Source: Azospirillum thiophilum (GTDB lineage: Bacteria > Pseudomonadota > Alphaproteobacteria > Azospirillales > Azospirillaceae). Taken from it: a stretch of DNA of 64,000 bases. The stretch is taken from positions 951,001 through 1,015,000 of the forward strand of contig NZ_CP012402.1 in assembly GCF_001305595.1 (NCBI RefSeq), given 5' to 3'. How positions within the stretch are numbered: position 1 is the first letter of the stretch; each line of letters opens with the position of its first letter. The notes beneath the pieces were generated by a model. It was not told where the DNA came from. It saw only the letters and a list, made by a program, of their open reading frames with translations, and searched no databases. Made by a program: the position numbers and the translations under genes. Below, one piece after another: positions 1-64,000 of the stretch.

Positions 1-3000
1 CCAACTCCTCGTCCAGCACCTTCGCGGTCGGCATCAGCGGCGCGGACGCCGCGATCACGTCGTTCACCAACACCGGCACAATCGTGGCCGGCGCCGCCAT
101 CGGGCTCACCACCGGGGCGATCGGCACGCTGATCAACAGCGGCCTGATCCAAGGCTCATTCAGCGGCGGCCAATCGGTCTATGTCAGCGCCAACGGCACC
201 CTGACATCGATCGCCAACACCGGCACGCTCGCCGGCAACATCAACAATGCCAGCACGCGCGCCTTGACCATCACCGGCGGAACGGGGACGGTCTATGGCT
301 CCTTGCTCGGCCGCATTGGCATCGGTTCCGTCGGCACCATCACGTCCACCGGCGACCTGACCCTGGCCGGCAACACATTCCTGAACAACAACATCTCCGT
401 CAATTCCGGGACGGGCACGGTCACCAACACCGGCACCCTGTACACCGAGCGCGCAACGACGATCACCGGTACCTACAACCAGGGTTCAGCGACGCTCATC
501 GTCGGCGTCACCAACAGCTCGACCTATGGCGCGCTATCGGTCAGCGGCGCGGCGACTCTGACCAACGGCTCCATCGTCATGGAGGCGGCACGCACGACCT
601 TGGCGGGAAGCCCAACCCTGGCGAGCGGTACCTATACCATCGTCAGCGCCTCGAGCGTCGGCACAGACTATACCGGCGTCAGCGTGACGGCACCGGGCTT
701 CGACGGAACCGTCGCCAGCAACACCACCATCAGTGGAACCCTGAACCAGTTGCTGGTGACGCTTACGCCGACCAGCAGGCTCTACTGGGACGGCGATACC
801 GGGGGCAATACCGGCAACGCCACGGTGGATGGCGGCAGTGGAACCTGGAGCAGCGCCTCCACCAACTGGACGAAGGCCGACGGCTCAACCAACGGCATCC
901 TGTCCGGCGCCACCATCACCCCGTTCTTCCAGGGCACGGCGGGAACCGTCGACGTTTCGGGGTCGGTGACGGCGGCGGGGATGACCTTCGCGACCGACGG
1001 CTATCTGCTCACCGGCGGCACCATCCGCCTGACCGCGTCGCCCTCCACCATCACCACCGACAGCGGGGTCGGCGCGACGATCGCGTCGAGCCTCACCGGC
1101 TCGGGTGCGCTGTACAAGGATGGGGCCGGTTCCCTGCTGCTTTCGGGTACGAACAGCTTCAGCGGCGCCACCACCATCGCCGGCGGCACGCTGACGGCTG
1201 CCGGCGGCGCGGCGCTCCCGGATTCGGCGGCGGTGACGGTCGACACCGGCGCCGCCTTCCAACTCGCCGCCAGCGAGACCATCGGCGCGCTGTCCGGCGC
1301 CGGCAACATCCTGCTCGGCGCGAACACCCTGACGGTCGGCGGCTTCGCCGGCACCACCATCACCGGGTCGATCTCCGGCACGGGCGGCAAGCTGGTGAAG
1401 ACCTCCAGCACCACGCTGACGCTTGCAGGAAGCAACGACTACAGCGGCGGCACCGACATCACCGCCGGCACGCTGTCAGCGGCCAGCGCCCTGCCATCGA
1501 CCGGCGCCGTGGCCGTCAGCTCCGGCGCAGCGCTGAAGATCGACGTCAGCCAGACCATCAGCGCGCTGTCCGGCGCGGGCAACGTCCTGCTCGGCAGCAA
1601 CACCCTGACCGCGGGCGACGCCACCGACACCAGCCTGTCGGGCACGATTTCCGGCACCGGCGGCTTCGTCAAGGCAGGCAGCGGCATGCTGACCCTGGCG
1701 GGCAACAGCAGCTTCACCGGCGGCACCAGCATCACCGCCGGCACCCTGCATGTGACCGGCACCATCGGCGCCGTCTCCATCGCATCGGGCGCGACGCTGA
1801 GCGGCACCGGCACGGTCGGGGCGATCGTCAACAGCGGCACGGTCGCGCTCGGCGGTTCCACGCTGACGGTCAACGGCAACATGACCGGCACCGGCGCCAT
1901 CACCGTCACCATTGGCCCGTCCGGTTCCGGCTACATCGTCAACACCACCAACACCGCCAACTATGCGCCCGGCGCCGGCACCGTCACCATCACACCCTCG
2001 CTCAACGGCGGCACCGTCGCGAACGGCACGAAGATCGCCCTGATCCGCGGCAATGGCGGCGGAACGTCCGCCGATTTCACTGGCACCACCTTCACCGTCA
2101 GCGGCACCGGATCGGCGACCTGGACGGCCGCCACCGGCTCCGCCTATGTCGGATCGGTGGACATGAACGGCTACACCATCACCGCAAGCGACACGGTCCT
2201 GGTGGCGTCCGTCGCGTCGCCGCCCTCCCCGCCCTCCCCGCCGGATGTGACCACGCCGGTGGTGACGCCGCCCGTGGTCACGCCGCCGACCACGCCCGAC
2301 GTCACCACCCCGACCACGCCCACCACCCCGACCACGGGTGTCATCGACACCTCCAAGCCGACCTTCACCGCCGAGGACGGGGCGCTCCAGACCACCAGCG
2401 TCACCTTCGCCGGCGGCACCCTGAAGCCGGGCGCGCCGCTGACGCTGACTCAGGCGGTGACGGTCGAAGCCTCCAACGGCGTCGTCGATCCCAACGGCTC
2501 GACCGTGACCCTGTCCGGCCCGGTGAGCGGAGCGGGGCAACTCACGGTGACCGGCTCCGGTTCCCTGGTCGTCACCAACGGCGTCTCCAACAGCGGCGGC
2601 TTGGCCGTCCGGTCCGGTTCCCTGACGGTCGCGAGCAGCGGCAGCGTTTCGGGGCCCGTCACCGTCGACGGCGGCAGCGTGACCGTCGGAGGTGCCGTCA
2701 CCGGCGCCGTGACGGTGGAGAACAGCGGCAGCGTGACCGTCAGCCAGGGCGGCAACATCGCAGCCCCGGTCACCGTCAGCGGCGGCACCGTCGTCGTCGG
2801 CGATGGCGGCACCATCGCCGGGGCGGTGACAGTGGACAATGGCGGCTCCGCCAAGGTCAACGGCGAGATCGACGGCCAGGTGACGGTTGCCGGCGGCGCG
2901 ACGCTGAGCGGCAGCGGCCGAATCTCCGGCGACACCTCGGTCTCGGGCATCCTGGCGCCGGGCAATTCGCCTGGCACGCTGGTCTTCACCGCTCCGGTGA

Positions 3001-4538
3001 CCCTGAATGCCGGATCCGTCTATCAGGCGGAGATCGACGGCACCGGCACCGGGGCGGGAGCCGGCAACCACGATCAGGTCGTGGTCCGGGGCGCTTCCTT
3101 CACCGCCGGCGGCCGCCTGACGCCGATCCTGCGCGGGATCGCCGGCTCCGCCACCAATAGCTTCACCCCGGCACTGGGGCAGAGCTTCACCGTGGTGACG
3201 GCCGACGGCGGCGTTTCCGGCCGCTTCGACCGGCTCGACCAGCCGGCCGACGGGCTGGCGGCGGGCACGCGGCTCGACCTGATCTATGGCGTCACCACCG
3301 CGACCCTGGTGGCGACCCCGGCCAGCTACGCCAACCTCGCCGCCGCAGGGCTGGGCCAGACCTCCAACCAGCGCAGCGTCGGCGCCGCGCTGGAGAGCAT
3401 CCGGCCGGTGGCTGGCGGACAGGCGTCGGGCGCTTCGGCCCAGGCGTTGTTCGACACGCTCTACCCCCTGGCGGGCGACCGGATCGCCCCGGCCCTGGAT
3501 CAGCTTTCGGGCCGCATCCACGCCGACACGATGGCTGCCGAGCGGGTCAACCGCCGCATGTTCGGCCGCGCCATCGAGGCGCGGCAGGCGTCCGGGCGCG
3601 GCGGTCCGGCCATGGCGGAAGGCGTCGGCGGCGTCGCGCAGTTCGTGTTCGACGGAGAGGCCCGTTCCATCGCCGGCCTGCCGGAAGCAGCCGGCAGCGG
3701 CAAGGGCGGCACTGCCGGGCGCGATACCGGCTTCTGGGGCCGTCCGATGGTCGCGGCGGGACGGAACAGCGGCGATGGTTCCGCCACCCGCCTGACCGGC
3801 GGCTTCCTGGTCGGCACCGATCACGCCTTCGATCCGGCCTTCAGGGCGGGCATGGCGCTGGGCTTCCTGCGGACCAGGGTGAAGGCTGACGACGGGATGG
3901 GCGACGGCACCGTGGACAGCTATCAGGCGACCCTGTACGGCAGCTGGATGCCGGGCTCCTTCTTCGTCGACGGCGCTCTCGGCTACGGCTACAGCCGTAC
4001 GGAAGCATCCAGGCCGATCGCTTTCGGCACGGCAGCCGGATCGGGCTCCGGCGAGACGGATGGGCGTTCGCTGTCGGCCGAACTCTCGGCGGGGACTCGG
4101 ATGGCGGTGGGCGGCATCTGGCTCGAACCGCGCGCCGGGCTGCGCTGGGACCGTCTGCACCGGGATGGATTCACCGAGACCGGCACGCCTGCGCTGGCCC
4201 TGACGGAGGAGGAGGAGTCGGAGACCGCGGTGCGCAGCTCGTTCGGTGTGCGGGCCGGAAAGCGGCTGAACCTGGACGGCATGATGGTGGAGCCGACCGG
4301 CCTGATCGCCTGGGAGCATGACTGGCGCGACGTGGGATCGACGGCATCGGCGTCGCTGGCCGGCGCGCGCTTCACCGTGGGACAGGCCGGGAAGCCGGGG
4401 CGCGACGCCGCCGTGCTGGGTGCCGGGCTCAGCATGACGATGACGCGGGGGCTGTCGATGCAGGTCGGATATGTCGGTGAGATCCGCCGCAACGACACCA
4501 ACCATTCCGTTTCCGCCGGGCTGCGGTGGGCGTGGTGA
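1..4538 (+). CDS. Autotransporter (type V secretion), 5' end outside window
   Basis: The frame is open from base 3 to the stop at 4536-4538, so the start and signal peptide lie upstream of the window; 1,511 residues are visible. The passenger is low-complexity and rich in Gly, Ser and Thr. It carries recurrent autotransporter-associated beta-strand units of the type GSLLLSGTNSFSGATTI followed by GGTL, near bases 1130, 1430 and 1690, which predicts a beta-helix. A Pro/Thr linker lies at about 2211-2340 and a second beta-helical stretch follows to about 3280. The last 270 or so residues (from about 3730) alternate polar and aromatic residues as in an outer-membrane barrel, and the chain ends in Trp, the usual BAM recognition terminus. 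Inference: the barrel inserts in the outer membrane and displays or releases an adhesin-like passenger. The ligand is unknown, and no protease or lipase motif was seen in the passenger. Confidence 0.9.
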   Translation, partial: NSSSSTFAVGISGADAAITSFTNTGTIVAGAAIGLTTGAIGTLINSGLIQGSFSGGQSVYVSANGTLTSIANTGTLAGNINNASTRALTITGGTGTVYGSLLGRIGIGSVGTITSTGDLTLAGNTFLNNNISVNSGTGTVTNTGTLYTERATTITGTYNQGSATLIVGVTNSSTYGALSVSGAATLTNGSIVMEAARTTLAGSPTLASGTYTIVSASSVGTDYTGVSVTAPGFDGTVASNTTISGTLNQLLVTLTPTSRLYWDGDTGGNTGNATVDGGSGTWSSASTNWTKADGSTNGILSGATITPFFQGTAGTVDVSGSVTAAGMTFATDGYLLTGGTIRLTASPSTITTDSGVGATIASSLTGSGALYKDGAGSLLLSGTNSFSGATTIAGGTLTAAGGAALPDSAAVTVDTGAAFQLAASETIGALSGAGNILLGANTLTVGGFAGTTITGSISGTGGKLVKTSSTTLTLAGSNDYSGGTDITAGTLSAASALPSTGAVAVSSGAALKIDVSQTISALSGAGNVLLGSNTLTAGDATDTSLSGTISGTGGFVKAGSGMLTLAGNSSFTGGTSITAGTLHVTGTIGAVSIASGATLSGTGTVGAIVNSGTVALGGSTLTVNGNMTGTGAITVTIGPSGSGYIVNTTNTANYAPGAGTVTITPSLNGGTVANGTKIALIRGNGGGTSADFTGTTFTVSGTGSATWTAATGSAYVGSVDMNGYTITASDTVLVASVASPPSPPSPPDVTTPVVTPPVVTPPTTPDVTTPTTPTTPTTGVIDTSKPTFTAEDGALQTTSVTFAGGTLKPGAPLTLTQAVTVEASNGVVDPNGSTVTLSGPVSGAGQLTVTGSGSLVVTNGVSNSGGLAVRSGSLTVASSGSVSGPVTVDGGSVTVGGAVTGAVTVENSGSVTVSQGGNIAAPVTVSGGTVVVGDGGTIAGAVTVDNGGSAKVNGEIDGQVTVAGGATLSGSGRISGDTSVSGILAPGNSPGTLVFTAPVTLNAGSVYQAEIDGTGTGAGAGNHDQVVVRGASFTAGGRLTPILRGIAGSATNSFTPALGQSFTVVTADGGVSGRFDRLDQPADGLAAGTRLDLIYGVTTATLVATPASYANLAAAGLGQTSNQRSVGAALESIRPVAGGQASGASAQALFDTLYPLAGDRIAPALDQLSGRIHADTMAAERVNRRMFGRAIEARQASGRGGPAMAEGVGGVAQFVFDGEARSIAGLPEAAGSGKGGTAGRDTGFWGRPMVAAGRNSGDGSATRLTGGFLVGTDHAFDPAFRAGMALGFLRTRVKADDGMGDGTVDSYQATLYGSWMPGSFFVDGALGYGYSRTEASRPIAFGTAAGSGSGETDGRSLSAELSAGTRMAVGGIWLEPRAGLRWDRLHRDGFTETGTPALALTEEEESETAVRSSFGVRAGKRLNLDGMMVEPTGLIAWEHDWRDVGSTASASLAGARFTVGQAGKPGRDAAVLGAGLSMTMTRGLSMQVGYVGEIRRNDTNHSVSAGLRWAW

Positions 4539-4681
4539 GGTCGAGGCGACCGGCTGGATCAAGGCGGCGGGTGTTTCAGACACCCCCTGAACCTTGCGGT
4601 CCGTGTCGGTAATGGTGTGCTTCGGTTTCTCAGGGTAAGCGGCGCGGCCTTCAAGCGATTGCCCTGGCAGTGATGCGGACG

Positions 4682-4737
4682 GGGGCGGCAGGGATCCGGG
4701 GATCAACCCCGGGCTCCGGCCGCCCCTTGTTCATTTT
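4682..4737 (+). terminator. Rho-independent terminator of the autotransporter gene
   Basis: An outer stem GGGGCGG (4682-4688) pairs with CCGCCCC (4720-4726). An inner stem CCGGGG (4696-4701) pairs with CCCCGG (4707-4712) over a 5-nt loop. The T-rich tail TTGTTCATTTT follows directly. It lies 144 bases past the autotransporter stop and before the next promoter region. Confidence 0.65.
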
Positions 4738-4800
4738 AACGTCCGCCGACCTTGCCCCGCAGGCGCCGGCTCGCCCGCGAGGGCTTTCGGTACACGACCG

Positions 4801-4816
4801 CCCTCATTTTTGAGGG
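4801..4816. promoter_or_regulatory. Short perfect inverted repeat in the leader of the first peptide-importer operon
   Basis: CCCTCA and TGAGGG are separated by TTTT. The element sits about 190 bases before the binding-protein start at 5002, in an AT-richer stretch (about 4800-4915) that also contains TATAAT at 4907-4912 as a possible -10 box; no good -35 match was found at the expected spacing. It could be an operator or a small RNA hairpin. The stretch 4738-5001 holds no gene that I can support. Confidence 0.35.
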
Positions 4817-5001
4817 TATAGTCAGCAGTCTTGAAAACAAACAATCAGGCGGAATCCGGCATATCCGGCTTAAATTGCCTTTATGGCAACGTAAACTTCC
4901 AACTATTATAATTGCGGCATGCCATGCTGCACAATATCGTGTCTGTATCACCTGCTGACCGATTTTTGTGCAAACGGAACCCCTTGGACGGAGCTTCGGA
5001 C

Positions 5002-6531
5002 ATGGCGCCATTTGCGTATGGTAAATCGATGATGGTCGCGGCGGCGCTGGCGGTCGGGTTGCCCGGCATGGCTTTTGCCGGAAAAGCGAACGACACGCTC
5101 GTCTATGCCTCCGACAGCGAACCGGAGAACATCAGCCCCTATCACAACAATGTGCGCGAAGGCGTCATCGTCGCCCATCACGTCTGGGAGACGCTGATCC
5201 ACCGCAATCCCAAGAGCGGTGCCTACGAGCCCTATCTCGCCACCTCCTGGACCTGGGTCGATCCGACCACGCTGGAGCTGGAACTGCGCAAGGGCGTCAC
5301 CTTCCATGACGGGTCGCCCTTCACTGCCGACGACGTGGTCTTCACCTTCAATTACGTGCTGACGCCGGAAGCGAAGGTGGTGACCAAGCAGAATGTCGGC
5401 TGGATGGCCGGCACCGAGAAAATCGACGATTACAAGGTCCGCATCAAACTGAAGGGGCCGTTCCCGGCGGCGCTGGAATATCTGTCGGGACCGACGCCGA
5501 TCTATCCGGCGGCCTATTTCAAGAAGGTCGGGCTCGACGGCTTCGCCAAGGCTCCCGTCGGCACCGGTCCCTACCGGATCGTCTCGGTGGAGAACGGCAA
5601 GTCGGTGAAGATGGAGAAGGCCAAGGGCTACTGGAAGGGCAGCCCGATCGGCGACCCGGCCATCGGCAAGCTGGAGTTCCGCGTCATCCCCGACGGCGAG
5701 ACCCGCATGGCAGAATTGATGACCGGCGGCGTCGACTGGATCTGGCGGGTGCCCAACGACCAGGCCGCGCAGCTGGAGGCGGTGCCGAACGTCAGCGTGC
5801 TGGCGGCGGAGACCATGCGCGTCGGCTTCCTGCAGTTCGATTCCGCCGGGCGCACCAGCGCCGACACGCCGATGAAGAATCCGAAGGTCCGGCAAGCGAT
5901 CTCCTACGCCATCGACCGCAAGGCGATGGTCGACAATCTGGTGCGCGGCGGCGCCCGCGTGATGAATTCCGCCTGCTTCATCGATCAGGTCGGCTGCACC
6001 GACGACGGCGTGCCGCGCTACGGCTACGATCCGGCCAAGGCCAAGGTGCTGCTGGCGGAGGCCGGCTATCCCAACGGCTTCGACATCGACCTCTACGCCT
6101 ACCGCGAGCGCGACTATGCCGAGGCGGTGATCGGCTATCTGCGCGCGGTCGGCATCCGCGCCAACCTGCAATTCATGAAGTATGCGGCGCTGCGCGAGCT
6201 GAGCCGTGCCGGCAAGGTGCCGATCTATTTCCAGACCTGGGGCTCCTTCTCGGTCGCCGACGCGTCGGCCTTCACCGGCGTGTGGTTCAAGGGCAACGAG
6301 GACGACATGAGCCGCGACCCCGAGGTCAAGGCGCTGCTCGACAAGGCCGACACCACCATCGACCTGGAGGCACGGAAGAAGACCTACGCCGAGGCGCTGT
6401 CGCGCATCGCGGAGAAGGCCTATCTGCTGCCGATGTTCTCCTATTCGACCAACTACGCCTTCTCGTCCGACCTCGCTTTCGCGGCCCAGTCGGACGAGCT
6501 TCCCCGCTTCTACGCCGCGCACTGGAAATGA
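5002..6531 (+). CDS. Peptide ABC transporter substrate-binding protein (SBP_bac_5 family)
   Basis: This is the periplasmic receptor of a dipeptide/oligopeptide-type importer, 509 residues. The start at 5002 is preferred over in-frame ATGs at 4912 and 4924 because GGACGGAG lies 8 bases before it and the product then begins with a clean signal peptide (hydrophobic core VAAALAVGLPGMAFA, cleavage after AFA). Family hallmarks are an early segment ASDSEPENISPYHNN, the sequence [19 protein letters not shown], and PVGTGPYRIV in the middle lobe. It heads an operon with two permeases, two ATPases and two M20 peptidases, which points to peptides or N-acylated amino acids as ligands; the exact ligand cannot be read from the sequence. 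An intercistronic hairpin separates it from the first permease gene. Confidence 0.9.
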   Translation: MAPFAYGKSMMVAAALAVGLPGMAFAGKANDTLVYASDSEPENISPYHNNVREGVIVAHHVWETLIHRNPKSGAYEPYLATSWTWVDPTTLELELRKGVTFHDGSPFTADDVVFTFNYVLTPEAKVVTKQNVGWMAGTEKIDDYKVRIKLKGPFPAALEYLSGPTPIYPAAYFKKVGLDGFAKAPVGTGPYRIVSVENGKSVKMEKAKGYWKGSPIGDPAIGKLEFRVIPDGETRMAELMTGGVDWIWRVPNDQAAQLEAVPNVSVLAAETMRVGFLQFDSAGRTSADTPMKNPKVRQAISYAIDRKAMVDNLVRGGARVMNSACFIDQVGCTDDGVPRYGYDPAKAKVLLAEAGYPNGFDIDLYAYRERDYAEAVIGYLRAVGIRANLQFMKYAALRELSRAGKVPIYFQTWGSFSVADASAFTGVWFKGNEDDMSRDPEVKALLDKADTTIDLEARKKTYAEALSRIAEKAYLLPMFSYSTNYAFSSDLAFAAQSDELPRFYAAHWK

Positions 6532-6535
6532 CGCC

Positions 6536-6574
6536 GCGGCGGGCCGGTTCCTCCGTTCCGGCCCGGCCCGCCGC
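6536..6574 (+). promoter_or_regulatory. Intercistronic stem-loop after binding-protein gene
   Basis: GCGGCGGGCCGG (6536-6547) pairs perfectly with CCGGCCCGCCGC (6563-6574), a 12-bp stem with a 15-nt loop, starting 5 bases past the stop. There is no T-run, so partial termination or 3'-end protection of the binding-protein message is more likely than full termination. The same arrangement follows the other three binding-protein genes in this window. Confidence 0.6.
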
Positions 6575-6603
6575 ATCCCCACACCTCCTTCAAGGAGGCT
6601 GCC

Positions 6604-7521
6604 ATGCTCGTTTTCCTGCTTCGCCGACTGGCCGTGGCGCTGTCGGTCGTGCTCACCGTGTCGGTCGTGGCCTTCCTTCTCCTGCATCTGTCCGGCGACC
6701 TGGCGCTCGCCATCGCCGGACCGGAGGCTTCGCCGGAACAGGTCGCCCAGGTGCGCCTCCAGTTCGGCCTGGACAAGCCGCTGGTCGTCCAATATGCGCA
6801 CTGGCTGGCCGATGCCGCGCATTTCGATTTCGGCCGCTCCTTCTATTTCCGCGAAACGGTCGCCGCGCTGGTGATCGAACGCATGCCGGTGACGCTGACG
6901 CTGGGCGCCATCGCGCTCGGCGTGGCTCTCGCCATCGCCATCCCGCTGGGCGTGCTGGCGGCGGTGAAGCGCGGCAGCTGGATCGACCGCACCGCGCTGA
7001 TCTTTTGCGCACTGGGTCAGGCGATCCCGACCTTCTGGCTCGGCCTGTCGCTGATCATCCTGTTCGCTGTCAACCTGCGCTGGCTGCCGGTGTCGGGCAG
7101 CGCGACCTGGGCACATTTCGTGCTGCCGTCGGTGGCGCTCGGCTGGTACGCAGTGCCGGCGGTGATGCGGCTGACGCGCAACGGCATGCTGGACGTGCTG
7201 GCGTCGGATTACATCCGCACCGCCCGTGCCAAGGGCCTGCGCTGGCCCACCGTCCTGTTCAAGCATGCGCTGCGCAACGCGGTGGTGCCGGTGGTGGCGC
7301 TGGCGGCGGTTCAGTTCGGCTTCATGCTCGGCGGCTCCATCGTGGTCGAAGCGGTGTTCTCGATGCAAGGGCTTGGCCACCTCGCCTGGGAGGCCATCGG
7401 GCGCAAGGATTTCCCAGTGGTCCAGGCCATCGTGATGCTGCTGGCCGCGATCTACATCGCCTTGACCCTCCTCGCCGATCTTCTCAACGCCTGGCTCGAC
7501 CCGAGGATCCGCGTCGCATGA
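6604..7521 (+). CDS. Peptide ABC transporter permease, DppB type
   Basis: Inner-membrane permease of 305 residues, typical for the DppB/OppB family. An N-terminal transmembrane helix is followed by a periplasmic segment containing FGLDKPLVVQYAHWL, then further helices. The cytoplasmic EAA loop has the form DYIRTARAKGL followed by KHALRNAVVPV, the contact site for the ATPase. A strong ribosome site AAGGAGG lies just before the ATG. The stop overlaps the next start (ATGA at 7518-7521), so coupling to the second permease is expected. Confidence 0.93.
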   Translation: MLVFLLRRLAVALSVVLTVSVVAFLLLHLSGDLALAIAGPEASPEQVAQVRLQFGLDKPLVVQYAHWLADAAHFDFGRSFYFRETVAALVIERMPVTLTLGAIALGVALAIAIPLGVLAAVKRGSWIDRTALIFCALGQAIPTFWLGLSLIILFAVNLRWLPVSGSATWAHFVLPSVALGWYAVPAVMRLTRNGMLDVLASDYIRTARAKGLRWPTVLFKHALRNAVVPVVALAAVQFGFMLGGSIVVEAVFSMQGLGHLAWEAIGRKDFPVVQAIVMLLAAIYIALTLLADLLNAWLDPRIRVA

Positions 7522-8429
7522 CCAGTCTTTCCGCCTCCGGCATCTCATCCCTCGACAGCGTTCCGGTGCGCCGCTCGCCACTGGCCCGCTTCACGAGACG
7601 GGGCCTGCGCCACCCCGGATTCATGGCCGGCGTCGTCGTGCTGGCCGTCATCCTGGTCTGCTCGCTGGCCGCGCCGCTGCTGACCCCCCACGACCCTTAC
7701 GCGCAGGACATCTCCCGGCGCCTGCTGCCGCCGATCTGGCACGCCAAGGGCAGTTGGGAACACTGGCTCGGCACCGACAAGTTGGGGCGCGACTATTTCG
7801 CCCGGCTGCTCTATGGCGGGCGCATCTCGCTGCTGATCGGCGTGGCGACCGTCCTGGTGTCGGGCACCATCGGCACCGCGCTGGGCGTCGCCGCCGGCTT
7901 CTTCGGCGGGCGGGTCGATCTGGTGATCGGCTACATCATAAATGTGCGGCTGGCCCTGCCGGTGGTGCTGGTGGCGCTGGCCGCGGCGGCGCTGGTCGGT
8001 TCCTCGCTGAACACCGTCATCATCGTTCTGGGGTTCCTGCTATGGGACCGCTTCGCCGTGGTGGCGCGGTCGGCAACCCAGCAGATCGCAGGGGCCGACT
8101 TCGTCGCGGCGGCGCGCTCCATCGGCTGCTCCACCCGGCTGATCGTGATGTCGGAGGTGCTGCCGAACATCCTCAACCCGCTGATCGTCGTCGCCACGCT
8201 GGAGATGGCGCATGCCATCCTGCTGGAGGCGGCCCTGTCCTTCCTCGGGCTCGGCGTGCAGCCGCCCCTGCCCTCCTGGGGCCTGATGATCGCGGAGGGC
8301 AAGCAGTACATGTTCTTCAGCCCCTGGGTCATCACCATCCCCGGTGTGGCACTGGTGGCGCTGGTGCTGGCGATCAACCTGCTCGGCGACGGGCTGCGCG
8401 ACGTCACCGCCCCTGAAAACCGGAGCTGA
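7518..8429 (+). CDS. Peptide ABC transporter permease, DppC type
   Basis: Second permease subunit, 303 residues. It has an N-terminal OppC-type helix (FMAGVVVLAVILVCSLAAP), then the family signature HWLGTDKLGRDYFARLLYG, five further membrane segments and the EAA loop around residues 190-215 (ARSIGCSTRLIVMSEVLPN). The C-terminus carries NLLGDGLRD, usual for DppC proteins. The start is fixed by the ATGA overlap with the upstream permease. It should heterodimerise with the product of 6604-7521 to form the pore. Confidence 0.93.
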   Translation: MTSLSASGISSLDSVPVRRSPLARFTRRGLRHPGFMAGVVVLAVILVCSLAAPLLTPHDPYAQDISRRLLPPIWHAKGSWEHWLGTDKLGRDYFARLLYGGRISLLIGVATVLVSGTIGTALGVAAGFFGGRVDLVIGYIINVRLALPVVLVALAAAALVGSSLNTVIIVLGFLLWDRFAVVARSATQQIAGADFVAAARSIGCSTRLIVMSEVLPNILNPLIVVATLEMAHAILLEAALSFLGLGVQPPLPSWGLMIAEGKQYMFFSPWVITIPGVALVALVLAINLLGDGLRDVTAPENRS

Positions 8430-8433
8430 CGCG

Positions 8434-10370
<1,937 letters not shown>

Positions 10371-10433
10371 CCCTCCCTTCAAATCCCACTTCAAATCCCA
10401 CTGCCCCCGATCCCACTTCTGCCGAGCCCGATC

Positions 10434-11855
10434 ATGACCAACCAGCCATCGCGTGCGGGCGCCATTGCCCGCGCGGCAGACCATTACGCCTCCGGTGCCT
10501 TCCTGGCCGAGCTGTCGCGCCGGGTCGCCATCAGGACGGAAAGCCAGTCCGCCGACCGCGGCGCCGAGCTGCGCGCCTATCTGACCGACGAGATGGTGCC
10601 GACGCTTCAGGCGCAGGGCTTCGGCTCCACCATCGTCGAGAATCCGGTGTCCGGCCGCGGCCCGTTCCTGGTCGCCGAGCGGCGGGAGGATCCGGACTTG
10701 CCGACCGTGCTGGTCTACGGCCACGGCGACGTGGTGCTGGGCCATGAGGGGAAATGGCGCGACGGCATGGATCCCTGGACCGTCACGGTGGACGGCGACC
10801 GCTGGTACGGCCGCGGCATCGCCGACAACAAGGGCCAGCATTCGGTCAACATCGCCGCGCTGGCCCAGGTGATGGCCGAGCGCGGCGGCCGGCTGGGCTT
10901 CAACGCCAAGATCCTGATCGAGATGGGCGAGGAGGCCGGGTCGCCGGGGCTGCGCGCGATGGCGGAGGCCAACCGCGACCTGCTGGCCGCCGACGTGCTG
11001 ATCGCATCGGACGGGCCGCGGGTGATCGCCGGGCGTCCGACGGTGTTCCTCGGCTCGCGCGGGGCGCTGAACTTCGATCTGAGCATCACCCTGCGCGAGG
11101 GCGGGCACCATTCGGGGAACTGGGGAGGGCTGCTGGCCAATCCCGGCACCATCCTGGCCAACGCCATCGCCTCGCTGATCGACCAGCATGGCTGCATCAA
11201 GCTCGACGCGCTGAAGCCGCCGCCGATCCCGCCGGCGGTCAAGACCGCGATCGCCGACCTGACGGTCGGCGGCGGGCCGAACGATCCGGAGATCGACCGC
11301 GACTGGGGCGAACCGGGATTGACCCCGGAAGAGCGCGTGTTCGGCTGGAACGCGCTGGAAGTGCTGGCCTTCGAGACCGGAAACCCGCGGGCGCCAGTAA
11401 ACGCGGTGCCGCCCTCGGCCATGGCGACGTTGCAGCTGCGCTTCGTCGTCGGCACCGATCCGCAGGCGGCGCTGGCTGCGATCCGCGCCCATTTCGACGC
11501 CAACGGCTTCCAGCAGGTGCAGCTGTCGACCAGCCGGATGGAAACCTTCGCCGCGACCCGCCTCGACCCGACCGACCCCTGGGTCGGATGGGCACTGGAC
11601 TCGCTGGCGCGGACGACCGGCAAGAAGCCAGCGCTGCTGCCGAACCTGGGCGGCTCGATCCCCAACGACGTGTTCTCCGAGGCGCTGGAGCTGCCGACGA
11701 TCTGGGTTCCGCACTCCTACCCCGCCTGCTCGCAGCACGCCCCCAACGAGCATATGCTCGGCAGCGTCGCGGAGGAGGCTCTGCGGATCATGGCCGGGCT
11801 GTTCTGGGATCTGGGCGAGACCGGACCGTCGATCAGGGAGGCGCGTGCGCGATGA
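10434..11855 (+). CDS. M20-family metallopeptidase
   Basis: Zinc-dependent exopeptidase or amidohydrolase, 473 residues, predicted cytoplasmic because no signal peptide is seen. The M20 pattern is complete: YGHGDVV (His97, Asp99) as first metal ligand with its partner Asp, GRGIADNKGQ with the bridging Asp, EMGEEAGSPG with the catalytic Glu and ligand Glu, and later HHSGNWGG and a C-terminal His (APNEHM). The extended lid domain matches the longer dipeptidase-like members of the family. It lies directly after the peptide importer and overlaps the next peptidase by ATGA, so it probably hydrolyses the imported peptide or acylated amino acid. Specificity is not readable. Confidence 0.88.
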   Translation: MTNQPSRAGAIARAADHYASGAFLAELSRRVAIRTESQSADRGAELRAYLTDEMVPTLQAQGFGSTIVENPVSGRGPFLVAERREDPDLPTVLVYGHGDVVLGHEGKWRDGMDPWTVTVDGDRWYGRGIADNKGQHSVNIAALAQVMAERGGRLGFNAKILIEMGEEAGSPGLRAMAEANRDLLAADVLIASDGPRVIAGRPTVFLGSRGALNFDLSITLREGGHHSGNWGGLLANPGTILANAIASLIDQHGCIKLDALKPPPIPPAVKTAIADLTVGGGPNDPEIDRDWGEPGLTPEERVFGWNALEVLAFETGNPRAPVNAVPPSAMATLQLRFVVGTDPQAALAAIRAHFDANGFQQVQLSTSRMETFAATRLDPTDPWVGWALDSLARTTGKKPALLPNLGGSIPNDVFSEALELPTIWVPHSYPACSQHAPNEHMLGSVAEEALRIMAGLFWDLGETGPSIREARAR

Positions 11856-13009
11856 CCACGTCCATGACGCCGCTTGCCCGGCGCGCGAGCGACTGGCTCG
11901 CCACCCGCCGGACGGAGATGGAGGATTTCCTGAGGCAAATCGTGGACATCGATTCCGGCAGCCGCGACGCCGCCGGCATCGATGCGGTCGGCGAGGCGAT
12001 GGCGGCCCTTCTGGAAGCCGACGGCATCGCGGTGACGCGCATCCCGAACGCGACCTACGGCGGCGTGCTGAAGGCGGAGATTCCGGGGCGGATCGGCGGG
12101 GCGCCGGTGCTGCTGATGGGGCACCGCGACACCGTCTATCCCAAGGGCACGGTGGCGGCCCGCCCCTTCAGCCGCGACGGCGACACCGGCTTCGGGCCGG
12201 GCGTGGCCGACATGAAGGGCGGTCTGGTCGTCGACGTCTTCGTCCTGCGGGCGCTGAAGGCGGCCGGCGGCACCGATTTTCCACTGATCGGGCTGTTCAC
12301 CGCTGACGAGGAGATCGGATCGCCGTCCGGCCGCGCGGTGATCGAGCAGGTGGCGACGGGCGCGCGGGCCGCCTTCAACGCCGAGCCGGGGCGTGCGTCG
12401 GGCAATGTCGTCACCGCGCGCAAGGGCGGGCTGACGCTGGACATCGCGGTGACCGGCCGCGCCGCCCATTCCGGCGTCAACCATGCCGACGGCGCCAGCG
12501 CCATCGGCGCGCTCGCCGCCAAGATCACGGCGCTGCACGCGCTGACCGACTATGCCGCCGGCATCACCACCAATGTCGGCGTGATCCGCGGCGGGCGCAC
12601 CTCCAACACCGTGGCCGACCATGCCGAGGCGGCGCTCGACATCCGCTTCCTGTCGGTGGACCAACTGGACGGCATTCTCGACCGGGTCGAGGCGATCCTG
12701 GCGAAGGAGGACGTGCCGGGCACCAGCGCCAGCTACCGGCGCGGCCACCTGTTCATGCCGCTGGAGGAGCGGATGGCTGCGGATCTGTTCGCCCGCTACC
12801 GGGCGGCAGCGGCGGCGGTCGGCTTCGCGGTCGACGGGGAGTTCACCGGCGGCTGCGCCGATTCCGGCTTCACCGGAGCGCTGGGAGTGCCATCGCTGTG
12901 CGGGCTGGGACCGGTCGGCGGAGCGGCCCACACGGAGCGCGAATGGTGCCGGCTCGACACGCTGGTCCCGCGGGCGCAGGCACTGGCGGTGACGGTGGCG
13001 GACCTGTGA
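11852..13009 (+). CDS. M20-family peptidase, glutamate-carboxypeptidase-like
   Basis: This 385-residue protein has the shorter M20A layout: MGHRDTVYPKGT (His and Asp metal region), GFGPGVADMKGG with the bridging Asp, and LFTADEEIGSPSGR with the catalytic Glu pair, followed by a dimerisation domain containing HSGVNHADGASAI. This arrangement resembles carboxypeptidase G2-like enzymes that release C-terminal Glu from N-acyl or peptidyl substrates. No export signal was seen. Translation is coupled to the preceding M20 gene by ATGA. Having two different M20 enzymes beside one importer suggests stepwise breakdown of the same ligand; that is inference. Confidence 0.86.
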   Translation: MTTSMTPLARRASDWLATRRTEMEDFLRQIVDIDSGSRDAAGIDAVGEAMAALLEADGIAVTRIPNATYGGVLKAEIPGRIGGAPVLLMGHRDTVYPKGTVAARPFSRDGDTGFGPGVADMKGGLVVDVFVLRALKAAGGTDFPLIGLFTADEEIGSPSGRAVIEQVATGARAAFNAEPGRASGNVVTARKGGLTLDIAVTGRAAHSGVNHADGASAIGALAAKITALHALTDYAAGITTNVGVIRGGRTSNTVADHAEAALDIRFLSVDQLDGILDRVEAILAKEDVPGTSASYRRGHLFMPLEERMAADLFARYRAAAAAVGFAVDGEFTGGCADSGFTGALGVPSLCGLGPVGGAAHTEREWCRLDTLVPRAQALAVTVADL

Positions 13010-13131
13010 GGAGAAGGGTGTCGGGACGGAAAACGACCGACCGGCGCCCACCTCTCCCATCGGCCGTCGTCGGGCCCGCACAGATCTCCAGGTGCCAGCT
13101 TCCCGCTTCGCCGATCTTGGCGGCGGCGGTC

Positions 13132-13530
13132 TCATTTGAATGCGACGGCGACACCTGCTCGGAGGGAGTTGGCGACGGTGCAGCGCTCCCTAGCCCTGGC
13201 CAACAATTCGTCAGCGGCTCCTCCGTCCGCAAGTTCGCACTGTACCCAGACTGTTGCGTTAGTTGCTAGAAGCGGGTCGCCGTCAAAGTCGATAGTTACA
13301 GTAACCTGCAACCGTGATACAGCGGTGCCCAGTTCGTGTGCTGTATAATGAACATCGTTGCAAAAGCAGCCGCCAAGCGACAACGCGAGTAATTCGCCTC
13401 CGTTGAACCCGATCCCAGTTCCCGAAGCTTTTCCTACGGGCCTGTCGGCAATGACCGTGTGATTGCGAGCGCGGCCAACTGAAGCTCCCGTTCCTTCGAT
13501 GCTTCGATATTCAATTGTCATGGACGTCAT
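13132..13530 (-). CDS. OsmC/Ohr-family protein
   Basis: Small protein (132 residues from the ATG at 13530; a GTG at 13551 would add seven residues and an ATG at 13521 would remove three). The OsmC fold is indicated by an N-terminal beta segment, the helix with SLGGCFCNDVHYTA (first redox Cys) and ARERCTVANSL (second Cys), the pair used for peroxide reduction in the family. No convincing ribosome site was seen for any start. The gene and the following 350 bases are lower in GC than their neighbours, and it stands alone on the minus strand. Role in organic hydroperoxide defence is family knowledge, not shown here. Confidence 0.75.
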   Translation of the reverse strand: MTSMTIEYRSIEGTGASVGRARNHTVIADRPVGKASGTGIGFNGGELLALSLGGCFCNDVHYTAHELGTAVSRLQVTVTIDFDGDPLLATNATVWVQCELADGGAADELLARARERCTVANSLRAGVAVAFK

Positions 13531-13939
13531 GGCTAACCCCGCACCGTCCACATAGCAAAAGCCAATGTCCGTTTCCTATCCACGCAGACTTTAGCACACT
13601 AACTTCCGATTGATGCGTTACCAGGAGCGGTGCCACAAATGTGCTACATGCACCCCATGCTGAGCGCCAGCATTTGGCGCAGGTCAACGCAGCCATGACG
13701 GGCGCAAGTGTCTGGCTTCAACATCGCTGGCACCCTTCAAGAATGCTCCTTGACTCGCAAACGACTCTTCCGATTCAACAAATTCGTGTGCGGGCACCAA
13801 GAGATTGTTTGGGAATTGGAAAAAACACAATATTCAATATATAAATTGGGGTATCTTCTGCTACATGCCGTAAGTTCTCCGCATTCTCAAACAGGCACGA
13901 ACACCTACCGCGCTGTCCTCAAGCAGCCCGAATCCCCGA

Positions 13940-14080
13940 TGTCCACGTTTCTGCGTGGACAGGGCTTTTGCCCGGCAGCCTCCCACAGGTGCCGTTTCCG
14001 GCTCCTGACTGAGGCCTGCGCCGGTTTCCCATCCCCGTGCTCCCGGAGCCCCTGACATGTGGGCTGCCGGTCCATACCGG
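13940..14080 (-). ncRNA. Candidate structured RNA, weak cobalamin-riboswitch resemblance
   Basis: Read on the minus strand, CCGGCAGC plus CCACA (about 14058-14070) pairs with TGTGG plus GCTGCCGG (about 13972-13987), 13 bp with a 3-nt bulge, enclosing about 70 nt. Inside are GGCTCC pairing with GGAGCC and a perfect GCCG-GAAA-CGGC hairpin, a GNRA loop only on this strand. The strand also contains CCGGTATGGACCGGCAGCCC and CAGTCAGGAGCC, reminiscent of conserved cobalamin-riboswitch boxes but shortened and diverged. Two more hairpins follow (12 nt and 22 nt, down to 13940). The nearest minus-strand gene is the OsmC gene about 410 bases away. The whole stretch 13531-14283 has no supportable protein gene. 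It could be a relic, a different RNA class, or merely palindromic DNA. Confidence 0.28.
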
Positions 14081-14283
14081 AATCCGCCATTGCCCAGACA
14101 AAGGCAATCTGTTACCCATTTTGAATGCTGCATCGCGCCACGCCGCCCTGACCGTCCCGTTCTGATTCCTGGCCCCGTTTCGGGCCACGCTGGGACGTGC
14201 GCAGCTTTTCCTCTGCCCGATGAATTCAAGATCCCCCTTGGCCTCGGCTCCTTGAAGCTGGGGGAGCGGTCTGTTTACCTTTG

Positions 14284-15780
14284 ATGAGTCTCATGTCCCT
14301 CGATTTGCAACGACTCCGCCAGGAGTGGTTCGGCAATCCGCGCGGCGATCTGCTCGCCGGGCTTGTCGTCGCTCTTGCCCTGATCCCCGAAGCCATCGCC
14401 TTTTCCATCATCGCCGGCGTAGATCCCAAGATCGGCCTCTACGCCTCCTTCTCGATCGCGGTGACCGTCGCCATCGTCGGCGGCCGACCCGGCATGATCT
14501 CCGCCGCCACCGCGGCGACGGCCGTTCTGATGGTCACGCTGGTCAGGGAGCACGGGCTGCAATATCTGCTGGCGGCCACCGTGCTGGCCGGCGTGCTGCA
14601 GATCAGCGCCGGCTTCCTCCGCCTCGGCGCGGTGATGCGCTTCGTGTCGAAGTCGGTGATGACCGGCTTCGTCAACGCGCTCGCCATCCTGATCTTCATG
14701 GCCCAATTGCCGGAACTGGTCGGGGTTCCCCCGCTGACCTACGTCATGGTCGCCGGAGGCCTCGCCATCATCTATCTGGCCCCGCGCGTGACCAGGGCGG
14801 TGCCGTCGCCGCTGGTCTGCATCCTCGTGCTCACCGCCCTGTCGCTCGGCCTCGGCCTCGATGTGCGCACGGTCGGCGACATGGGCGAACTGCCGTCCAC
14901 GCTGCCAGTCTTCCTGCTGCCCGACATCCCGCTGTCGCTGGAAACGCTCCGCATCATCCTGCCCTACTCGGCGGGGGTCGCGGCGGTCGGGTTGCTGGAA
15001 TCGCTGATGACCGCGTCCATCATCGACGAGCTGACCGACACCGGCAGCGACAAGAACCGGGAATGCGTCGGCCAGGGCGTCGCCAACATCGTCACCGGCT
15101 TCATGGGCGGCATGGCCGGCTGCGCGATGATCGGCCAGTCGGTGATCAACGTGAAATCCGGTGGGCGCGGCCGCCTCTCGACCTTCTGTGCCGGCATCTT
15201 CCTGTTGTTCCTGATCGTGGTGCTGGGCGACTGGGTCCGGCGCATCCCGATGGCGGCGCTGGTCGCGATCATGATCATGGTCTCGGTCGGCACCTTCAGC
15301 TGGTCGTCGCTCAAGACGCTGGCGACCCATCCCCGCAGTTCCAGCATGGTGATGGTCGCGACGGTCGTCGGCGTCGTCGCCACCCACAATCTGGCGATCG
15401 GCGTGCTGGTCGGCGTGCTGCTGTCCAGCGTCTTCTTCGCCTGGAAGGTCGCGCGCATCTTCCGTGTGACCTCGGTGGCGTCCCCGGACGGCGCCGCCCG
15501 CACCTATGTGGTCGAGGGCCAGCTGTTCTTCGCGTCCTCCGACGATTTCTCCGCCGCCTTCGATTTCAGGGAGGCGCTGGACCGGGTCACCATCGATGTC
15601 AGCCGGGCCCATATCTGGGACATCTCAAGCGTGGCCGCGCTCGACACGGTGGTATTGAAGTTCCGCCGCGAAGGTGCGGAGGTCGAGATCGTCGGCCTGA
15701 ACGAGGCCAGCGCGACCATCGTCGACCACCTCGCCATCCACGACAAGCCCGGCGCCATCGAGCCCCCGATGGGGCATTGA
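14284..15780 (+). CDS. SulP-family anion transporter with STAS domain
   Basis: Inner-membrane transporter of 498 residues (another ATG at 14293 is possible). It begins with the SulP pattern [25 protein letters not shown] and has about 10-12 hydrophobic segments. A SulP core helix reads [17 protein letters not shown], and [15 protein letters not shown] follows. The C-terminal 100 residues form a STAS domain ending in the strand-helix [21 protein letters not shown]. Length and composition resemble short BicA/sulfate-type members; whether the substrate is bicarbonate, sulfate or another anion cannot be told. The next gene, 13 bases on, encodes a universal stress protein, a pairing that suggests nucleotide-dependent control of transport. 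Confidence 0.9.
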
Positions 15781-15793
15781 GGGAGGAAAAGCC

Positions 15794-16648
15794 ATGAACA
15801 GCGTCCTGACCCTGATCGACGGTTCGGTCTATACCCCGAGCGTCTGCGACCATGCGGCATGGGCAGCCACGCGGCTGTCCGCACCGGTCGACCTCGTCCA
15901 TGCGCTGGGGCGGCGGCCAGGGGCGGGCACGCCGGCGGACTTCACCGGCAGCCTCGACATCGACGCGCGCGACACGCTGCTCAACGAACTGGCCGATCTG
16001 GATGCACAGGCGGCCAAGCTGGCCCATCGGCGCGGACGGCTGATCCTCGACGCGGCGAAGGCACGCCTGCTGGAAGCCGGCGCCGGCGATGCGACGTTGA
16101 GGCTGCGCAACGGCGATGTCGTCGAGACGGTGGAGGAGCTGGAGGCCGACGCCCGCCTGATCGTGATCGGCAAGCGCGGCGAGGCCGCCGACTTCGCCAA
16201 GCTGCATCTGGGCTCCAACCTGGAACGCGTGGTGCGTGCCTCCCACAAACCGGTGCTGGTGGCGTCGCGTGCCTTCAAGCCGATCCGGCATGTGCTGCTC
16301 GCCTTCGACGGTGGACCCAGCGCCACCAAGGCCGTCGAGGCCATCGCCGGCAGCCCGCTGCTGCGCGGGCTGGAATGCCGCCTGCTGATGGTCGGCGCGG
16401 AGACCGACGAGGTGCGCCAGCGCCTGGACGCCGCGGCGGAGCGGCTGAGGCTCGCCGGCTTCATGGTGGAGGCCGGCATCGAGGGCGGCCTGCCCGACGA
16501 CACCATCGCCCGTGCGGCCGAACGGAGCGGCAGCGACCTGCTGGTGATGGGAGCCTACGGGCATTCGCGCATCCGCAGCCTGATCATCGGCAGCACGACC
16601 ACGACGATGATCCGCTCCTGCCGGATCCCGCTGCTGCTGATCCATTGA
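15794..16648 (+). CDS. Tandem-domain universal stress protein
   Basis: Cytoplasmic UspA-type protein of 284 residues with two USP domains, each ending in a nucleotide-binding loop. The second loop fits G-2x-G-9x-G-S exactly (GAYGHSRIRSLIIGS) and the first is near (GKRGEAADFAKLHLGS, one residue longer). The start is supported by GGGAGGA ten bases upstream. Members with this motif bind ATP and often accompany transporters. Here the gene is probably co-transcribed with the SulP gene. Confidence 0.88.
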   Translation: MNSVLTLIDGSVYTPSVCDHAAWAATRLSAPVDLVHALGRRPGAGTPADFTGSLDIDARDTLLNELADLDAQAAKLAHRRGRLILDAAKARLLEAGAGDATLRLRNGDVVETVEELEADARLIVIGKRGEAADFAKLHLGSNLERVVRASHKPVLVASRAFKPIRHVLLAFDGGPSATKAVEAIAGSPLLRGLECRLLMVGAETDEVRQRLDAAAERLRLAGFMVEAGIEGGLPDDTIARAAERSGSDLLVMGAYGHSRIRSLIIGSTTTTMIRSCRIPLLLIH

Positions 16649-16713
16649 CGATGCAGCCACGTACCGATCGCTCAGGCGGTCTGCGACGCCCGACCAGTTG
16701 GAGGATCTGACCC

Positions 16714-18273
16714 GTGAATTTTCCCAGCGTTGCGCAATCCCCCTACAGCATGGTCGTCAACATCGTCACCACCTGGAGCGACAACACGAGGACCCAGGGT
16801 TCCGGCGTCCTCGTCGGGCGGAACGACGTGCTGACCGCCGCCCACAACGTGAAGGGCGTCGGAAGGCGGGTGGTCGATATCGACGTCTACACCGGCTACG
16901 ACCGCGGCAGCTATTCGCCGCAATCCTTCACCTCCGGCCAGATCAGGGCCAACTACTACGACATCGATTTCGCACCGCCGGCCATCACGCAGGACCAGGC
17001 GGCATGGGACATGGCGGTGATCGGCCTCTCGAAGCCGATCGGCGATTCCATCGGCTATCTTCCGTGGGTTGCCAATGCACCGGCCGGCACCTACCAGGCG
17101 GTCGGCTACCCGGTCGAGCACAATGGCCGCCTCGTGTCCGATGGCGGCTTCATGGCCATCGGCACCCACGACATCTTCGACATCAGCCGGATCTACAACG
17201 CGCCGGGCAGCAGCGGCGGCCCGATCCTGGACGCCGGCAACCGCGTCGTCGGGGTGATCTCCTCCTACAACTGGGCGGCGCGGATCGATCGGGAGGCCGA
17301 CAGCCTCGCCGCCTGGATCCGGGACAATGATTCCCTGATCGACAGCAGCAGGACATTGGTCGCCGACGGAAAGGCCTTCGATCCCTGGAGCTATGCCGCC
17401 CTCAACCCCGACCTTCATGCCGTCTTCGGGACGAACCTCCAGGCGCTCGCCGACCATTATGCAACGGCCGGGCGCACTGAAGGCTGTCAGGCATCGGGTT
17501 TCGATCCATGGTCCTATGCGGCCTCCAACCCCGATGTCTTCGCCGCCCATGGCGCCGATGTCCAGGCCCTGACCACCCATTACATTGCCTTCGGCCGCAA
17601 CGAGGGACGCACGCAGAGCGCCTTCGACCCCTGGTCCTATGCGGCATCGAACCCCGATCTGTTCGCCGCCTTCGGGACCGACACGCGGGCGCTCACCGCT
17701 CATTACCTGTCCAACGGGCGGGCCGAAGGACGGATGATCGGAGCGTTCGATCCCGAAGCCTATGCGGCACTGAACCCCGATCTCTTCGCCGCGTTCGGCC
17801 TCGATCCCCAGCGCCTTCTCGACCATTACATCGCCTTCGGGCGCAACGAGGGCCGGCAGACGATGGGGTTCGATCCAGTGGCATATGCCGCAATGAACCC
17901 GGACGTTCTTGCCGCCCATGGCACCGACAGCAGGGCCCTGGTCGAGCATTATGTCACCTTCGGCCGCAGCGAAGGGCGGTCCGGCGGCTATGAACGGGCG
18001 GTGGCCGCCGGGTCGACCGGAGCGGTCGCCCAGGGACCGGGTCCCGGCGATGCAGGCATCGCGGGAGCGCTTCAGGCGGCTGTCGCCGATCCGTTGACGC
18101 TGGCCATGGAAATGTCCTGGCCACTCGCAACCGGTGCCGCGGAAGCCCCCCTCACGGTCGGCGCCTGGCTCCCGTCCGATACACTCCCGGAAAGCGGCAT
18201 GACAGGCCCTGCAGGAGGATACGGGTTGTTTACCGAATCGGCACCACCGCCTATGGTAGGGTTTCCGGCCTGA
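16714..18273 (+). CDS. Trypsin-like serine protease with five C-terminal 41-residue repeats
   Basis: The GTG start at 16714 follows GGAG by ten bases; the product has 519 residues. Residues 1-200 are a chymotrypsin-fold (V8/trypsin-like) protease with the triad His44 (LTAAHNV), Asp99 (AWDMAVIGL) and Ser167 (PGSSGGPIL). Residues 222-426 are five near-identical repeats starting FDPWSYAA or FDPEAYAA and ending GRNEGR. The last 90 residues are low-complexity. There is no Sec or Tat signal, so if exported it may use a C-terminal route such as type I secretion; no such system is seen nearby. The repeats may bind a surface polymer or a partner, which is unproven. It may alternatively act in the cytoplasm. 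Confidence 0.82.
   Translation: MNFPSVAQSPYSMVVNIVTTWSDNTRTQGSGVLVGRNDVLTAAHNVKGVGRRVVDIDVYTGYDRGSYSPQSFTSGQIRANYYDIDFAPPAITQDQAAWDMAVIGLSKPIGDSIGYLPWVANAPAGTYQAVGYPVEHNGRLVSDGGFMAIGTHDIFDISRIYNAPGSSGGPILDAGNRVVGVISSYNWAARIDREADSLAAWIRDNDSLIDSSRTLVADGKAFDPWSYAALNPDLHAVFGTNLQALADHYATAGRTEGCQASGFDPWSYAASNPDVFAAHGADVQALTTHYIAFGRNEGRTQSAFDPWSYAASNPDLFAAFGTDTRALTAHYLSNGRAEGRMIGAFDPEAYAALNPDLFAAFGLDPQRLLDHYIAFGRNEGRQTMGFDPVAYAAMNPDVLAAHGTDSRALVEHYVTFGRSEGRSGGYERAVAAGSTGAVAQGPGPGDAGIAGALQAAVADPLTLAMEMSWPLATGAAEAPLTVGAWLPSDTLPESGMTGPAGGYGLFTESAPPPMVGFPA
17377..17991 (+). repeat. Five in-frame tandem repeats of 123 bases (41 residues)
   Basis: Units begin at 17377, 17500, 17623, 17746 and 17869 and lie without gaps. 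The consensus is FDPWSYAAxNPDLFAAFG, then a variable TDxxAL, then HYIAFGRNEGR and a short linker. Trp is lost in units 4 and 5. The regular 41-residue period with invariant NPD, HY and GRxEGR suggests a repeated helical-hairpin module. Confidence 0.9.
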
Positions 18274-18410
18274 GAGAGCTTTCGGAACCGGTCAGGGAAA
18301 CGGCCACAAGCCGGCTTCGAGGCATCGTGGGCTTGGCCGTCATCGTCGGCAGCATCGGCCTACCGCCCAAGCACAGCCGGTCAGGTGGCAACGACAGGGG
18401 AGGACAAGGC

Positions 18411-19565
18411 ATGCAAGATGTTGGTGAAGAGGCGGCGGTACTCCGCCATACGCTTTGCGAGCGGTTGAGCCAGGCGGCGCGAGCGTCCGGCGATTGGCGC
18501 ATGCTTCAGGCCAGGGACCGCCGTGATTTGGAACCGAGCCTTACCCCGCTGGTTCTTCTCGGAGCCGGATCGGCGATGGCACAGCCGTTCGTGCGGCATG
18601 CCATCCGAAACTGGACCGTCATCGGGGTTGTGGACAACGCCCGTCCCGGCCAGCTGCTTGACGGCAGGATGATTCTCGATGATGGCGGACTTCGCGACCT
18701 GATTCGGCGCGAACCCTTGGCCGTCGGGGTCATGTGCTGCAATTCCGATGAAGCGGTTGCCCATTTCCGGACATTGTGGCAACCGAGCGGCCGGCCGCTG
18801 CTCTCGCTGTTCGAGGCGATGCGCCTTGCCGGGCAATGCCCGACGGACATGATGGGGTCCGTCGCACAAATCGGTGCCCTGGTGGATTGGGAGGCCGGGC
18901 GGAACGGCTTTGCCGACGACGCCAGCCGCCGCTGCTTCCTCTCGGTGATGCTCTACCGCCTGACCTGGGACGCCCGCTGGCTGGAGCCGGTCCGGCTTCC
19001 TTACCGGGATATGTATTTCTTCACCGATGCGCTCGACATCGGTGAGGACGAGGTGCTGATCGATGGCGGCGCCTTCGACGGCGACACGGTCGCGGCCTTC
19101 GCTGCGCGGACACGGGGCACCCACCGCCATATCCACGCCTTCGAAGCCGATCCGGCCAATCTCGGCCCTTTGCAGGATCGGATCGGCTCCATTCCCCGCG
19201 TCACCCTCCATCCGGTTGGACTGTGGAGCCATCCGGACACGCTGCGTTTCTCCAGCGGTCAGGGTCCGGGCGGGCGGCTGGGCGAGGGTGGCGACGTGAC
19301 CGTACCCGTTCAGTCCCTGGACGGTCTCGATATCGGACCGGTGACGCTGATCAAGCTCGACATCGAGGGGGCGGAAATCCAGGCCCTGCACGGAGCGGCG
19401 AACCTCATCCGGCGCCACCGCCCCAGACTGACGGTGGCGGTCTATCACGACGTGGACGACTTCGCCGCGATCCCCGACCTGATCGAGACCTTGCGTCCGA
19501 ACAGCCGCTACCGCCTGCGCCACCACAGCCCGATCCATCACGACACCGTGCTGTATGTCGACTGA
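18411..19565 (+). CDS. FkbM-family SAM-dependent methyltransferase
   Basis: The protein has 384 residues, starting at 18411 after a strong GGGGAGGA; an upstream in-frame GTG at 18327 has no such site. The C-terminal half is an FkbM methyltransferase: motif I DEVLIDGGAFDGDTVAAF, acidic residue in HAFEADP, and the FkbM hallmark LIKLDIEGAEIQAL. The N-terminal 150 residues contain LVLLGAGSAMAQPFVRHAI, which resembles a nucleotide-binding segment often fused to FkbM domains in glycan or secondary-metabolite loci. The methyl acceptor is unknown. It stands alone, with a terminator-like palindrome after it. Confidence 0.85.
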   Translation: MQDVGEEAAVLRHTLCERLSQAARASGDWRMLQARDRRDLEPSLTPLVLLGAGSAMAQPFVRHAIRNWTVIGVVDNARPGQLLDGRMILDDGGLRDLIRREPLAVGVMCCNSDEAVAHFRTLWQPSGRPLLSLFEAMRLAGQCPTDMMGSVAQIGALVDWEAGRNGFADDASRRCFLSVMLYRLTWDARWLEPVRLPYRDMYFFTDALDIGEDEVLIDGGAFDGDTVAAFAARTRGTHRHIHAFEADPANLGPLQDRIGSIPRVTLHPVGLWSHPDTLRFSSGQGPGGRLGEGGDVTVPVQSLDGLDIGPVTLIKLDIEGAEIQALHGAANLIRRHRPRLTVAVYHDVDDFAAIPDLIETLRPNSRYRLRHHSPIHHDTVLYVD

Positions 19566-19730
19566 ACCCCGGCTCCAGGAGCCTGAAGTCCCGGCGTCCG
19601 CAGAAGCCCGGCATTGCGGACAAGCATTCTCACGGCCGCCGTCGCGGCCGCTACCGGGACTGGAGACCGGACTTTCCGGCTCCGATATGACTTCCAGGAA
19701 ACTGCGATCGCTTTCGCGTGACGGCCACCA

Positions 19731-19778
19731 TTTCGCCCTCCTCTCCCCCTGAAGGGAGAGAGGAGGAATGGGACGAAA
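19731..19778. terminator. Probable bidirectional terminator between converging genes
   Basis: CCTCCTCTC (19737-19745) pairs with GAGAGGAGG (19758-19766), and flanking TTTCG and CGAAA extend the symmetry. It lies between the plus-strand FkbM gene and the minus-strand acdS gene, both of which end towards it. There is no long T-run on either strand. Confidence 0.5.
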
Positions 19779-19798
19779 GCCACTCGGCCGTTGCAGGC

Positions 19799-20815
19799 TC
19801 AGCCGTTGCGGTAGGTGTAGCTGTAGCCGTTGATCGCCGGAGCGCCGCCGAGATGGGCGTAGAGCACCTTCGAGCCTTCGGGGAACCAGCCCTTCTTCAC
19901 GAGGTCGATCATGCCCTGCATCGACTTGCCCTCATAGACCGGGTCGGTGATCATCGCCTCGGTGCGGGCAGCCAGCCGGATGGCCTCGTTGGTCTCGGCG
20001 CTGGGGACGCCGTAGGCGGGATAGGCGTAGTCTTCCAGGATGACGATCTCATCGTCGCGCACCTTGCGGCCAAGCTCGACCAGTTCGGCGGTGTTGTCAA
20101 CGATCTGGCGGACCTGGTTGCGGGTCTGTTCCGCGGTGCCGGAAGCGTCGATGCCGATCACGCGGTCGGCGCGGTCGTCGGCGGCGAAGCCGACGATCAT
20201 GCCGGCCTGGGTCGAGCCGGTCACCACGCAGACGACGATGTAGTCGAACTTGAAGCCGAGGTCGGCTTCCTGCTTGCGCACCTCTTCGGCGAAGTTGACG
20301 TAGCCGAGGCCGCCATATTTGTGGACCGACGCGCCGGCCGGAATGCCGTAGGGCTTGCCGCCAGCGTCCACGACCGACTGGATCGCCTCTTCCCAGCTCT
20401 TGCGGATGCCGATGTCGAAGCCGTCGGGAACGATGCGGCTGTCGGCGCCCATCAGGCGGGTCAGCAGGATGTTGCCGACACGGTCATAGACGGCGTCCTC
20501 GTGCGGGACCCAGCTTTCCTGGACCACGACGCACTTCATGCCGATCTTCGCCGCGGTCGCCGCCACCATGCGGGTGTGGTTCGACTGCACGCCGCCGATG
20601 GAGACCAACGTGTTGGCCCCCGACGCGATGGCGTCCGGCACGATGTATTCGAGCTTGCGCAGCTTGTTGCCGCCCATGGCAAGGCCGGAGTTGCAGTCGT
20701 CGCGCTTGGCGTAGATCTCGACCTTGCCGCCCAGCGCCGCGGTCAGGCGCGGCAGATGCTCGATGGGGGTCGGGCCGAAGGTCAGCGGGTAACGTTCGAA
20801 ACGGTCGAGGCGCAT
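19799..20815 (-). CDS. acdS: 1-aminocyclopropane-1-carboxylate (ACC) deaminase
   Basis: This PLP enzyme converts ACC, the plant ethylene precursor, to 2-oxobutanoate and ammonia in the cytoplasm. The ATG at 20815 (GGAG upstream) gives 338 residues, the exact usual length. The N-terminus [20 protein letters not shown] matches known AcdS proteins closely. PLP Lys is Lys51 ([10 protein letters not shown]). Glu295 (DPVYEGKSM) and Leu322 ([10 protein letters not shown]), the two residues that distinguish true ACC deaminase from D-cysteine desulfhydrase, are both present at those exact numbers. The divergent Lrp-type gene acdR is the known local regulator arrangement. A plant-associated life-style is implied. 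Confidence 0.97.
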
Positions 20816-20897
20816 CGTGTCGGGCTCCAACTGGTAGGATGAGGCAACCGTATCACCCCGTATTTGAAAGGTGCTCTCATAGTTGGCCGTTCAATTT

Positions 20898-20918
20898 CAT
20901 CAATGAGACGGCTTGATG
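20898..20918. promoter_or_regulatory. Candidate AcdR (Lrp-type) operator between acdS and acdR
   Basis: CATCAA (20898-20903) and TTGATG (20913-20918) form an inverted repeat with a 9-base spacer in the 156-base divergent intergenic region. An FNR-like TTGAT-N4-ATTCA overlaps its right arm but matches the second half-site poorly. AcdR is known to control acdS in related bacteria; binding here is inference. Confidence 0.45.
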
Positions 20919-20971
20919 CAGATTCACGGGATGAATAGGCTATTTATCGACAGGATATGGAAGGTTCTTTC

Positions 20972-21436
20972 ATGGCTTATGAGCTGGATGCGGTGGACCG
21001 CAAGATTCTTCAATATCTTCAAAGGGATGGCCGCATGAGCAATGCCGATGTTGCCGAGGCGGTCCATGTCAGCCCGGCGACCTGCCACCGGCGCACCCAA
21101 CGCCTGTTCGAGGAGGGCTACATCCGGTCGGTGCGGGCGGAGATCGCCCCGGCCAAGGTGGATCGCGGGACGCTGGTGATCGTCGGGGTCGTGCTGGACC
21201 GCTCGACCTCGGAAAGCTTCGGCGAGTTCGAAAAGGCGATCCGCAAGCTGCCCTTCGTTCTGGACTGCCATCTGGTCGCCGGCGATTTCGACTTCTTCTT
21301 GAAGATTCGCGTCAGCGACATCGCCGACTTCAACGGCCTGCACGGCGAACAGTTGATCGCGCTGCCCGGCGTGCGGCAGACGCGCACCTTCTTCGTGATG
21401 AAGGAAGTGATCGACAACGCCCTGCTGGATTTCTGA
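20972..21436 (+). CDS. acdR: Lrp/AsnC-family regulator of ACC deaminase
   Basis: DNA-binding regulator of 154 residues. The start at 20972 has GGAAGG at good spacing; the ATG at 20957 would add five residues. The N-terminal HTH reads LDAVDRKILQYLQRDGRMSN followed by ADVAEAVHVSPATCHRRTQRL. The C-terminal RAM effector domain contains VLDCHLVAGDFDFFLKIRV. Divergent orientation to acdS and family membership match AcdR of Azospirillum and other Proteobacteria, where the protein acts as a leucine-responsive activator of acdS. Confidence 0.92.
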   Translation: MAYELDAVDRKILQYLQRDGRMSNADVAEAVHVSPATCHRRTQRLFEEGYIRSVRAEIAPAKVDRGTLVIVGVVLDRSTSESFGEFEKAIRKLPFVLDCHLVAGDFDFFLKIRVSDIADFNGLHGEQLIALPGVRQTRTFFVMKEVIDNALLDF

Positions 21437-21518
21437 GGGCGGCCGCACAGAATTGAAAACCGGCCCCATCGCCGGCCCAGTGGATGGAGCCGGGCGGATG
21501 GAACCGGTTGAACAGCGG

Positions 21519-21905
21519 TCAGACCGGCAGCGGAGAAGCCTGGCGGGCGAGCAGCTTCCAGGCGCCGTCCACCGACTTCCACACCTGAAGCACGCGGATA
21601 TGCGCGGTGCTGGTCTTGCCGTCCGGCAGGTTGTTGACGCAATCGAAGGTGTGGCGCGCAATGGCCACGTCGCCGACCAGTTGGAACGAATGGTCGCTCA
21701 GGTCGATTGCCTTGAAGGCGTTCTTGCCGTCCAGGCCACTGACGAAGGCCGCCTTGTCTTCCAGGCGGCTGTTGGAGTGACCGTAGGTCAACTCGTCCAT
21801 CGTCATCGCGTCCAGCGCCGCGCCGTCGCCGGCCAGCATGGCGTCGCGCAGGGCGGCGACGGCCGAAGCGATGGTGCCGGATTCGGCGGAATTGTTCGTG
21901 AGCAT
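21519..21905 (-). CDS. NTF2-like (SnoaL/DUF4440-type) protein
   Basis: Cytoplasmic protein of 128 residues; the start at 21905 follows GGGAGGG by 6 bases, better than an in-frame GTG 18 bases upstream. The cone-shaped NTF2 fold is suggested by an N-terminal helix pair (VAALRDAMLAGDGAALDAMT), the DELTYGHSNSRLEDKAAFV turn, and C-terminal strands with TAHIRVLQVWKSVDGAWKLLARQ. Members are enzymes or ligand-binding proteins and the function here is unknown. A clear palindrome upstream (21958-21987) suggests control by a GntR-like repressor. Confidence 0.75.
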   Translation of the reverse strand: MLTNNSAESGTIASAVAALRDAMLAGDGAALDAMTMDELTYGHSNSRLEDKAAFVSGLDGKNAFKAIDLSDHSFQLVGDVAIARHTFDCVNNLPDGKTSTAHIRVLQVWKSVDGAWKLLARQASPLPV

Positions 21906-21957
21906 GGCGACCCTCCCGGTCAATTGCAGTCCATGCCCGCCAGGAAGGTGGCGGGCT

Positions 21958-21987
21958 CACAGATTGATATACTAGTATTCATCTGTG
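21958..21987. promoter_or_regulatory. Nested palindrome, candidate GntR-type operator
   Basis: CACAGAT (21958-21964) and ATCTGTG (21981-21987) flank the perfect 10-bp palindrome ATACTAGTAT (21969-21978). TATACTAGTATA-like cores are typical of GntR (FadR/VanR-like) operators. It lies 53 bases before the NTF2-like gene start. No FadR/VanR-type gene is seen in the window. Confidence 0.5.
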
Positions 21988-22110
21988 GGCCAGATCTGCA
22001 TCGGGGTGTGCGCCGGTTGGCCGCAGGAGTCGGACTGTTGAAACCCGGACCGTCACGCCGTGCCATGTCGCAACGGAGTCCGCCTGCCCGGCGGGCTCCG
22101 TTCCCCGTCC

Positions 22111-22308
22111 TCAGTGAGCGTCGGCAACCATGACCGGAAGGGAGCGCACCATCTCGACGGCGACGGCGGCACGGACTTCGTCGGCGGCCAGGATGGCGTT
22201 CGCGTTGGAGGTGGCGGCGATCGCGGCAAACAGGGCGACGGCGGCGATGACGCGGACGACGGCGAACTTGGCGGCGAAAACGCGGGATTCGATTTCTTGC
22301 GCGGTCAT
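22111..22308 (-). CDS. Small membrane protein, unknown function
   Basis: A 65-residue product starting after AAAGGAAG. It has a polar head MTAQEIESRVFAAKF, one hydrophobic helix (VVRVIAAVALFAAIAATSNANAI in two parts) and an amphipathic tail. The hydrophobic stretch could be a signal peptide or a single membrane anchor. I do not recognise a family. The 300 bases upstream (22309-22610) carry three copies of a 12-base motif and no other gene. Confidence 0.5.
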   Translation of the reverse strand: MTAQEIESRVFAAKFAVVRVIAAVALFAAIAATSNANAILAADEVRAAVAVEMVRSLPVMVADAH

Positions 22309-22441
22309 GACTGTCTTCCTTTGAGGTGGTTGGGAGTTCCGAGGGCCATCGCCTCGCTCCGTTGGGAAGAGTTTGTCACAATCACGGCCCGGAAAAAGCA
22401 CAGACATCACATTGCAGACTGCGTTCTTTCGCATTGCAGCA

Positions 22442-22534
22442 TAGCGCTACGAAAGACGAGGTCGCACCGATGTCTTGTGGCATATAGATATTTCGCAGCG
22501 CTACAGGGGGATTTCTGGGGACTTCGCAGCGCTA
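22442..22534. repeat. Three copies of a 12-base motif TTCGyAGCGCTA
   Basis: Direct copies TTCGCAGCGCTA lie at 22492-22503 and 22523-22534, and an inverted copy (TAGCGCTACGAA, one mismatch) at 22442-22453. Each contains the palindrome AGCGCT. The cluster is 130-230 bases upstream of the 65-aa gene and just past the end of the IclR gene, so it may be a regulator-binding array. Confidence 0.4.
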
Positions 22535-22610
22535 TTACTGGCTGCTGCTTCAACAGTATAAAACAGATGGGTGCGCCTCCGTCAAACGGCAATGGCGGAG
22601 GCAGCACCCG

Positions 22611-23411
22611 TCAACGCCCCGGCGACAGCCGTTCGGCGCTGGCCTTCAGCGTGTCGATCATCATCTCCTGCGCCTCTTCGGTGGTGTCTGCCGGCACGAC
22701 GAAGCAGATGGTGGCGATGCAGCGCCCGGCCGGATCGCGGACCGGGGCGGCAAGGCAGGTGGTGAAGCGGTCGACCAGGGCGGTGGTGCGGACATAGCCC
22801 TGGCTGCGCGCCCGGCCGATGTCCTGCATGAACTCGTCCTCGGCGATGCGACGGCCGTCGGGCAGGATGAAATCCTCGGGCGGAATGAAGCGCAGGATCT
22901 CGTCCCGGTTCAGATTGTCGACCAGCAGCCGGCCCGATGCCGTCCAGGGGATCGGCACCTTGATCCCGATCTCCGAACTGATGCGGAACATGCGCCGGCC
23001 CGGCTCGTTCAGCACGACCAGATATTTATCGCCGTCCAGCGTGCAGAACTGCGCCGTCTCCCCCACCATCTCGGCGATGTGGGCGACCTCGACCCGTGCC
23101 TTGCGGATCAGGTCGACGCTGTCGAGGTAGTCGCTGCCGTAATAATGCATGGCCGGCCCGAAATAGACCGTGCCGTCACCATCGCGCAGTTCCAGCCAGC
23201 GCGCCTCAACCAGCGTGTTGACCAGTTCGTACATGGTGGAGCGCGGGGTTCCGGTGTCGCGCGCTATGTCGGCGATCCGCGTCGGCGCCCGGCGGCTGTG
23301 CAGATGCTCCATCAGCGCGATGACGCGGTCGATGCCGCGGGCACGGCCCGTCGGCTTCTCCTCAACCTGCTTTTCCGCCACCTGCTTTTCCGCCACTCCG
23401 CCGCCCTTCAT
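22611..23411 (-). CDS. IclR-family transcriptional regulator
   Basis: This 266-residue protein starts at 23411, with GAGGGG ten bases upstream; an ATG at 23480 would add 23 residues but has no ribosome site and abuts the operator. After a charged linker with the tandem VAEKQ VAEKQ, the winged HTH spans about residues 25-80 (RIADIARDTGTPRSTMYELV). The C-terminal effector domain contains IPWTASGRLLVDNLNRDEI and APVRDPAGRCIATICFVVPA. It is divergent from the second peptide-importer operon and probably represses or activates it in response to a ligand derived from the imported compound. Confidence 0.9.
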   Translation of the reverse strand: MKGGGVAEKQVAEKQVEEKPTGRARGIDRVIALMEHLHSRRAPTRIADIARDTGTPRSTMYELVNTLVEARWLELRDGDGTVYFGPAMHYYGSDYLDSVDLIRKARVEVAHIAEMVGETAQFCTLDGDKYLVVLNEPGRRMFRISSEIGIKVPIPWTASGRLLVDNLNRDEILRFIPPEDFILPDGRRIAEDEFMQDIGRARSQGYVRTTALVDRFTTCLAAPVRDPAGRCIATICFVVPADTTEEAQEMMIDTLKASAERLSPGR

Positions 23412-23480
23412 CTGATCCGCGCCCCTCTTTTGCTCTGCAACACCGATTAGCACGCGGTTTTTCGGCTTGCCAGCGCTCAT

Positions 23481-23538
23481 TGTCCGATATACCGTTCGCT
23501 TGTCTGGAATACAAGACCGACGTCCGATATTTCGGACA
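23481..23538. promoter_or_regulatory. Operator cluster between IclR gene and importer operon
   Basis: Three symmetric elements are seen. GTCCGA-TATT-TCGGAC is at 23522-23537. A further half copy TGTCCGATAT is at 23481-23490, 41-42 bases away on the same face of the helix. CTTGT-N7-ACAAG lies between them. IclR-family proteins bind such palindromes in their own divergent promoter regions. Confidence 0.5.
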
Positions 23539-23557
23539 AACGGTTCGGGAGACGGAA

Positions 23558-25132
23558 ATGACAGGGATTACGCGACGTCTGTTCAACACCGCCCTCGGCA
23601 CGACGCTTGCCGTCGGCGGACTTTCCTCCGGTGTCCTGGGGACCTGGACCACCCCCGCGCAGGCCCAGCAGGGCGGCGCGTCGGTCGTCACCGTCGCCAC
23701 CATCGGCGAGCCGCCGACGCTGGACCCGGTCGGCACCACGTCCGATCTGGTCAGCATCATCACCCAGCACATGTTCGAGACGCTGTTCACCTTCGACGGC
23801 GACTGGAAGCTGGCCCCGCTGGTCGCATCGGCCCTGCCGCAGGTGTCGGCGGACGGCAAGACCTACACCATCCCGCTGCGCAGCGGCGTCACCTTCCATG
23901 ACGGCAGCACCGTCACGGCCGACGACGTCGTCGCCTCGCTCGACCATTGGACCAAGGCCTCGCCGCGCGGCAAGACCGTCGCCCCGCTGGTGGAGAGCAT
24001 CACGGCCAAGGGCGCCGACGCCGTCGTCATCGCGCTGAAGGAACCCTTCGCGCCGCTGACCGCGCTCCTGGCGATGAACAACGGCGCCGCGGCCATCGTG
24101 CCGAAATCGGTGATCGACGGGCCGGGCGCCCTGAAGTCGCTGGTCGGCACCGGCCCCTACAAGCTGCTGGAGCACAAGCCCGACCAGTATATCCGGCTGG
24201 TCCGCCACGACGGCTACGCCTCGCCCGCCGGCACGCCCAGCGGCTATGCCGGCAGCCGCAAGGCCGTCATCGGCGAGGTGCGCTTCGTCCCGGTGCCGAA
24301 CGCCGCCACCCGCGTTTCGGGCGTCCTGGCCGGCCAGTACCAGTTCGCCGACAGCCTGCCGGCGGAGACCCTGCCGCGCATCAAGGACGCCGCCGGCGTC
24401 AAGCCCGTGATCGTCAAGCCCTTCGGCTTCCCGCTGATGATCATGAACACCAAGACCGGCGTGATGGCGAACCAGAAGGTGCGTCAGGCGGTCCTGGCGG
24501 CGCTGGAGCCGAACGACATGCTGCTGGCCGGCCTCGGCGATCCCGCCTTCGTCCAGGCGGAGGGGTCGATCTACGCCCAGGGCACGCCCTATTACGACGC
24601 GGCCAGCGCCAAGCCCTATGCCGACCATGCGGCCGGCAAGGCGGCGGAGCTGCTGAAGGCCGCGGGCTACAAGGGCGAGCCGATCCGCATCATGACCTCG
24701 GTGCAGTACGAGTTCCTCTACAAGATGAGCATGGTCGCGCAGGCCCAGCTCGAACTCGCCGGCTTCAAGGTCGATCTCCAGGTGCTGGACTGGGCGACGC
24801 TGCTGCAGCGCCGCGGCGACGACAAGGGTTGGGACGCCTTCTTCACGTACCATACCTTCGTGCCCGAGCCGTCACTGATCACGGTGCTGAACCCCAGCTA
24901 TCCCGGCTGGTGGGACAGCCCGGCCAAGCGCGAGGCGCTGGCCGCCTTCAACCGCGAGATGGACCCGGCGGCGCGCAAGACGAAATGGGTGACGCTGCAG
25001 ACCCTGTTCTACAGCGAGGTGCCCAGCGTCAAGGTCGGCGAATTCTACAACCTTGCCGCCAGCAGCGACAAGCTGACCGGCTACACGCCGACCCCCTGGC
25101 CCTTCTTCTGGAACACCGACCTGAAGAGCTGA
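23558..25132 (+). CDS. Peptide-type ABC transporter substrate-binding protein (SBP_bac_5 family)
   Basis: Periplasmic receptor of 524 residues, starting at 23558 with GGGAG about 6 bases upstream. The N-terminus TGITRRLFNTALGTTLAVGG with twin Arg and the AQAQ end of the hydrophobic segment indicates a possible Tat signal. Family motifs are [31 protein letters not shown] and LVGTGPYKLL. It leads an operon with two permeases, an amidohydrolase, a RidA protein, a D-threonine-aldolase-like enzyme and two ATPases, so the ligand is plausibly an N-acyl-D-amino acid or a D-residue-containing peptide (inference). Confidence 0.9.
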   Translation: MTGITRRLFNTALGTTLAVGGLSSGVLGTWTTPAQAQQGGASVVTVATIGEPPTLDPVGTTSDLVSIITQHMFETLFTFDGDWKLAPLVASALPQVSADGKTYTIPLRSGVTFHDGSTVTADDVVASLDHWTKASPRGKTVAPLVESITAKGADAVVIALKEPFAPLTALLAMNNGAAAIVPKSVIDGPGALKSLVGTGPYKLLEHKPDQYIRLVRHDGYASPAGTPSGYAGSRKAVIGEVRFVPVPNAATRVSGVLAGQYQFADSLPAETLPRIKDAAGVKPVIVKPFGFPLMIMNTKTGVMANQKVRQAVLAALEPNDMLLAGLGDPAFVQAEGSIYAQGTPYYDAASAKPYADHAAGKAAELLKAAGYKGEPIRIMTSVQYEFLYKMSMVAQAQLELAGFKVDLQVLDWATLLQRRGDDKGWDAFFTYHTFVPEPSLITVLNPSYPGWWDSPAKREALAAFNREMDPAARKTKWVTLQTLFYSEVPSVKVGEFYNLAASSDKLTGYTPTPWPFFWNTDLKS

Positions 25133-25162
25133 GGGCGACTGAAAACTCCCTCTCCTGAATAC

Positions 25163-25338
25163 CCCCTCTCCCCCCGCTCACGCGCAAACGACGTTTGCGC
25201 TGACGCGACAGGCGGACCTTTGGTCCGCCGAAAGCGGGGAGAGGGTCGGGGTGAGGGGGAGGCACTTGGTGGATTCCCCCGGCAAAGGGCCGCCGCGCAT
25301 CCCCCTCACCCTAACCCTCTCCCCGGGGGGGAGAGGGG
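25163..25338 (+). repeat. Complex intergenic palindrome cluster after binding-protein gene
   Basis: CCCTCTCCCC-type sequence at 25163-25178 pairs with AGCGGGGAGAGGG at 25233-25245. Between these arms stand two perfect hairpins, GCGCAAACG/CGTTTGCGC (25182-25200) and GGCGGACC/GGTCCGCC (25211-25229). A second layer, GGGTGAGGGGGA (25250-25261), pairs with TCCCCCTCACCC (25300-25311), followed by CCCTCTCCCC/GGGGAGAGGG up to 25338. It fills the gap between binding-protein and permease genes. Similar C/G-rich units occur at 47145 and 54224. Confidence 0.75.
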
Positions 25339-25380
25339 ATCGCTCGTTCGCGATTTTTTCCTCGGTCCGGGACCGCAATC

Positions 25381-26322
25381 ATGCTCGTTTACATCGTCCG
25401 CCGGTTCGCCGGCATGATGATCGTCATGCTGCTCGTCGCCATGGTGGTCTTCGTGATCGCCCGCGTGGTGCCGGGCGACCCCGCCGCCGTCATGCTGGGC
25501 TCCTCCGCCACGCCGGAGGATGTCGCGGCCCTGCGCGGCCGGCTCGGGCTCGACGAACCGCTGCTGACGCAGTTCCTGCTCTATCTCGGGCAGATCGTCC
25601 GCTTCGACCTCGGGGAATCCATCTTCCTCAACCGGCCGGTGGCCCAGGCGCTGGCCGAACGGTCGGAACTGACGGCGCTGCTGACGATGATGTCGGTCGG
25701 CATCGCCATGCTGATCGGCGTGCCGGTCGGTATCCTGTCGGCGGCCAAGCGCGGCGGCCTGATCGACCAGACGGCCGTCGGCCTCGCCATGCTGGCGGCC
25801 AGCGTGCCCAGCTTCTGGATCGGGCTGACGCTGATCAAGTATCTGGCGGTCGACCATGCCTGGTTCCCGGTCGCAGGATATGGCCCGCCCGAAGCCGACC
25901 TGATGGAGCGGATGCGCCATCTGGTGCTGCCGGCAATCGCGCTCGGCATTCCGAATTCCGCGCTGATCCTGCGCTTCACCCGCACCAGCATGCTGGACGT
26001 GCTGAGCCACGACTATGTCCGCACCGCGCGGGCCAAGGGGCTGCCGCCGCTGGTCGTGGTGTTGAAGCATGCGCTGCGCAACGCGATGATCCCCATCCTG
26101 ACGGTGATCGGCCTGACCACCGCGGTGATGATCGCCGGCGCCATCGTGACGGAGACCGTGTTCGGCCTGCCCGGCGTCGGCAACCTGATCGTCTCGGCCG
26201 TGCTGCGCCGCGACTATCCGGTCATCCAGGGCGCCCTGCTGGTGGTGTCCGCCATCTATGTGCTGATCAACCTGACGGTCGACCTGCTCTATGCCGTGGT
26301 CGATCCGCGGGTCCGTTACTGA
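25381..26322 (+). CDS. Peptide ABC transporter permease, DppB type
   Basis: Inner-membrane subunit of 313 residues with the N-terminal helix MVVFVIARVVPGDPAAVMLG, the segment RGRLGLDEPLLTQFLLYLG, six predicted membrane segments and the EAA loop [13 protein letters not shown] then [11 protein letters not shown]. The start is weakly supported by GGGACC upstream; no other start gives a normal N-terminus. It pairs with the DppC-type gene 15 bases downstream. Confidence 0.92.
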   Translation: MLVYIVRRFAGMMIVMLLVAMVVFVIARVVPGDPAAVMLGSSATPEDVAALRGRLGLDEPLLTQFLLYLGQIVRFDLGESIFLNRPVAQALAERSELTALLTMMSVGIAMLIGVPVGILSAAKRGGLIDQTAVGLAMLAASVPSFWIGLTLIKYLAVDHAWFPVAGYGPPEADLMERMRHLVLPAIALGIPNSALILRFTRTSMLDVLSHDYVRTARAKGLPPLVVVLKHALRNAMIPILTVIGLTTAVMIAGAIVTETVFGLPGVGNLIVSAVLRRDYPVIQGALLVVSAIYVLINLTVDLLYAVVDPRVRY

Positions 26323-26337
26323 CGAGGGAGGGTTTCC

Positions 26338-27246
26338 ATGGCAAGCGTTCCCGCCGATCCCGGCGCCGTTCCCCTTCCCTCCTCCGCCAGGCCCCAGCGC
26401 AGCCGGTCGCCCTTCGCCCTGCTGCTGCGCCAGCTGTTCCGCCGGCGGCTGGTGGTGCTGTCCTTCCTGGTCATGGTGGCGATCCTGGCGGTGGCGCTGC
26501 TGGCGCCCTGGATCACCCCCTTCAATCCGATGAAGATGGACATCCTCGGCCGGCTGAAGCCGCCGTCGGCCGCCCATTGGTTCGGCACCGACGAATATGG
26601 GCGCGACGTGCTGTCCCGCGTGATGCTGGGCGCCCGGCTGTCGCTGCTGGTCGGGCTGCTGGTGGTGGTGGTGGCGACGCTGCTCGGCACGCTGCTTGGG
26701 CTGGCCGCCGGCTATATCCGGCCGCTGGACGGCGTGCTGATGCGGCTGACCGACGCGCTGATGGCCTTTCCCGACATCCTGCTGGCCATCGCCTTCATGG
26801 CGGCGCTGGGTCCGTCGCTCTACAACGTCGTGCTGGCGCTGGGCATCGTCTACACCCCGCGGGTCGCCCGCGTGGTGCGCGCCGCCTGCCTGGTGGTGCG
26901 CGAGATGCCCTTCATCGAGGCGGCGACGGCGCTCGGCGCGTCGACCCCGCGCATCGTCTTCCTGCACATCCTGCCCAACCTGATGTCGCCGATCCTGGTG
27001 CAGGCGACCTTCATCTTCGCCTACGCCATCCTGACGGAGGCGGCGCTGTCCTTCCTCGGCGTCGGCGTGCCGCCGACCACCCCGACCTGGGGCAACATGA
27101 TCGCCGGCGCCCAGCAGTATTTCCAGCAGGCCGACTGGCTGATCCTGTTCCCCGGCTGCGCCATCGTCCTGACCGTGCTGTCGTTGCAGATCGTCGGCGA
27201 CGGGCTGCGCGACGCCCTAGACCCCCGGCTCCAGAAGGCGAAGTGA
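26338..27246 (+). CDS. Peptide ABC transporter permease, DppC type
   Basis: Second permease, 302 residues, with a strong GAGGGAGGG ribosome site. The cytoplasmic N-tail is followed by the OppC helix (LVVLSFLVMVAILAVALLAP), the family signature HWFGTDEYGRDVLSRVMLG, and an EAA loop near residues 190-215 (ATALGASTPRIVFLHILPN). It ends with [14 protein letters not shown]. The next gene begins one base after its stop, so the amidohydrolase is part of the same transcript. Confidence 0.92.
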   Translation: MASVPADPGAVPLPSSARPQRSRSPFALLLRQLFRRRLVVLSFLVMVAILAVALLAPWITPFNPMKMDILGRLKPPSAAHWFGTDEYGRDVLSRVMLGARLSLLVGLLVVVVATLLGTLLGLAAGYIRPLDGVLMRLTDALMAFPDILLAIAFMAALGPSLYNVVLALGIVYTPRVARVVRAACLVVREMPFIEAATALGASTPRIVFLHILPNLMSPILVQATFIFAYAILTEAALSFLGVGVPPTTPTWGNMIAGAQQYFQQADWLILFPGCAIVLTVLSLQIVGDGLRDALDPRLQKAK

Positions 27247-27247
27247 G

Positions 27248-28855
27248 ATGAGTGCCTCTGCCATCCTCATCCGGGGCGCCCGCGTCATCGACGGCACCGG
27301 CGCCCCCTGGTTCCCCGCCGACGTCCTGGTCGAGCATGGCCGCGTCGCCGCCGTCGGCCCGACGCTGGAGGCGCCCGGCGCCGACCTGCTGGAGGCGCAG
27401 GGCCGCTTCCTTGCCCCCGGCTTCATCGACGCCCATTGCCACGACGACCTGATCCAGCTACGCCAGCCCGGCCGGCCGGAGAAGGTGGCGCAGGGCGTCA
27501 CCACCGTGGTGGTCGGCAACTGCTCCTTCGGGCTCTACCCGCAGAGCCCGGCCAGCGCCGGCCCGCTCCGCGAGCATTTCGGCAACCTGCTGGGCACCGT
27601 CGCCTCCGAAGAGACCTTCGCCGATTTCGCCGCCTACCGCGCGGCGCTCGACGGGCGCGGCACCGCCATCAACCTCGTCTCGCTGGTCGGCCACGCCGCG
27701 CTGCGCCTCGCCGTCATGGGCTGGCAGAACCGCGCCGCCACGGCGGAAGAGCGCGAGGCGATGGCGGCCCTGCTGGCGGACCAGCTGTGCCAGGGCGCGC
27801 ACGGCCTGTCGCTCGGCCTCGTCTATCCGCCCAGCGCCTGGGCCGACCGCGCCGAGTTGGTGCGGCTGGCGGAAGTGGTGGCGGCGCATGGCGCGCTGCT
27901 GACCGCTCATGTCCGCTCCTACGAGGGCGGACTGATCGCCTCGGTCGACGAGTTCCTGGAGCTGCTGAAGGCCGGCGGGGCGAGCGGCCTGCTCTCCCAC
28001 CTGCAAGCCGCCGGACGGCCCTATTGGGGCAGCCTGCCGCGGGCAGTCGAGCGGCTGGCGATCGCGCGTAGGGGGGGCACCGACGTCAGTTTCGACATGT
28101 ACCCCTACCCGGCCGGCTCCAGCACCATCCTGCAGCTGCTGCCGCCCTCTGCGCTGGACGGCGGGGTCGACGCGCTGCTGGCCCGCATGGCCGATGTGGA
28201 CGGACTGGCGGCGCTGCGCCGCGCGGTCGAGGAGGGCGAGGCGCCGCTTGATGCCGGCTGGGAATCCAAGATCCGCCTGATCGGCTGGGAGAATGTCCGC
28301 ATCGGCGGCGTCGGCGAGCCGGATCTGCGCACGCTGGAAGGGCTGTCGCTGGCCGAGATCGCCGAGGTGGCGAAGGAGCCGCCCTTCGACACGCTGGTCC
28401 GGCTGATCCGCGCCGACCGCGGCCGGACCAACATAGTCATGTTCCAGCTGGCCGAGGCCGATCTGGAAACCGCGCTGTCGCACCCGCTGCACATGCTGGG
28501 TTCCGACGGGCTGCCACGCGAGACCGGCAAGCCGCATCCGCGCGCCTTCGGCAGCTTCCCGCGCTATCTCGTCCGCGCCATCAAAGGCGAGGGGCAGCTG
28601 GGGCTTGAGGATGCTGTGCGCCACATGACCGCCGTCCCGGCGCAACGCTTCGGGCTGGCCGACCGCGGGCTGGTCCGGCCGGGCATGGCGGCCGACCTCG
28701 CCCTGTTCACCGCCGACGTGGTGGACCGCGCGACCTTCCAGGACCCGACGCAGCCGCCGCACGGCATCACCGACGTGCTGGTCGCCGGACAATTCGTGCT
28801 CCGCGACGGCGGGCACACCGGCGCACGGCCGGGCAAGGCGCTGGCCCGCGCCTGA
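27248..28855 (+). CDS. D-aminoacylase-like amidohydrolase
   Basis: Cytoplasmic metal-dependent hydrolase of 535 residues in the N-acyl-D-amino-acid deacylase group. The N-terminal beta-sandwich (ILIRGARVIDGTG) leads to the barrel motif APGFIDAHCHDDL with the metal HxH. The Cys ligand characteristic of D-aminoacylases is in VVVGNCSFG. Further His residues occur in LVGHAALR, LTAHVRSYEGG and LSHLQAAG. MLGSDGLPRETGKPHPRAFG is the typical late motif with the catalytic Asp. The enzyme would deacylate N-acyl-D-amino acids, or possibly dihydro-ring amides, brought in by the adjacent transporter. Exact substrate is inference. Confidence 0.87.
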   Translation: MSASAILIRGARVIDGTGAPWFPADVLVEHGRVAAVGPTLEAPGADLLEAQGRFLAPGFIDAHCHDDLIQLRQPGRPEKVAQGVTTVVVGNCSFGLYPQSPASAGPLREHFGNLLGTVASEETFADFAAYRAALDGRGTAINLVSLVGHAALRLAVMGWQNRAATAEEREAMAALLADQLCQGAHGLSLGLVYPPSAWADRAELVRLAEVVAAHGALLTAHVRSYEGGLIASVDEFLELLKAGGASGLLSHLQAAGRPYWGSLPRAVERLAIARRGGTDVSFDMYPYPAGSSTILQLLPPSALDGGVDALLARMADVDGLAALRRAVEEGEAPLDAGWESKIRLIGWENVRIGGVGEPDLRTLEGLSLAEIAEVAKEPPFDTLVRLIRADRGRTNIVMFQLAEADLETALSHPLHMLGSDGLPRETGKPHPRAFGSFPRYLVRAIKGEGQLGLEDAVRHMTAVPAQRFGLADRGLVRPGMAADLALFTADVVDRATFQDPTQPPHGITDVLVAGQFVLRDGGHTGARPGKALARA

Positions 28856-28902
28856 CAGGTCAAACCATTTCCATACTCACTTTCCATACCAATGAGGACC
28901 CG

Positions 28903-29289
28903 ATGACCAACCGCAAGCCGATCTTCGCCGAAAAGGGTGCGAAGCCCGCCGGCCAGTACAGCCATGCCATCGTCGCGAACGGCTTCGTCTATGTGTCGGG
29001 CCAGGGGCCGCACCATCCGGAAACCGGCGCGCTGCCCGAGGATTTCGCAGGCGAGGTCCGCCAGACCCTGCGCAACCTGGAGATCATCCTGAAGGCCGCC
29101 GGCACCGACCTCGCCCATGTGGTGAAGGTGAACAGCTATCTCAGCGACCTCGGCCGTTTCCAGGAATACAACGCCCTCTATTCGGAGTTCTTCCCGACCG
29201 AGCCGCCGGCCCGCACCACCATCGGCTGCGAGCTGAACAACATCCAGGTGGAGATCGACTGCATCGCCGTCCTGCCGTCCGCCGGGTAA
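28903..29289 (+). CDS. RidA/YjgF-family protein
   Basis: Protein of 128 residues, usually trimeric in this family. The signature Arg lies in PPARTTIGCELNN, and the N-terminal APxA-like segment KPAGQYSHAIVANGFVYVSG is present. RidA proteins hydrolyse reactive 2-aminoacrylate-type enamines/imines released by PLP enzymes. Its place between a D-aminoacylase-like gene and a PLP-dependent D-amino-acid enzyme fits a detoxifying role in this pathway. The start follows GAGG. Confidence 0.9.
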   Translation: MTNRKPIFAEKGAKPAGQYSHAIVANGFVYVSGQGPHHPETGALPEDFAGEVRQTLRNLEIILKAAGTDLAHVVKVNSYLSDLGRFQEYNALYSEFFPTEPPARTTIGCELNNIQVEIDCIAVLPSAG

Positions 29290-29303
29290 GATCGCCTGCC
29301 TCC

Positions 29304-29338
29304 GGCCGATCCCGTCCCGTTGACGGCCGGGATCGGCC
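29304..29338 (+). promoter_or_regulatory. Strong intercistronic hairpin
   Basis: GGCCGATCCCG (29304-29314) and CGGGATCGGCC (29328-29338) form an 11-bp perfect stem with a 13-nt loop. There is no T-run after it, so it probably attenuates or protects the message between the RidA gene and the next gene. Confidence 0.5.
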
Positions 29339-29371
29339 CATTCCCTTCATTCCGCGTTCCGGAGCAGTCCA

Positions 29372-30430
29372 ATGCGCGTCGACGACCTCGACACCCCCGT
29401 TCCCGTCATCGACCTCGACCGGGTCGAGCATAACCTTGCCAAGATGCAGGCATATTGCGACCGGCACGGGTTGGCGCTGCGCCCGCACATCAAGACCCAC
29501 AAGCTTCCCCAATTCGCGCTCCGCCAGATCGAGCTGGGCACCGTCGGCATCACCTGCCAGAAGATCGGCGAGGCGCTGGTGATGGCCGAGGCCGGCTGCA
29601 CCGACATCCTGCTGACCTACCCCATCGTCGGCGCCGCCAAGGTCAAGCCGCTGGCCGAGCTGGCCGGCAAGACCAGGCTCAGCGTCGCGCTGGACAATGC
29701 GGTGGCGCTCGACACCGTGGCGGCAGCCGCGGCGCAAGCCGGCATCGAGATCGGCATCCTGGTCGAGTTCGACAGCGGCGACGGCCGTTGCGGCGTGCAG
29801 ACCCCGGGCGAGGTTCTGGCGCTGGCCCGCCGCGCCGCCGGCAACGGGCTGACCCGCTTCCGCGGCCTGATGACCTATCCGCGCGGCCCCCGCACCGTGC
29901 CCTTCGTCGCCGAGACGCGCGCCCTGCTGGACGGTGCCGGCATCGCGGTGGAGACGGTGTCGGTCGGCGGCACCCCCGGCTGCTGGGACACCCACGAGCT
30001 TCCCGGCGTGACCGAGCTGCGCGTCGGCACCTACATCTACCATGACCGCGCCACCGTGGGCGCCGGCGTGGCGACGCTGGACGAGTGCGCCGTGCATGTC
30101 CTCGCCACCGTGGTCAGCCGCCCGACATCCGACCGCGCCGTGCTGGACTGCGGCAGCAAGACGCTGTCGAGCGACCGCGTCGCCCCGTCGGTCGGCGACG
30201 GGTACGGCCTGATCCTCGACTACCCCGACGCGGTGATCGTCCGCGTCAACGAGGAGCATGCGGTGGTCGATTTGAGCAAGTGCGAGGCAAGGCCCGCCAT
30301 CGGCGACCGCGTGCGCATCCTGCCCAACCATGTCTGCGTGGTGACCAACCTGCACGACCGCATGGCGGTCAGCCGCAACGGCGAGGTCGTCGGCGACTGG
30401 CCGGTGCCGGCCCGCGGCTGCACGCGCTGA
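29372..30430 (+). CDS. D-threonine aldolase/D-serine dehydratase-like PLP enzyme
   Basis: Cytoplasmic fold-type III PLP enzyme of 352 residues (alanine-racemase N-terminal barrel plus C-terminal DSD domain). The PLP Lys is Lys41 in RPHIKTHK. The metal site of the family is visible as the His-x-Cys in [19 protein letters not shown] supplies the phosphate-binding loop. Known relatives cleave D-threonine to glycine and acetaldehyde, deaminate D-serine, or act on 3-hydroxyaspartate. Placement in the importer operon with a D-aminoacylase-like gene suggests it handles the freed D-amino acid. Which reaction it performs is open. Confidence 0.86.
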
Positions 30431-30465
30431 CCCGAACCCGCCGATCAAAGTTCCGGATTTCCGCC

Positions 30466-31466
<1,001 letters not shown>

Positions 31467-31470
<4 letters not shown>

Positions 31471-32483
31471 CCGCCGAGACCGTGACCGCCGATGTTTCGA
31501 CCGAACAGCCCCTGCTGAGCGTCCGCAACCTGGAAAAGCGCTTTCCAGTGCGCGGCGGGCTGCTGCAACGGCCGGTCGGCTGGGTCAAGGCGGTGGACGA
31601 CCTGTCCTTCGACCTGAACCGCGGCGAGGTGCTGGGGCTGGTCGGCGAGTCCGGATCGGGCAAGACCACGGCGGGGCGCAGCATCCTGCGGCTGATCGAG
31701 CCGACCGGCGGTTCCATCCGCTTCGACGGCCAGGAGATCACCGGGCTGGCGACGGCGGAGATGCGGGCGCAGCGCCGCCGCATGCAGATCGTCTTCCAGG
31801 ATCCCTATGCCAGCCTCGATCCGCGCCAGCGCGTGCGCGAGGTCATCGGCGAGGCGCTGGTGATCCATGGCATCGGCAGCCGCGCCGACCGCCGCGACCG
31901 CGTGGCGGCCTTGCTGGAGAAGGTCGGGTTGAGCGCCGACGCGATGGACCGTTTCCCGCACGAATTCTCCGGCGGCCAGCGCCAGCGCATCGGCATCGCC
32001 CGCGCACTCGCGGTCGAACCCGACTTCATCGTCGCCGACGAGCCGGTGTCGGCGCTCGACGTCTCGGTGCAGGCCCAGGTGGTCAACCTGCTGGGCGATC
32101 TGCAACGGGAATTGGGGCTGGCGGTGCTGTTCATCGCCCATGATCTGGCGGTGGTGCGCTACATCAGCGACCGGGTGGCGGTGATGTATCTCGGCCGGCT
32201 GATGGAGATCGCGCCGAGCGACAGCCTCTACGAGCGCCCGCGCCATCCCTACACCATGGCGCTGCTGTCGGCGGCTCCCGACCCGGACCCCGACGCGCCG
32301 AAGTCCCGCATGCTGCTGGACGGCGACGTACCGAGCCCGATGAACCCGCCGTCCGGCTGCGTCTTCCGCACCCGCTGCCCCTTCGCCCTGCCGGCCTGTG
32401 CTGAACCGGAAGCGCGGGCGCTGCGCGAGGTGGCGCCGGGGCATTCGGTGGCGTGCATCCGGGATGATGTGGTGGTGGGGTGA
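31467..32483 (+). CDS. Peptide ABC transporter ATP-binding protein, DppF type
   Basis: Last gene of the second importer operon, 338 residues. Motifs: Walker [23 protein letters not shown], signature FSGGQRQRI, Walker [13 protein letters not shown], switch His in FIAHD, and Cys-containing C-terminal [15 protein letters not shown]. It starts in the ATGA overlap with the DppD-type gene and would form the ATPase heterodimer with it. No clear terminator follows. The next 144 bases fall in GC content towards the low-GC gene beyond. Confidence 0.92.
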
Positions 32484-32627
32484 GGGGACGGTTGCGCCAC
32501 CAACGGACTTTGAGCTCCGCCCCGAAGCAACCCCGCCAAGGGTAGGCCATCGTCGTAGTTTGTCGAACCATTTCGGACACAATGGCGCTTAAATCGGGTA
32601 AATTTCCAGCCTATGCAGGCCTCCATC

Positions 32628-33575
32628 TCATTTTTTCTTTCTAGCTGCGCGACCTATAGCGTCCATTCCCGCAATATAATTCTCCAAACCCCCATAAATA
32701 TCTAGAATCCGATAGGGATTTCTCATTGCTACCGCTCGCTTGGTATCATCAGTTATTTGACACCAAATGCAATTTTCTTCATCGTCCCCAATCGGCTCAG
32801 AGCAAGAAAAACAATAATTCTTACTTGGCATAATTTTATCATCAACGAATGAATAAACTTCCCCCTTCCAGTCAACCATATAAGGGACAGCAGAAGTTCT
32901 TCCAATTCTGAGCTCATAGAACTCAGCAGAATATCTCAGAGCGATCTCTTTGAGTCTAGCCTTGGTTTCGTGCGTAGCTCTCGCGCCGCAGATGATGCTA
33001 GAAACACATGAACTCGGAATATTCATGAGCATCAAATCACCTGATGCTCTTACATCTTTATCCCCTACGACCATCCTGCGCTCTTGCTCGTAAGCCCAAC
33101 ATGTAGACTTCGTAAAATAAGCAGAATTAACAACAGCTGCTTGCAGAAAATATGTATACCTGGGCTTTCCTATATGCAAAACTCTTGCAACTAATTCTGA
33201 GAAATTGTAAGAAGCCCCATCTTGATAAGCAATGTTATCAAATCTGGCTTCAGGAAACTCTTTCAGGATAGCTTCTTCTGAAAACTCAATCACGAAGCCG
33301 TTGTGATTATAGGCGTAATCCGCCCACATCGGTATTACGATGGGAGATCGAGAAAAGCATGTTGTAGGATACTGAGGAAGCTCACCAATCGCTTCCGCAT
33401 AACATGCAAGCATCTCAGGGTCTCCCCCGAAATCTGTAGCCAGAAAAAGCTCGTACGGATCGTTGAAATCTTTAGGTTTTGAGAATTTAAGAGTTACTTG
33501 GTTGTCTTCAGTAAATAACACACCAACCAATTCTTCTGGTAAGTATTTATATAAACGGCCAGTGCCTTCAGCCAT
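32628..33575 (-). CDS. DUF2971-like protein with C-terminal zinc ribbon, low GC
   Basis: Cytoplasmic protein of 315 residues. The ATG at 33575 has GGGGAG eight bases upstream; the GTG at 33584 is too close to it. The N-terminal part fits the DUF2971 pattern: LYKYLPEELV, SKPKDFNDPYELFLA, MWADYAYNHNGFVIEF, CWAYEQERRMVVGDK and SSIICGARATHE. The tail adds a CxxC...CxxC ribbon (CFSCSEPIGDDEENCIWC), not standard for the family. Base composition is far more AT-rich than both neighbours and codon use differs, which points to recent transfer. The function of the family is unknown to me, and no partner gene lies next to it. Confidence 0.8.
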   Translation of the reverse strand: MAEGTGRLYKYLPEELVGVLFTEDNQVTLKFSKPKDFNDPYELFLATDFGGDPEMLACYAEAIGELPQYPTTCFSRSPIVIPMWADYAYNHNGFVIEFSEEAILKEFPEARFDNIAYQDGASYNFSELVARVLHIGKPRYTYFLQAAVVNSAYFTKSTCWAYEQERRMVVGDKDVRASGDLMLMNIPSSCVSSIICGARATHETKARLKEIALRYSAEFYELRIGRTSAVPYMVDWKGEVYSFVDDKIMPSKNYCFSCSEPIGDDEENCIWCQITDDTKRAVAMRNPYRILDIYGGLENYIAGMDAIGRAARKKK

Positions 33576-33600
33576 TCTCTTCACTCCCCAAAACTCTTGT

Positions 33601-33612
33601 TACCTTAAGGTA
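33601..33612. promoter_or_regulatory. Perfect 12-base palindrome upstream of the DUF2971-like gene
   Basis: TACCTTAAGGTA lies 25 bases before the start codon of the minus-strand gene, within the expected promoter. It may be an operator for a repressor. No regulator gene is adjacent. Confidence 0.4.
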
Positions 33613-33750
33613 GAAACCCCACTAACCTAACCGTCCAATTTTCCCAATTCTGCTGCGCATGTTATCTGGCATATCTACCAGCAGACTAGCCTACATCGTT
33701 GGATGTATCCAAGAGTCAGTTATGTGGCACAAGCCGACACACCTCCTCCC

Positions 33751-34230
33751 TCACCCCCGCCGAGCCGCTTCAATCGCCGCCACGTCGATCTTCGTCATCC
33801 CCATCATCGCCTCGAAGGCCCGCTTGGCCTCGTCTCCGCCCGCCGCCAGTGCATCCGTCAGTACGCGCGGCGTGATCTGCCAGGAAATGCCCCACCGGTC
33901 CTTGCACCAGCCGCAGGCGCTCTCCTGGCCGCCGTTGCCGGTGATGGCGGTCCAATAGCGGTCGGTCTCCTCCTGGTCGTCGGTGGCGATCTGGAACGAG
34001 AAGGCCTCGTTGTGGGTGAAGGCCGGGCCGCCGTTCAGGCCGAGGCAGGGGATGCCCGTGACGGTGAACTCGACCGTCAGCACGTCGCCCGCCTTGCCGG
34101 ACGGGTAGTCGCTGGGGGCATGGTGGACGGCGGTCACCGCGCTGTCGGGGAAGATCCCGGCGTAGAAGTGGGCGGCGGCTTCGGCGTCCTTGTCGAACCA
34201 GAGGCAGATCGTGGTCTTGGCGACGGCCAT
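33751..34230 (-). CDS. PhnB-like VOC-superfamily protein
   Basis: Protein of 159 residues, starting at 34230 after AAAGGACA. It has the 3-demethylubiquinone-methyltransferase-like/PhnB arrangement: TICLWFDKDAEAAAHFYAGI, GIPCLGLNGGPAFTHNEAFS, then WTAITGNGGQESACGWCKDR and GISWQITPRVL. These proteins are glyoxalase-fold dimers of unclear biochemical role. It is a single gene between the low-GC gene and the CopD-like gene. Confidence 0.85.
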   Translation of the reverse strand: MAVAKTTICLWFDKDAEAAAHFYAGIFPDSAVTAVHHAPSDYPSGKAGDVLTVEFTVTGIPCLGLNGGPAFTHNEAFSFQIATDDQEETDRYWTAITGNGGQESACGWCKDRWGISWQITPRVLTDALAAGGDEAKRAFEAMMGMTKIDVAAIEAARRG

Positions 34231-34312
34231 GGCGTGTCCTTTCGCGCTGAAACCCAATCCAGCCCGAGGCCGGCCCCTGCGGCCTGTCGGCCGGCCTATG
34301 CCCGCGTGCCGC

Positions 34313-34735
34313 TCAATAGGGTTTTACCACCACCAGCGTAACGATGGCGATCATTCCGGCGATGACGGCAAGGGGGGAAAAGCGCAGCAGGCCGGAAACC
34401 GGCGGGCGGCCCGGTTCGGGGAGCTGCCGCAAGGCGCGGGCGAGCCTGCCGTAAAGGGCGGACAGGGCGACGACGACGGCGATCTTGGTCGCCAGCCACG
34501 GCTCCGCCCCCCAGCCGCCCTGGAACACCAGCGTCAGGCCGAGAATCCAGGCGAGCCCCATGGCGGGCGAGGTGACGCGGCGGTCCCAGCGGCTCACCGC
34601 GCGCAGGATGCGGGCCGGCCCGTCGGCTGCGGTCTCGGCATCCAGGGCGCTGATCAGGACGGCGGCAACGAGCATCCCGCCGATCCAGACCGTCACCGCC
34701 GCAACATGAAGCCCGATGAGCCAGATGTAATCCAC
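34313..34735 (-). CDS. CopD-like four-helix membrane protein
   Basis: The 140-residue product has four predicted membrane helices: WLIGLHVAAVTVWIGGMLVA, MGLAWILGLTLVFQGGW, WLATKIAVVVALSALYG and FSPLAVIAGMIAIVTLVVV. The conserved His in helix 1 (IGLHVAAVTVWIGG) and WLATK in helix 3 match the CopD/HemJ-type superfamily. HemJ is a protoporphyrinogen oxidase and CopD a copper importer; this short form cannot be assigned to either. The 128 bases between it and the leuD-like gene hold a terminator-like stem. Confidence 0.7.
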   Translation of the reverse strand: MDYIWLIGLHVAAVTVWIGGMLVAAVLISALDAETAADGPARILRAVSRWDRRVTSPAMGLAWILGLTLVFQGGWGAEPWLATKIAVVVALSALYGRLARALRQLPEPGRPPVSGLLRFSPLAVIAGMIAIVTLVVVKPY

Positions 34736-34809
34736 GATTGCCTCTCACCCCGACAGGACCGATGCCCCGCCCCGGCGATGGGACGGGCGCGTCCGGGGAG
34801 AGAGGCACC

Positions 34810-34851
34810 GAAGGCGGCGGCGGATGCAAGCGCCTTTCGGCCGCCTCCTTC
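34810..34851 (-). terminator. Possible terminator of the 13-gene minus-strand operon
   Basis: GAAGGCGGCGGC (34810-34821) pairs with GCCGCCTCCTTC (34840-34851), with one internal mismatch, 13 bases after the last gene of the operon. There is no T-run on the minus strand, so efficiency is uncertain. Confidence 0.35.
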
Positions 34852-34863
34852 CAACCGGCTCCG

Positions 34864-35460
34864 TCAGCCGCCCGGCACCACCCAGGGCCGCGCTTCGGCA
34901 TCCGCCCGGTCGTAGGCGTCGATGGCGTCCTGCTGGCGCAGGGTCAGCGCCACGTCGTCCAGGCCGGCGATCAGGCATTCCTTCTTGAACGGGTCGATGG
35001 CGAAGGTCAGGGCGAGGCCGTCGGGGTCGGTCAGGGTCTGCGCCGGCAGATCGACGGTGACGGCGGCGCCCGGCGTCCGTTGCAGCCGGCGGCGGAGCGC
35101 GGCGACCGTCTCCTCCGGCAGGGCGATGGTCAGCAGGCCGTTCTTGGCGGCGTTGGCGGCGAAGATGTCGCCGAAGCTGGGGGCGACGACGCAACGGAAG
35201 CCGCCATCCACCAGGGCATAGACCGCCCCCTCACGCGAGGAGCCGCAGCCGAAATTGCGATCGCTGACCATCACCCGGGCGCCGGCATAGGCCGGATCGT
35301 CCAGCGGGAAGCCCGGCTTGCGCTCGTCCCGGAACAGGAAATTGCCATAGCCGGCGCTGCGCGGCTTCTTCAGGAAACGGGCCGGCAGCAGCTGGTCGGT
35401 GTCGATGTTGGCGATGTCCAGCGGCAGCGCCGGAGCGGTCAGGGTGACGAAGGGCTCCAT
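34864..35460 (-). CDS. leuD: LeuD-like hydro-lyase small subunit
   Basis: Swivel-domain subunit of an aconitase-superfamily (de)hydratase, 198 residues. The ATG at 35460 is next to the leuC stop and has GGGAG upstream; longer in-frame starts exist but run into leuC. Motifs: LDIANIDTDQLLPARFLKK and MVSDRNFGCGSSREGAVYAL. By sequence alone it could be isopropylmalate isomerase. The surrounding catabolic genes, including a KRCGH-motif lyase, make a dedicated role in hydrating a branched unsaturated diacid (citraconate or dimethylmaleate type) as likely. It is the last gene of the operon. Confidence 0.88.
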   Translation of the reverse strand: MEPFVTLTAPALPLDIANIDTDQLLPARFLKKPRSAGYGNFLFRDERKPGFPLDDPAYAGARVMVSDRNFGCGSSREGAVYALVDGGFRCVVAPSFGDIFAANAAKNGLLTIALPEETVAALRRRLQRTPGAAVTVDLPAQTLTDPDGLALTFAIDPFKKECLIAGLDDVALTLRQQDAIDAYDRADAEARPWVVPGG

Positions 35461-35461
35461 C

Positions 35462-36886
35462 TCAGGCGACTCCCAGCTTGCGGACATCGGCGAGCTTGCG
35501 GACATCGGTGATCCGGCCGGTCGCGGCGGCGGCGGCGGCCATGGCCGGGCTCATCAGGTGGGTGCGGGCGTCGGGCCCCTGGCGGCCGGGGAAGTTGCGG
35601 TTGGTGGTGGAGGCGCAGCGCTCCCCCGCCGGAACCAGATCGCCGTTGATGCCGACGCACATCGAGCAGCCGGGCTCGCCCCATTCCAGCCCGGCGTCGA
35701 TGAAGATTCGGTCGAGCCCCTCGGCCTCGGCCTGCCGGCGGACAGGGACCGAGCCGGGAACCACCAACCCCGGCACCACCGCGCGCCGGCCACGGAGCAC
35801 CGCGGCGGCGGCGCGCAGATCCTCCAGCCGGGCGTTGGTGCAGGAGCCGATGAAGACGCGGTCGATTGCGACCTCCTCCAGCCTCATGCCGGGGACGAGG
35901 CCCATATAGTCCAGCATCTTGCGCATCTGGCCGGCACGCACCGGGTCGGGCTCGGCGCCGGGATCGGGAACCGCGGCGCTGACCGGAACCGCGGTCTCCG
36001 GGCTGGTGCCCCAGGTGACGGCAGGGGCGATGTCGGCGGCGTCCAGCGTCACCTCGCGGTCGAAGACGGCGTCCGGGTCGCTCGGCAGGCTGCGCCAGTG
36101 ATCGACCGCGCGGTCGAACAGCGCGCCCTTCGGGGCGAAGGGACGCCCCTCGATCCACGAGATGGTGGTGTCGTCGGGGGCGATCATGCCGGCGCGGGCA
36201 CCGGCCTCGATCGACATGTTGCAGATGGTCAGCCGGCCTTCCATCGACAGGGCGCGGACGGCGCTGCCGGCATATTCGATGACGTGGCCGGCGGCCCCGT
36301 CGGCACCGATGGCGGCGATCACCGCCAGGATCAGATCCTTGGCCGTCACATGCGGCCCCAGCATGCCGTCCACTGTGATGCGCATGGTCTTCGGCCGGCG
36401 CTGCCATAGGGTTTGGGTCGCCAGCACATGCGAGACCTCGGTGGCGCCGATGCCGAAGGCCAGCGCGCCGAAGGCACCGTGGGTCGAGGTGTGGCTGTCG
36501 CCGCAGACGATGGTCAGGCCCGGCAGGGTCAGCCCCTGTTCGGGCGCCAGCACATGGACGATGCCCTGCGCCGGGTCGTGCAGGCCGAAATGGCGCAGGC
36601 CGTGGCGTCCGGCATTCGCCTCCAGCATCGTCACCATGTTGGCGATCTCCGGATCGGCAATCGGCCTGGACCGGCTGTGCGAGGGCACATAATGGTCGGC
36701 GACGGCGAAGGTCAGCTCCGGCCGGCGCACCTTGCGGCCGGCATGGTCGATCATGCCGAAGGCGTGGAAGGAGCCTTCATGCAGGAAATGGCGGTCGATG
36801 GCGAGCAGGGACTGGCCGTCGGGCCGGGTCGCCACCAGATGGGCGTCCCACACCTTCTCGAACAGGCTGCGTGGCTGGCTGGTCAT
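35462..36886 (-). CDS. leuC: LeuC-like [4Fe-4S] hydro-lyase large subunit
   Basis: Large subunit of 474 residues. Three cluster-binding Cys are visible in [13 protein letters not shown] and [11 protein letters not shown], with the substrate-region motif [20 protein letters not shown]. The N-terminus [12 protein letters not shown] is typical of LeuC. With LeuD it would form a heterodimer moving or adding water on malate-type diacids. No leuA or leuB is nearby; instead a flavoprotein, HyuAB, an isochorismatase-like protein and an isocitrate-lyase-family enzyme share the operon. The stop is two bases from the leuD start and the start overlaps the flavoprotein gene by ATGA. Confidence 0.9.
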
Positions 36887-38295
36887 CGGTCGTTCTCCTC
36901 CCTGACGGCGCTTGCCGCCGCTTGCCCGGCGATGCGGCCGAGCGCCACCGCGGTCAGCAGCCCGTTGCCGGACAGATAGCCGGACGCCTTCGATCCCGAC
37001 ACGCCGCAGGCCGCACCCCCGGCGGCATGGAGGTTGGGCAGCGGCCTGCCCTGCCGGTCGAGCACGCGGGCATCGTCGTCCACCACCAATCCGCCCTGGG
37101 TGTGGAACAGCGCGCCGGTGACGCGCACCGCACGGTAGGGCGCGGCCAGCGGCGGCGCTCCGGCGAAGTCGCGGCCGAAGCCATCGGCAGCGCCCTCCCG
37201 CTTCAACCGCTCGACCTCCGTCAGCGTCGCGGCCAGCGCGTCCGGGTCGATCTTCATAAGACGGGCGAGGCCGGCGGGATCGTCGGCGGTCAGCACCGCG
37301 CCCATCGCCTCGGCCTGGCGGAAATCCTCGAACTGGCGGGCAATGGCGGCGATGCGGTCGTCAAAGACCGTCCAGGCGATGCCGTCCGGCTGGCGCAGCA
37401 CGATGGCCGCCTGTTCCGAATAGCCCTGCTCCTCGTTGGAAAAGCGCCGGCCCTCGGTGTTCACCTGCACGCCGCCCTCGGTGATCGTCGCCCAGGTGAC
37501 GAGGATGCCGGCCGGATGGGCGACCGAGCCATGGCCCTGGTGCCCCGACAGGTGGCGGCTGGCGGCGCCCAGCGCCTCGCCCCACAACAGCGCGTCGCCC
37601 TGGTTGCCGGGATGGCCGAAATAGAGCGCGTCGGCCAGTTCCGGCACATGGCGCCCGACCAATTCCCTGTTGCCGCCATAGCCGTTGCAGGCCAGGACCA
37701 GCGCCGAACAGCCGACGCGCTCGCTGCTGCCGTCGGGACGGGCGAACTCCACGCCATGCACGCGGGACGCGGCGTCGGCGTAGAGCGCCGTGACATGCGC
37801 CTCGCACAGCACGTCGATGCCGGCGGCCTCGACGGCGCCGCGCAGACGGTCGATCAGTTCGGAGCCCGACCGGCTGGGCAGCCCGTGCATGCGCCGGGCG
37901 CCGTGGCCGGGATAGGTGAAATTGTCCACCAGCGAGACGGGCAGCCCGTAGCGGTCGGCCAGCCACTCCAGCGCCGGCCCGACCGCGCGGGCGACGCGGG
38001 CTGCGTCGGCCGGATCCGGCTCGCCCTTGGCCTTGCCCAGGATGTCGGCGGCGAACAGCTCCGGGCTGTCCTCGATGCCGGCCGCGCGCTGCCAGCGGGT
38101 GCCCGGCGCCGGGATCAGCCCAGCCGACAGGGCGGTCGAGCCCTGGGGCAGCGCATCGCGCTCCAGCACCAGCACCCCGGCGCCCTGCTCGTGGGCGGCA
38201 AGCGCGGCGATCATCCCGGCTGCCCCGCCGCCGATGACGACAACGGGCACGGTGAACTCGAACTCGACGCCGTCGGCGGGCAGGATGCGGCTCAT
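36883..38295 (-). CDS. FAD-dependent oxidoreductase, fumarate-reductase/ketosteroid-dehydrogenase type
   Basis: Cytoplasmic flavoprotein of 470 residues. The FAD-binding beta-alpha-beta unit is [17 protein letters not shown] at residues 18-34, followed by the VLERD ribose contact and [14 protein letters not shown]. The cap and C-terminal region include [29 protein letters not shown] and [21 protein letters not shown]. Family members reduce or oxidise alpha,beta-C-C bonds next to carboxyl or keto groups. In this operon it could reduce or introduce the double bond of the diacid that LeuCD hydrates. Overlaps with both neighbours by ATGA indicate coupled translation. Confidence 0.86.
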
Positions 38296-38906
38296 GACTC
38301 ACCGACCTCCGCCAGCATGGTGGCGATGGTGGTGACGCGGCAGACCGGGCGCAGGGCCGCGACCGAGACCTCATGCACCTGCGGGGTGAAGGCGGCGCAG
38401 CCATCCTCAAGCAGGATGGTGTCGAAGTCGCGGACATGGGCGTCGCGCACGGTCGAGGCCACGCCGCCATTGGTGACGATGCCGCAGACCAGCAGCCGCT
38501 CCACCCCGCATTTCGCCAGCACCCATTCCAGCCGCGACATGTAGAAGGCGGAATAGGCGATCTTCTCCACCTCGACATCCACCGGCTGGAGGGTGTCCAC
38601 CGTGCGGTGGCCCCAGGCGCCGGGCAGGAAATCGCCCTTGGCCAGGAAGGGACGCAGGGTCTTCAGGTGGGGCGAGATCATCGGCTCGCCGCTGCGGCCC
38701 GGCACCAGCGTGAAGTTGGTCGAGATCACCCAGCCGCCGCGCGACCGCAGCAGGTCGGCCAGCGGCTTCACCCGGTCCGGCAGTTCCAGGATCTCCGGTG
38801 CCGTCTGCCCGGCGCGGCCATAGGCGCCGTCGGGATGCAGGAAGTCGTTCTGAAGGTCGCAGACCAGCAGCGCGGTTCGCTCGGCCGGGATGGTGGCGGC
38901 GTTCAT
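38292..38906 (-). CDS. Isochorismatase-like hydrolase lacking the nucleophile Cys
   Basis: The protein has 204 residues from the ATG at 38906, which overlaps the HyuA stop by ATGA. The fold is clear: ALLVCDLQNDF (Asp17), VEKIAYSAFYMSRLEWVL (Lys115) and CGIVTNGGVASTVRDA. In amidase members (nicotinamidase, maleamate or N-carbamoyl hydrolases) the position of Gly148 is the catalytic Cys; here it is Gly, as in EntB/PhzD isochorismatases. A Cys lies seven residues earlier (Cys141) but not at the catalytic place. The protein may therefore hydrolyse a vinyl ether or act by another mechanism rather than as a Cys amidase. Confidence 0.85.
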   Translation of the reverse strand: MNAATIPAERTALLVCDLQNDFLHPDGAYGRAGQTAPEILELPDRVKPLADLLRSRGGWVISTNFTLVPGRSGEPMISPHLKTLRPFLAKGDFLPGAWGHRTVDTLQPVDVEVEKIAYSAFYMSRLEWVLAKCGVERLLVCGIVTNGGVASTVRDAHVRDFDTILLEDGCAAFTPQVHEVSVAALRPVCRVTTIATMLAEVGES

Positions 38907-40999
38907 CGGCCGGTCCTTTCGACGACGACATTGCCGAAGCCGTCGACCCGGGCGCTGAGGTCGGGATCGATGACGGTGGTGGCGTCGGGCTGTTCGAGGA
39001 TCGCCGGCCCCTGGATCACCACGCCGACCGGCAGGTCGAGGCGGTTGTAGACCGCCGTCTCGTGCCACGCGCCGTCGAACCACACCGGGCGCGAGCCGGC
39101 ATAGGCGCCCTCCACGCTCGTCCCGTCCCGCGGCGCCAGCGTCGCGAGGTCGAAATGCGGGCGGCGGCCGATGGCTGCGGTGCGCAGATTGACGATCTTG
39201 GCGCCGACACCCGGCAGCAGCCGGCTGAAGGATGCCTGATAGGCACGCTCGAAGGCGGCGCGGATGGTCGCCTCGTCGATTCCGGTCGTTGGACCGGTGG
39301 TGCCGTTCTCGACCGAGACCGGCAGCGCCACGGCAACCGTGTGGGTCTGGCCGATGTAATGCATGTCGAGCTCGAAGACGAGGTCGATGCGCTCGACGCT
39401 GAGGCCGGCGGACTCAACCACCGCGCGGGCGGCTGTCGCCTCCTCCACCATGCGGCGGTCGAGCGCGGCGGCGTCGATGCCGGCCAGCGGCAGGTTGACC
39501 GTCTGCACCTGATCGTGGCGGATGTCGGCGATGACGCAGCCGAGCGCCGAGGTGACGCCGGGGAAGCGCGGCACCAGCGCCGCCTTCAGCCCGACATCCT
39601 TGATCAGCGCGCCGACATGCAGGGCGCCGCCGCCGCCGAACGGCACGGCGGCGAACTTGGCCGGATCGTGGCCGCGCTCGATGGAGACGAGGCGGATGGC
39701 GCCGGCCATCTTGCTGTTGGCGATGCGCACCACGGCTTCCGCCGCCGTCATGACGTCGAGGCCGAGCGGCCCGGCGACATGGGTGGCGATTGCCGCGCGG
39801 GCGGCATCGACGTCGAGCCGGGCCAGCTTGCCGCCGATCGGGCGCTCGGCGTTGATGCGGCCGAGCAGGACGTTGGCGTCGGTCAGCGTCGGGCGGCTGT
39901 TGCCCTGGGCGTAGCAGACCGGACCGGGGCGCGACCCGGCACTTTCCGGCCCGACCTGGAGCATGCCGCCGGGATCGACCCCGGCGATGGAGCCGCCGCC
40001 GGCGCCGATGGTGGTGATCTCGATCATCGGCGTGCGGACGACCAGGCCGAAATCGATGGTGGTCTGGGCGGCCAGCATGGTCTGCCCCTCCACCACCAGC
40101 GACACGTCGAAGCTGGTGCCGCCGAGGTCGCCGGTGATGACGTTGGGGAAGCCCGCCGCCTTGGAGATCGCCGCCGCGGCGATGACGCCGGCCGCCGGCC
40201 CAGACAGGGCGGTGCGCACCGGCAGCCGCCTTGCGGTGTCGGTCGACATGACGCCGCCGTTCGACTGCACGATGTGGAAGCGGCCGCCGAACCCCTCCCC
40301 CGCCAGCGCGTCGTCGAGCTTGGCGAGATAGCTGCCGACCACCGGCTGGAGATAGGCGTTCAGCGCGGTGGTCGAGGTGCGCTCGAACTCGCGGATTTCC
40401 GGCAGGATGCGGGACGAGCATTCGAGATTGGCGTTCGGCCAGACCTCGCGCGCCGCCTCCAGCGCCGCCAGCTCGTTGGCCGGGTTGGCATAGGCGTTGA
40501 TGAAGACGATGGCGAGCGCCTCCGCCCCCATCGCGACCAGCCGGCGGGCGCAGGCGCGCACCGCCTCCAGGTCGACGGCGGTGCGCACCGTGCCGTCGGC
40601 CAGCGTGCGCTCCGCCACCTCCAGCCGCATGTCGCGGTCGACCACGGGGACGAAATCGCCCCACAGGCCCCAGGTGTGGCGGCGGTCGCGGCGGCGCATC
40701 TCCAGCACGTCGCGGAATCCCGCCGTGGTGATCAACCCGACCCGGGCGCCCTTGCGCTCCAGCAGCGCGTTGGTGCCGACGGTGGTGCCGTGGACGATGG
40801 AGCCGAGGTCGGCAACCGGGCCGAAGCTCTGCAGGCCGGCCAGGAACCCGACCGCCTCGTCGCCGCGGTTGGAGGGAACCTTGGCGGTGCGGAAGCTGCC
40901 TCGCGCCTCGTCGTAATGGAACAGGTCGGTGAAGGTGCCGCCGACATCGACGCCGACGATGGTGCCGCCGGCGGAGCCCTTGGGTGTGGCCATGCTCAT
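38903..40999 (-). CDS. hyuA: HyuA: ATP-dependent hydantoinase/oxoprolinase subunit A
   Basis: Cytoplasmic ASKHA-fold ATPase subunit of 698 residues, the usual length for N-methylhydantoinase A/acetophenone-carboxylase-type proteins. The N-terminal phosphate loop is GTIVGVDVGGTFTDLF. Later motifs are SIVHGTTVGTNALLERKGA, GDLGGTSFDVSLV, GAGGGSIAGVDPGGMLQVGP and FGGGGALHVGAL. With HyuB it cleaves cyclic amides (hydantoins, oxoproline) or carboxylates ketones using ATP. An ATG six bases downstream is an alternative start. It lies between HyuB and the isochorismatase-like gene in the operon. Confidence 0.92.
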   Translation of the reverse strand: MSMATPKGSAGGTIVGVDVGGTFTDLFHYDEARGSFRTAKVPSNRGDEAVGFLAGLQSFGPVADLGSIVHGTTVGTNALLERKGARVGLITTAGFRDVLEMRRRDRRHTWGLWGDFVPVVDRDMRLEVAERTLADGTVRTAVDLEAVRACARRLVAMGAEALAIVFINAYANPANELAALEAAREVWPNANLECSSRILPEIREFERTSTTALNAYLQPVVGSYLAKLDDALAGEGFGGRFHIVQSNGGVMSTDTARRLPVRTALSGPAAGVIAAAAISKAAGFPNVITGDLGGTSFDVSLVVEGQTMLAAQTTIDFGLVVRTPMIEITTIGAGGGSIAGVDPGGMLQVGPESAGSRPGPVCYAQGNSRPTLTDANVLLGRINAERPIGGKLARLDVDAARAAIATHVAGPLGLDVMTAAEAVVRIANSKMAGAIRLVSIERGHDPAKFAAVPFGGGGALHVGALIKDVGLKAALVPRFPGVTSALGCVIADIRHDQVQTVNLPLAGIDAAALDRRMVEEATAARAVVESAGLSVERIDLVFELDMHYIGQTHTVAVALPVSVENGTTGPTTGIDEATIRAAFERAYQASFSRLLPGVGAKIVNLRTAAIGRRPHFDLATLAPRDGTSVEGAYAGSRPVWFDGAWHETAVYNRLDLPVGVVIQGPAILEQPDATTVIDPDLSARVDGFGNVVVERTGR

Positions 41000-41018
41000 G
41001 ATCTTGGTTCCGGGTTCG

Positions 41019-42764
41019 TCAGGCGGCGGGGGATTCGCGGAGAAGCGCGGTGGCGGCGAGGTCGAGCGCGCCGTCGTCGGTCAGCGCCACGCCATAGGCG
41101 CTGCGCGCCGCGCCGATGCCGAGATAGCCGAGCCGCACGTCGCGGGCCACCGCCTCCGCCTCGCGCCGCCTCGGGTCGCCCCAACCGCCGCCGCCCGGCG
41201 TCTCCAGCCGGACACGCTGGCCGTCGCGGATCCTGACGTCGGTGATCTTGGAGGCGAGCGGCGGCGACTTCTCGCCCTCGTCGCTCTGCCAGGTGAAGCG
41301 GTTCAGCGCGGCGGGCGTGCCGCCGGCCACCCCGAAGGGGGCGAAGACGCCGCGCTCGCCCAGCAGGAATACGTCGGCGTCGGTCAGCGCCTCGATCTCA
41401 TAGACGGCACCGACGCCGCCGCGGTGCAGGCCGGCCCCGGCGGAATCCGGGCGCAGCGCCCATTGGGTGAACATCACCGGATAGGCCGCCTCCAGGATCT
41501 CCACCGGCGGAATGGTGGCGGTGGAAATCGGGTTGTTGGCGTGGTTCAGCCCGTCCGTCTCCGGGTTGCCGCCCAGGCCCCCGCCGAAGAAGGAGAACAT
41601 CACCCAGCGCGAGCCGTCGGCACGGTGGCCGGCCAGCGACAGCGCGTTGATGGTGCCGAAGGGGGCGGCGGTGGCGCGCGCCGGATCGGCCAGCGCCAGC
41701 GCGCCGAACACCACGCCGATGACGCGCAGGATGGTCTCGGTATAGCCGCCGACCGGCTTGGGCGGCTTCACCGCCAGCAGCGTGGTTTCGGGGATGACGA
41801 AGGTGATCGGGTTGAGGCAGCCGGCATTGGCCGGCACGTCGGTGAAGACATGCTTCAGCGCGACATAGCAGCAGGCGACTGCGGTGGAATAGGCGATGTT
41901 GAGCGGCCCGGCGCAGGGAGCCGATGAGCGCGAGAAGTCCAGGATCATCCGCTCGCCCTCGATGGTGAGGTCGAGCGCGATGAGCAGCCGGTCGGCGGTG
42001 ATGCCGTCGTTGTCGAGATAATCCTCGAAGCTGTAGGTGCCGTCCGGCAGCTTGGCCACCGCGGCCCGCATCAGCGCGTCGGCCCGCGCGGTGAAGGCGT
42101 CGAAGGCGGCCGAGACGGTCGCCTCGCCATGCTCGTCCAGCAGCTCGGTCAGCCGGCGCACGCCGAGATCCAGCGCGTTCAGCTGGCCGTTCAGGTCGCC
42201 GTAGTTCGACACCGGCACGCGGGAGTTGGCGGCGAGGATCGCCAGCAGGTCGGTGTTCATCACGCCGGCCCTAACCAGCTTCACCGGCGGGATGCGCACC
42301 CCCTCCTGGAAGCTGTCGGTGGCCCGCGCGTTGAAGTTGCCCGGCACGTTGCCGCCGATGTCGAGCCAGTGGCCGACCGACGCCATCCAGCAGAACAGCG
42401 TCCCCTGCCGGAAGATCGGCCGCACCAGCCGGAAGTCGTTCAGGTGGGTGCCACCGTCATAGGGGTCGTTGAACAGGAAGATGTCGTCGGCGTGCAGGTC
42501 GCCCTCGCGCGCGACCTTGTCGATCACCGCCTTGACCGCGAAGGCCATGGCGCCGACGAAGATCGGCAGGCCGTTGGTCCCCTGCACCAGAGTCGCGCCG
42601 GTCTCGGCATGATACAGCCCGTGGCAGGCGTCGCGCGCCTCGGCGATGATCGGGTTGAAGGCGGAGCGGTAGAGCGTCGCGTCCATCTCGTCGGCGATCT
42701 GCTCCAGCCGGCCCTTCAGGACGGCGAGCGTGACGGGATCGATCGGAGTCTGCTTGGTGGTCAT
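41019..42764 (-). CDS. hyuB: HyuB: hydantoinase/oxoprolinase subunit B
   Basis: Partner subunit of 581 residues. Start supported by GGGAGGA. Motifs of the family: DPVTLAVLKGRLEQIADEMD, SAFNPIIAEARDACHGLYH, FLFNDPYDGGTHLNDF, VGHWLDIGGNVPG and the C-terminal Gly-rich TPGGGGWGDPRRR. Together with HyuA it forms the ATP-dependent ring-opening or carboxylating enzyme. The reaction direction and substrate are not readable, but the downstream hydratase and lyase genes favour ring opening to a dicarboxylate half-amide. It overlaps the lyase gene by ATGA. Confidence 0.92.
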   Translation of the reverse strand: MTTKQTPIDPVTLAVLKGRLEQIADEMDATLYRSAFNPIIAEARDACHGLYHAETGATLVQGTNGLPIFVGAMAFAVKAVIDKVAREGDLHADDIFLFNDPYDGGTHLNDFRLVRPIFRQGTLFCWMASVGHWLDIGGNVPGNFNARATDSFQEGVRIPPVKLVRAGVMNTDLLAILAANSRVPVSNYGDLNGQLNALDLGVRRLTELLDEHGEATVSAAFDAFTARADALMRAAVAKLPDGTYSFEDYLDNDGITADRLLIALDLTIEGERMILDFSRSSAPCAGPLNIAYSTAVACCYVALKHVFTDVPANAGCLNPITFVIPETTLLAVKPPKPVGGYTETILRVIGVVFGALALADPARATAAPFGTINALSLAGHRADGSRWVMFSFFGGGLGGNPETDGLNHANNPISTATIPPVEILEAAYPVMFTQWALRPDSAGAGLHRGGVGAVYEIEALTDADVFLLGERGVFAPFGVAGGTPAALNRFTWQSDEGEKSPPLASKITDVRIRDGQRVRLETPGGGGWGDPRRREAEAVARDVRLGYLGIGAARSAYGVALTDDGALDLAATALLRESPAA

Positions 42765-43663
42765 GCTGCGTCCTCCCGCTTGGCGGGTGCAAAGTCCTTG
42801 TAGGTCTCGCCGAGCGCCAGCATCCCGGGCGTGCCGATCAGCTCGTTCAGCGCGTTGAAGTCGAACATGCGGTCTCGGAACGGCTGGGTGGTGCCGTGCT
42901 GCGCCAGCGAGCCGTAATAGTCCTGCGCCTGCCGGGCCAGCGCCCGCACGATGCCGCCGGGGAAGATCACCAGCCGGTAGCCCAGCGCGCCCAGCTCCGC
43001 GGCCGAGCTGATCGGCGTCTGGCCGCCCTCGACCATGTTGGCGAGCAGCGGGCGGATGCCGCCCAGGTCGGTGGCGATGGCGGCCAGCTGGTCGCGGGTC
43101 TTCGGCGCCTCGACGAACAGCACGTCGGCACCGGCCTCGACATAGAGCCGGGCGCGGTCGAGCGCCGCCGACACCCCTTCCACCGCAACCGCGTCGGTGC
43201 GGGCGACGATCAGCGTGGCGTCGCTGGCGCGGGCATCCACCGCCGCCTTGATCTTGCCGGCCATCTCCGCCGCCGGGATCACCGCCTTGTCGGTCAGGTG
43301 GCCGCAGCGCTTGGGAAAGCTCTGGTCCTCCAACTGGATCGCGGTGGCGCCGGCCCGCTCGAACATGCGCACGGTGCGCTGCACGTTCAGCGCGTTGCCG
43401 TAGCCGGTGTCGCCGTCCACCACCAGCGGCGTGGCCACGCGGTCGCGCACCAGGGCGATGGTGTCCGCCACCTCGCTGACCGACACCAGCCCGATGTCGG
43501 GCCGGCCGAGCCGGGTGTAGGCGATGGCGGCACCCGACAGGTACAGCGCCTCGAACCCGGCGGCAGTGGCGAGCGAGGCGGTGAAGGCGTCATAGACGCC
43601 GGGCGCCAGGACGACGCGGTCCTGGGCCAGCCGGTCCCGGAAACTCGTAGTGGGGACGATCAT
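42761..43663 (-). CDS. Isocitrate-lyase/PEP-mutase family C-C lyase
   Basis: Cytoplasmic TIM-barrel enzyme of 300 residues. The Mg-binding segment is VVDGDTGYGN (residues 81-90), and the flexible catalytic loop holds KRCGH (118-122). The Cys of that loop marks true lyases (methylisocitrate, isocitrate, 2,3-dimethylmalate lyases) and is absent in PEP mutases and oxaloacetate hydrolases. LEDQSFPKRCGHL is close to methylisocitrate and dimethylmalate lyases. It would split a 2-alkylmalate-type acid into pyruvate or glyoxylate plus a smaller acid, matching the adjacent hydratase subunits. Its start follows a GGGGGGAG site. Confidence 0.88.
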   Translation of the reverse strand: MIVPTTSFRDRLAQDRVVLAPGVYDAFTASLATAAGFEALYLSGAAIAYTRLGRPDIGLVSVSEVADTIALVRDRVATPLVVDGDTGYGNALNVQRTVRMFERAGATAIQLEDQSFPKRCGHLTDKAVIPAAEMAGKIKAAVDARASDATLIVARTDAVAVEGVSAALDRARLYVEAGADVLFVEAPKTRDQLAAIATDLGGIRPLLANMVEGGQTPISSAAELGALGYRLVIFPGGIVRALARQAQDYYGSLAQHGTTQPFRDRMFDFNALNELIGTPGMLALGETYKDFAPAKREDAA

Positions 43664-43776
43664 GTCAGGCGCTCCCCCCGGTGCCGGTTCGCGATGGCGT
43701 CGCGCTCCGCCGGGTCAGGGTTGGAAGAAGTCGGGCGGTAGTAAGGATCTTGGGACCGGGCCGGAGCACGCATCGC

Positions 43777-44490
43777 TCACAGCCCGAGATAGGTGCGTTT
43801 CAGTTCGGGATCGCGGGCGATGGCCTCGGCCTCGCCGGACATCGCGAAGACGCCGTTCTCCAGGATGTAGGCGCGACGGGCGACCTCCAGCGACTGGACG
43901 ACGTTCTGCTCGACCAGCAGGATCGCCAGCCCGTCGGTGTTCAGCTTGCGGATCAGGCCGAACATCTCCTCAACCACCAGCGGCGACAGGCCGAGCGACG
44001 GCTCGTCGAGGATCAGCAGCAGCGGCTCGGCCATCATGCCGCGGCCGATGGCGAGCATCTGCTGCTCGCCGCCCGACAGCGTGCCGGCCAGTTGCCGCTC
44101 GCGCTCCTTCAGGCGGGGGAAGGTGGCGAAGATGTGTTCCAGGTTCCGGGCGCGGTGCGGCTTGCCGCGGCGGTAGCTGCCCAGCTCCAGGTTTTCGCGG
44201 ATCGACAGATTGGGGAAGATCTTGCGGCCCTCCGGCACCTGGATCAGTCCCTCCTCCACGATGCGGGCGGCCGACCGGCCGTCGATGCGCTCGCCGGCAA
44301 AGCGGATCTCGCCGGCCCAGGCCGGCAGCACGCCCGACAGCACCTTGTTCAGCGTGGTCTTGCCGACGCCGTTGGAGCCGAGCACGGTGACGATCTCCAC
44401 CGTCTCGACCGCCATGTCGATGCCGCGCAGCACCTCGGTTGCGCCGTAGCCGGCCCTCAGGCCGCGGATGTCCAGCAGCGCCTCAACCAT
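43777..44490 (-). CDS. livF: Branched-chain-type ABC transporter ATPase LivF
   Basis: ATPase of 237 residues; the start at 44490 has GGAGGG upstream and overlaps the livG end by 8 bases. Walker A LGSNGVGKT, signature LSGGEQQML, Walker B LLILDEPSLGLSP, and the LivF-type LVEQN switch His replaced region are as usual in the family. It ends with ELKRTYLGL, typical of LivF. It is the last transport gene before a 113-base gap and the enzyme genes. Confidence 0.92.
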   Translation of the reverse strand: MVEALLDIRGLRAGYGATEVLRGIDMAVETVEIVTVLGSNGVGKTTLNKVLSGVLPAWAGEIRFAGERIDGRSAARIVEEGLIQVPEGRKIFPNLSIRENLELGSYRRGKPHRARNLEHIFATFPRLKERERQLAGTLSGGEQQMLAIGRGMMAEPLLLILDEPSLGLSPLVVEEMFGLIRKLNTDGLAILLVEQNVVQSLEVARRAYILENGVFAMSGEAEAIARDPELKRTYLGL

Positions 44491-45229
44491 GGACCGCACC
44501 CTCCGCCTTCAGCCGGGCGGCGGCGCCGTGGCCGAGATAGGCCTCGATCACCCGGGCGTCGGCGCAGACCGCGGCGGGCGGTCCCTCGGCGATCATGCGG
44601 CCCTGTGCCAGCACATAGACGCGCTCGCACAGGTTCATCACCGCCTGCATGACATGCTCGATCATCAGGATCGTCACCCCCTTGTCGCGGATGTCGCGGA
44701 TCACCGGGATGATGTCGCGGATCTCCGACGGGTTCAGCCCGGCCAGCACCTCGTCCAGCAGCAGCAGCTTCGGTTCGGTGGCGAGCGCGCGGGCCAGCTC
44801 CAGCCGCTTGCGCCCGGCCACCGTCAGCCCGCCGGCCGGGCGGTCGAGCTCGGCGGCCAGCCCGACCCGCTGGGCCACGTCGCGCGCCTTGGCGATGGCG
44901 TCGGCGCGTTTGGCATGGCGCAGATAGGCGCCGACCGCGATGTTCTCGCACACCGTCAGCCCGGCGAAGGGCTGCACGATCTGGAAGGTGCGGCCGATGC
45001 CGCGCCCGGCCCGGCGGTGCGGCTCCTCGCCGGTGATGTCCGCGCCCTCGAACCGGATGCGACCGTCGGTCGGCTCGATGAAGCCGGAGATCATCGAGAA
45101 CAGCGTGGTCTTGCCGGCACCGTTCGGGCCGATCAGCCCGATGATGCCGCCGGGCGCCACCGTCAGCGACGCGCGGTCCACCGCCATCAGCCCGCCGAAG
45201 CGCTTGGAGACGGTCTCAACGGCCAGCAT
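44483..45229 (-). CDS. livG: Branched-chain-type ABC transporter ATPase LivG
   Basis: ATPase of 248 residues starting at 45229 after AAGGAG; longer in-frame starts lie inside livM. Walker A IGPNGAGKT, Q-loop GRTFQIVQPFAGLTV, Walker B LLLLDEVLAGLNP and switch His in MIEHVM are present. The signature is the divergent form LTVAGRKRLELARAL rather than LSGGQ, as seen in a subset of LivG proteins. The start lies 14 bases inside the end of livM, which couples translation. Confidence 0.92.
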   Translation of the reverse strand: MLAVETVSKRFGGLMAVDRASLTVAPGGIIGLIGPNGAGKTTLFSMISGFIEPTDGRIRFEGADITGEEPHRRAGRGIGRTFQIVQPFAGLTVCENIAVGAYLRHAKRADAIAKARDVAQRVGLAAELDRPAGGLTVAGRKRLELARALATEPKLLLLDEVLAGLNPSEIRDIIPVIRDIRDKGVTILMIEHVMQAVMNLCERVYVLAQGRMIAEGPPAAVCADARVIEAYLGHGAAARLKAEGAVHG

Positions 45230-46229
45230 TGGAAGGCTCCTTGGCGGCATCGGATCGTGAGGAAGGCCGCAGCAGCCCGGCGCCGCGGTCGCGCAGCCGC
45301 TCCAACAGGCCGAGGATGCCGCCGCGGGCGAAGGCGACCGCCAGCACCAGCACGGCACCGAAGACGATCAGGTCGATGCCGGGAATGCGGCCGGCGAACT
45401 GCTTGGCGACCTCGCCCAGCCCATGCAGGGTCAGGGCGCCGACCACCGGGCCGAAGACGGTGCCGACGCCGCCGATGATCGGGGCCAGCAGCAGCTCGAC
45501 CGAAATCCAGCTGCCATAGGCGATGGTCGCGTCGATGTAGAGGAAATACTGGGCATAGAGGCAGCCGGCCAGCGCGGTGACGCCGCCGGACAGCGCGATG
45601 GCGCGCAGCTTCACCCGCAGGCTGTCGACGCCCAGCGCCTTGGCCGCATCCTCGTTCTCGCGCACCGCCACCAGCTGCGCCCCGAAGCGGGAGCGCTGGA
45701 TCCAGCGGGTCAGCACCAGCACCGCCCCGACCAGGGCCAGCACCAGCCAATAGAAGACGGCGCGGTCGGCGAATTGCAGGTTGGCGGGATGGACCTCCAG
45801 CTTGATCAGCAGCCCGGCGGCCCCGCCGGTGAAGGAGGCGGCGTTGGCGAGGATGCGGAACACCTCGGCAAAGGCCAGCGTCACCAGCGCGAAATAGGAG
45901 CCGCGCAGGCCCGAGCGGAAGCTGAGGAAGCCGATGCCCCAGCCGACCGCGGCCCCGGCGGCGGTCGCCAGCGCCAGCCCGGCCCAGGCATTGACGCCCC
46001 AGCGCAGTTGCAGGATCGCGGTGACGTAGGCGCCGGTGCCGAAGAAGGCGGCGTGGCCGAAGCTGAACTGGCCGCCGAAGCCGCCCAGGATGTTCCAGCC
46101 CTGCGCCCCCAGCGCCACGATCAGCATGAAGACCAGGAAATTCAGCACCGGGCTGGAGGTCACCACCAGCGGCAGCAACGCCGCCAGCGCCAGCAGGACG
46201 AGGATGGGGAGAAGATCGCGCGCGGTCAT
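45216..46229 (-). CDS. livM: Branched-chain-type ABC transporter permease LivM
   Basis: Inner-membrane permease of 337 residues starting in the ATGA overlap with livH. It has about nine hydrophobic segments, the LivM motif GAQGWNILGGFGGQFSFGHAAF, TLAFAEVFRILANA and the EAA-like segment RFGAQLVAVRENEDAAKALGV. The C-terminal tail after DLIVFGAVLVLAVAFARGG is positively charged and cytoplasmic. Confidence 0.92.
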   Translation of the reverse strand: MTARDLLPILVLLALAALLPLVVTSSPVLNFLVFMLIVALGAQGWNILGGFGGQFSFGHAAFFGTGAYVTAILQLRWGVNAWAGLALATAAGAAVGWGIGFLSFRSGLRGSYFALVTLAFAEVFRILANAASFTGGAAGLLIKLEVHPANLQFADRAVFYWLVLALVGAVLVLTRWIQRSRFGAQLVAVRENEDAAKALGVDSLRVKLRAIALSGGVTALAGCLYAQYFLYIDATIAYGSWISVELLLAPIIGGVGTVFGPVVGALTLHGLGEVAKQFAGRIPGIDLIVFGAVLVLAVAFARGGILGLLERLRDRGAGLLRPSSRSDAAKEPSNAGR

Positions 46230-47098
46230 GCCCTGGCTCCGAACAGGCCGGTCGGCCGCACCAGCAGCACGGCGATGAAGATCAGGAAGATGCCGATCTG
46301 GCCCAGGCTGTCGCCCAGCAGCAGGCCGCACAGGCTTTCCACCACCCCGATGAACAGGCCGCCGAGCAGGGCGCCGGGAATGGAGCCCATGCCGCCCAGC
46401 ACCACCACGGTAAAGGCGACCAGCACGAAGGCGCCGCCGATGCGGGGATTGACGTAGAAGGTCGGCATCAGCAGGCAGGCCGCCACCGCCAGACAGGCGC
46501 AGCCGAGCCCGAAGGTGACGGCGTAGATGTGCGGCACGTCGATGCCGACCAGATTGGCGCCCAGCTTCTCCTTGGCAACCGCGCGGATCGCCTTGCCGGT
46601 GTCGGTGCGGTTCAGCAGCAGCCACAGGAGGCCGGTGACGACCACCGCCACGCCAAGCCCGACCAGCCGCGGGAAGGACAGCAGCAGCGGCCCAAGCGCC
46701 ACCACCTGGAAGGAATAGTCGGTGTCGAGCGTGCGGGTGTCGGACTGGAAGGTGGCGAGCAGCACATTCTCCAGCACGATGGAGAGGCCCAGCGTCACCA
46801 GCAGGATGTTGCCGTCGTCGCCATGGCTGGCCGGCCCGATGATGAAGCGCTGCAGGCCGTAGCCGAGCGCGAACATCAGCGGCACCAGCGGCAGGATGAC
46901 GATGTAGGGGTCCATGCCCAGCCCGGCCCAGGCGACCCAGACCGCGAACATGGCGCAGGTCAGCAGCGCGCCGTGGGCGAAATTGATGATGTGCAGCACG
47001 CCGTAAATCAGCGTCAGGCCCAGCGCGATCAGCGCATAGACCGCACCGGTCATCAGCCCGTTCAGCGCCGCTTCCAGGATGATCTGAGGTGAATACAT
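46226..47098 (-). CDS. livH: Branched-chain-type ABC transporter permease LivH
   Basis: Permease of 290 residues from the ATG at 47098, giving the usual short N-tail (YSPQIILEAALNGLMTGAVY) before helix 1; upstream starts would extend into the hairpin region. Motifs are YGVLHIINFAHGALL, LLNRTDTGKAIRAVA, VAFTVVVLGGMGSIPGALLG and the C-terminal LLVRPTGLFG. It forms the pore with LivM. The whole unit imports amino acids, amides, urea or aromatic compounds in different members, so the ligand is open. Confidence 0.92.
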   Translation of the reverse strand: MYSPQIILEAALNGLMTGAVYALIALGLTLIYGVLHIINFAHGALLTCAMFAVWVAWAGLGMDPYIVILPLVPLMFALGYGLQRFIIGPASHGDDGNILLVTLGLSIVLENVLLATFQSDTRTLDTDYSFQVVALGPLLLSFPRLVGLGVAVVVTGLLWLLLNRTDTGKAIRAVAKEKLGANLVGIDVPHIYAVTFGLGCACLAVAACLLMPTFYVNPRIGGAFVLVAFTVVVLGGMGSIPGALLGGLFIGVVESLCGLLLGDSLGQIGIFLIFIAVLLVRPTGLFGARA

Positions 47099-47144
47099 GG
47101 CATCCTGCACGAAGGGTGAAAAGCCGTGTCGCAATCGCTCCGAT

Positions 47145-47187
47145 TGCCCCCATCCTTCCCCCGGACGTCGGGAGAGGGATGGGGGCA
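47145..47187 (-). promoter_or_regulatory. Intercistronic stem-loop after LivK-like gene
   Basis: TGCCCCCATCC (47145-47155) and GGATGGGGGCA (47177-47187) form an 11-bp perfect stem; the inner 21 bases add further C/G pairing around GGACGTCG. It lies between the binding-protein stop and the livH start, as in the other three importer operons. Confidence 0.6.
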
Positions 47188-47200
47188 GACAGAAGGGACT

Positions 47201-48445
47201 TCAGACCGCCGGGAAGTTCGCCTTCACCTCGGCATAGGCTTCCGGGAAGATCACCTTGATGTCGTCGCCCTGGATCTGGGTGTTGATCGGGGTGGCGCCC
47301 TCGTTCTGGCCGTTCACGAACCTCGTCGGGCCATAGGGCATGATATGGCCGGCGAAGCTGGAGGCGTTCAGCGCCTCGATGATCCTGGCGCGGTCGGTCG
47401 AGCCGGCGCGCTCGATGGCGTCGGCCAGCAGCTTCACGTTCGAATAGTTCAGCGAGACGTTGTAGGCGAAGGACTTGCCCCGGTCCTGCACCGCCTTGCG
47501 CAGGGCCAGCGCCTGCGGGTTGCGCGGATCGTGCCAGTGGTTGCAGTCGATGACGTTCTGGGCCGCCTGCGGGAACTCCTTGAGAAAGCGGCCGTTCGAC
47601 GCCGCCCCGCCCAGCACCGCGTAGATGCCCTTCGGCTTGATGCGCTGCTGCTGCATGGTGCGGGCGAGCAGCACGAACTCGCCGTAATAATTGGACGGAA
47701 TCACCAGATCCGGGTTCAGCGAGCGGATGCGCAGCGCCACGTTGGACATGTCGCGCGCCGGGGTCGGATGGGCGATGGTCTCCAGCACCTCGAAGCCGCG
47801 CTTGGGCAGTTCGGCCTGCAGCAGCTTGGCGAGGCCGGAGCCGAACAGCCCGTCCTCATGCACCAGCACCACGGTCCTGGCCGGCTTGCCCGCCAGTTCG
47901 TTCATGCGGGTCAAATTGTCGAGCGCGACGCTGGTGACCTTGCCGAAGCCGGGGCCGAAACGGAAGGTGTTCTTCAACCCGCGCGCCATGATCTGGTCCG
48001 ACACGCCGACATCGACGAGGTACGGCAGGTCGTAGCGCGCCGCCGCCTGCGACGCCGCGAGGCAGATCGGGCTGGCGAAGCCGCCGACGATGGCGCAGGC
48101 GCCCTCCGCCTGCATGCGCTCGACCTCCTGCGTGCCGGCTTCCGGGGTGGAGCGGGCGTCGCCGAACAGCATCTCCAGCTTGGCGCCGCCCAGCGACCTG
48201 ATGCCGCCGGCCGCGTTGATCTCGTTGATCGCCAGCTCGGCGCCCAGACGGCCGAGGTCGCCGTCGTTGGCGAGCGCGCCGGTCACCGGCTGGAGCACGC
48301 CGACCTTCACCGCGGCGCTCTGCGCCCGCAGGATCGACGGCGCGGCCAGCGGCACGGCGGTGAAGGCGGCGGCCGCGGCACCGGCCTTCAGGACCGAGCG
48401 GCGGGTGATGCCGGGAAGCGCGGAGTCCCGATCCGAACGTCTCAT
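47201..48445 (-). CDS. Branched-chain-type substrate-binding protein (LivK/Peripla_BP_6)
   Basis: Periplasmic receptor of 414 residues, starting at 48445 with GAGGAG upstream; a TTG nine bases earlier is less likely. The N-terminus carries a Tat-type signal (GITRRSVLKAGAAAAAFTAV, ending near LRAQS). The mature part begins VKVGVLQPVTGALANDG and contains LAINEINAAGGI, AIVGGFASPICLAASQ and VVLVHEDGLFGSGLAK, typical of the type I binding-protein fold. It is the second gene of the operon, six bases after the GntR stop. Tat export implies folding, or cofactor-free assembly, before secretion. Confidence 0.9.
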   Translation of the reverse strand: MRRSDRDSALPGITRRSVLKAGAAAAAFTAVPLAAPSILRAQSAAVKVGVLQPVTGALANDGDLGRLGAELAINEINAAGGIRSLGGAKLEMLFGDARSTPEAGTQEVERMQAEGACAIVGGFASPICLAASQAAARYDLPYLVDVGVSDQIMARGLKNTFRFGPGFGKVTSVALDNLTRMNELAGKPARTVVLVHEDGLFGSGLAKLLQAELPKRGFEVLETIAHPTPARDMSNVALRIRSLNPDLVIPSNYYGEFVLLARTMQQQRIKPKGIYAVLGGAASNGRFLKEFPQAAQNVIDCNHWHDPRNPQALALRKAVQDRGKSFAYNVSLNYSNVKLLADAIERAGSTDRARIIEALNASSFAGHIMPYGPTRFVNGQNEGATPINTQIQGDDIKVIFPEAYAEVKANFPAV

Positions 48446-48450
48446 TACGC

Positions 48451-49305
48451 TCAACTCCTCTGTCTGGTTGCCCGCTTGGCACGGGGTGGCTTTTCGCCTT
48501 TGGCGGCCTTTTCGGCCTTGGTCTTATCCGATGCGCGCGGCCAGCCGAGCGCCGGGCTCCAGCGCCGTTCGCCGTCGCTGCCGGTGCGCACCAGATCCAT
48601 GTGGAAGCTGTAGCGGTCGGGCCGGTACAGCGCGTGAAGATGCTCGACGCCGCGGCCCGACGGCTCGTAGACGACACGGGTCAGCGACAGCAGCGGCGAG
48701 CCGATCTCCAGATCCAGCGCCGCCGCCGCTTCGGGACCGGCCAACGTCGCACTGATCGCCTGGGTCGCCCGTTCGGCCTGCACGCCCGACCGTTCGATCA
48801 GTTCCAGCAGCGGACGCGCCGCCAGCTCCGCTTCCGACCAGGTCAGGCCGATCCATTCCGGCACATGGGTGGTCAGGTAGGAGAAGGGCACGCCGTCGAT
48901 CATCCGTATCCGGACGGAGCGCTGGACCCGCTCCCCCGCCGCCAGCCCCAGGCTTGCGGCGACCGCCTCGCTGGGCAGGCCGTAGCTGAAGGACAACAGC
49001 TTGACGTCGGTGCTGCGGCCCATGTCGATCAGGTGCGACAGCACGTTGGACAGGTCGGCGACGATGGGGCGGACGGTGCGCGTATCATGGACGAAGGTAC
49101 CGGACCCCGCCTTGCGCTGCACCAGCCCTTCCTTGTCGAGCAGGTCGAGCGCGCGCCGCACCGTGACCCGCGACACCGCATGCTCGGCCGCCAGCGCCGG
49201 CTCTCCCGGCAGCCGGCTGCCCGGCGGCAACTCGCCGGCGACGATGCGGTCGCGCAGCAGCAGATAGATCCTGCGTGCCTTCAAGGGTTCAACCGCCGAC
49301 TTCAC
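48451..49305 (-). CDS. GntR-family (HutC/UTRA) transcriptional regulator
   Basis: Regulator of 284 residues from a GTG start at 49305 (GGAGG ten bases upstream). The N-terminal winged HTH is ARRIYLLLRDRIVAGELPPG, SRLPGEPALAAEHAVSRVTV and RRALDLLDKEGLVQRKAGSG. The UTRA ligand domain follows (RIRMIDGVPFSYLTTHVPEW, LTRVVYEPSGRGVEH). The C-terminus is a Lys/Arg-rich tail. As first gene of the minus-strand operon it should control itself and the transport and enzyme genes through the paired sites at 49339-49384. Confidence 0.9.
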   Translation of the reverse strand: MKSAVEPLKARRIYLLLRDRIVAGELPPGSRLPGEPALAAEHAVSRVTVRRALDLLDKEGLVQRKAGSGTFVHDTRTVRPIVADLSNVLSHLIDMGRSTDVKLLSFSYGLPSEAVAASLGLAAGERVQRSVRIRMIDGVPFSYLTTHVPEWIGLTWSEAELAARPLLELIERSGVQAERATQAISATLAGPEAAAALDLEIGSPLLSLTRVVYEPSGRGVEHLHALYRPDRYSFHMDLVRTGSDGERRWSPALGWPRASDKTKAEKAAKGEKPPRAKRATRQRS

Positions 49306-49338
49306 AGCGTGCCGTCCTCCGCTTCACCGCGCCCCGAA

Positions 49339-49384
49339 CCTGTCTCTTGATAAGACAGGAACCTGTATGATGGATAAGACAGGT
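49339..49384. promoter_or_regulatory. Two tandem operator-like sites upstream of the GntR gene
   Basis: Site 1 is CCTGTCT-N7-AGACAGG (49339-49359). Site 2 is ACCTGT-N12-ACAGGT (49361-49384). Both contain the direct repeat GATAAGACAGG, 24 bases apart. TGTCT/AGACA half-sites are characteristic of HutC-type GntR proteins. The position, 34-80 bases before the gene start, fits autoregulation. Confidence 0.65.
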
Positions 49385-49440
49385 TTGGTCAACGGGGATG
49401 TTGGACCGACGGACGGTCTGCGGCAAAAGTGCAAAGCAAA

Positions 49441-49469
49441 ACGCCCCGGCCTGCGGAAGGCCGGGGCGT
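49441..49469 (-). terminator. Rho-independent terminator of the gsi/peptidase operon
   Basis: ACGCCCCGGCC (49441-49451) and GGCCGGGGCGT (49459-49469) form an 11-bp stem with a 7-nt loop. Read on the minus strand it is followed by TTTTGCTTTGC. It lies 29 bases past the stop of the last gene (iaaA). Confidence 0.85.
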
Positions 49470-49497
49470 CGGAAGACGATGCAGACGGACACCGTCA

Positions 49498-50469
49498 TCA
49501 GCCGATGCGGAACTCCTCGCGATGGATCGCCGTCATCGGCAGCCCCTCCGGCCCGATGACTCCGCGATACATGCCGGAGCAGTTGAAGGGCAGAGCCACC
49601 CGACCGTCACGGTCGATGGCGACCAGGCCGCCCGAGCCGCCGATCACCCCCAGCTCGTCCACCACGCCGGTCGCGGCGCGGTCAAGCGTCTGGCCGCCCC
49701 AGCGCATGCGGGCGTCGATCTCGTGGGCGGCGCAGCGGCGGATGAAATGTTCGCCATGGCCGGTGGCGGAAACCGCGCAGGTCATGTTGTCGGCGAAGGT
49801 GCCGGCGCCGATCACCGGGCTGTCGCCGACCCGGCCCTTGGCCTTGGCGGTCATGCCGCCGGTTGAGGTCGCCGCGGCGAGGTTGCCGTCACGGTCGCGG
49901 GCGACGGCACCGACGGTGCCATGGCGGCGCTGATCGGCGTCGCCATCGGAGTTGTCTTCCGGGGCGCCGGACCGGCGGCGCTCCAGTTCGGCCTGCAGGG
50001 CGTCCCAGCGCGGCTGGGTGAAGAAATAGGGGGCCTCCTCCATCGGCAGTCCCTGGCGGCGGCAGAGGTCGAGCGCGCCCTCGCCGATCAACAGGACATG
50101 CTCGCTGTGCTCCATCACCGCGCGGGCGGCGAGGATCGGATTGCGCGGGCCGAACAGGCCGGCCACCGCACCGGCGGCGCGGTCGCGGCCGTCCATGACG
50201 GCGGCGTCCATCTCCTGCACGCCCTCCGCGGTGAAGACGGCGCCGCGGCCGGCGTTGAACAGCGGCTCGTCCTCCAGCGCCATCACCGCGGCGGTGACGG
50301 CGTCGAGCGCGCTGCCGCCGTCGGCCAGCACGTCATGCCCCGCGGCCAGCGCCCGGCGCAGCCCGGCATGATAGCCCTCGGTCAACGCGGGCGTCAGGGC
50401 GCTGCGCTTGATGGTGCCGGCGCCGCCATGGATGGCCAGCGCGAAGGGCTGCGGTACGGAGAAGGTCAT
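49498..50469 (-). CDS. iaaA: Isoaspartyl peptidase/L-asparaginase (Ntn hydrolase)
   Basis: Plant-type asparaginase of 323 residues. It autoprocesses before the nucleophile Thr185 in RRHGTVGAVARD to give alpha and beta chains. FALAIHGGAGTI at the N-terminus and AGAGTFADNMTCAVSATGHG-like residues (GTFADN, SATGHGE) in the beta chain are the usual active-site segments. It releases beta-aspartyl residues from isoaspartyl peptides and also deamidates Asn. In E. coli the same gene precedes gsiABCD, which supports the assignment of the neighbouring transporter. Here it is the last gene of the operon. Confidence 0.93.
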   Translation of the reverse strand: MTFSVPQPFALAIHGGAGTIKRSALTPALTEGYHAGLRRALAAGHDVLADGGSALDAVTAAVMALEDEPLFNAGRGAVFTAEGVQEMDAAVMDGRDRAAGAVAGLFGPRNPILAARAVMEHSEHVLLIGEGALDLCRRQGLPMEEAPYFFTQPRWDALQAELERRRSGAPEDNSDGDADQRRHGTVGAVARDRDGNLAAATSTGGMTAKAKGRVGDSPVIGAGTFADNMTCAVSATGHGEHFIRRCAAHEIDARMRWGGQTLDRAATGVVDELGVIGGSGGLVAIDRDGRVALPFNCSGMYRGVIGPEGLPMTAIHREEFRIG

Positions 50470-50479
50470 GGGCAGGGTC

Positions 50480-51313
50480 TCAGCGCAGGGAGGCCGACAT
50501 GGCCGACAGGGTGTTGATCCAGCCGAGGGCGGCGGCCATGCTGGCGGCCGGCAGGCGGATGGTGACGGGGTCGAGGCGCTCGGACACCGGGATCAACGAT
50601 GCCAGGTCGGCCAGCGCCGGGCTGTTCATCTCGATCTCCAAGCGGTAGGGCGCTCCGTCGCCGCGCGGCGGAACGCGGAAGGGCGGGATGCTCGAGGCGC
50701 GGCGGACGGCACGGGCCGCCGCCTCGCGGATGCGGTCGCGGGCGACCGACGGCGCCACGGCGCGGGCGGCGCGCTGGCCGAGCGCGTGCTTGACCACCAC
50801 CTGTTCGGCGTCCGGGAACAGCGGCGCCATCTCCGCGGCGAAGCGGTCGTCGCCGCTCAGCAGGATCACCGGCACGCCGATCTCGCCGGCATAGGCGCCG
50901 TAATTGCCGGCCTCACCCAGTTCCAAGCCGTTCACGACGACGCGGCCGAAGGCGAAACTGTTGGTGGTGTGGGCGAGGATGCCGTACTGGCGGGCCGAGC
51001 TGTGGAAGCCGACGCACATCACCCCGGCCGTCCCCGGTTCCAGCCCGGCGAACATGCCGATCGGCTTGGGCCGGCCAAGGATCAGTTCGGCTGCAGGATG
51101 CAGCTCGTCCGGCAGCAGGTTCAGCATCGGGCCGTGACTGTCGTTGACCAGGATCTCGCTGGCACCGCCAGCAACCGCGCCTTCGATGGCGGCATTGACC
51201 TCGGCGGTCATCAGGCGGCGGGCACGCTCGTACTCGGTATTGCCCGGCGTCACCTGCTGTTGGGAGACCACGCCGGCCACCCCCTCGATGTCGGCGGAGA
51301 TGTAGATCTTCAC
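50480..51313 (-). CDS. M55-family D-aminopeptidase (DppA type)
   Basis: Cytoplasmic zinc peptidase of 277 residues. The metal ligands of Bacillus DppA fall at identical positions: Asp8 and Glu10 in SADIEGVAG, His60 in VNDSHG and His104 in CVGFHSS; a further Glu is near 134 (LGEAGNYGAY). DppA forms a decameric ring and removes N-terminal D-residues from D-Ala-D-Ala-like peptides. Its start overlaps the P1-peptidase stop by four bases. It strengthens the view that this operon handles D-residue peptides such as murein fragments. Confidence 0.92.
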   Translation of the reverse strand: MKIYISADIEGVAGVVSQQQVTPGNTEYERARRLMTAEVNAAIEGAVAGGASEILVNDSHGPMLNLLPDELHPAAELILGRPKPIGMFAGLEPGTAGVMCVGFHSSARQYGILAHTTNSFAFGRVVVNGLELGEAGNYGAYAGEIGVPVILLSGDDRFAAEMAPLFPDAEQVVVKHALGQRAARAVAPSVARDRIREAAARAVRRASSIPPFRVPPRGDGAPYRLEIEMNSPALADLASLIPVSERLDPVTIRLPAASMAAALGWINTLSAMSASLR

Positions 51314-52389
51314 TCTGTGCTCCCGGAGGTCAGGATAGCGGACAGGCAGGGCCGGGTCGCGCCGTCCCGGCCGATCACCGGCGTCGCTGCGGCCAGCGCG
51401 TCGAGCACCGCTTCCTGCGTCGCATCGGCCATCGCCTCGAACAGGCCGTCGATGCGGCGCTCGTTCAGCATGCGCAGCGGCACGATGTCGGCGCGCTCGT
51501 CATGGTCGATGCGGTTGGCGGTGGTGAAGCCGAGCGCGATGTCGCCGCTGCCGTGGCCCCAGAAGGAACCGACCCGCGCCAGCCCCACCCCGGCCCGGCG
51601 GATGACCCGTCGCAGTTGGCGGTGATCGAGCGGCGCATCGGTGGCAGCGATGACGATGACCGAGCCCTTCTCCGGCGCGTCATCCGGCACCGGCGGGGCC
51701 ACGCGGCGGCCGTCGGGCAGGCGCAGTTCCCCCGGCCGGCCGAAATTGGCCAGGACCAGCACGCCCAGGTGATGGCGCCTGCCGTCCAGCTTCAGGCGGC
51801 GCGAGGACGTACCGATGCCGCCCTTGAAGCCGAAGCAGGACATGCCGCGCCCGGCACCGACCGAACCCACTGCCACTTCGGCTCCGTCCGGCTCGCCCAT
51901 CGCTGCGGCCAGTGCCGCGGCGGCATGGGCCTCCGTCACCGCCAGCGCCTGGATGTCGTTCAGCGGACCGTCGTTGCACTCCATCACCACCGGGTTGACG
52001 GTGGCGGTGGTCCGGCCGATGTCCGGGTTGGCGGCGATGGCGTGGCGGACCAGCGCGGTGGCGGCGGTGCCGACCGACAGGGTATTGGTCAGCAGGATCG
52101 GGGTTTCCAGCGCCCCCAACTCCTCCACCTGCATCAGACCGACGCTCTTGCCGAAGCCGTTCAGCACCTCGGCCGCCGCCACCGGCTTGTCACGGTAGAG
52201 GTTGCCGGCATGGGGCAGGATGGCGGTGACGCCGGTCTGGACGGCGCCCTCATCCAGCGTGACATGGCCGACGCGCACGCCCGGCACGTCGGTGATGGCG
52301 TTGCGCGGCCCCGGCGTCAGCCGGCCGCAGGCGAGCCCGAAGGCCCACGCCCTGCCCCTGCCGTCAGCGGAGTTTCGGGTCGAGGGCAT
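51310..52389 (-). CDS. P1-family aminopeptidase/D-esterase (DmpA type)
   Basis: Self-processing Ntn-like hydrolase of 359 residues. The nucleophile Ser243 stands in [15 protein letters not shown], where DmpA-type precursors cleave into alpha and beta chains. Other motifs are [39 protein letters not shown] and [20 protein letters not shown]. DmpA enzymes release N-terminal L- or D-Ala from amides and peptides; close relatives act on beta-peptides. The start overlaps the gsiD end by 26 bases. Confidence 0.9.
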
Positions 52390-53248
52390 CGCGCAGTCCG
52401 TCGCCGAGCAGGTTGAAGGCCAGCACCGTCAGGAAGATCGCGAGGCCGGGATAGAAGGTGACGTGGCTGGCGACGCCGATGTAGCTGCGCCCGTCGGCCA
52501 GCATGGCGCCCCATTCCGGGCTGGGCGGCTGGGCACCGAGGCCGATGAAGCTGAGGCTTGCCGCCGTCAGGATCGAGGTGCCGATGCGCATGGAGACATA
52601 GACGATCACGCTGGGCAGTGTGCCGGGCAGGATGTGGCGGACCATCAGCAGCCGGTCGCGCACGCCGATGGCGCGGGCGGCGTCGACATAGACCGCGCGC
52701 TTCAGCCCCAGCGTGCTGCCGCGCACGAGGCGGGCGAAGACCGGCACGCTGAAGATCGCCACCGCATAGATGACGTTGTCGATGCCCGGCCCGAGGACGG
52801 CGACGATGCCGATCGCCAGCAGGATACCGGGAAAGGCCAGCAGCACGTCGCAGACGCGCATGATCAGCGAATCGATCCAGCCGCCGCGGAAGCCGGCGAC
52901 CAACCCGAGCGCCACGCCGGCCACCCCGCCCAGCAGGACCGACAGCAGCCCGACCGACAGCGAGATGCGCGCACCCCACAGGATGCGGCTCAGGATGTCG
53001 CGGCCATAGGCGTCGGTGCCGGCCCAATGGTCCGCCGACGGCCCTTCCAGGATGCGGTCATAGTCGAAGGCCGCCGGGTCGAACGGCGCGATCCAGGGTG
53101 CGGCGGCGGCGGCCAGGGTCAGCGCCAGCAGACAGATGCCGGCCGCCATGGCGGTGCGGTTGCGCCGGAACTTGCGCCAGAATTCGCGCAGCGGCGACCG
53201 GATGGCGTCGTGGCTCACGGCCACGCTGGTTGCGTCTGTCGTGGTCAT
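52364..53248 (-). CDS. gsiD: Glutathione/peptide ABC transporter permease GsiD type
   Basis: DppC/GsiD-type permease of 294 residues. The N-terminal cytoplasmic tail [17 protein letters not shown] leads to the OppC helix, then [20 protein letters not shown], five more membrane segments, the EAA loop [20 protein letters not shown] and the C-terminal [15 protein letters not shown]. The start overlaps the gsiC stop by ATGA. Assignment to Gsi rests on the very GsiB-like receptor, the fused ATPase and iaaA in the same operon. Confidence 0.9.
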
Positions 53249-54165
53249 GAGTAGCGGATCTCGGGGTTGGCGAAGGCGTACAGCACATCGACCAGCAGGT
53301 TGATGATGATGAATTCCAGCGAGAACAGCAGGATCTCCGCCTGGATGACGGTGTAGTCGCGGTAGTTGACGCTATCCACCAGCAGCCGGCCCAGCCCCGG
53401 CCAGGAGAACACCGTCTCGACCACGATCGACCCGCCCAGCAGAAAGCCGAACTGCAACCCGACCATGGTGATGATCGGGATCATCGCGTTGCGCAGCGTG
53501 TGCTTCCACACCACCAGCCGGGCCGGCACGCCCTTGGCCCTTGCGGTGCGGACGTAATCCTCGCGCGCGATCTCGATGAAGGCGGAGCGGGTGAAGCGCG
53601 CCATCACCGCGGCGACGCCGAGCCCCAGCGTCAGCGACGGCATCACGTAATGCTGCCACGTCCCGTAACCGCTGGTCGGCAGCCAGCCGAGCTTGACCGA
53701 GAACAGGTCGATCATCAGCAGCCCGAGCCAGAATGAGGGAAAGGCGATGCCAGACACCGCGACGATCATGCCGACATGGTCCTGCCAGCGTCCGCGCTTC
53801 GTCGCCGACGCCACGCCGATCAGCAATCCCGCCAGTGTCGCCCAGACCATGGCGACGATGGTGAGGTAGAGCGTGGGCAGGAAGCGTTCGCCGATCTCCT
53901 GCGACACCGGCCGCTTGGACTTCATCGACCGGCCGAACTCGCCCTGCACCGCATTGCCGAGGAAGCGGCCATACTGCACCCACAGCGGTTGGTCGAGGCC
54001 GAGATCCTGGCGCACCAGCTCGACGTCGCGCTGGGTCGCATCCGGGCCGGCGACCAGCCGCGCCGGATCGCCCGGCAGCAGATGGACGAAGCCGAAGACG
54101 AAGACGGAAATCACCAGCAGAACCGGAAGGATGCCGGCAAGACGGCCGACGAGATATTTCAACAT
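53245..54165 (-). CDS. gsiC: Glutathione/peptide ABC transporter permease GsiC type
   Basis: DppB/GsiC-type permease of 306 residues, taken from the ATG at 54165, which gives the normal N-terminus [17 protein letters not shown]; the longer in-frame extension runs through the palindromic repeat and is not credible. Motifs are [38 protein letters not shown] and the EAA loop [20 protein letters not shown]. No strong ribosome site is seen (AGGA at some distance), so expression may be low relative to gsiB. Confidence 0.9.
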
Positions 54166-54223
54166 GGGACGGAGGTCCTGGAAGAGGGCCTGGAGGTGCG
54201 GGGGGATTCTCGGGGACGTTAGA

Positions 54224-54347
54224 CCCCCACCTAACCTCCCCCGCTGGGCGGGGGAGGGACTGCCGCCACTCTCCCGCCTTAAGCACTTGCCCCCTCCCCC
54301 GCCCAGCGGGGGAGGGTCAGGGTGGGGGCAATAGGGAGCCCCCACCC
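54224..54347 (-). repeat. Large inverted repeat between gsiB and gsiC
   Basis: Two perfect hairpins, CCTCCCCCGC/GCGGGGGAGG with TGG loop (54235-54257) and the same arms with CCA loop (54293-54315), are inverted copies of each other. Outer CCCCCACC and GGTGGGGG extend the symmetry to about 54224-54329. A further hairpin GGGTGGGGGC/GCCCCCACCC (54320-54347) ends at the gsiB stop. It resembles REP-type intercistronic elements. Confidence 0.75.
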
Positions 54348-54352
54348 TCACA

Positions 54353-55885
54353 TCACTGCAGGTCGGCTTCTTCCATCTGCAGCCCGCCGTCGGCGACATA
54401 GTAGAAGCCGGTCAGCTTCTTCGACTTGCCGGCCAGCAGATTCTCGACGCCAAGGAAGATCCAGGGCGCGTCCTTCCAGATCTGCTCCTGGGCGACGCGG
54501 TAGGCCTCGGCGCGCTTGGCGGTGTCGGCGGTGCCGATGCCGGTCTCGATCGCGGAATCGACCGTGTCGTTCTTGTAGTAGGCGACGTTGAAGAACTTCG
54601 GCGGGAAGCCCTTGCCCCACAGCAGCGGACGCAGGCCCCAGTCGGCGTCGCCGGTCGAGGCCGACCAGCCGCCATACTGCATCTGCACCGTCGCATCCTC
54701 CGGCTTCTCGACGCCCCAGACGCGGGCGGTCTCGACGCCGGCCTCCAGCGGGGTGACGGTCAGCTTGACGCCGATCTGCGACAGCTGCTGCTGCACGAAC
54801 TGCATGCCGCGGATGAAGTTCGTGCTGTTGCGGCCGAACATCTCGGCCTCGAAGCCGTTCGGATATCCGGCTTCGACCAGCAGCGCCTTCGCCTTGGCGA
54901 GGTCATAGGTGTACTGGTTGGGCTGGGTGACGTGGAAGCCCAGCTTGGACGGGATCGCCGAATCCAGCGGACCGGCGTAGCCGCGATAGACCACCTTGGC
55001 GTAGGCGTTCTTGTCGACGGCGTAGTTCAGCGCTTGACGGACTCGCGGGTCGTTGAAAGGCTTCTTCATGGTGTTCATCGCCACGTAGCGGGCGATGATC
55101 GACGGCGCGTCGATCAGTTCCAGCGCGCTGTTGGCCTCCACCATCTTCACCATCTCCGGCGGCAGCGGATAGATGAACTGCGCCTCGTTGGTCTGCAGCA
55201 TGGCGATGCGGCTGCCATTCTCCGGCACGCTCTTCAGCGTCACCGTATCGACCTTCGGCAGGCCCGGCTTCCAGTAGTTGGCGTTCTTCTCGACCTTCAG
55301 CGTGTCGGCTGCCCAGCTGACGAACTTGTAGGGGCCGGTGCCGACCGGGTGGCGGCCGATCTCCTTGCCATAGGTCTCCAGCGCCTTCGGGCTGTGGATC
55401 ATGGCGCCGGGATGGGCGAGGTTGTTGTTCAGCGCGCCGAAGGGCTGCGACAGCTTCAGCGTGACGGTGTAGTCGTCGACCACCACCGTCTCGGCCAGCA
55501 TCGCCAGCAGGCTCTGGCGCTTCAGCCGGTTGGCCGGGTTGGCGAGGCGGTCGAAGTTGGTCTTCACCGCCTGGGCGTTGAAGGGCGAGCCGTCATGGAA
55601 GGTGACGCCCTTGCGCAGGCGGTAGGTGTATTCGGTGGCGGTGTCGTTGACCGTGAAGCTCTCGGCCAGCAGCGGCACCAGCTTCATGTCCTTGTCGAAG
55701 CCGAACAGGCCTTGCATCATCGTGCGGCTGGCCGACTGCGACAGGGTGTCGTTGATGTCGGCCGGGTCCAGCGTGGTGATGTTGTCGGGCAGGCCGACCA
55801 CCAGATCCTTTGCGGCGAAGGCCGGACCGGCGAGAGCGGTGCCGGCCAGCAGGCCGGCCAGCAGGGGAAGGGCGAAACGCGTCAC
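54353..55885 (-). CDS. gsiB: Glutathione-binding protein GsiB-like
   Basis: Periplasmic receptor of 510 residues (E. coli GsiB has 512). The GTG start at 55885 has AAGGGAG upstream and gives a clean signal peptide ending in AGPAFA. Similarity to GsiB is recognisable throughout: [65 protein letters not shown] and the final EEADLQ. The ligand is glutathione or a related gamma- or D-residue-containing peptide. The receptor gene is followed by a large inverted repeat before gsiC. Confidence 0.93.
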
Positions 55886-55907
55886 GTGATGTCTCCCTTT
55901 TCTTGAT

Positions 55908-57817
<1,910 letters not shown>

Positions 57818-57821
<4 letters not shown>

Positions 57822-58663
57822 CGGCCCAGCCTTTCGGCGAACAGCGCGAACATGCGGCGCCACACCATGCCCGGCGCACCGGTGCCGACCGGCTTGCCGT
57901 TCAGGTTGGTGACAGGGGTGATCTCCTTGGTGGTGCTGGCGATCCAGATCTCGTCGGCCGCATCGAGTTCGGCCGCCGGGATGTCGCGCTCCTCAAGCCG
58001 CAGGCCATTCTCGGCCACCAGCCGCAGGATGACGGTGCGGGTGATGCCCTCGAGGATGCGGGGATCGTTGAGCGGGGTGGCGATGACGCCGTCCTTGACC
58101 ACGAAGATGTTGGTGGCGGCGCCTTCGGTCACCAGCCCGTCGCGCAGCTGGAGCGCATCGACGACGCCGGCATCGGTCGCCGCCTGCTGGGCCAGCACGC
58201 TGCCCAGCAGCGCGATGGTCTTCAGATCGCAGCGGCCCCAGCGGATGTCGGGGATGGTGATGGCGGAAACGCCCTGGTCGCGCCACGCCGCGGGCGGGCG
58301 CTTCAACGGGCTGACCATGCCGAACACCGACGGTGTGACGCCGGCCGGGAAGGCGTGGCCGCGGCTGGCGGCGGCACCGCGGGTGACTTGCAGGTAGACG
58401 GTCAGATCGCCGTCGATGCCGGAGTCGGCGGCCAGCCGCTCCATGATGCCCATCCAGTCGGCGGCCGACAGCGCGCAGTCGATGCGTAGGGCCGCCATGC
58501 CGCGTTGCAGGCGGGCGACATGGGCCTCCGGCTCGAACAGGTGGCCGTTGTAGGCGGCGGTCACTTCATAGAGGCCGTCGGCGAACAGGAAACCGCGGTC
58601 CAGCGGCGACACCTGGACCTCGTCCAGCGGCAGGTAATGCCCGTTCCAATAGGAGATCGTCAT
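57818..58663 (-). CDS. dat: D-amino-acid transaminase
   Basis: Fold-type IV PLP enzyme of 281 residues, near the family length. The PLP Lys is Lys148 in [32 protein letters not shown] is the N-terminal family motif and [14 protein letters not shown] the phosphate-binding region. It interconverts D-alanine plus 2-oxoglutarate with pyruvate plus D-glutamate. A branched-chain aminotransferase or aminodeoxychorismate lyase role is less likely given the D-peptidase neighbours. It sits upstream of gsiA in the operon, so freed D-amino acids can enter metabolism. Confidence 0.88.
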
Positions 58664-58719
58664 CGGATTCAGCTTCGTTGGCGCGTGGATGGGAAGGGTC
58701 CGGTCACTTGGACAGCAGG

Positions 58720-59613
58720 TCACTCTGGCGGCCGGTTCGATTTCGGTACGACGTGGAGATAGGGCAGGATGCGTTCGGCGACGTCGGCTGCCTGTCCAAC
58801 GCTGTCGGGGCCGGAGCGCGACAGCGCGGTGCCGAGCGCCACGATCAACGCCATCAGCCCAGTCGGCGAGCTGTGGCGCACGCCATGGTCGGCCCCGGCG
58901 AGCAGGGTGACGTCGGCCAGCGGCACGATGGGGCTGTCCGGCGCGTCGGTCAGCGCGATGGCCTTCGCCCCGCGCTCTCGGCACAGCTGGAGATGCTCGA
59001 TGGTCCGACGCGAATAGCGCGGCGAGGTGATGGCGACCACCAGATCGCCCGGCTTGACCGTCATCAGCCGGCGGATGGTACGCTCGGTGCCCGCAAATTC
59101 GACGGCCTCGCGGACGTTGTCGACATAGGGCTCCAGCATGTCGGCGAGGAACAGGGCGAGATAGGCGCTGTCGCCCAGGCCGAGCGCCACGACGCGCTTG
59201 GCCTCGCGGATCAGCCGAATCGCCGACTCGCACTGTTCGGGCTGCAGCAGTTCCATGGTGCGGGTGATGTTGCCGGCGTCACTGGTCAGCGATTCCCGCA
59301 TGATCTCGGCGTTCGAGGTGTCGCGCTGCACGGCAACGCGCAATTTCTCCACCGGCGCGAAGGTGGACTCGAAGGCGCGCAGCAGATCCTCGCGGAATTC
59401 CGGAAAGCCTTCGTAACCGAGGAAGCGGGCGTAGCGGTTGACCGACGCCACCGACACCTCAGCCGCCGCGGCCAGTTCGCCGATCTTCAGCGTCGCGGTG
59501 CGGAAGGGATAGGCCAGCGCCCAGGCCCCGACCTTGGCCAGCGCAGCCGGAAGCTGCTGCTGGCAGTTCTGCATCCGGATCAGCAGCGATCCCGTCTGTA
59601 TGGGCTGCACCAT
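58720..59613 (-). CDS. RpiR/MurR-family transcriptional regulator
   Basis: Regulator of 297 residues: N-terminal RpiR-type HTH (LKIGELAAAAEVSVASVNRY, ARFLGYEGFPEFREDLLRAF) and a C-terminal SIS domain (about 125-260) with VVALGLGDSAYLALFLADML and DLVVAITSPRYSRRTIEHL. SIS domains bind phosphosugars; MurR senses N-acetylmuramic acid 6-phosphate. As first gene of the D-peptide operon, and divergent to tcuAB, it probably controls both. The inducer is inference. The start follows only weak ribosome-site sequence. Confidence 0.9.
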   Translation of the reverse strand: MVQPIQTGSLLIRMQNCQQQLPAALAKVGAWALAYPFRTATLKIGELAAAAEVSVASVNRYARFLGYEGFPEFREDLLRAFESTFAPVEKLRVAVQRDTSNAEIMRESLTSDAGNITRTMELLQPEQCESAIRLIREAKRVVALGLGDSAYLALFLADMLEPYVDNVREAVEFAGTERTIRRLMTVKPGDLVVAITSPRYSRRTIEHLQLCRERGAKAIALTDAPDSPIVPLADVTLLAGADHGVRHSSPTGLMALIVALGTALSRSGPDSVGQAADVAERILPYLHVVPKSNRPPE

Positions 59614-59661
59614 CCCCCGACGCCTCTTCGAAAGCTCAGCCGCAACTGGATGTCTACAGAG

Positions 59662-59713
59662 TTACAGGATATGCATAATTCTGTAAAAGCATTTTCATGG
59701 ATGCATATGCATC
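59662..59713. promoter_or_regulatory. Two palindromes in the RpiR/tcuA divergent region
   Basis: TTACAG (59662-59667) and CTGTAA (59681-59686) flank GATATGCATAATT. The perfect 14-base palindrome GATGCATATGCATC follows at 59700-59713. Both contain ATGCAT. They lie 49-100 bases upstream of the RpiR gene in a locally AT-rich patch, so they are good operator candidates. The remaining 190 bases to tcuA (59714-59902) hold no gene that I can support. Confidence 0.5.
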
Positions 59714-59902
59714 GCTTGCGGCGCACGCCATGCGGCCGGGCCATGGATCGACCCATCCCGGTGCCGGCCGCTGCCCTGTGTCGCAGGCGACCGCCCTTCC
59801 CAAGCTCCGCCCATCGGGACTAAAGCCTTCCCCTGCAAGAAGCTTCCGGAAGAGGCTCCCCTGCCGACCCGAGCACGCCATCCTTCCCATGACCGCCTGC
59901 CA

Positions 59903-61270
59903 ATGACCAATGTCCTGCATGAGTGCGACGTGCTGGTGGCGGGCGGCGGCAATGCGGCGCTGTGCGCCGCCATCTCGGCCCGCCGGTCAGGTGCCGCCGT
60001 CATGATGCTGGACAGCGCGCCGAGGGCGCTGCGCGGCGGCAATGCCCGGCACTCCCGCAACTTCCGGATCGCGCATGACGAACCGTCCCCCTGGATTCAA
60101 GGCCGCTACCCCGCCGGCGATTACTGGTCCGACCTGCAAGGCGTCGCCGGGAGTGCGGTCGACGAGACGCTGGCGCACCTGCTGATCGGCGAGTCCGCCG
60201 GTATCCTCGGCTGGATGATCGGCAACGGCGTCCGGTTCCAGAGCGCCGACGACGATGCCCTGCCCTATTCCCGGAAAACCGCCTTCTTCCTCGGCGGGGG
60301 AAAGGCGCTGGTCAACGCGCTCTACGCCACCGCCGAAGGGCTGGGGGTCGTTGTCCGCCATGACAGCGAGGTGCGCGCATTTCATCCCGCTGACGGTTTG
60401 ACCGCCGTCACCGTGCTCCGTGATGGGCGCAAGGAGACCATCCGGGCGGGTGCGGTCGTCGTCGCGACCGGCGGATTCCAGGCCGATGGAGACTGGTTGC
60501 GCGACCGATGGGGCGAGGCGGCCGATGGCTTTGTCATCCGCGGCACCCCCCATGCGACCGGCCGGCCGCTGAAGGCGTTGCTGGAGAGCGGCGCCGATCC
60601 CGTCGGGGCGTCCGGCCTTTGCCACATGGTCGCGGTGGATGGCCGCTCGCCGGGATTCGACGGCGGCATCGTCACCCGGCTCGACGGCGTGGCATATGGC
60701 ATCGTCGTCGACCGAAACGGCCGGCGCTTCGCCGACGAGGGGGAGCATGTGGGACCGACGCGCTTTTCCGTGTGGGGCGATCGCGTCGCCCGCTGTCCCG
60801 GCGCCGTCGCCTTCTCGATCTTCGACACGGCGATCGAACGAGGTTTCCGCCCCTCCATCTTCCCGGCGGTCCGGGCGGCGAGCATCGGCGGGCTGGCGGC
60901 CGAACTGGGGATGCTGCCGGCCGTTCTGGAATCCACCGTGGCCGCCTTCAACGCCGCGGTCCGCGCCGGCGGCCATACCGAAGGCATCCTGCCGGCGAAG
61001 ACACGGCTCGCTGCGCCGGTTGCGGTTCCGCCCTTCGGTGCCTATCCGATGCGGGCCGGAGTCACCTCGACCTGCCTGGGGGTGCGGGTCGACTGCAAGG
61101 CGCGGGTGCTGCGGAGCGACGGGCAACCGCTCGGCGGCATCTTTGCGGCGGGCGTCATCATGGCGCCCAACATCCTCGGCCATGGCTATCTGGCGGGAAG
61201 CGCCATGACCATCGGGTCGGTGTTCGGGCGGATCGCCGGACGGGAGGCCGCGGCCCATGCCCGGCGATGA
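59903..61270 (+). CDS. tcuA: FAD-dependent tricarballylate dehydrogenase TcuA type
   Basis: Flavoprotein of 455 residues. The FAD site is CDVLVAGGGNAALCAAISAR near the N-terminus, followed by RGGNARHSRNFRIAHD, a motif peculiar to the TcuA/CobZ group. Later motifs are VVVATGGFQAD, RGTPHATGRPLKALLESGAD and AAGVIMAPNILGHGYLAGSAM. TcuA oxidises tricarballylate to cis-aconitate and TcuB reoxidises its FADH2. In Rhodobacter the fused homologue CobZ instead serves cobalamin synthesis, so the role needs context. No tcuC transporter or TcuR regulator is adjacent. Confidence 0.88.
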   Translation: MTNVLHECDVLVAGGGNAALCAAISARRSGAAVMMLDSAPRALRGGNARHSRNFRIAHDEPSPWIQGRYPAGDYWSDLQGVAGSAVDETLAHLLIGESAGILGWMIGNGVRFQSADDDALPYSRKTAFFLGGGKALVNALYATAEGLGVVVRHDSEVRAFHPADGLTAVTVLRDGRKETIRAGAVVVATGGFQADGDWLRDRWGEAADGFVIRGTPHATGRPLKALLESGADPVGASGLCHMVAVDGRSPGFDGGIVTRLDGVAYGIVVDRNGRRFADEGEHVGPTRFSVWGDRVARCPGAVAFSIFDTAIERGFRPSIFPAVRAASIGGLAAELGMLPAVLESTVAAFNAAVRAGGHTEGILPAKTRLAAPVAVPPFGAYPMRAGVTSTCLGVRVDCKARVLRSDGQPLGGIFAAGVIMAPNILGHGYLAGSAMTIGSVFGRIAGREAAAHARR

Positions 61271-62393
61271 CGGCAACGCGGCGCGGATTGCGCAGGACGC
61301 ACGGCAGGCGCTGGAGATCTGCAATGCCTGCCGGTATTGCGACGGTTATTGCGCCGTATTCCGGGCACTGAGGTCGCGGCGGGAGCTGTCGGCGGCCGAT
61401 CTGAGTTTCCTGTCCAACCTCTGCCACAACTGCCGGGCCTGCTACCATGCCTGCCAGTACGCGCCGCCCCATCCGTTCGACGTCAACATACCGAAAAGCC
61501 TCAGCCTCGTCAGGCAACGAACCTACCGCGACCATGCCTGGCCGGCGCTGCCGGGCGGCCGGGTCCGCCACACCGGCCGCTTCGCGATGGCCGTCACCCT
61601 GTCGATGGTGGCCGTCCTGTCGGTTCCGGCGCTGCTGTGGCTGCCACCGGAGCAAGTGCTGGGGCGGCATTCGGGTGCGGGGGCCTTCTACCGGGTGCTG
61701 CCCTGGAGCCTGATCGCCGGACTTGCCGGGCTGACGCTCCTCTGGTCGCTGCTGTCCGTCGGGTTCAGCGTCGCGGCCTTCTGGCGCAGCATGGGTCCGG
61801 TGCCGCCCGGGGCGGCGACGGGGCCGGCCCTGCGCGACGCCCTGTGGGACATCGCGAGCTTGCGCAACCTCGGTGGCGGCGGGGTCGGCTGCAACGACCG
61901 GGACGACCGCTTCTCGCAAGCCCGGCGCCGCTTCCACCATGCGCTGTCCTATGGCTTCGCGCTCTGCTTCGCCGCCACCGCCGTCGCCACGGTCTACGAC
62001 CATGTGCTTGGCTGGCAGGCGCCCTATCCGGTCTTCAGCCTGCCCGTCCTGCTCGGCAGCCTGGGGGGAGCCGGCATGATGGCCGGGACGGCCGGGCTGG
62101 CTTGGCTGAAGCGCCATGCCGATCCGGGACCGGTGGCGGCGGAGCTGCTGGGCGCCGATCTTGCGCTGCTGGCCCAGTTGTTCCTGATCGCGACCAGCGG
62201 GTTCGCCCTGCTGGCGCTGCGGGAAACGGCCGCGATGGGGCCCTTGCTGCTGATCCATCTGGGCGTCGTGCTGGGCTTCTTCGCGACGCTGCCCTGCGGC
62301 AAGTTCCTCCACGCACCGTTCCGCGCCGCCGCCCTGCTGCGGTGGGCCCTGGAGCGGCAGGAGCAACGACGAAAGGAACCGCCGTCACCGTGA
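61257..62393 (+). CDS. tcuB: TcuB-type Fe-S/heme membrane protein
   Basis: Inner-membrane electron-transfer protein of 378 residues whose start overlaps tcuA by 14 bases. The N-terminal domain holds two 4Fe-4S motifs, CNACRYCDGYC and CHNCRACYHAC. About six hydrophobic helices follow, with His residues (HHALSYGFALCFAATAVATV, LLIHLGVVLGFF) suited to heme b ligation. It passes electrons from the TcuA flavin to the quinone pool. The tight overlap indicates that it works with TcuA. No terminator was seen after it. Confidence 0.88.
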   Translation: MPGDDGNAARIAQDARQALEICNACRYCDGYCAVFRALRSRRELSAADLSFLSNLCHNCRACYHACQYAPPHPFDVNIPKSLSLVRQRTYRDHAWPALPGGRVRHTGRFAMAVTLSMVAVLSVPALLWLPPEQVLGRHSGAGAFYRVLPWSLIAGLAGLTLLWSLLSVGFSVAAFWRSMGPVPPGAATGPALRDALWDIASLRNLGGGGVGCNDRDDRFSQARRRFHHALSYGFALCFAATAVATVYDHVLGWQAPYPVFSLPVLLGSLGGAGMMAGTAGLAWLKRHADPGPVAAELLGADLALLAQLFLIATSGFALLALRETAAMGPLLLIHLGVVLGFFATLPCGKFLHAPFRAAALLRWALERQEQRRKEPPSP

Positions 62394-62414
62394 GGCCGGC
62401 AAAGCAACGGTGAG

Positions 62415-62457
62415 TGTGGGCCGGCTCACATCGGGGATTGGCGGTCTTGGGTAGGGT
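62415..62457 (+). promoter_or_regulatory. Promoter with CRP-like site for the 33-residue-repeat gene
   Basis: TGTGGGCCGGCTCACA (62415-62430) is a nearly perfect palindrome of the CRP/FNR layout TGTGN-N6-TCACA. A -10-like TAGGGT follows at 62452-62457. If transcription starts seven bases later, the palindrome centre is at about -41.5, a class II activator position. The same element with the same spacing precedes the next gene. Confidence 0.55.
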
Positions 62458-62511
62458 CTGTCCATCGACAACGCGCCACACACCGCGGCGCCCCAGACCG
62501 GAGACCACACC

Positions 62512-63054
62512 ATGATCCGCACCGCCCTGCTGACCGGCTTCGCCTCGCTCGCCCTGTTCGCCGCCCCGGCGATGGCCCAGAACATCTCCGACATCTCCAA
62601 CACCGCGGCCGGCGTCGGCAACACCGCAAGCCAGAGCGCCACCGTCCTGCAGAAGTCCAAGGGCGGGTTCGCCGGACCGAACGTCGCCACCGTCTCCAAC
62701 CTCGCCGCCGGCATCGGCAACACCGCCAGCCAGGGCGCCTTCGTCAAGCAGAGGAGCGGCGGCCTGTTCAACGGCGGCTCGATGGCCACCATCGGCAACA
62801 CCGCGGCCGGCATCGGCAACGAGGCCGGGCAGCGGGCCACGGTGATGCAGCGGAGCGGCGGCATGCTGAGCGGCGGCTCGGCCGCCACCATCGGCAACAC
62901 CGCGGCCGGCATCGGCAACACCGCCCTGCAGAGCGGCACCGTGATGCAGCGTTCCGGCGGCATGCTCGGTCCCTTCAACCGCAGCACCATGCAGAACCTC
63001 TCCGCCGGCACCGGCAACTTCGCCGGGCAGAGCGCCTTCGTCAAACAGCGCTGA
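62512..63054 (+). CDS. Exported protein of five 33-residue repeats
   Basis: The 180-residue precursor has signal peptide MIRTALLTGFASLALFAAPA then MAQ. The mature protein is four full and one partial repeat of exactly 33 residues. The consensus is ATIGNTAAGIGNTAxQxATV followed by MQRSGGM and a short turn. Regular N, Q and small residues recall curlin-type or beta-helical repeats, but the spacing is different and I do not recognise a named family. The likely location is periplasm or cell surface. A class II CRP-like promoter lies before it and a clear terminator after it, so it is a single transcription unit. Confidence 0.75.
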   Translation: MIRTALLTGFASLALFAAPAMAQNISDISNTAAGVGNTASQSATVLQKSKGGFAGPNVATVSNLAAGIGNTASQGAFVKQRSGGLFNGGSMATIGNTAAGIGNEAGQRATVMQRSGGMLSGGSAATIGNTAAGIGNTALQSGTVMQRSGGMLGPFNRSTMQNLSAGTGNFAGQSAFVKQR

Positions 63055-63090
63055 TCCCCCCAGTCCTCCTCGGCTTCCTCCCCTGACCTC

Positions 63091-63124
63091 GCTCCGGCCG
63101 GCATCCCGGCCGGAGCCTTCTTTT
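63091..63124 (+). terminator. Rho-independent terminator
   Basis: GCTCCGGCCGG (63091-63101), a CATC loop and CCGGCCGGAGC (63106-63116) are followed by CTTCTTTT. It lies 37 bases after the repeat-protein stop. Confidence 0.88.
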
Positions 63125-63175
63125 GTCCGGGTTCCTTTGCCCGGCAAGGAGGAAGCCCTGAAAACCGCCGGCACT

Positions 63176-63218
63176 TGTGGGGCGGCTCACAGCGGCGAGC
63201 AGACAGCACGGCTAGGCT
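63176..63218 (+). promoter_or_regulatory. Promoter with CRP-like site for the second repeat gene
   Basis: TGTGGGGCGGCTCACA (63176-63191) differs by one base from the site at 62415. TAGGCT (63213-63218) stands at the same distance as TAGGGT there. The identical spacing argues for shared activator control of the two genes. Confidence 0.55.
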
Positions 63219-63284
63219 TCCTCATCGGAACAGGCCGGGGCTTGGAAGCCCGATCGGATGAACCCATTGTCAAGGAGACCACGG

Positions 63285-63758
63285 ATGACCCTCAAGACCC
63301 TTCTCGCCGGCTTGGCCGCCGTCGCACTGCTCGCCTCGCCCGCCCTGGCCCAGCCCAAAGCCGGCACAGGCACCGGAATGGGCCTTCCATCCATGATGGC
63401 CGTGCCCGGGCTGGTCAGCACCAATGTCGGCAACGCCACCAATGTCGGGGCCGGCATCGGCAACACCGCGCAGCAGCAGGGCACCTTCGTCCAGGGCGGA
63501 GGCCAAGGTGGAGGCGTCCCCGTCCGCGGCGGCGGCCCGCTGGTCAGCACCAATGTCGGCACCGCCACCAACGTCGCGGCGGGCATCGGCAACACGGCCG
63601 GCCAGAGGCTGGTCGGCGTCCAGGGCAGCGGCGTCCAGGTCGGGCTGAACTTCAGCGGTCGCGGGCCGCTGGTCAGCACCAATGTCGGGATCGGCACCAA
63701 CGTCACCGCCGGCCTCGGCAACAGTGCGGCCCAATCGCTGACCGGCCTGCGGCGCTGA
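63285..63758 (+). CDS. Exported protein with three STNVG-type repeats
   Basis: Precursor of 157 residues with a strong AAGGAG site and signal peptide MTLKTLLAGLAAVALLASPA then LAQ. The mature part has three copies of LVSTNVGNATNVGAGIGNTA followed by Q-rich and G-rich links. The AGIGNTA core is shared with the repeats of the upstream gene, so the two proteins are probably distant paralogues that work together. The family is unknown to me and the location is likely extracytoplasmic. Confidence 0.75.
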   Translation: MTLKTLLAGLAAVALLASPALAQPKAGTGTGMGLPSMMAVPGLVSTNVGNATNVGAGIGNTAQQQGTFVQGGGQGGGVPVRGGGPLVSTNVGTATNVAAGIGNTAGQRLVGVQGSGVQVGLNFSGRGPLVSTNVGIGTNVTAGLGNSAAQSLTGLRR

Positions 63759-63780
63759 CTGCAGCTTTCCACGCCCATCG

Positions 63781-63818
63781 GGGCGATCCCGATCCGGATC
63801 GACCGGTCGGGATCGCCC
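63781..63818 (+). terminator. Terminator-like long hairpin
   Basis: GGGCGATCCCGA (63781-63792) and TCGGGATCGCCC (63807-63818) form a 12-bp perfect stem. The loop contains CCGG-N5-CCGG, adding an inner stem. There is no T-run. It stands between the second repeat gene and the last gene. Confidence 0.5.
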
Positions 63819-63836
63819 AAACCCCGGGAGTGCTCC

Positions 63837-64000
63837 ATGCCGAAGACCATGCTTGTCCTGGCGCTTTTCCTCGCCGCGCCCACCCTGCCGTTCCTGGCCG
63901 CCCCGGCGCACGCCGACTCCCTGGCCTGCCAGACGGTCAACGGCAAGACCGTCTGCCTGCGCGGTTCGGGGACGCTGAACTGCGTGACGGTCAACGGCGA
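63837..64000 (+). CDS. Small exported Cys-containing protein, 3' end outside window
   Basis: The frame runs off the window after 54 residues. The ATG at 63837 has GGGAG upstream. A signal peptide (MPKTMLVLALFLAAPTLPFL then AAPAHA) is followed by SLACQTVNGKTVCLRGSGTL and NCVTVNG, in which Cys-x-TVNG recurs, suggesting another repeat protein with disulfides or metal-binding Cys. It is the third small exported protein in a row. Family not recognised. Confidence 0.65.
   Translation, partial: MPKTMLVLALFLAAPTLPFLAAPAHADSLACQTVNGKTVCLRGSGTLNCVTVNG

Follow-up and report, generated by a model that had tools for sequence, protein, structure and literature searches.

Several described systems come close to the locus analysed here. 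Curlins have repeat units of 23 ± 5 residues (PMC10192328), and the curli systems of alphaproteobacteria do without CsgE and, in about half of the genera, without CsgF (PMC3521004). FapC of Pseudomonas consists of stacked imperfect repeats with Asn/Gln networks, arranged in Greek-key layers that are joined by linkers (PMC12392863). In Caulobacter, the HfaA/HfaB holdfast anchor combines a protein similar to CsgA with one similar to CsgG (PMC6707917). On the regulatory side, CgrA of Rhodospirillum centenum, a CRP homologue from the Azospirillum clade, acts with cGMP as a master regulator of encystment, directly regulates 45 genes, binds at TGTGA-N6-TCACA and has cyclase-related genes in its own operon (PMC4681086). 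Our literature searches (Azospirillum amyloid, curli/biofilm, cAMP/cyclase/flocculation/Crp, DUF4384, CgrA, Hfa, CsgG/HfaB and FapC/CsgA) showed no description of the present cluster among the titles of the matches listed, and the available part of the main text of the A. brasilense cyst transcriptome (PMC6159551) contains no recognisable mention of its genes.

The window, by which we mean the whole 64,000-nt stretch of DNA that was analysed, comes from Azospirillum thiophilum (GCF_001305595.1, NZ_CP012402.1:951,001-1,015,000, forward strand). Its last 1.6 kb holds three consecutive plus-strand genes for exported proteins, P1 to P3, with signal peptides judged by eye from a basic start, a hydrophobic stretch and A-x-A. 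They belong to a cluster of ~12.5 kb that extends past the window end and has most of its partner genes outside the window (own genome G000, contig C2, locus L004; the window position equals the L004 position + 57000).

62512..63054, + strand: P1, exported, 180 aa; five 33-residue repeats, with N at residues 30, 63, 96, 129 and 162
63091..63116, + strand: terminator-like hairpin after P1; two overlapping matches (0.9 expected by chance), −25.5 kcal/mol, z −4.7, T-rich tail
63285..63758, + strand: P2, exported, 157 aa; three STNVG...GIGN-type repeats spaced by 43 residues
63837..64000, + strand: P3, small exported protein with two C-x-TVNG units; truncated by the window end, 116 aa in the genome (L004:6837-7187)

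For P2, the ATG at 63285 is preferred for its ribosome-binding site, the mechanical open reading frame beginning at 63258. Because the hairpin between P1 and P2 is strong and has a T-rich tail, the two genes are probably separate transcription units. Changes between P1 and its orthologues were most frequent at the third codon position in all five comparisons (for example 19/11/28 at positions 1/2/3). The A. ramasamyi counterparts of P1 to P4 are annotated as “hypothetical protein.”

A sequence-only reading of this DNA had described exact 33-residue repeats in P1. The period is indeed real and exact, with a self-identity of 0.61 at a lag of 33 and 0.52 at a lag of 66, where 2000 shuffles never exceeded 0.24. 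The copies themselves, however, vary: the three full 33-residue units are 52-76% identical and the five 24-residue cores 46-79%. P2, which had been taken for a paralogue with repeats of its own, has a self-identity of 0.51 at a lag of 43 (shuffle maximum 0.28), and tandem arrays of 99 bp and 129 bp were found at the DNA level by TRF. Across 45 units from nine 180-aa P1 sequences, the consensus reads [NS]-x-[AS]-x-[IVM]-x-N-x-[AS]-A-G-x-G-N-x-A-x-Q-x-[AG]-x-V-x-Q, in which N7, A10, G11, G13, N14, A16, Q18, V22 and Q24 are invariant in 45/45. Alternate residues of the unit are fixed, as expected for strands with one side buried. P1 and P2 have the motif N-x-A-A-G-x-G-N-x-A-x-Q in common; relatives of P1 carry three to five units each, and blocks resembling the motif occur 39 times in the relatives of P2, in 13/13 proteins, where shuffled sequences gave a mean of 0.

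Pfam and NCBIfam returned no match for P1, only below-cut-off matches for P2 (the Pfam one to an unrelated family) and no useful match for P3, and Pfam gave none for one homologue of P4, an exported protein further along the cluster. PDB sequence searches with P1, P2 and a P1 profile found no relative. By profile, neither P1 nor P2 falls into a known family, curlins included, in keeping with the suggestion that the family has yet to be named. P3, proposed as a third member with recurring CxTVNG, does adjoin the pair and does carry two such units, but it lacks the N/Q ladder and is therefore a neighbour, not a copy of P1 or P2.

When P1 and P2 were searched for in other genomes, each matched the same 26 of 61, all of them Azospirillum, in a sample made up of 37 genomes of the genus (own included) and 24 from other families of the class. 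A pattern scan of one genome per GTDB species, which misses distant relatives, gave 66 loci, 58 of them named Azospirillum. The remaining eight lie in Rhodospirillales MAGs (L239, L240), Caenispirillum salinarum (L248, L257), a Magnetospirillum-named MAG (L247) and a Roseomonas-named strain (L242, L249, L259). Several genomes hold multiple copies, A. canadense reaching six P1 loci, and parts of the cluster set recur in other alphaproteobacterial families.

Upstream of both P1 and P2 we found a CRP-type operator followed by a −10 element. Both operators sit inside the window and were absent from the sequence-only reading.

62415..62430, + strand: CRP-type operator of P1, TGTGGGCCGGCTCACA (pattern TGTGR-N6-YCACA)
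62452..62457, + strand: −10 element of P1, TAGGGT, 21 bp after the operator, whose centre falls at −41.5
63176..63191, + strand: CRP-type operator of P2, TGTGGGGCGGCTCACA (pattern TGTGR-N6-YCACA)
63213..63218, + strand: −10 element of P2, TAGGCT, 21 bp after the operator

The −41.5 centre, obtained by arithmetic from the operator/−10 spacing, is what we take to be the class II CRP position, and no consensus sigma-70 promoter with a −35 element was found in the P1 promoter region. The strict operator plus −10 pattern occurs at three sites in the 7.6-Mb own genome, two of which are these. Among 42 distinct relatives of the repeat proteins, 40 are preceded by TGTG[AG]-N6-[CT]CACA and then TANNNT at exactly 21 bp, and the other two (L044, L045) directly follow another repeat gene. 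In the GTDB set, which overlaps with the former in many genomes and is not independent of it, an operator at 21 or 22 bp was present in 67 of 75 relatives, a count that omits four of the 79 listed proteins (three mis-called starts and one contig edge). Three of the eight misses are second genes of a pair, and five have a palindrome that is one base off; those of L240, L248 and L257 keep the 21-bp spacing and the −10 element, and both of those in L239 have no matching −10. Strict sites were found in 42 of 45 genus genomes, at 0 to 15 per genome and mostly of the TGTGG type, while the backward pattern that served as a control gave two matches altogether.

Since the operators are of CRP type, a CRP-type protein was sought, and a gene for such a protein lies between P3 and P4, beyond the window end:

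L004:7418-8128, between P3 and P4: CRP-family regulator with cNMP-binding and Crp HTH domains
L004:8221-8937, next after the regulator: P4, exported, 238 aa; two degenerate repeats and an operator of its own with a spacing of 22
L004:16422-17963, opposite strand: CsgG-like/PG_binding_1/DUF4384 lipoprotein, ~10 kb downstream of P1 and P2

Its Pfam domains (PF00027, E 6.6e-24; PF13545, E 7e-16) make the regulator a member of the CRP/FNR family. Upon alignment with E. coli CRP, E72, R82, T127, R180 and E181 were kept in 9/9 homologues; S83 is replaced by T in 9/9, S128 by T in G037 and R185 by K in 8/9. The residue E58 is kept as well, and the AR1 and AR2 residues are mostly changed. We take E72, R82 and T127 to be cyclic-nucleotide residues, R180 and E181 to be DNA contacts and E58 to be the AR3 residue. 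The protein is accordingly classed with the CRP subfamily that has conserved cyclic-nucleotide-binding residues, and from its sequence it is predicted to bind such a ligand.

Orthologues of the regulator (at least 75% identity) occur in 35 of the 45 genus genomes, one of them partial, and all other listed matches stay at or below 46%. The 35 genomes with a regulator hold 181 strict sites and the ten without it hold eight, of which six are TGTGA-type and one sits in what is left of a deleted cluster. The regulator is present in 26/26 genomes with repeats and in 1/11 without (G027, which has the regulator and no repeats), so that the two are concordant in 36 of 37 Azospirillum genomes, a raw count that ignores kinship. 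G010 retains a scar (L126, L192) in which the P1 operator and first codons are followed by a 35-residue remnant of the regulator gene (83% identical) and, on the opposite strand, a 22-residue piece from the start of the CsgG-like gene (95%); beyond it, no other significant trace of the cluster was seen in that genome. From these data, we infer that the cluster regulator binds the operators of P1 and P2.

P4 carries a conserved IRGDAGFLAGF-like segment. On the opposite strand after it lie genes for a caspase-Ig-SH3-FGE protein that retains the His-Cys dyad, a CHASE2 class III cyclase, a DUF4384 protein, an OmpA protein, the CsgG-like lipoprotein and DUF4399 proteins. This arrangement is conserved in several Azospirillum genomes (L149, L150, L151, L191, L193). 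Genomes of the A. brasilense type keep the repeat genes apart from the regulator-cyclase block, with the operator common to both, and in G001 and G005 a DUF4384 gene and a DUF1150 gene diverge from a pair of such operators. We also considered a caspase cut site at the basic residue that follows the last Q in each P1 unit and abandoned the idea, as copies of the A. brasilense type are without such a residue.

The assignment of the lipoprotein to the CsgG fold is supported at a weaker level than the findings above and leans on a predicted model. Against the Pfam CsgG family (PF03783, cut-off 20.8 bits), the G026 protein scored above the cut-off (23.9, E 2.9e-5) and that of the own genome below it (16.9); in the genome scan with this model, the protein of this system passed the cut-off in G026 and G034, and the own genome gave no match. 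A model built from six sequences was poor (pLDDT 51), and with this query the nine best Foldseek rows among 350,542 PDB chains were all CsgG 4uv2 (E 4.6e-5 to 2.7e-4, probability 1.00, TM at most 0.38). An hhalign comparison with the true CsgG of the genus was weak (E 0.056, probability 1%), and PDB sequence and profile searches found no CsgG. By eye, the protein has a lipobox-like LGGC.

The CsgG-like gene co-occurs with the repeats. Among the 45 genus genomes, 33 have an orthologue (at least 75%); in a raw count that ignores kinship, it is present in 25/26 repeat-bearing genomes and in 0/11 repeat-free ones. G028 has a 36% relative, and the draft genome G012 has repeats and no CsgG-like match. 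In the class sample, 9 of 385 genomes, own included, gave a CsgG-like match, and seven of the eight other neighbourhoods were inspected (G330 omitted). In four of these seven, inspection by eye showed a small exported protein whose internal repeats differ in sequence, at a distance of ~0.5 kb (L277, L280), 1.1 kb (L275) or 7.6 kb (L276) to the CsgG-like gene, and in L278, L279 and L281 no such protein was seen nearby. L276 also contains a regulator (68%), two operators, P4-, DUF1150- and weak P3-like genes, a cyclase, an OmpA gene and a caspase-FGE gene. In L239, L240 and L257, which lie outside the genus and were found via P1, the CsgG-like gene (60-66%) adjoins the repeat genes.

We lean toward reading P1 and P2 as subunits of a new curli-like, CsgG-dependent extracellular fibre system, probably amyloid-type and switched by the regulator, a reading that we hold with somewhat more confidence than doubt. 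The repeats, operators, regulator residues, gene linkage and co-occurrence on which it builds are established by computation, and a CsgG-like protein and a dedicated regulator within one cluster fit an extracellular fibre. In such a system, P1 and P2 would exit the cytoplasm via Sec and cross the outer membrane via the CsgG-like lipoprotein, whose PG-binding domain would tie the pore to the cell wall; outside, they would stack as beta-solenoids through N and Q ladders, with P4 as a candidate minor or tethering subunit. The regulator, together with cAMP or cGMP, would act at class II sites (−41.5) to activate P1, P2, P4 and partner genes, the CHASE2 class III cyclase of the cluster being the likely source of the signal. 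The fibres may serve in biofilm, flocculation or a cyst coat; given that CgrA, with cGMP, governs cyst formation through TGTGA-N6-TCACA (PMC4681086), coats of cysts or flocs are a fair guess.

The predicted structure of P1 bears on several of the alternatives. In the best AlphaFold2 model (32 sequences; pLDDT 73.9, a moderate value, and pTM 0.66), ten strands form five strand-turn-strand layers in which N and Q recur at set positions, and the other four models range from pLDDT 61.7 down to 42.0. The earlier proposal that regular N/Q ladders could build a beta-solenoid is thus supported by prediction for P1, where the model gives solenoid layers and not repeat-less disorder, and does not extend to P3, which lacks the ladder. 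That P1 and P2 are secreted proteins that are disordered or of low complexity and play no structural part, in a regulon that serves another purpose, deserves scarcely any credence: the proteins are small and rich in Gly, Ala and Asn, and confidence is low in four of five P1 models, but nine positions are invariant in 45 units at an exact period, the operators are conserved and the proteins form paralogue families. We regard a Fap-type system as just as improbable. FapC 9u4u is the first Foldseek row for P1 (E 0.016, followed by CsgA at E 0.018) and has conserved Asn/Gln in imperfect repeats (PMC12392863); yet for these two rows the probability is at most 0.13 and the TM at most 0.16, the PDB FapC gave no sequence match with P1, P2 or the P1 profile at E 10, and 33-residue strand-turn-strand units differ from Greek-key layers. 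A more serious rival, although still an unlikely one, holds that P1 and P2 are non-polymerising beta-solenoids, acting either as monomeric adhesins at the surface or in the periplasm or as structural proteins attached to peptidoglycan via OmpA/PG-binding partners, with N/Q ladders that serve folding only. The VIA-align results, which cover Foldseek's own matches only, so that a missing fold says nothing, put the CsgA fibril 8enq on top (Z 10.7, 110 residues, rmsd 8.4), with a non-amyloid SufBCD-complex chain next (Z 9.9, rmsd 3.8) and Suf-complex chains spanning Z 7.5-9.9. As the SufBCD-complex chain scores close to CsgA, the fold points to a beta-solenoid, an assignment for P1 that is supported at a weaker level by the model, and is not by itself proof of amyloid. 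Many non-amyloid proteins have this fold, and the polymers of P1 and P2 are deduced rather than observed; against a monomeric role stand the strict stacking of the repeats, no capping domain having been noticed in their sequence, and the CsgG-like partner in the same cluster, outside the genus too.

It is very unlikely that P1 and P2 are instead divergent curlins of a canonical curli system, even though CsgA came best in VIA-align and a CsgG-like protein is present in the cluster. The Curlin_rpt model (PF07012) was silent in the own genome at E 1, and CsgE and CsgF had no match there at E 0.1, an absence that weighs little given the alphaproteobacterial pattern in PMC3521004. The minimal curlin motif used in that paper, X6-Q-X-G-X2-N-X10, occurred in 0/29 P1 and 0/13 P2 proteins (shuffle means of 6.5 and 1.7 matches), and the looser X6-Q-X10-Q, found in 7/29 and 1/13, was rarer than in shuffles. 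Canonical curli was rejected on these results, together with the lack of a match to the CsgG model in the own genome. Moreover, 10 of the 45 genus genomes have a separate set of curli genes, with Curlin_rpt over the cut-off in genes other than P1 and P2, CsgG at E below 1e-54 and CsgF over the cut-off. One of the ten (G002) is without the present system; orthologues of its regulator and CsgG-like protein are found in the remaining nine, in most of which the curli genes lie on different contigs or far apart from the genes of the present system. In G020, however, the curli genes at C15:148-153 kb end ~6 kb from P1/P2 copies at C15:159-161 kb, so a link between curli and the present system is possible there. 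Our best reading remains that the P1/P2 fibre system is distinct from the true curli of these ten genomes.

Azospirillum is widely used as a plant-growth-promoting inoculant. If P1 and P2 do form a matrix fibre, the cluster would put names to genes behind surface attachment, flocculation or cyst coats, and to their control switch. That would in turn point to CsgG-family pores serving subunits whose repeats escape curlin searches, and to a CRP with its own cyclase being able to run such a fibre system.

Set beside the known systems, the present one resembles curli in its exported N/Q repeats with predicted strand-turn-strand units, in the putative CsgG-like outer-membrane lipoprotein of its cluster and in the top place of CsgA 8enq in VIA-align. 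It differs from curli in its 33- and 43-residue units (23 ± 5 in curlins, PMC10192328), in having N-x-A-A-G-x-G-N-x-A-x-Q in place of the curlin motif, in the fusion of its CsgG-like protein to PG_binding_1 and DUF4384 and in its CRP-type operators. With Fap it shares Asn/Gln in stacked repeats and the first Foldseek row for P1, while the strand-turn-strand units of 33 residues set P1 apart from the FapC layers. Compared by description, Hfa is likewise an alphaproteobacterial pairing of a CsgA-similar protein with a CsgG-similar partner; unlike the present system, it anchors a polysaccharide holdfast, and the available text of PMC6707917 describes no CRP regulon, cyclase or caspase partner for it. 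The control circuit can be likened, again by description, to that of CgrA, with a CRP homologue, a similar palindrome and cyclic-nucleotide control, predicted here, with linked cyclase-related genes, but 45 direct targets and a TGTGA site there (PMC4681086) contrast with 0 to 15 mostly TGTGG sites per genome here. Beside curli and Fap, this may, as a tentative proposal that we would sooner doubt than assert, be a third Gram-negative functional-amyloid system, one that would combine N-x-A-A-G-x-G-N-x-A-x-Q solenoids, a peptidoglycan-anchored CsgG-DUF4384 pore, a dedicated CRP with a membrane cyclase and extracytoplasmic orthocaspase-FGE maturation, and that would extend over several alphaproteobacterial families with fast-changing repeats.

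Two features bear on the extent and chemistry of the system formed by the repeat proteins P1 and P2 and their partner genes:

Window 59903-62393: tcuA-tcuB, for tricarballylate use, directly upstream of the P1 cluster
Cluster locus L004:11977-13914: the cyclase, compared with its orthologues

Because A. ramasamyi carries different genes at the position that tcuA-tcuB holds in the window, this pair probably lies outside the system. Class III adenylyl cyclases usually have a Lys at the base position; the cluster cyclase and its orthologues carry an Arg there, and a relative in genome G037 has the Lys. Judged from this residue, the product of the cluster cyclase may be unusual.

Operators also occurred away from the P1 and P2 promoters. 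The third strict operator of the A. thiophilum genome, of the TGTGA type, is located upstream of a small predicted membrane protein (C1:1241974; L064, L119). Since similar TGTGA sites were seen in six genomes without the regulator, a different CRP-type protein may use them. At L103 and L105, two genes, one for a DUF4384 protein and one for a DUF1150 protein, are driven outward by operators placed back to back.

We observed two cluster remnants. G010 displays a deletion scar (C2:524661; L126, L192) comprising the operator of P1 with the opening codons of that gene, 35 regulator residues, and 22 CsgG-like residues, with nothing further of the cluster found in this genome. The decayed locus in G027 (L190) retained the regulator, cyclase, DUF4384, and DUF1150-like genes and one operator, while P1/P2 and the CsgG-like protein had no match in G027. 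The copy encoded at locus L247, from a metagenome-assembled genome that bears the name Magnetospirillum, very closely resembles those of A. brasilense; this locus may reflect a binning error.

True curli genes (curlin, CsgG, and CsgF) were present in 10 of the 45 genus genomes, nine of which also encode the regulator and CsgG-like protein of the present cluster; the tenth, G002, has curli only. In G020, ~6 kb separates the curli genes from P1/P2 copies.
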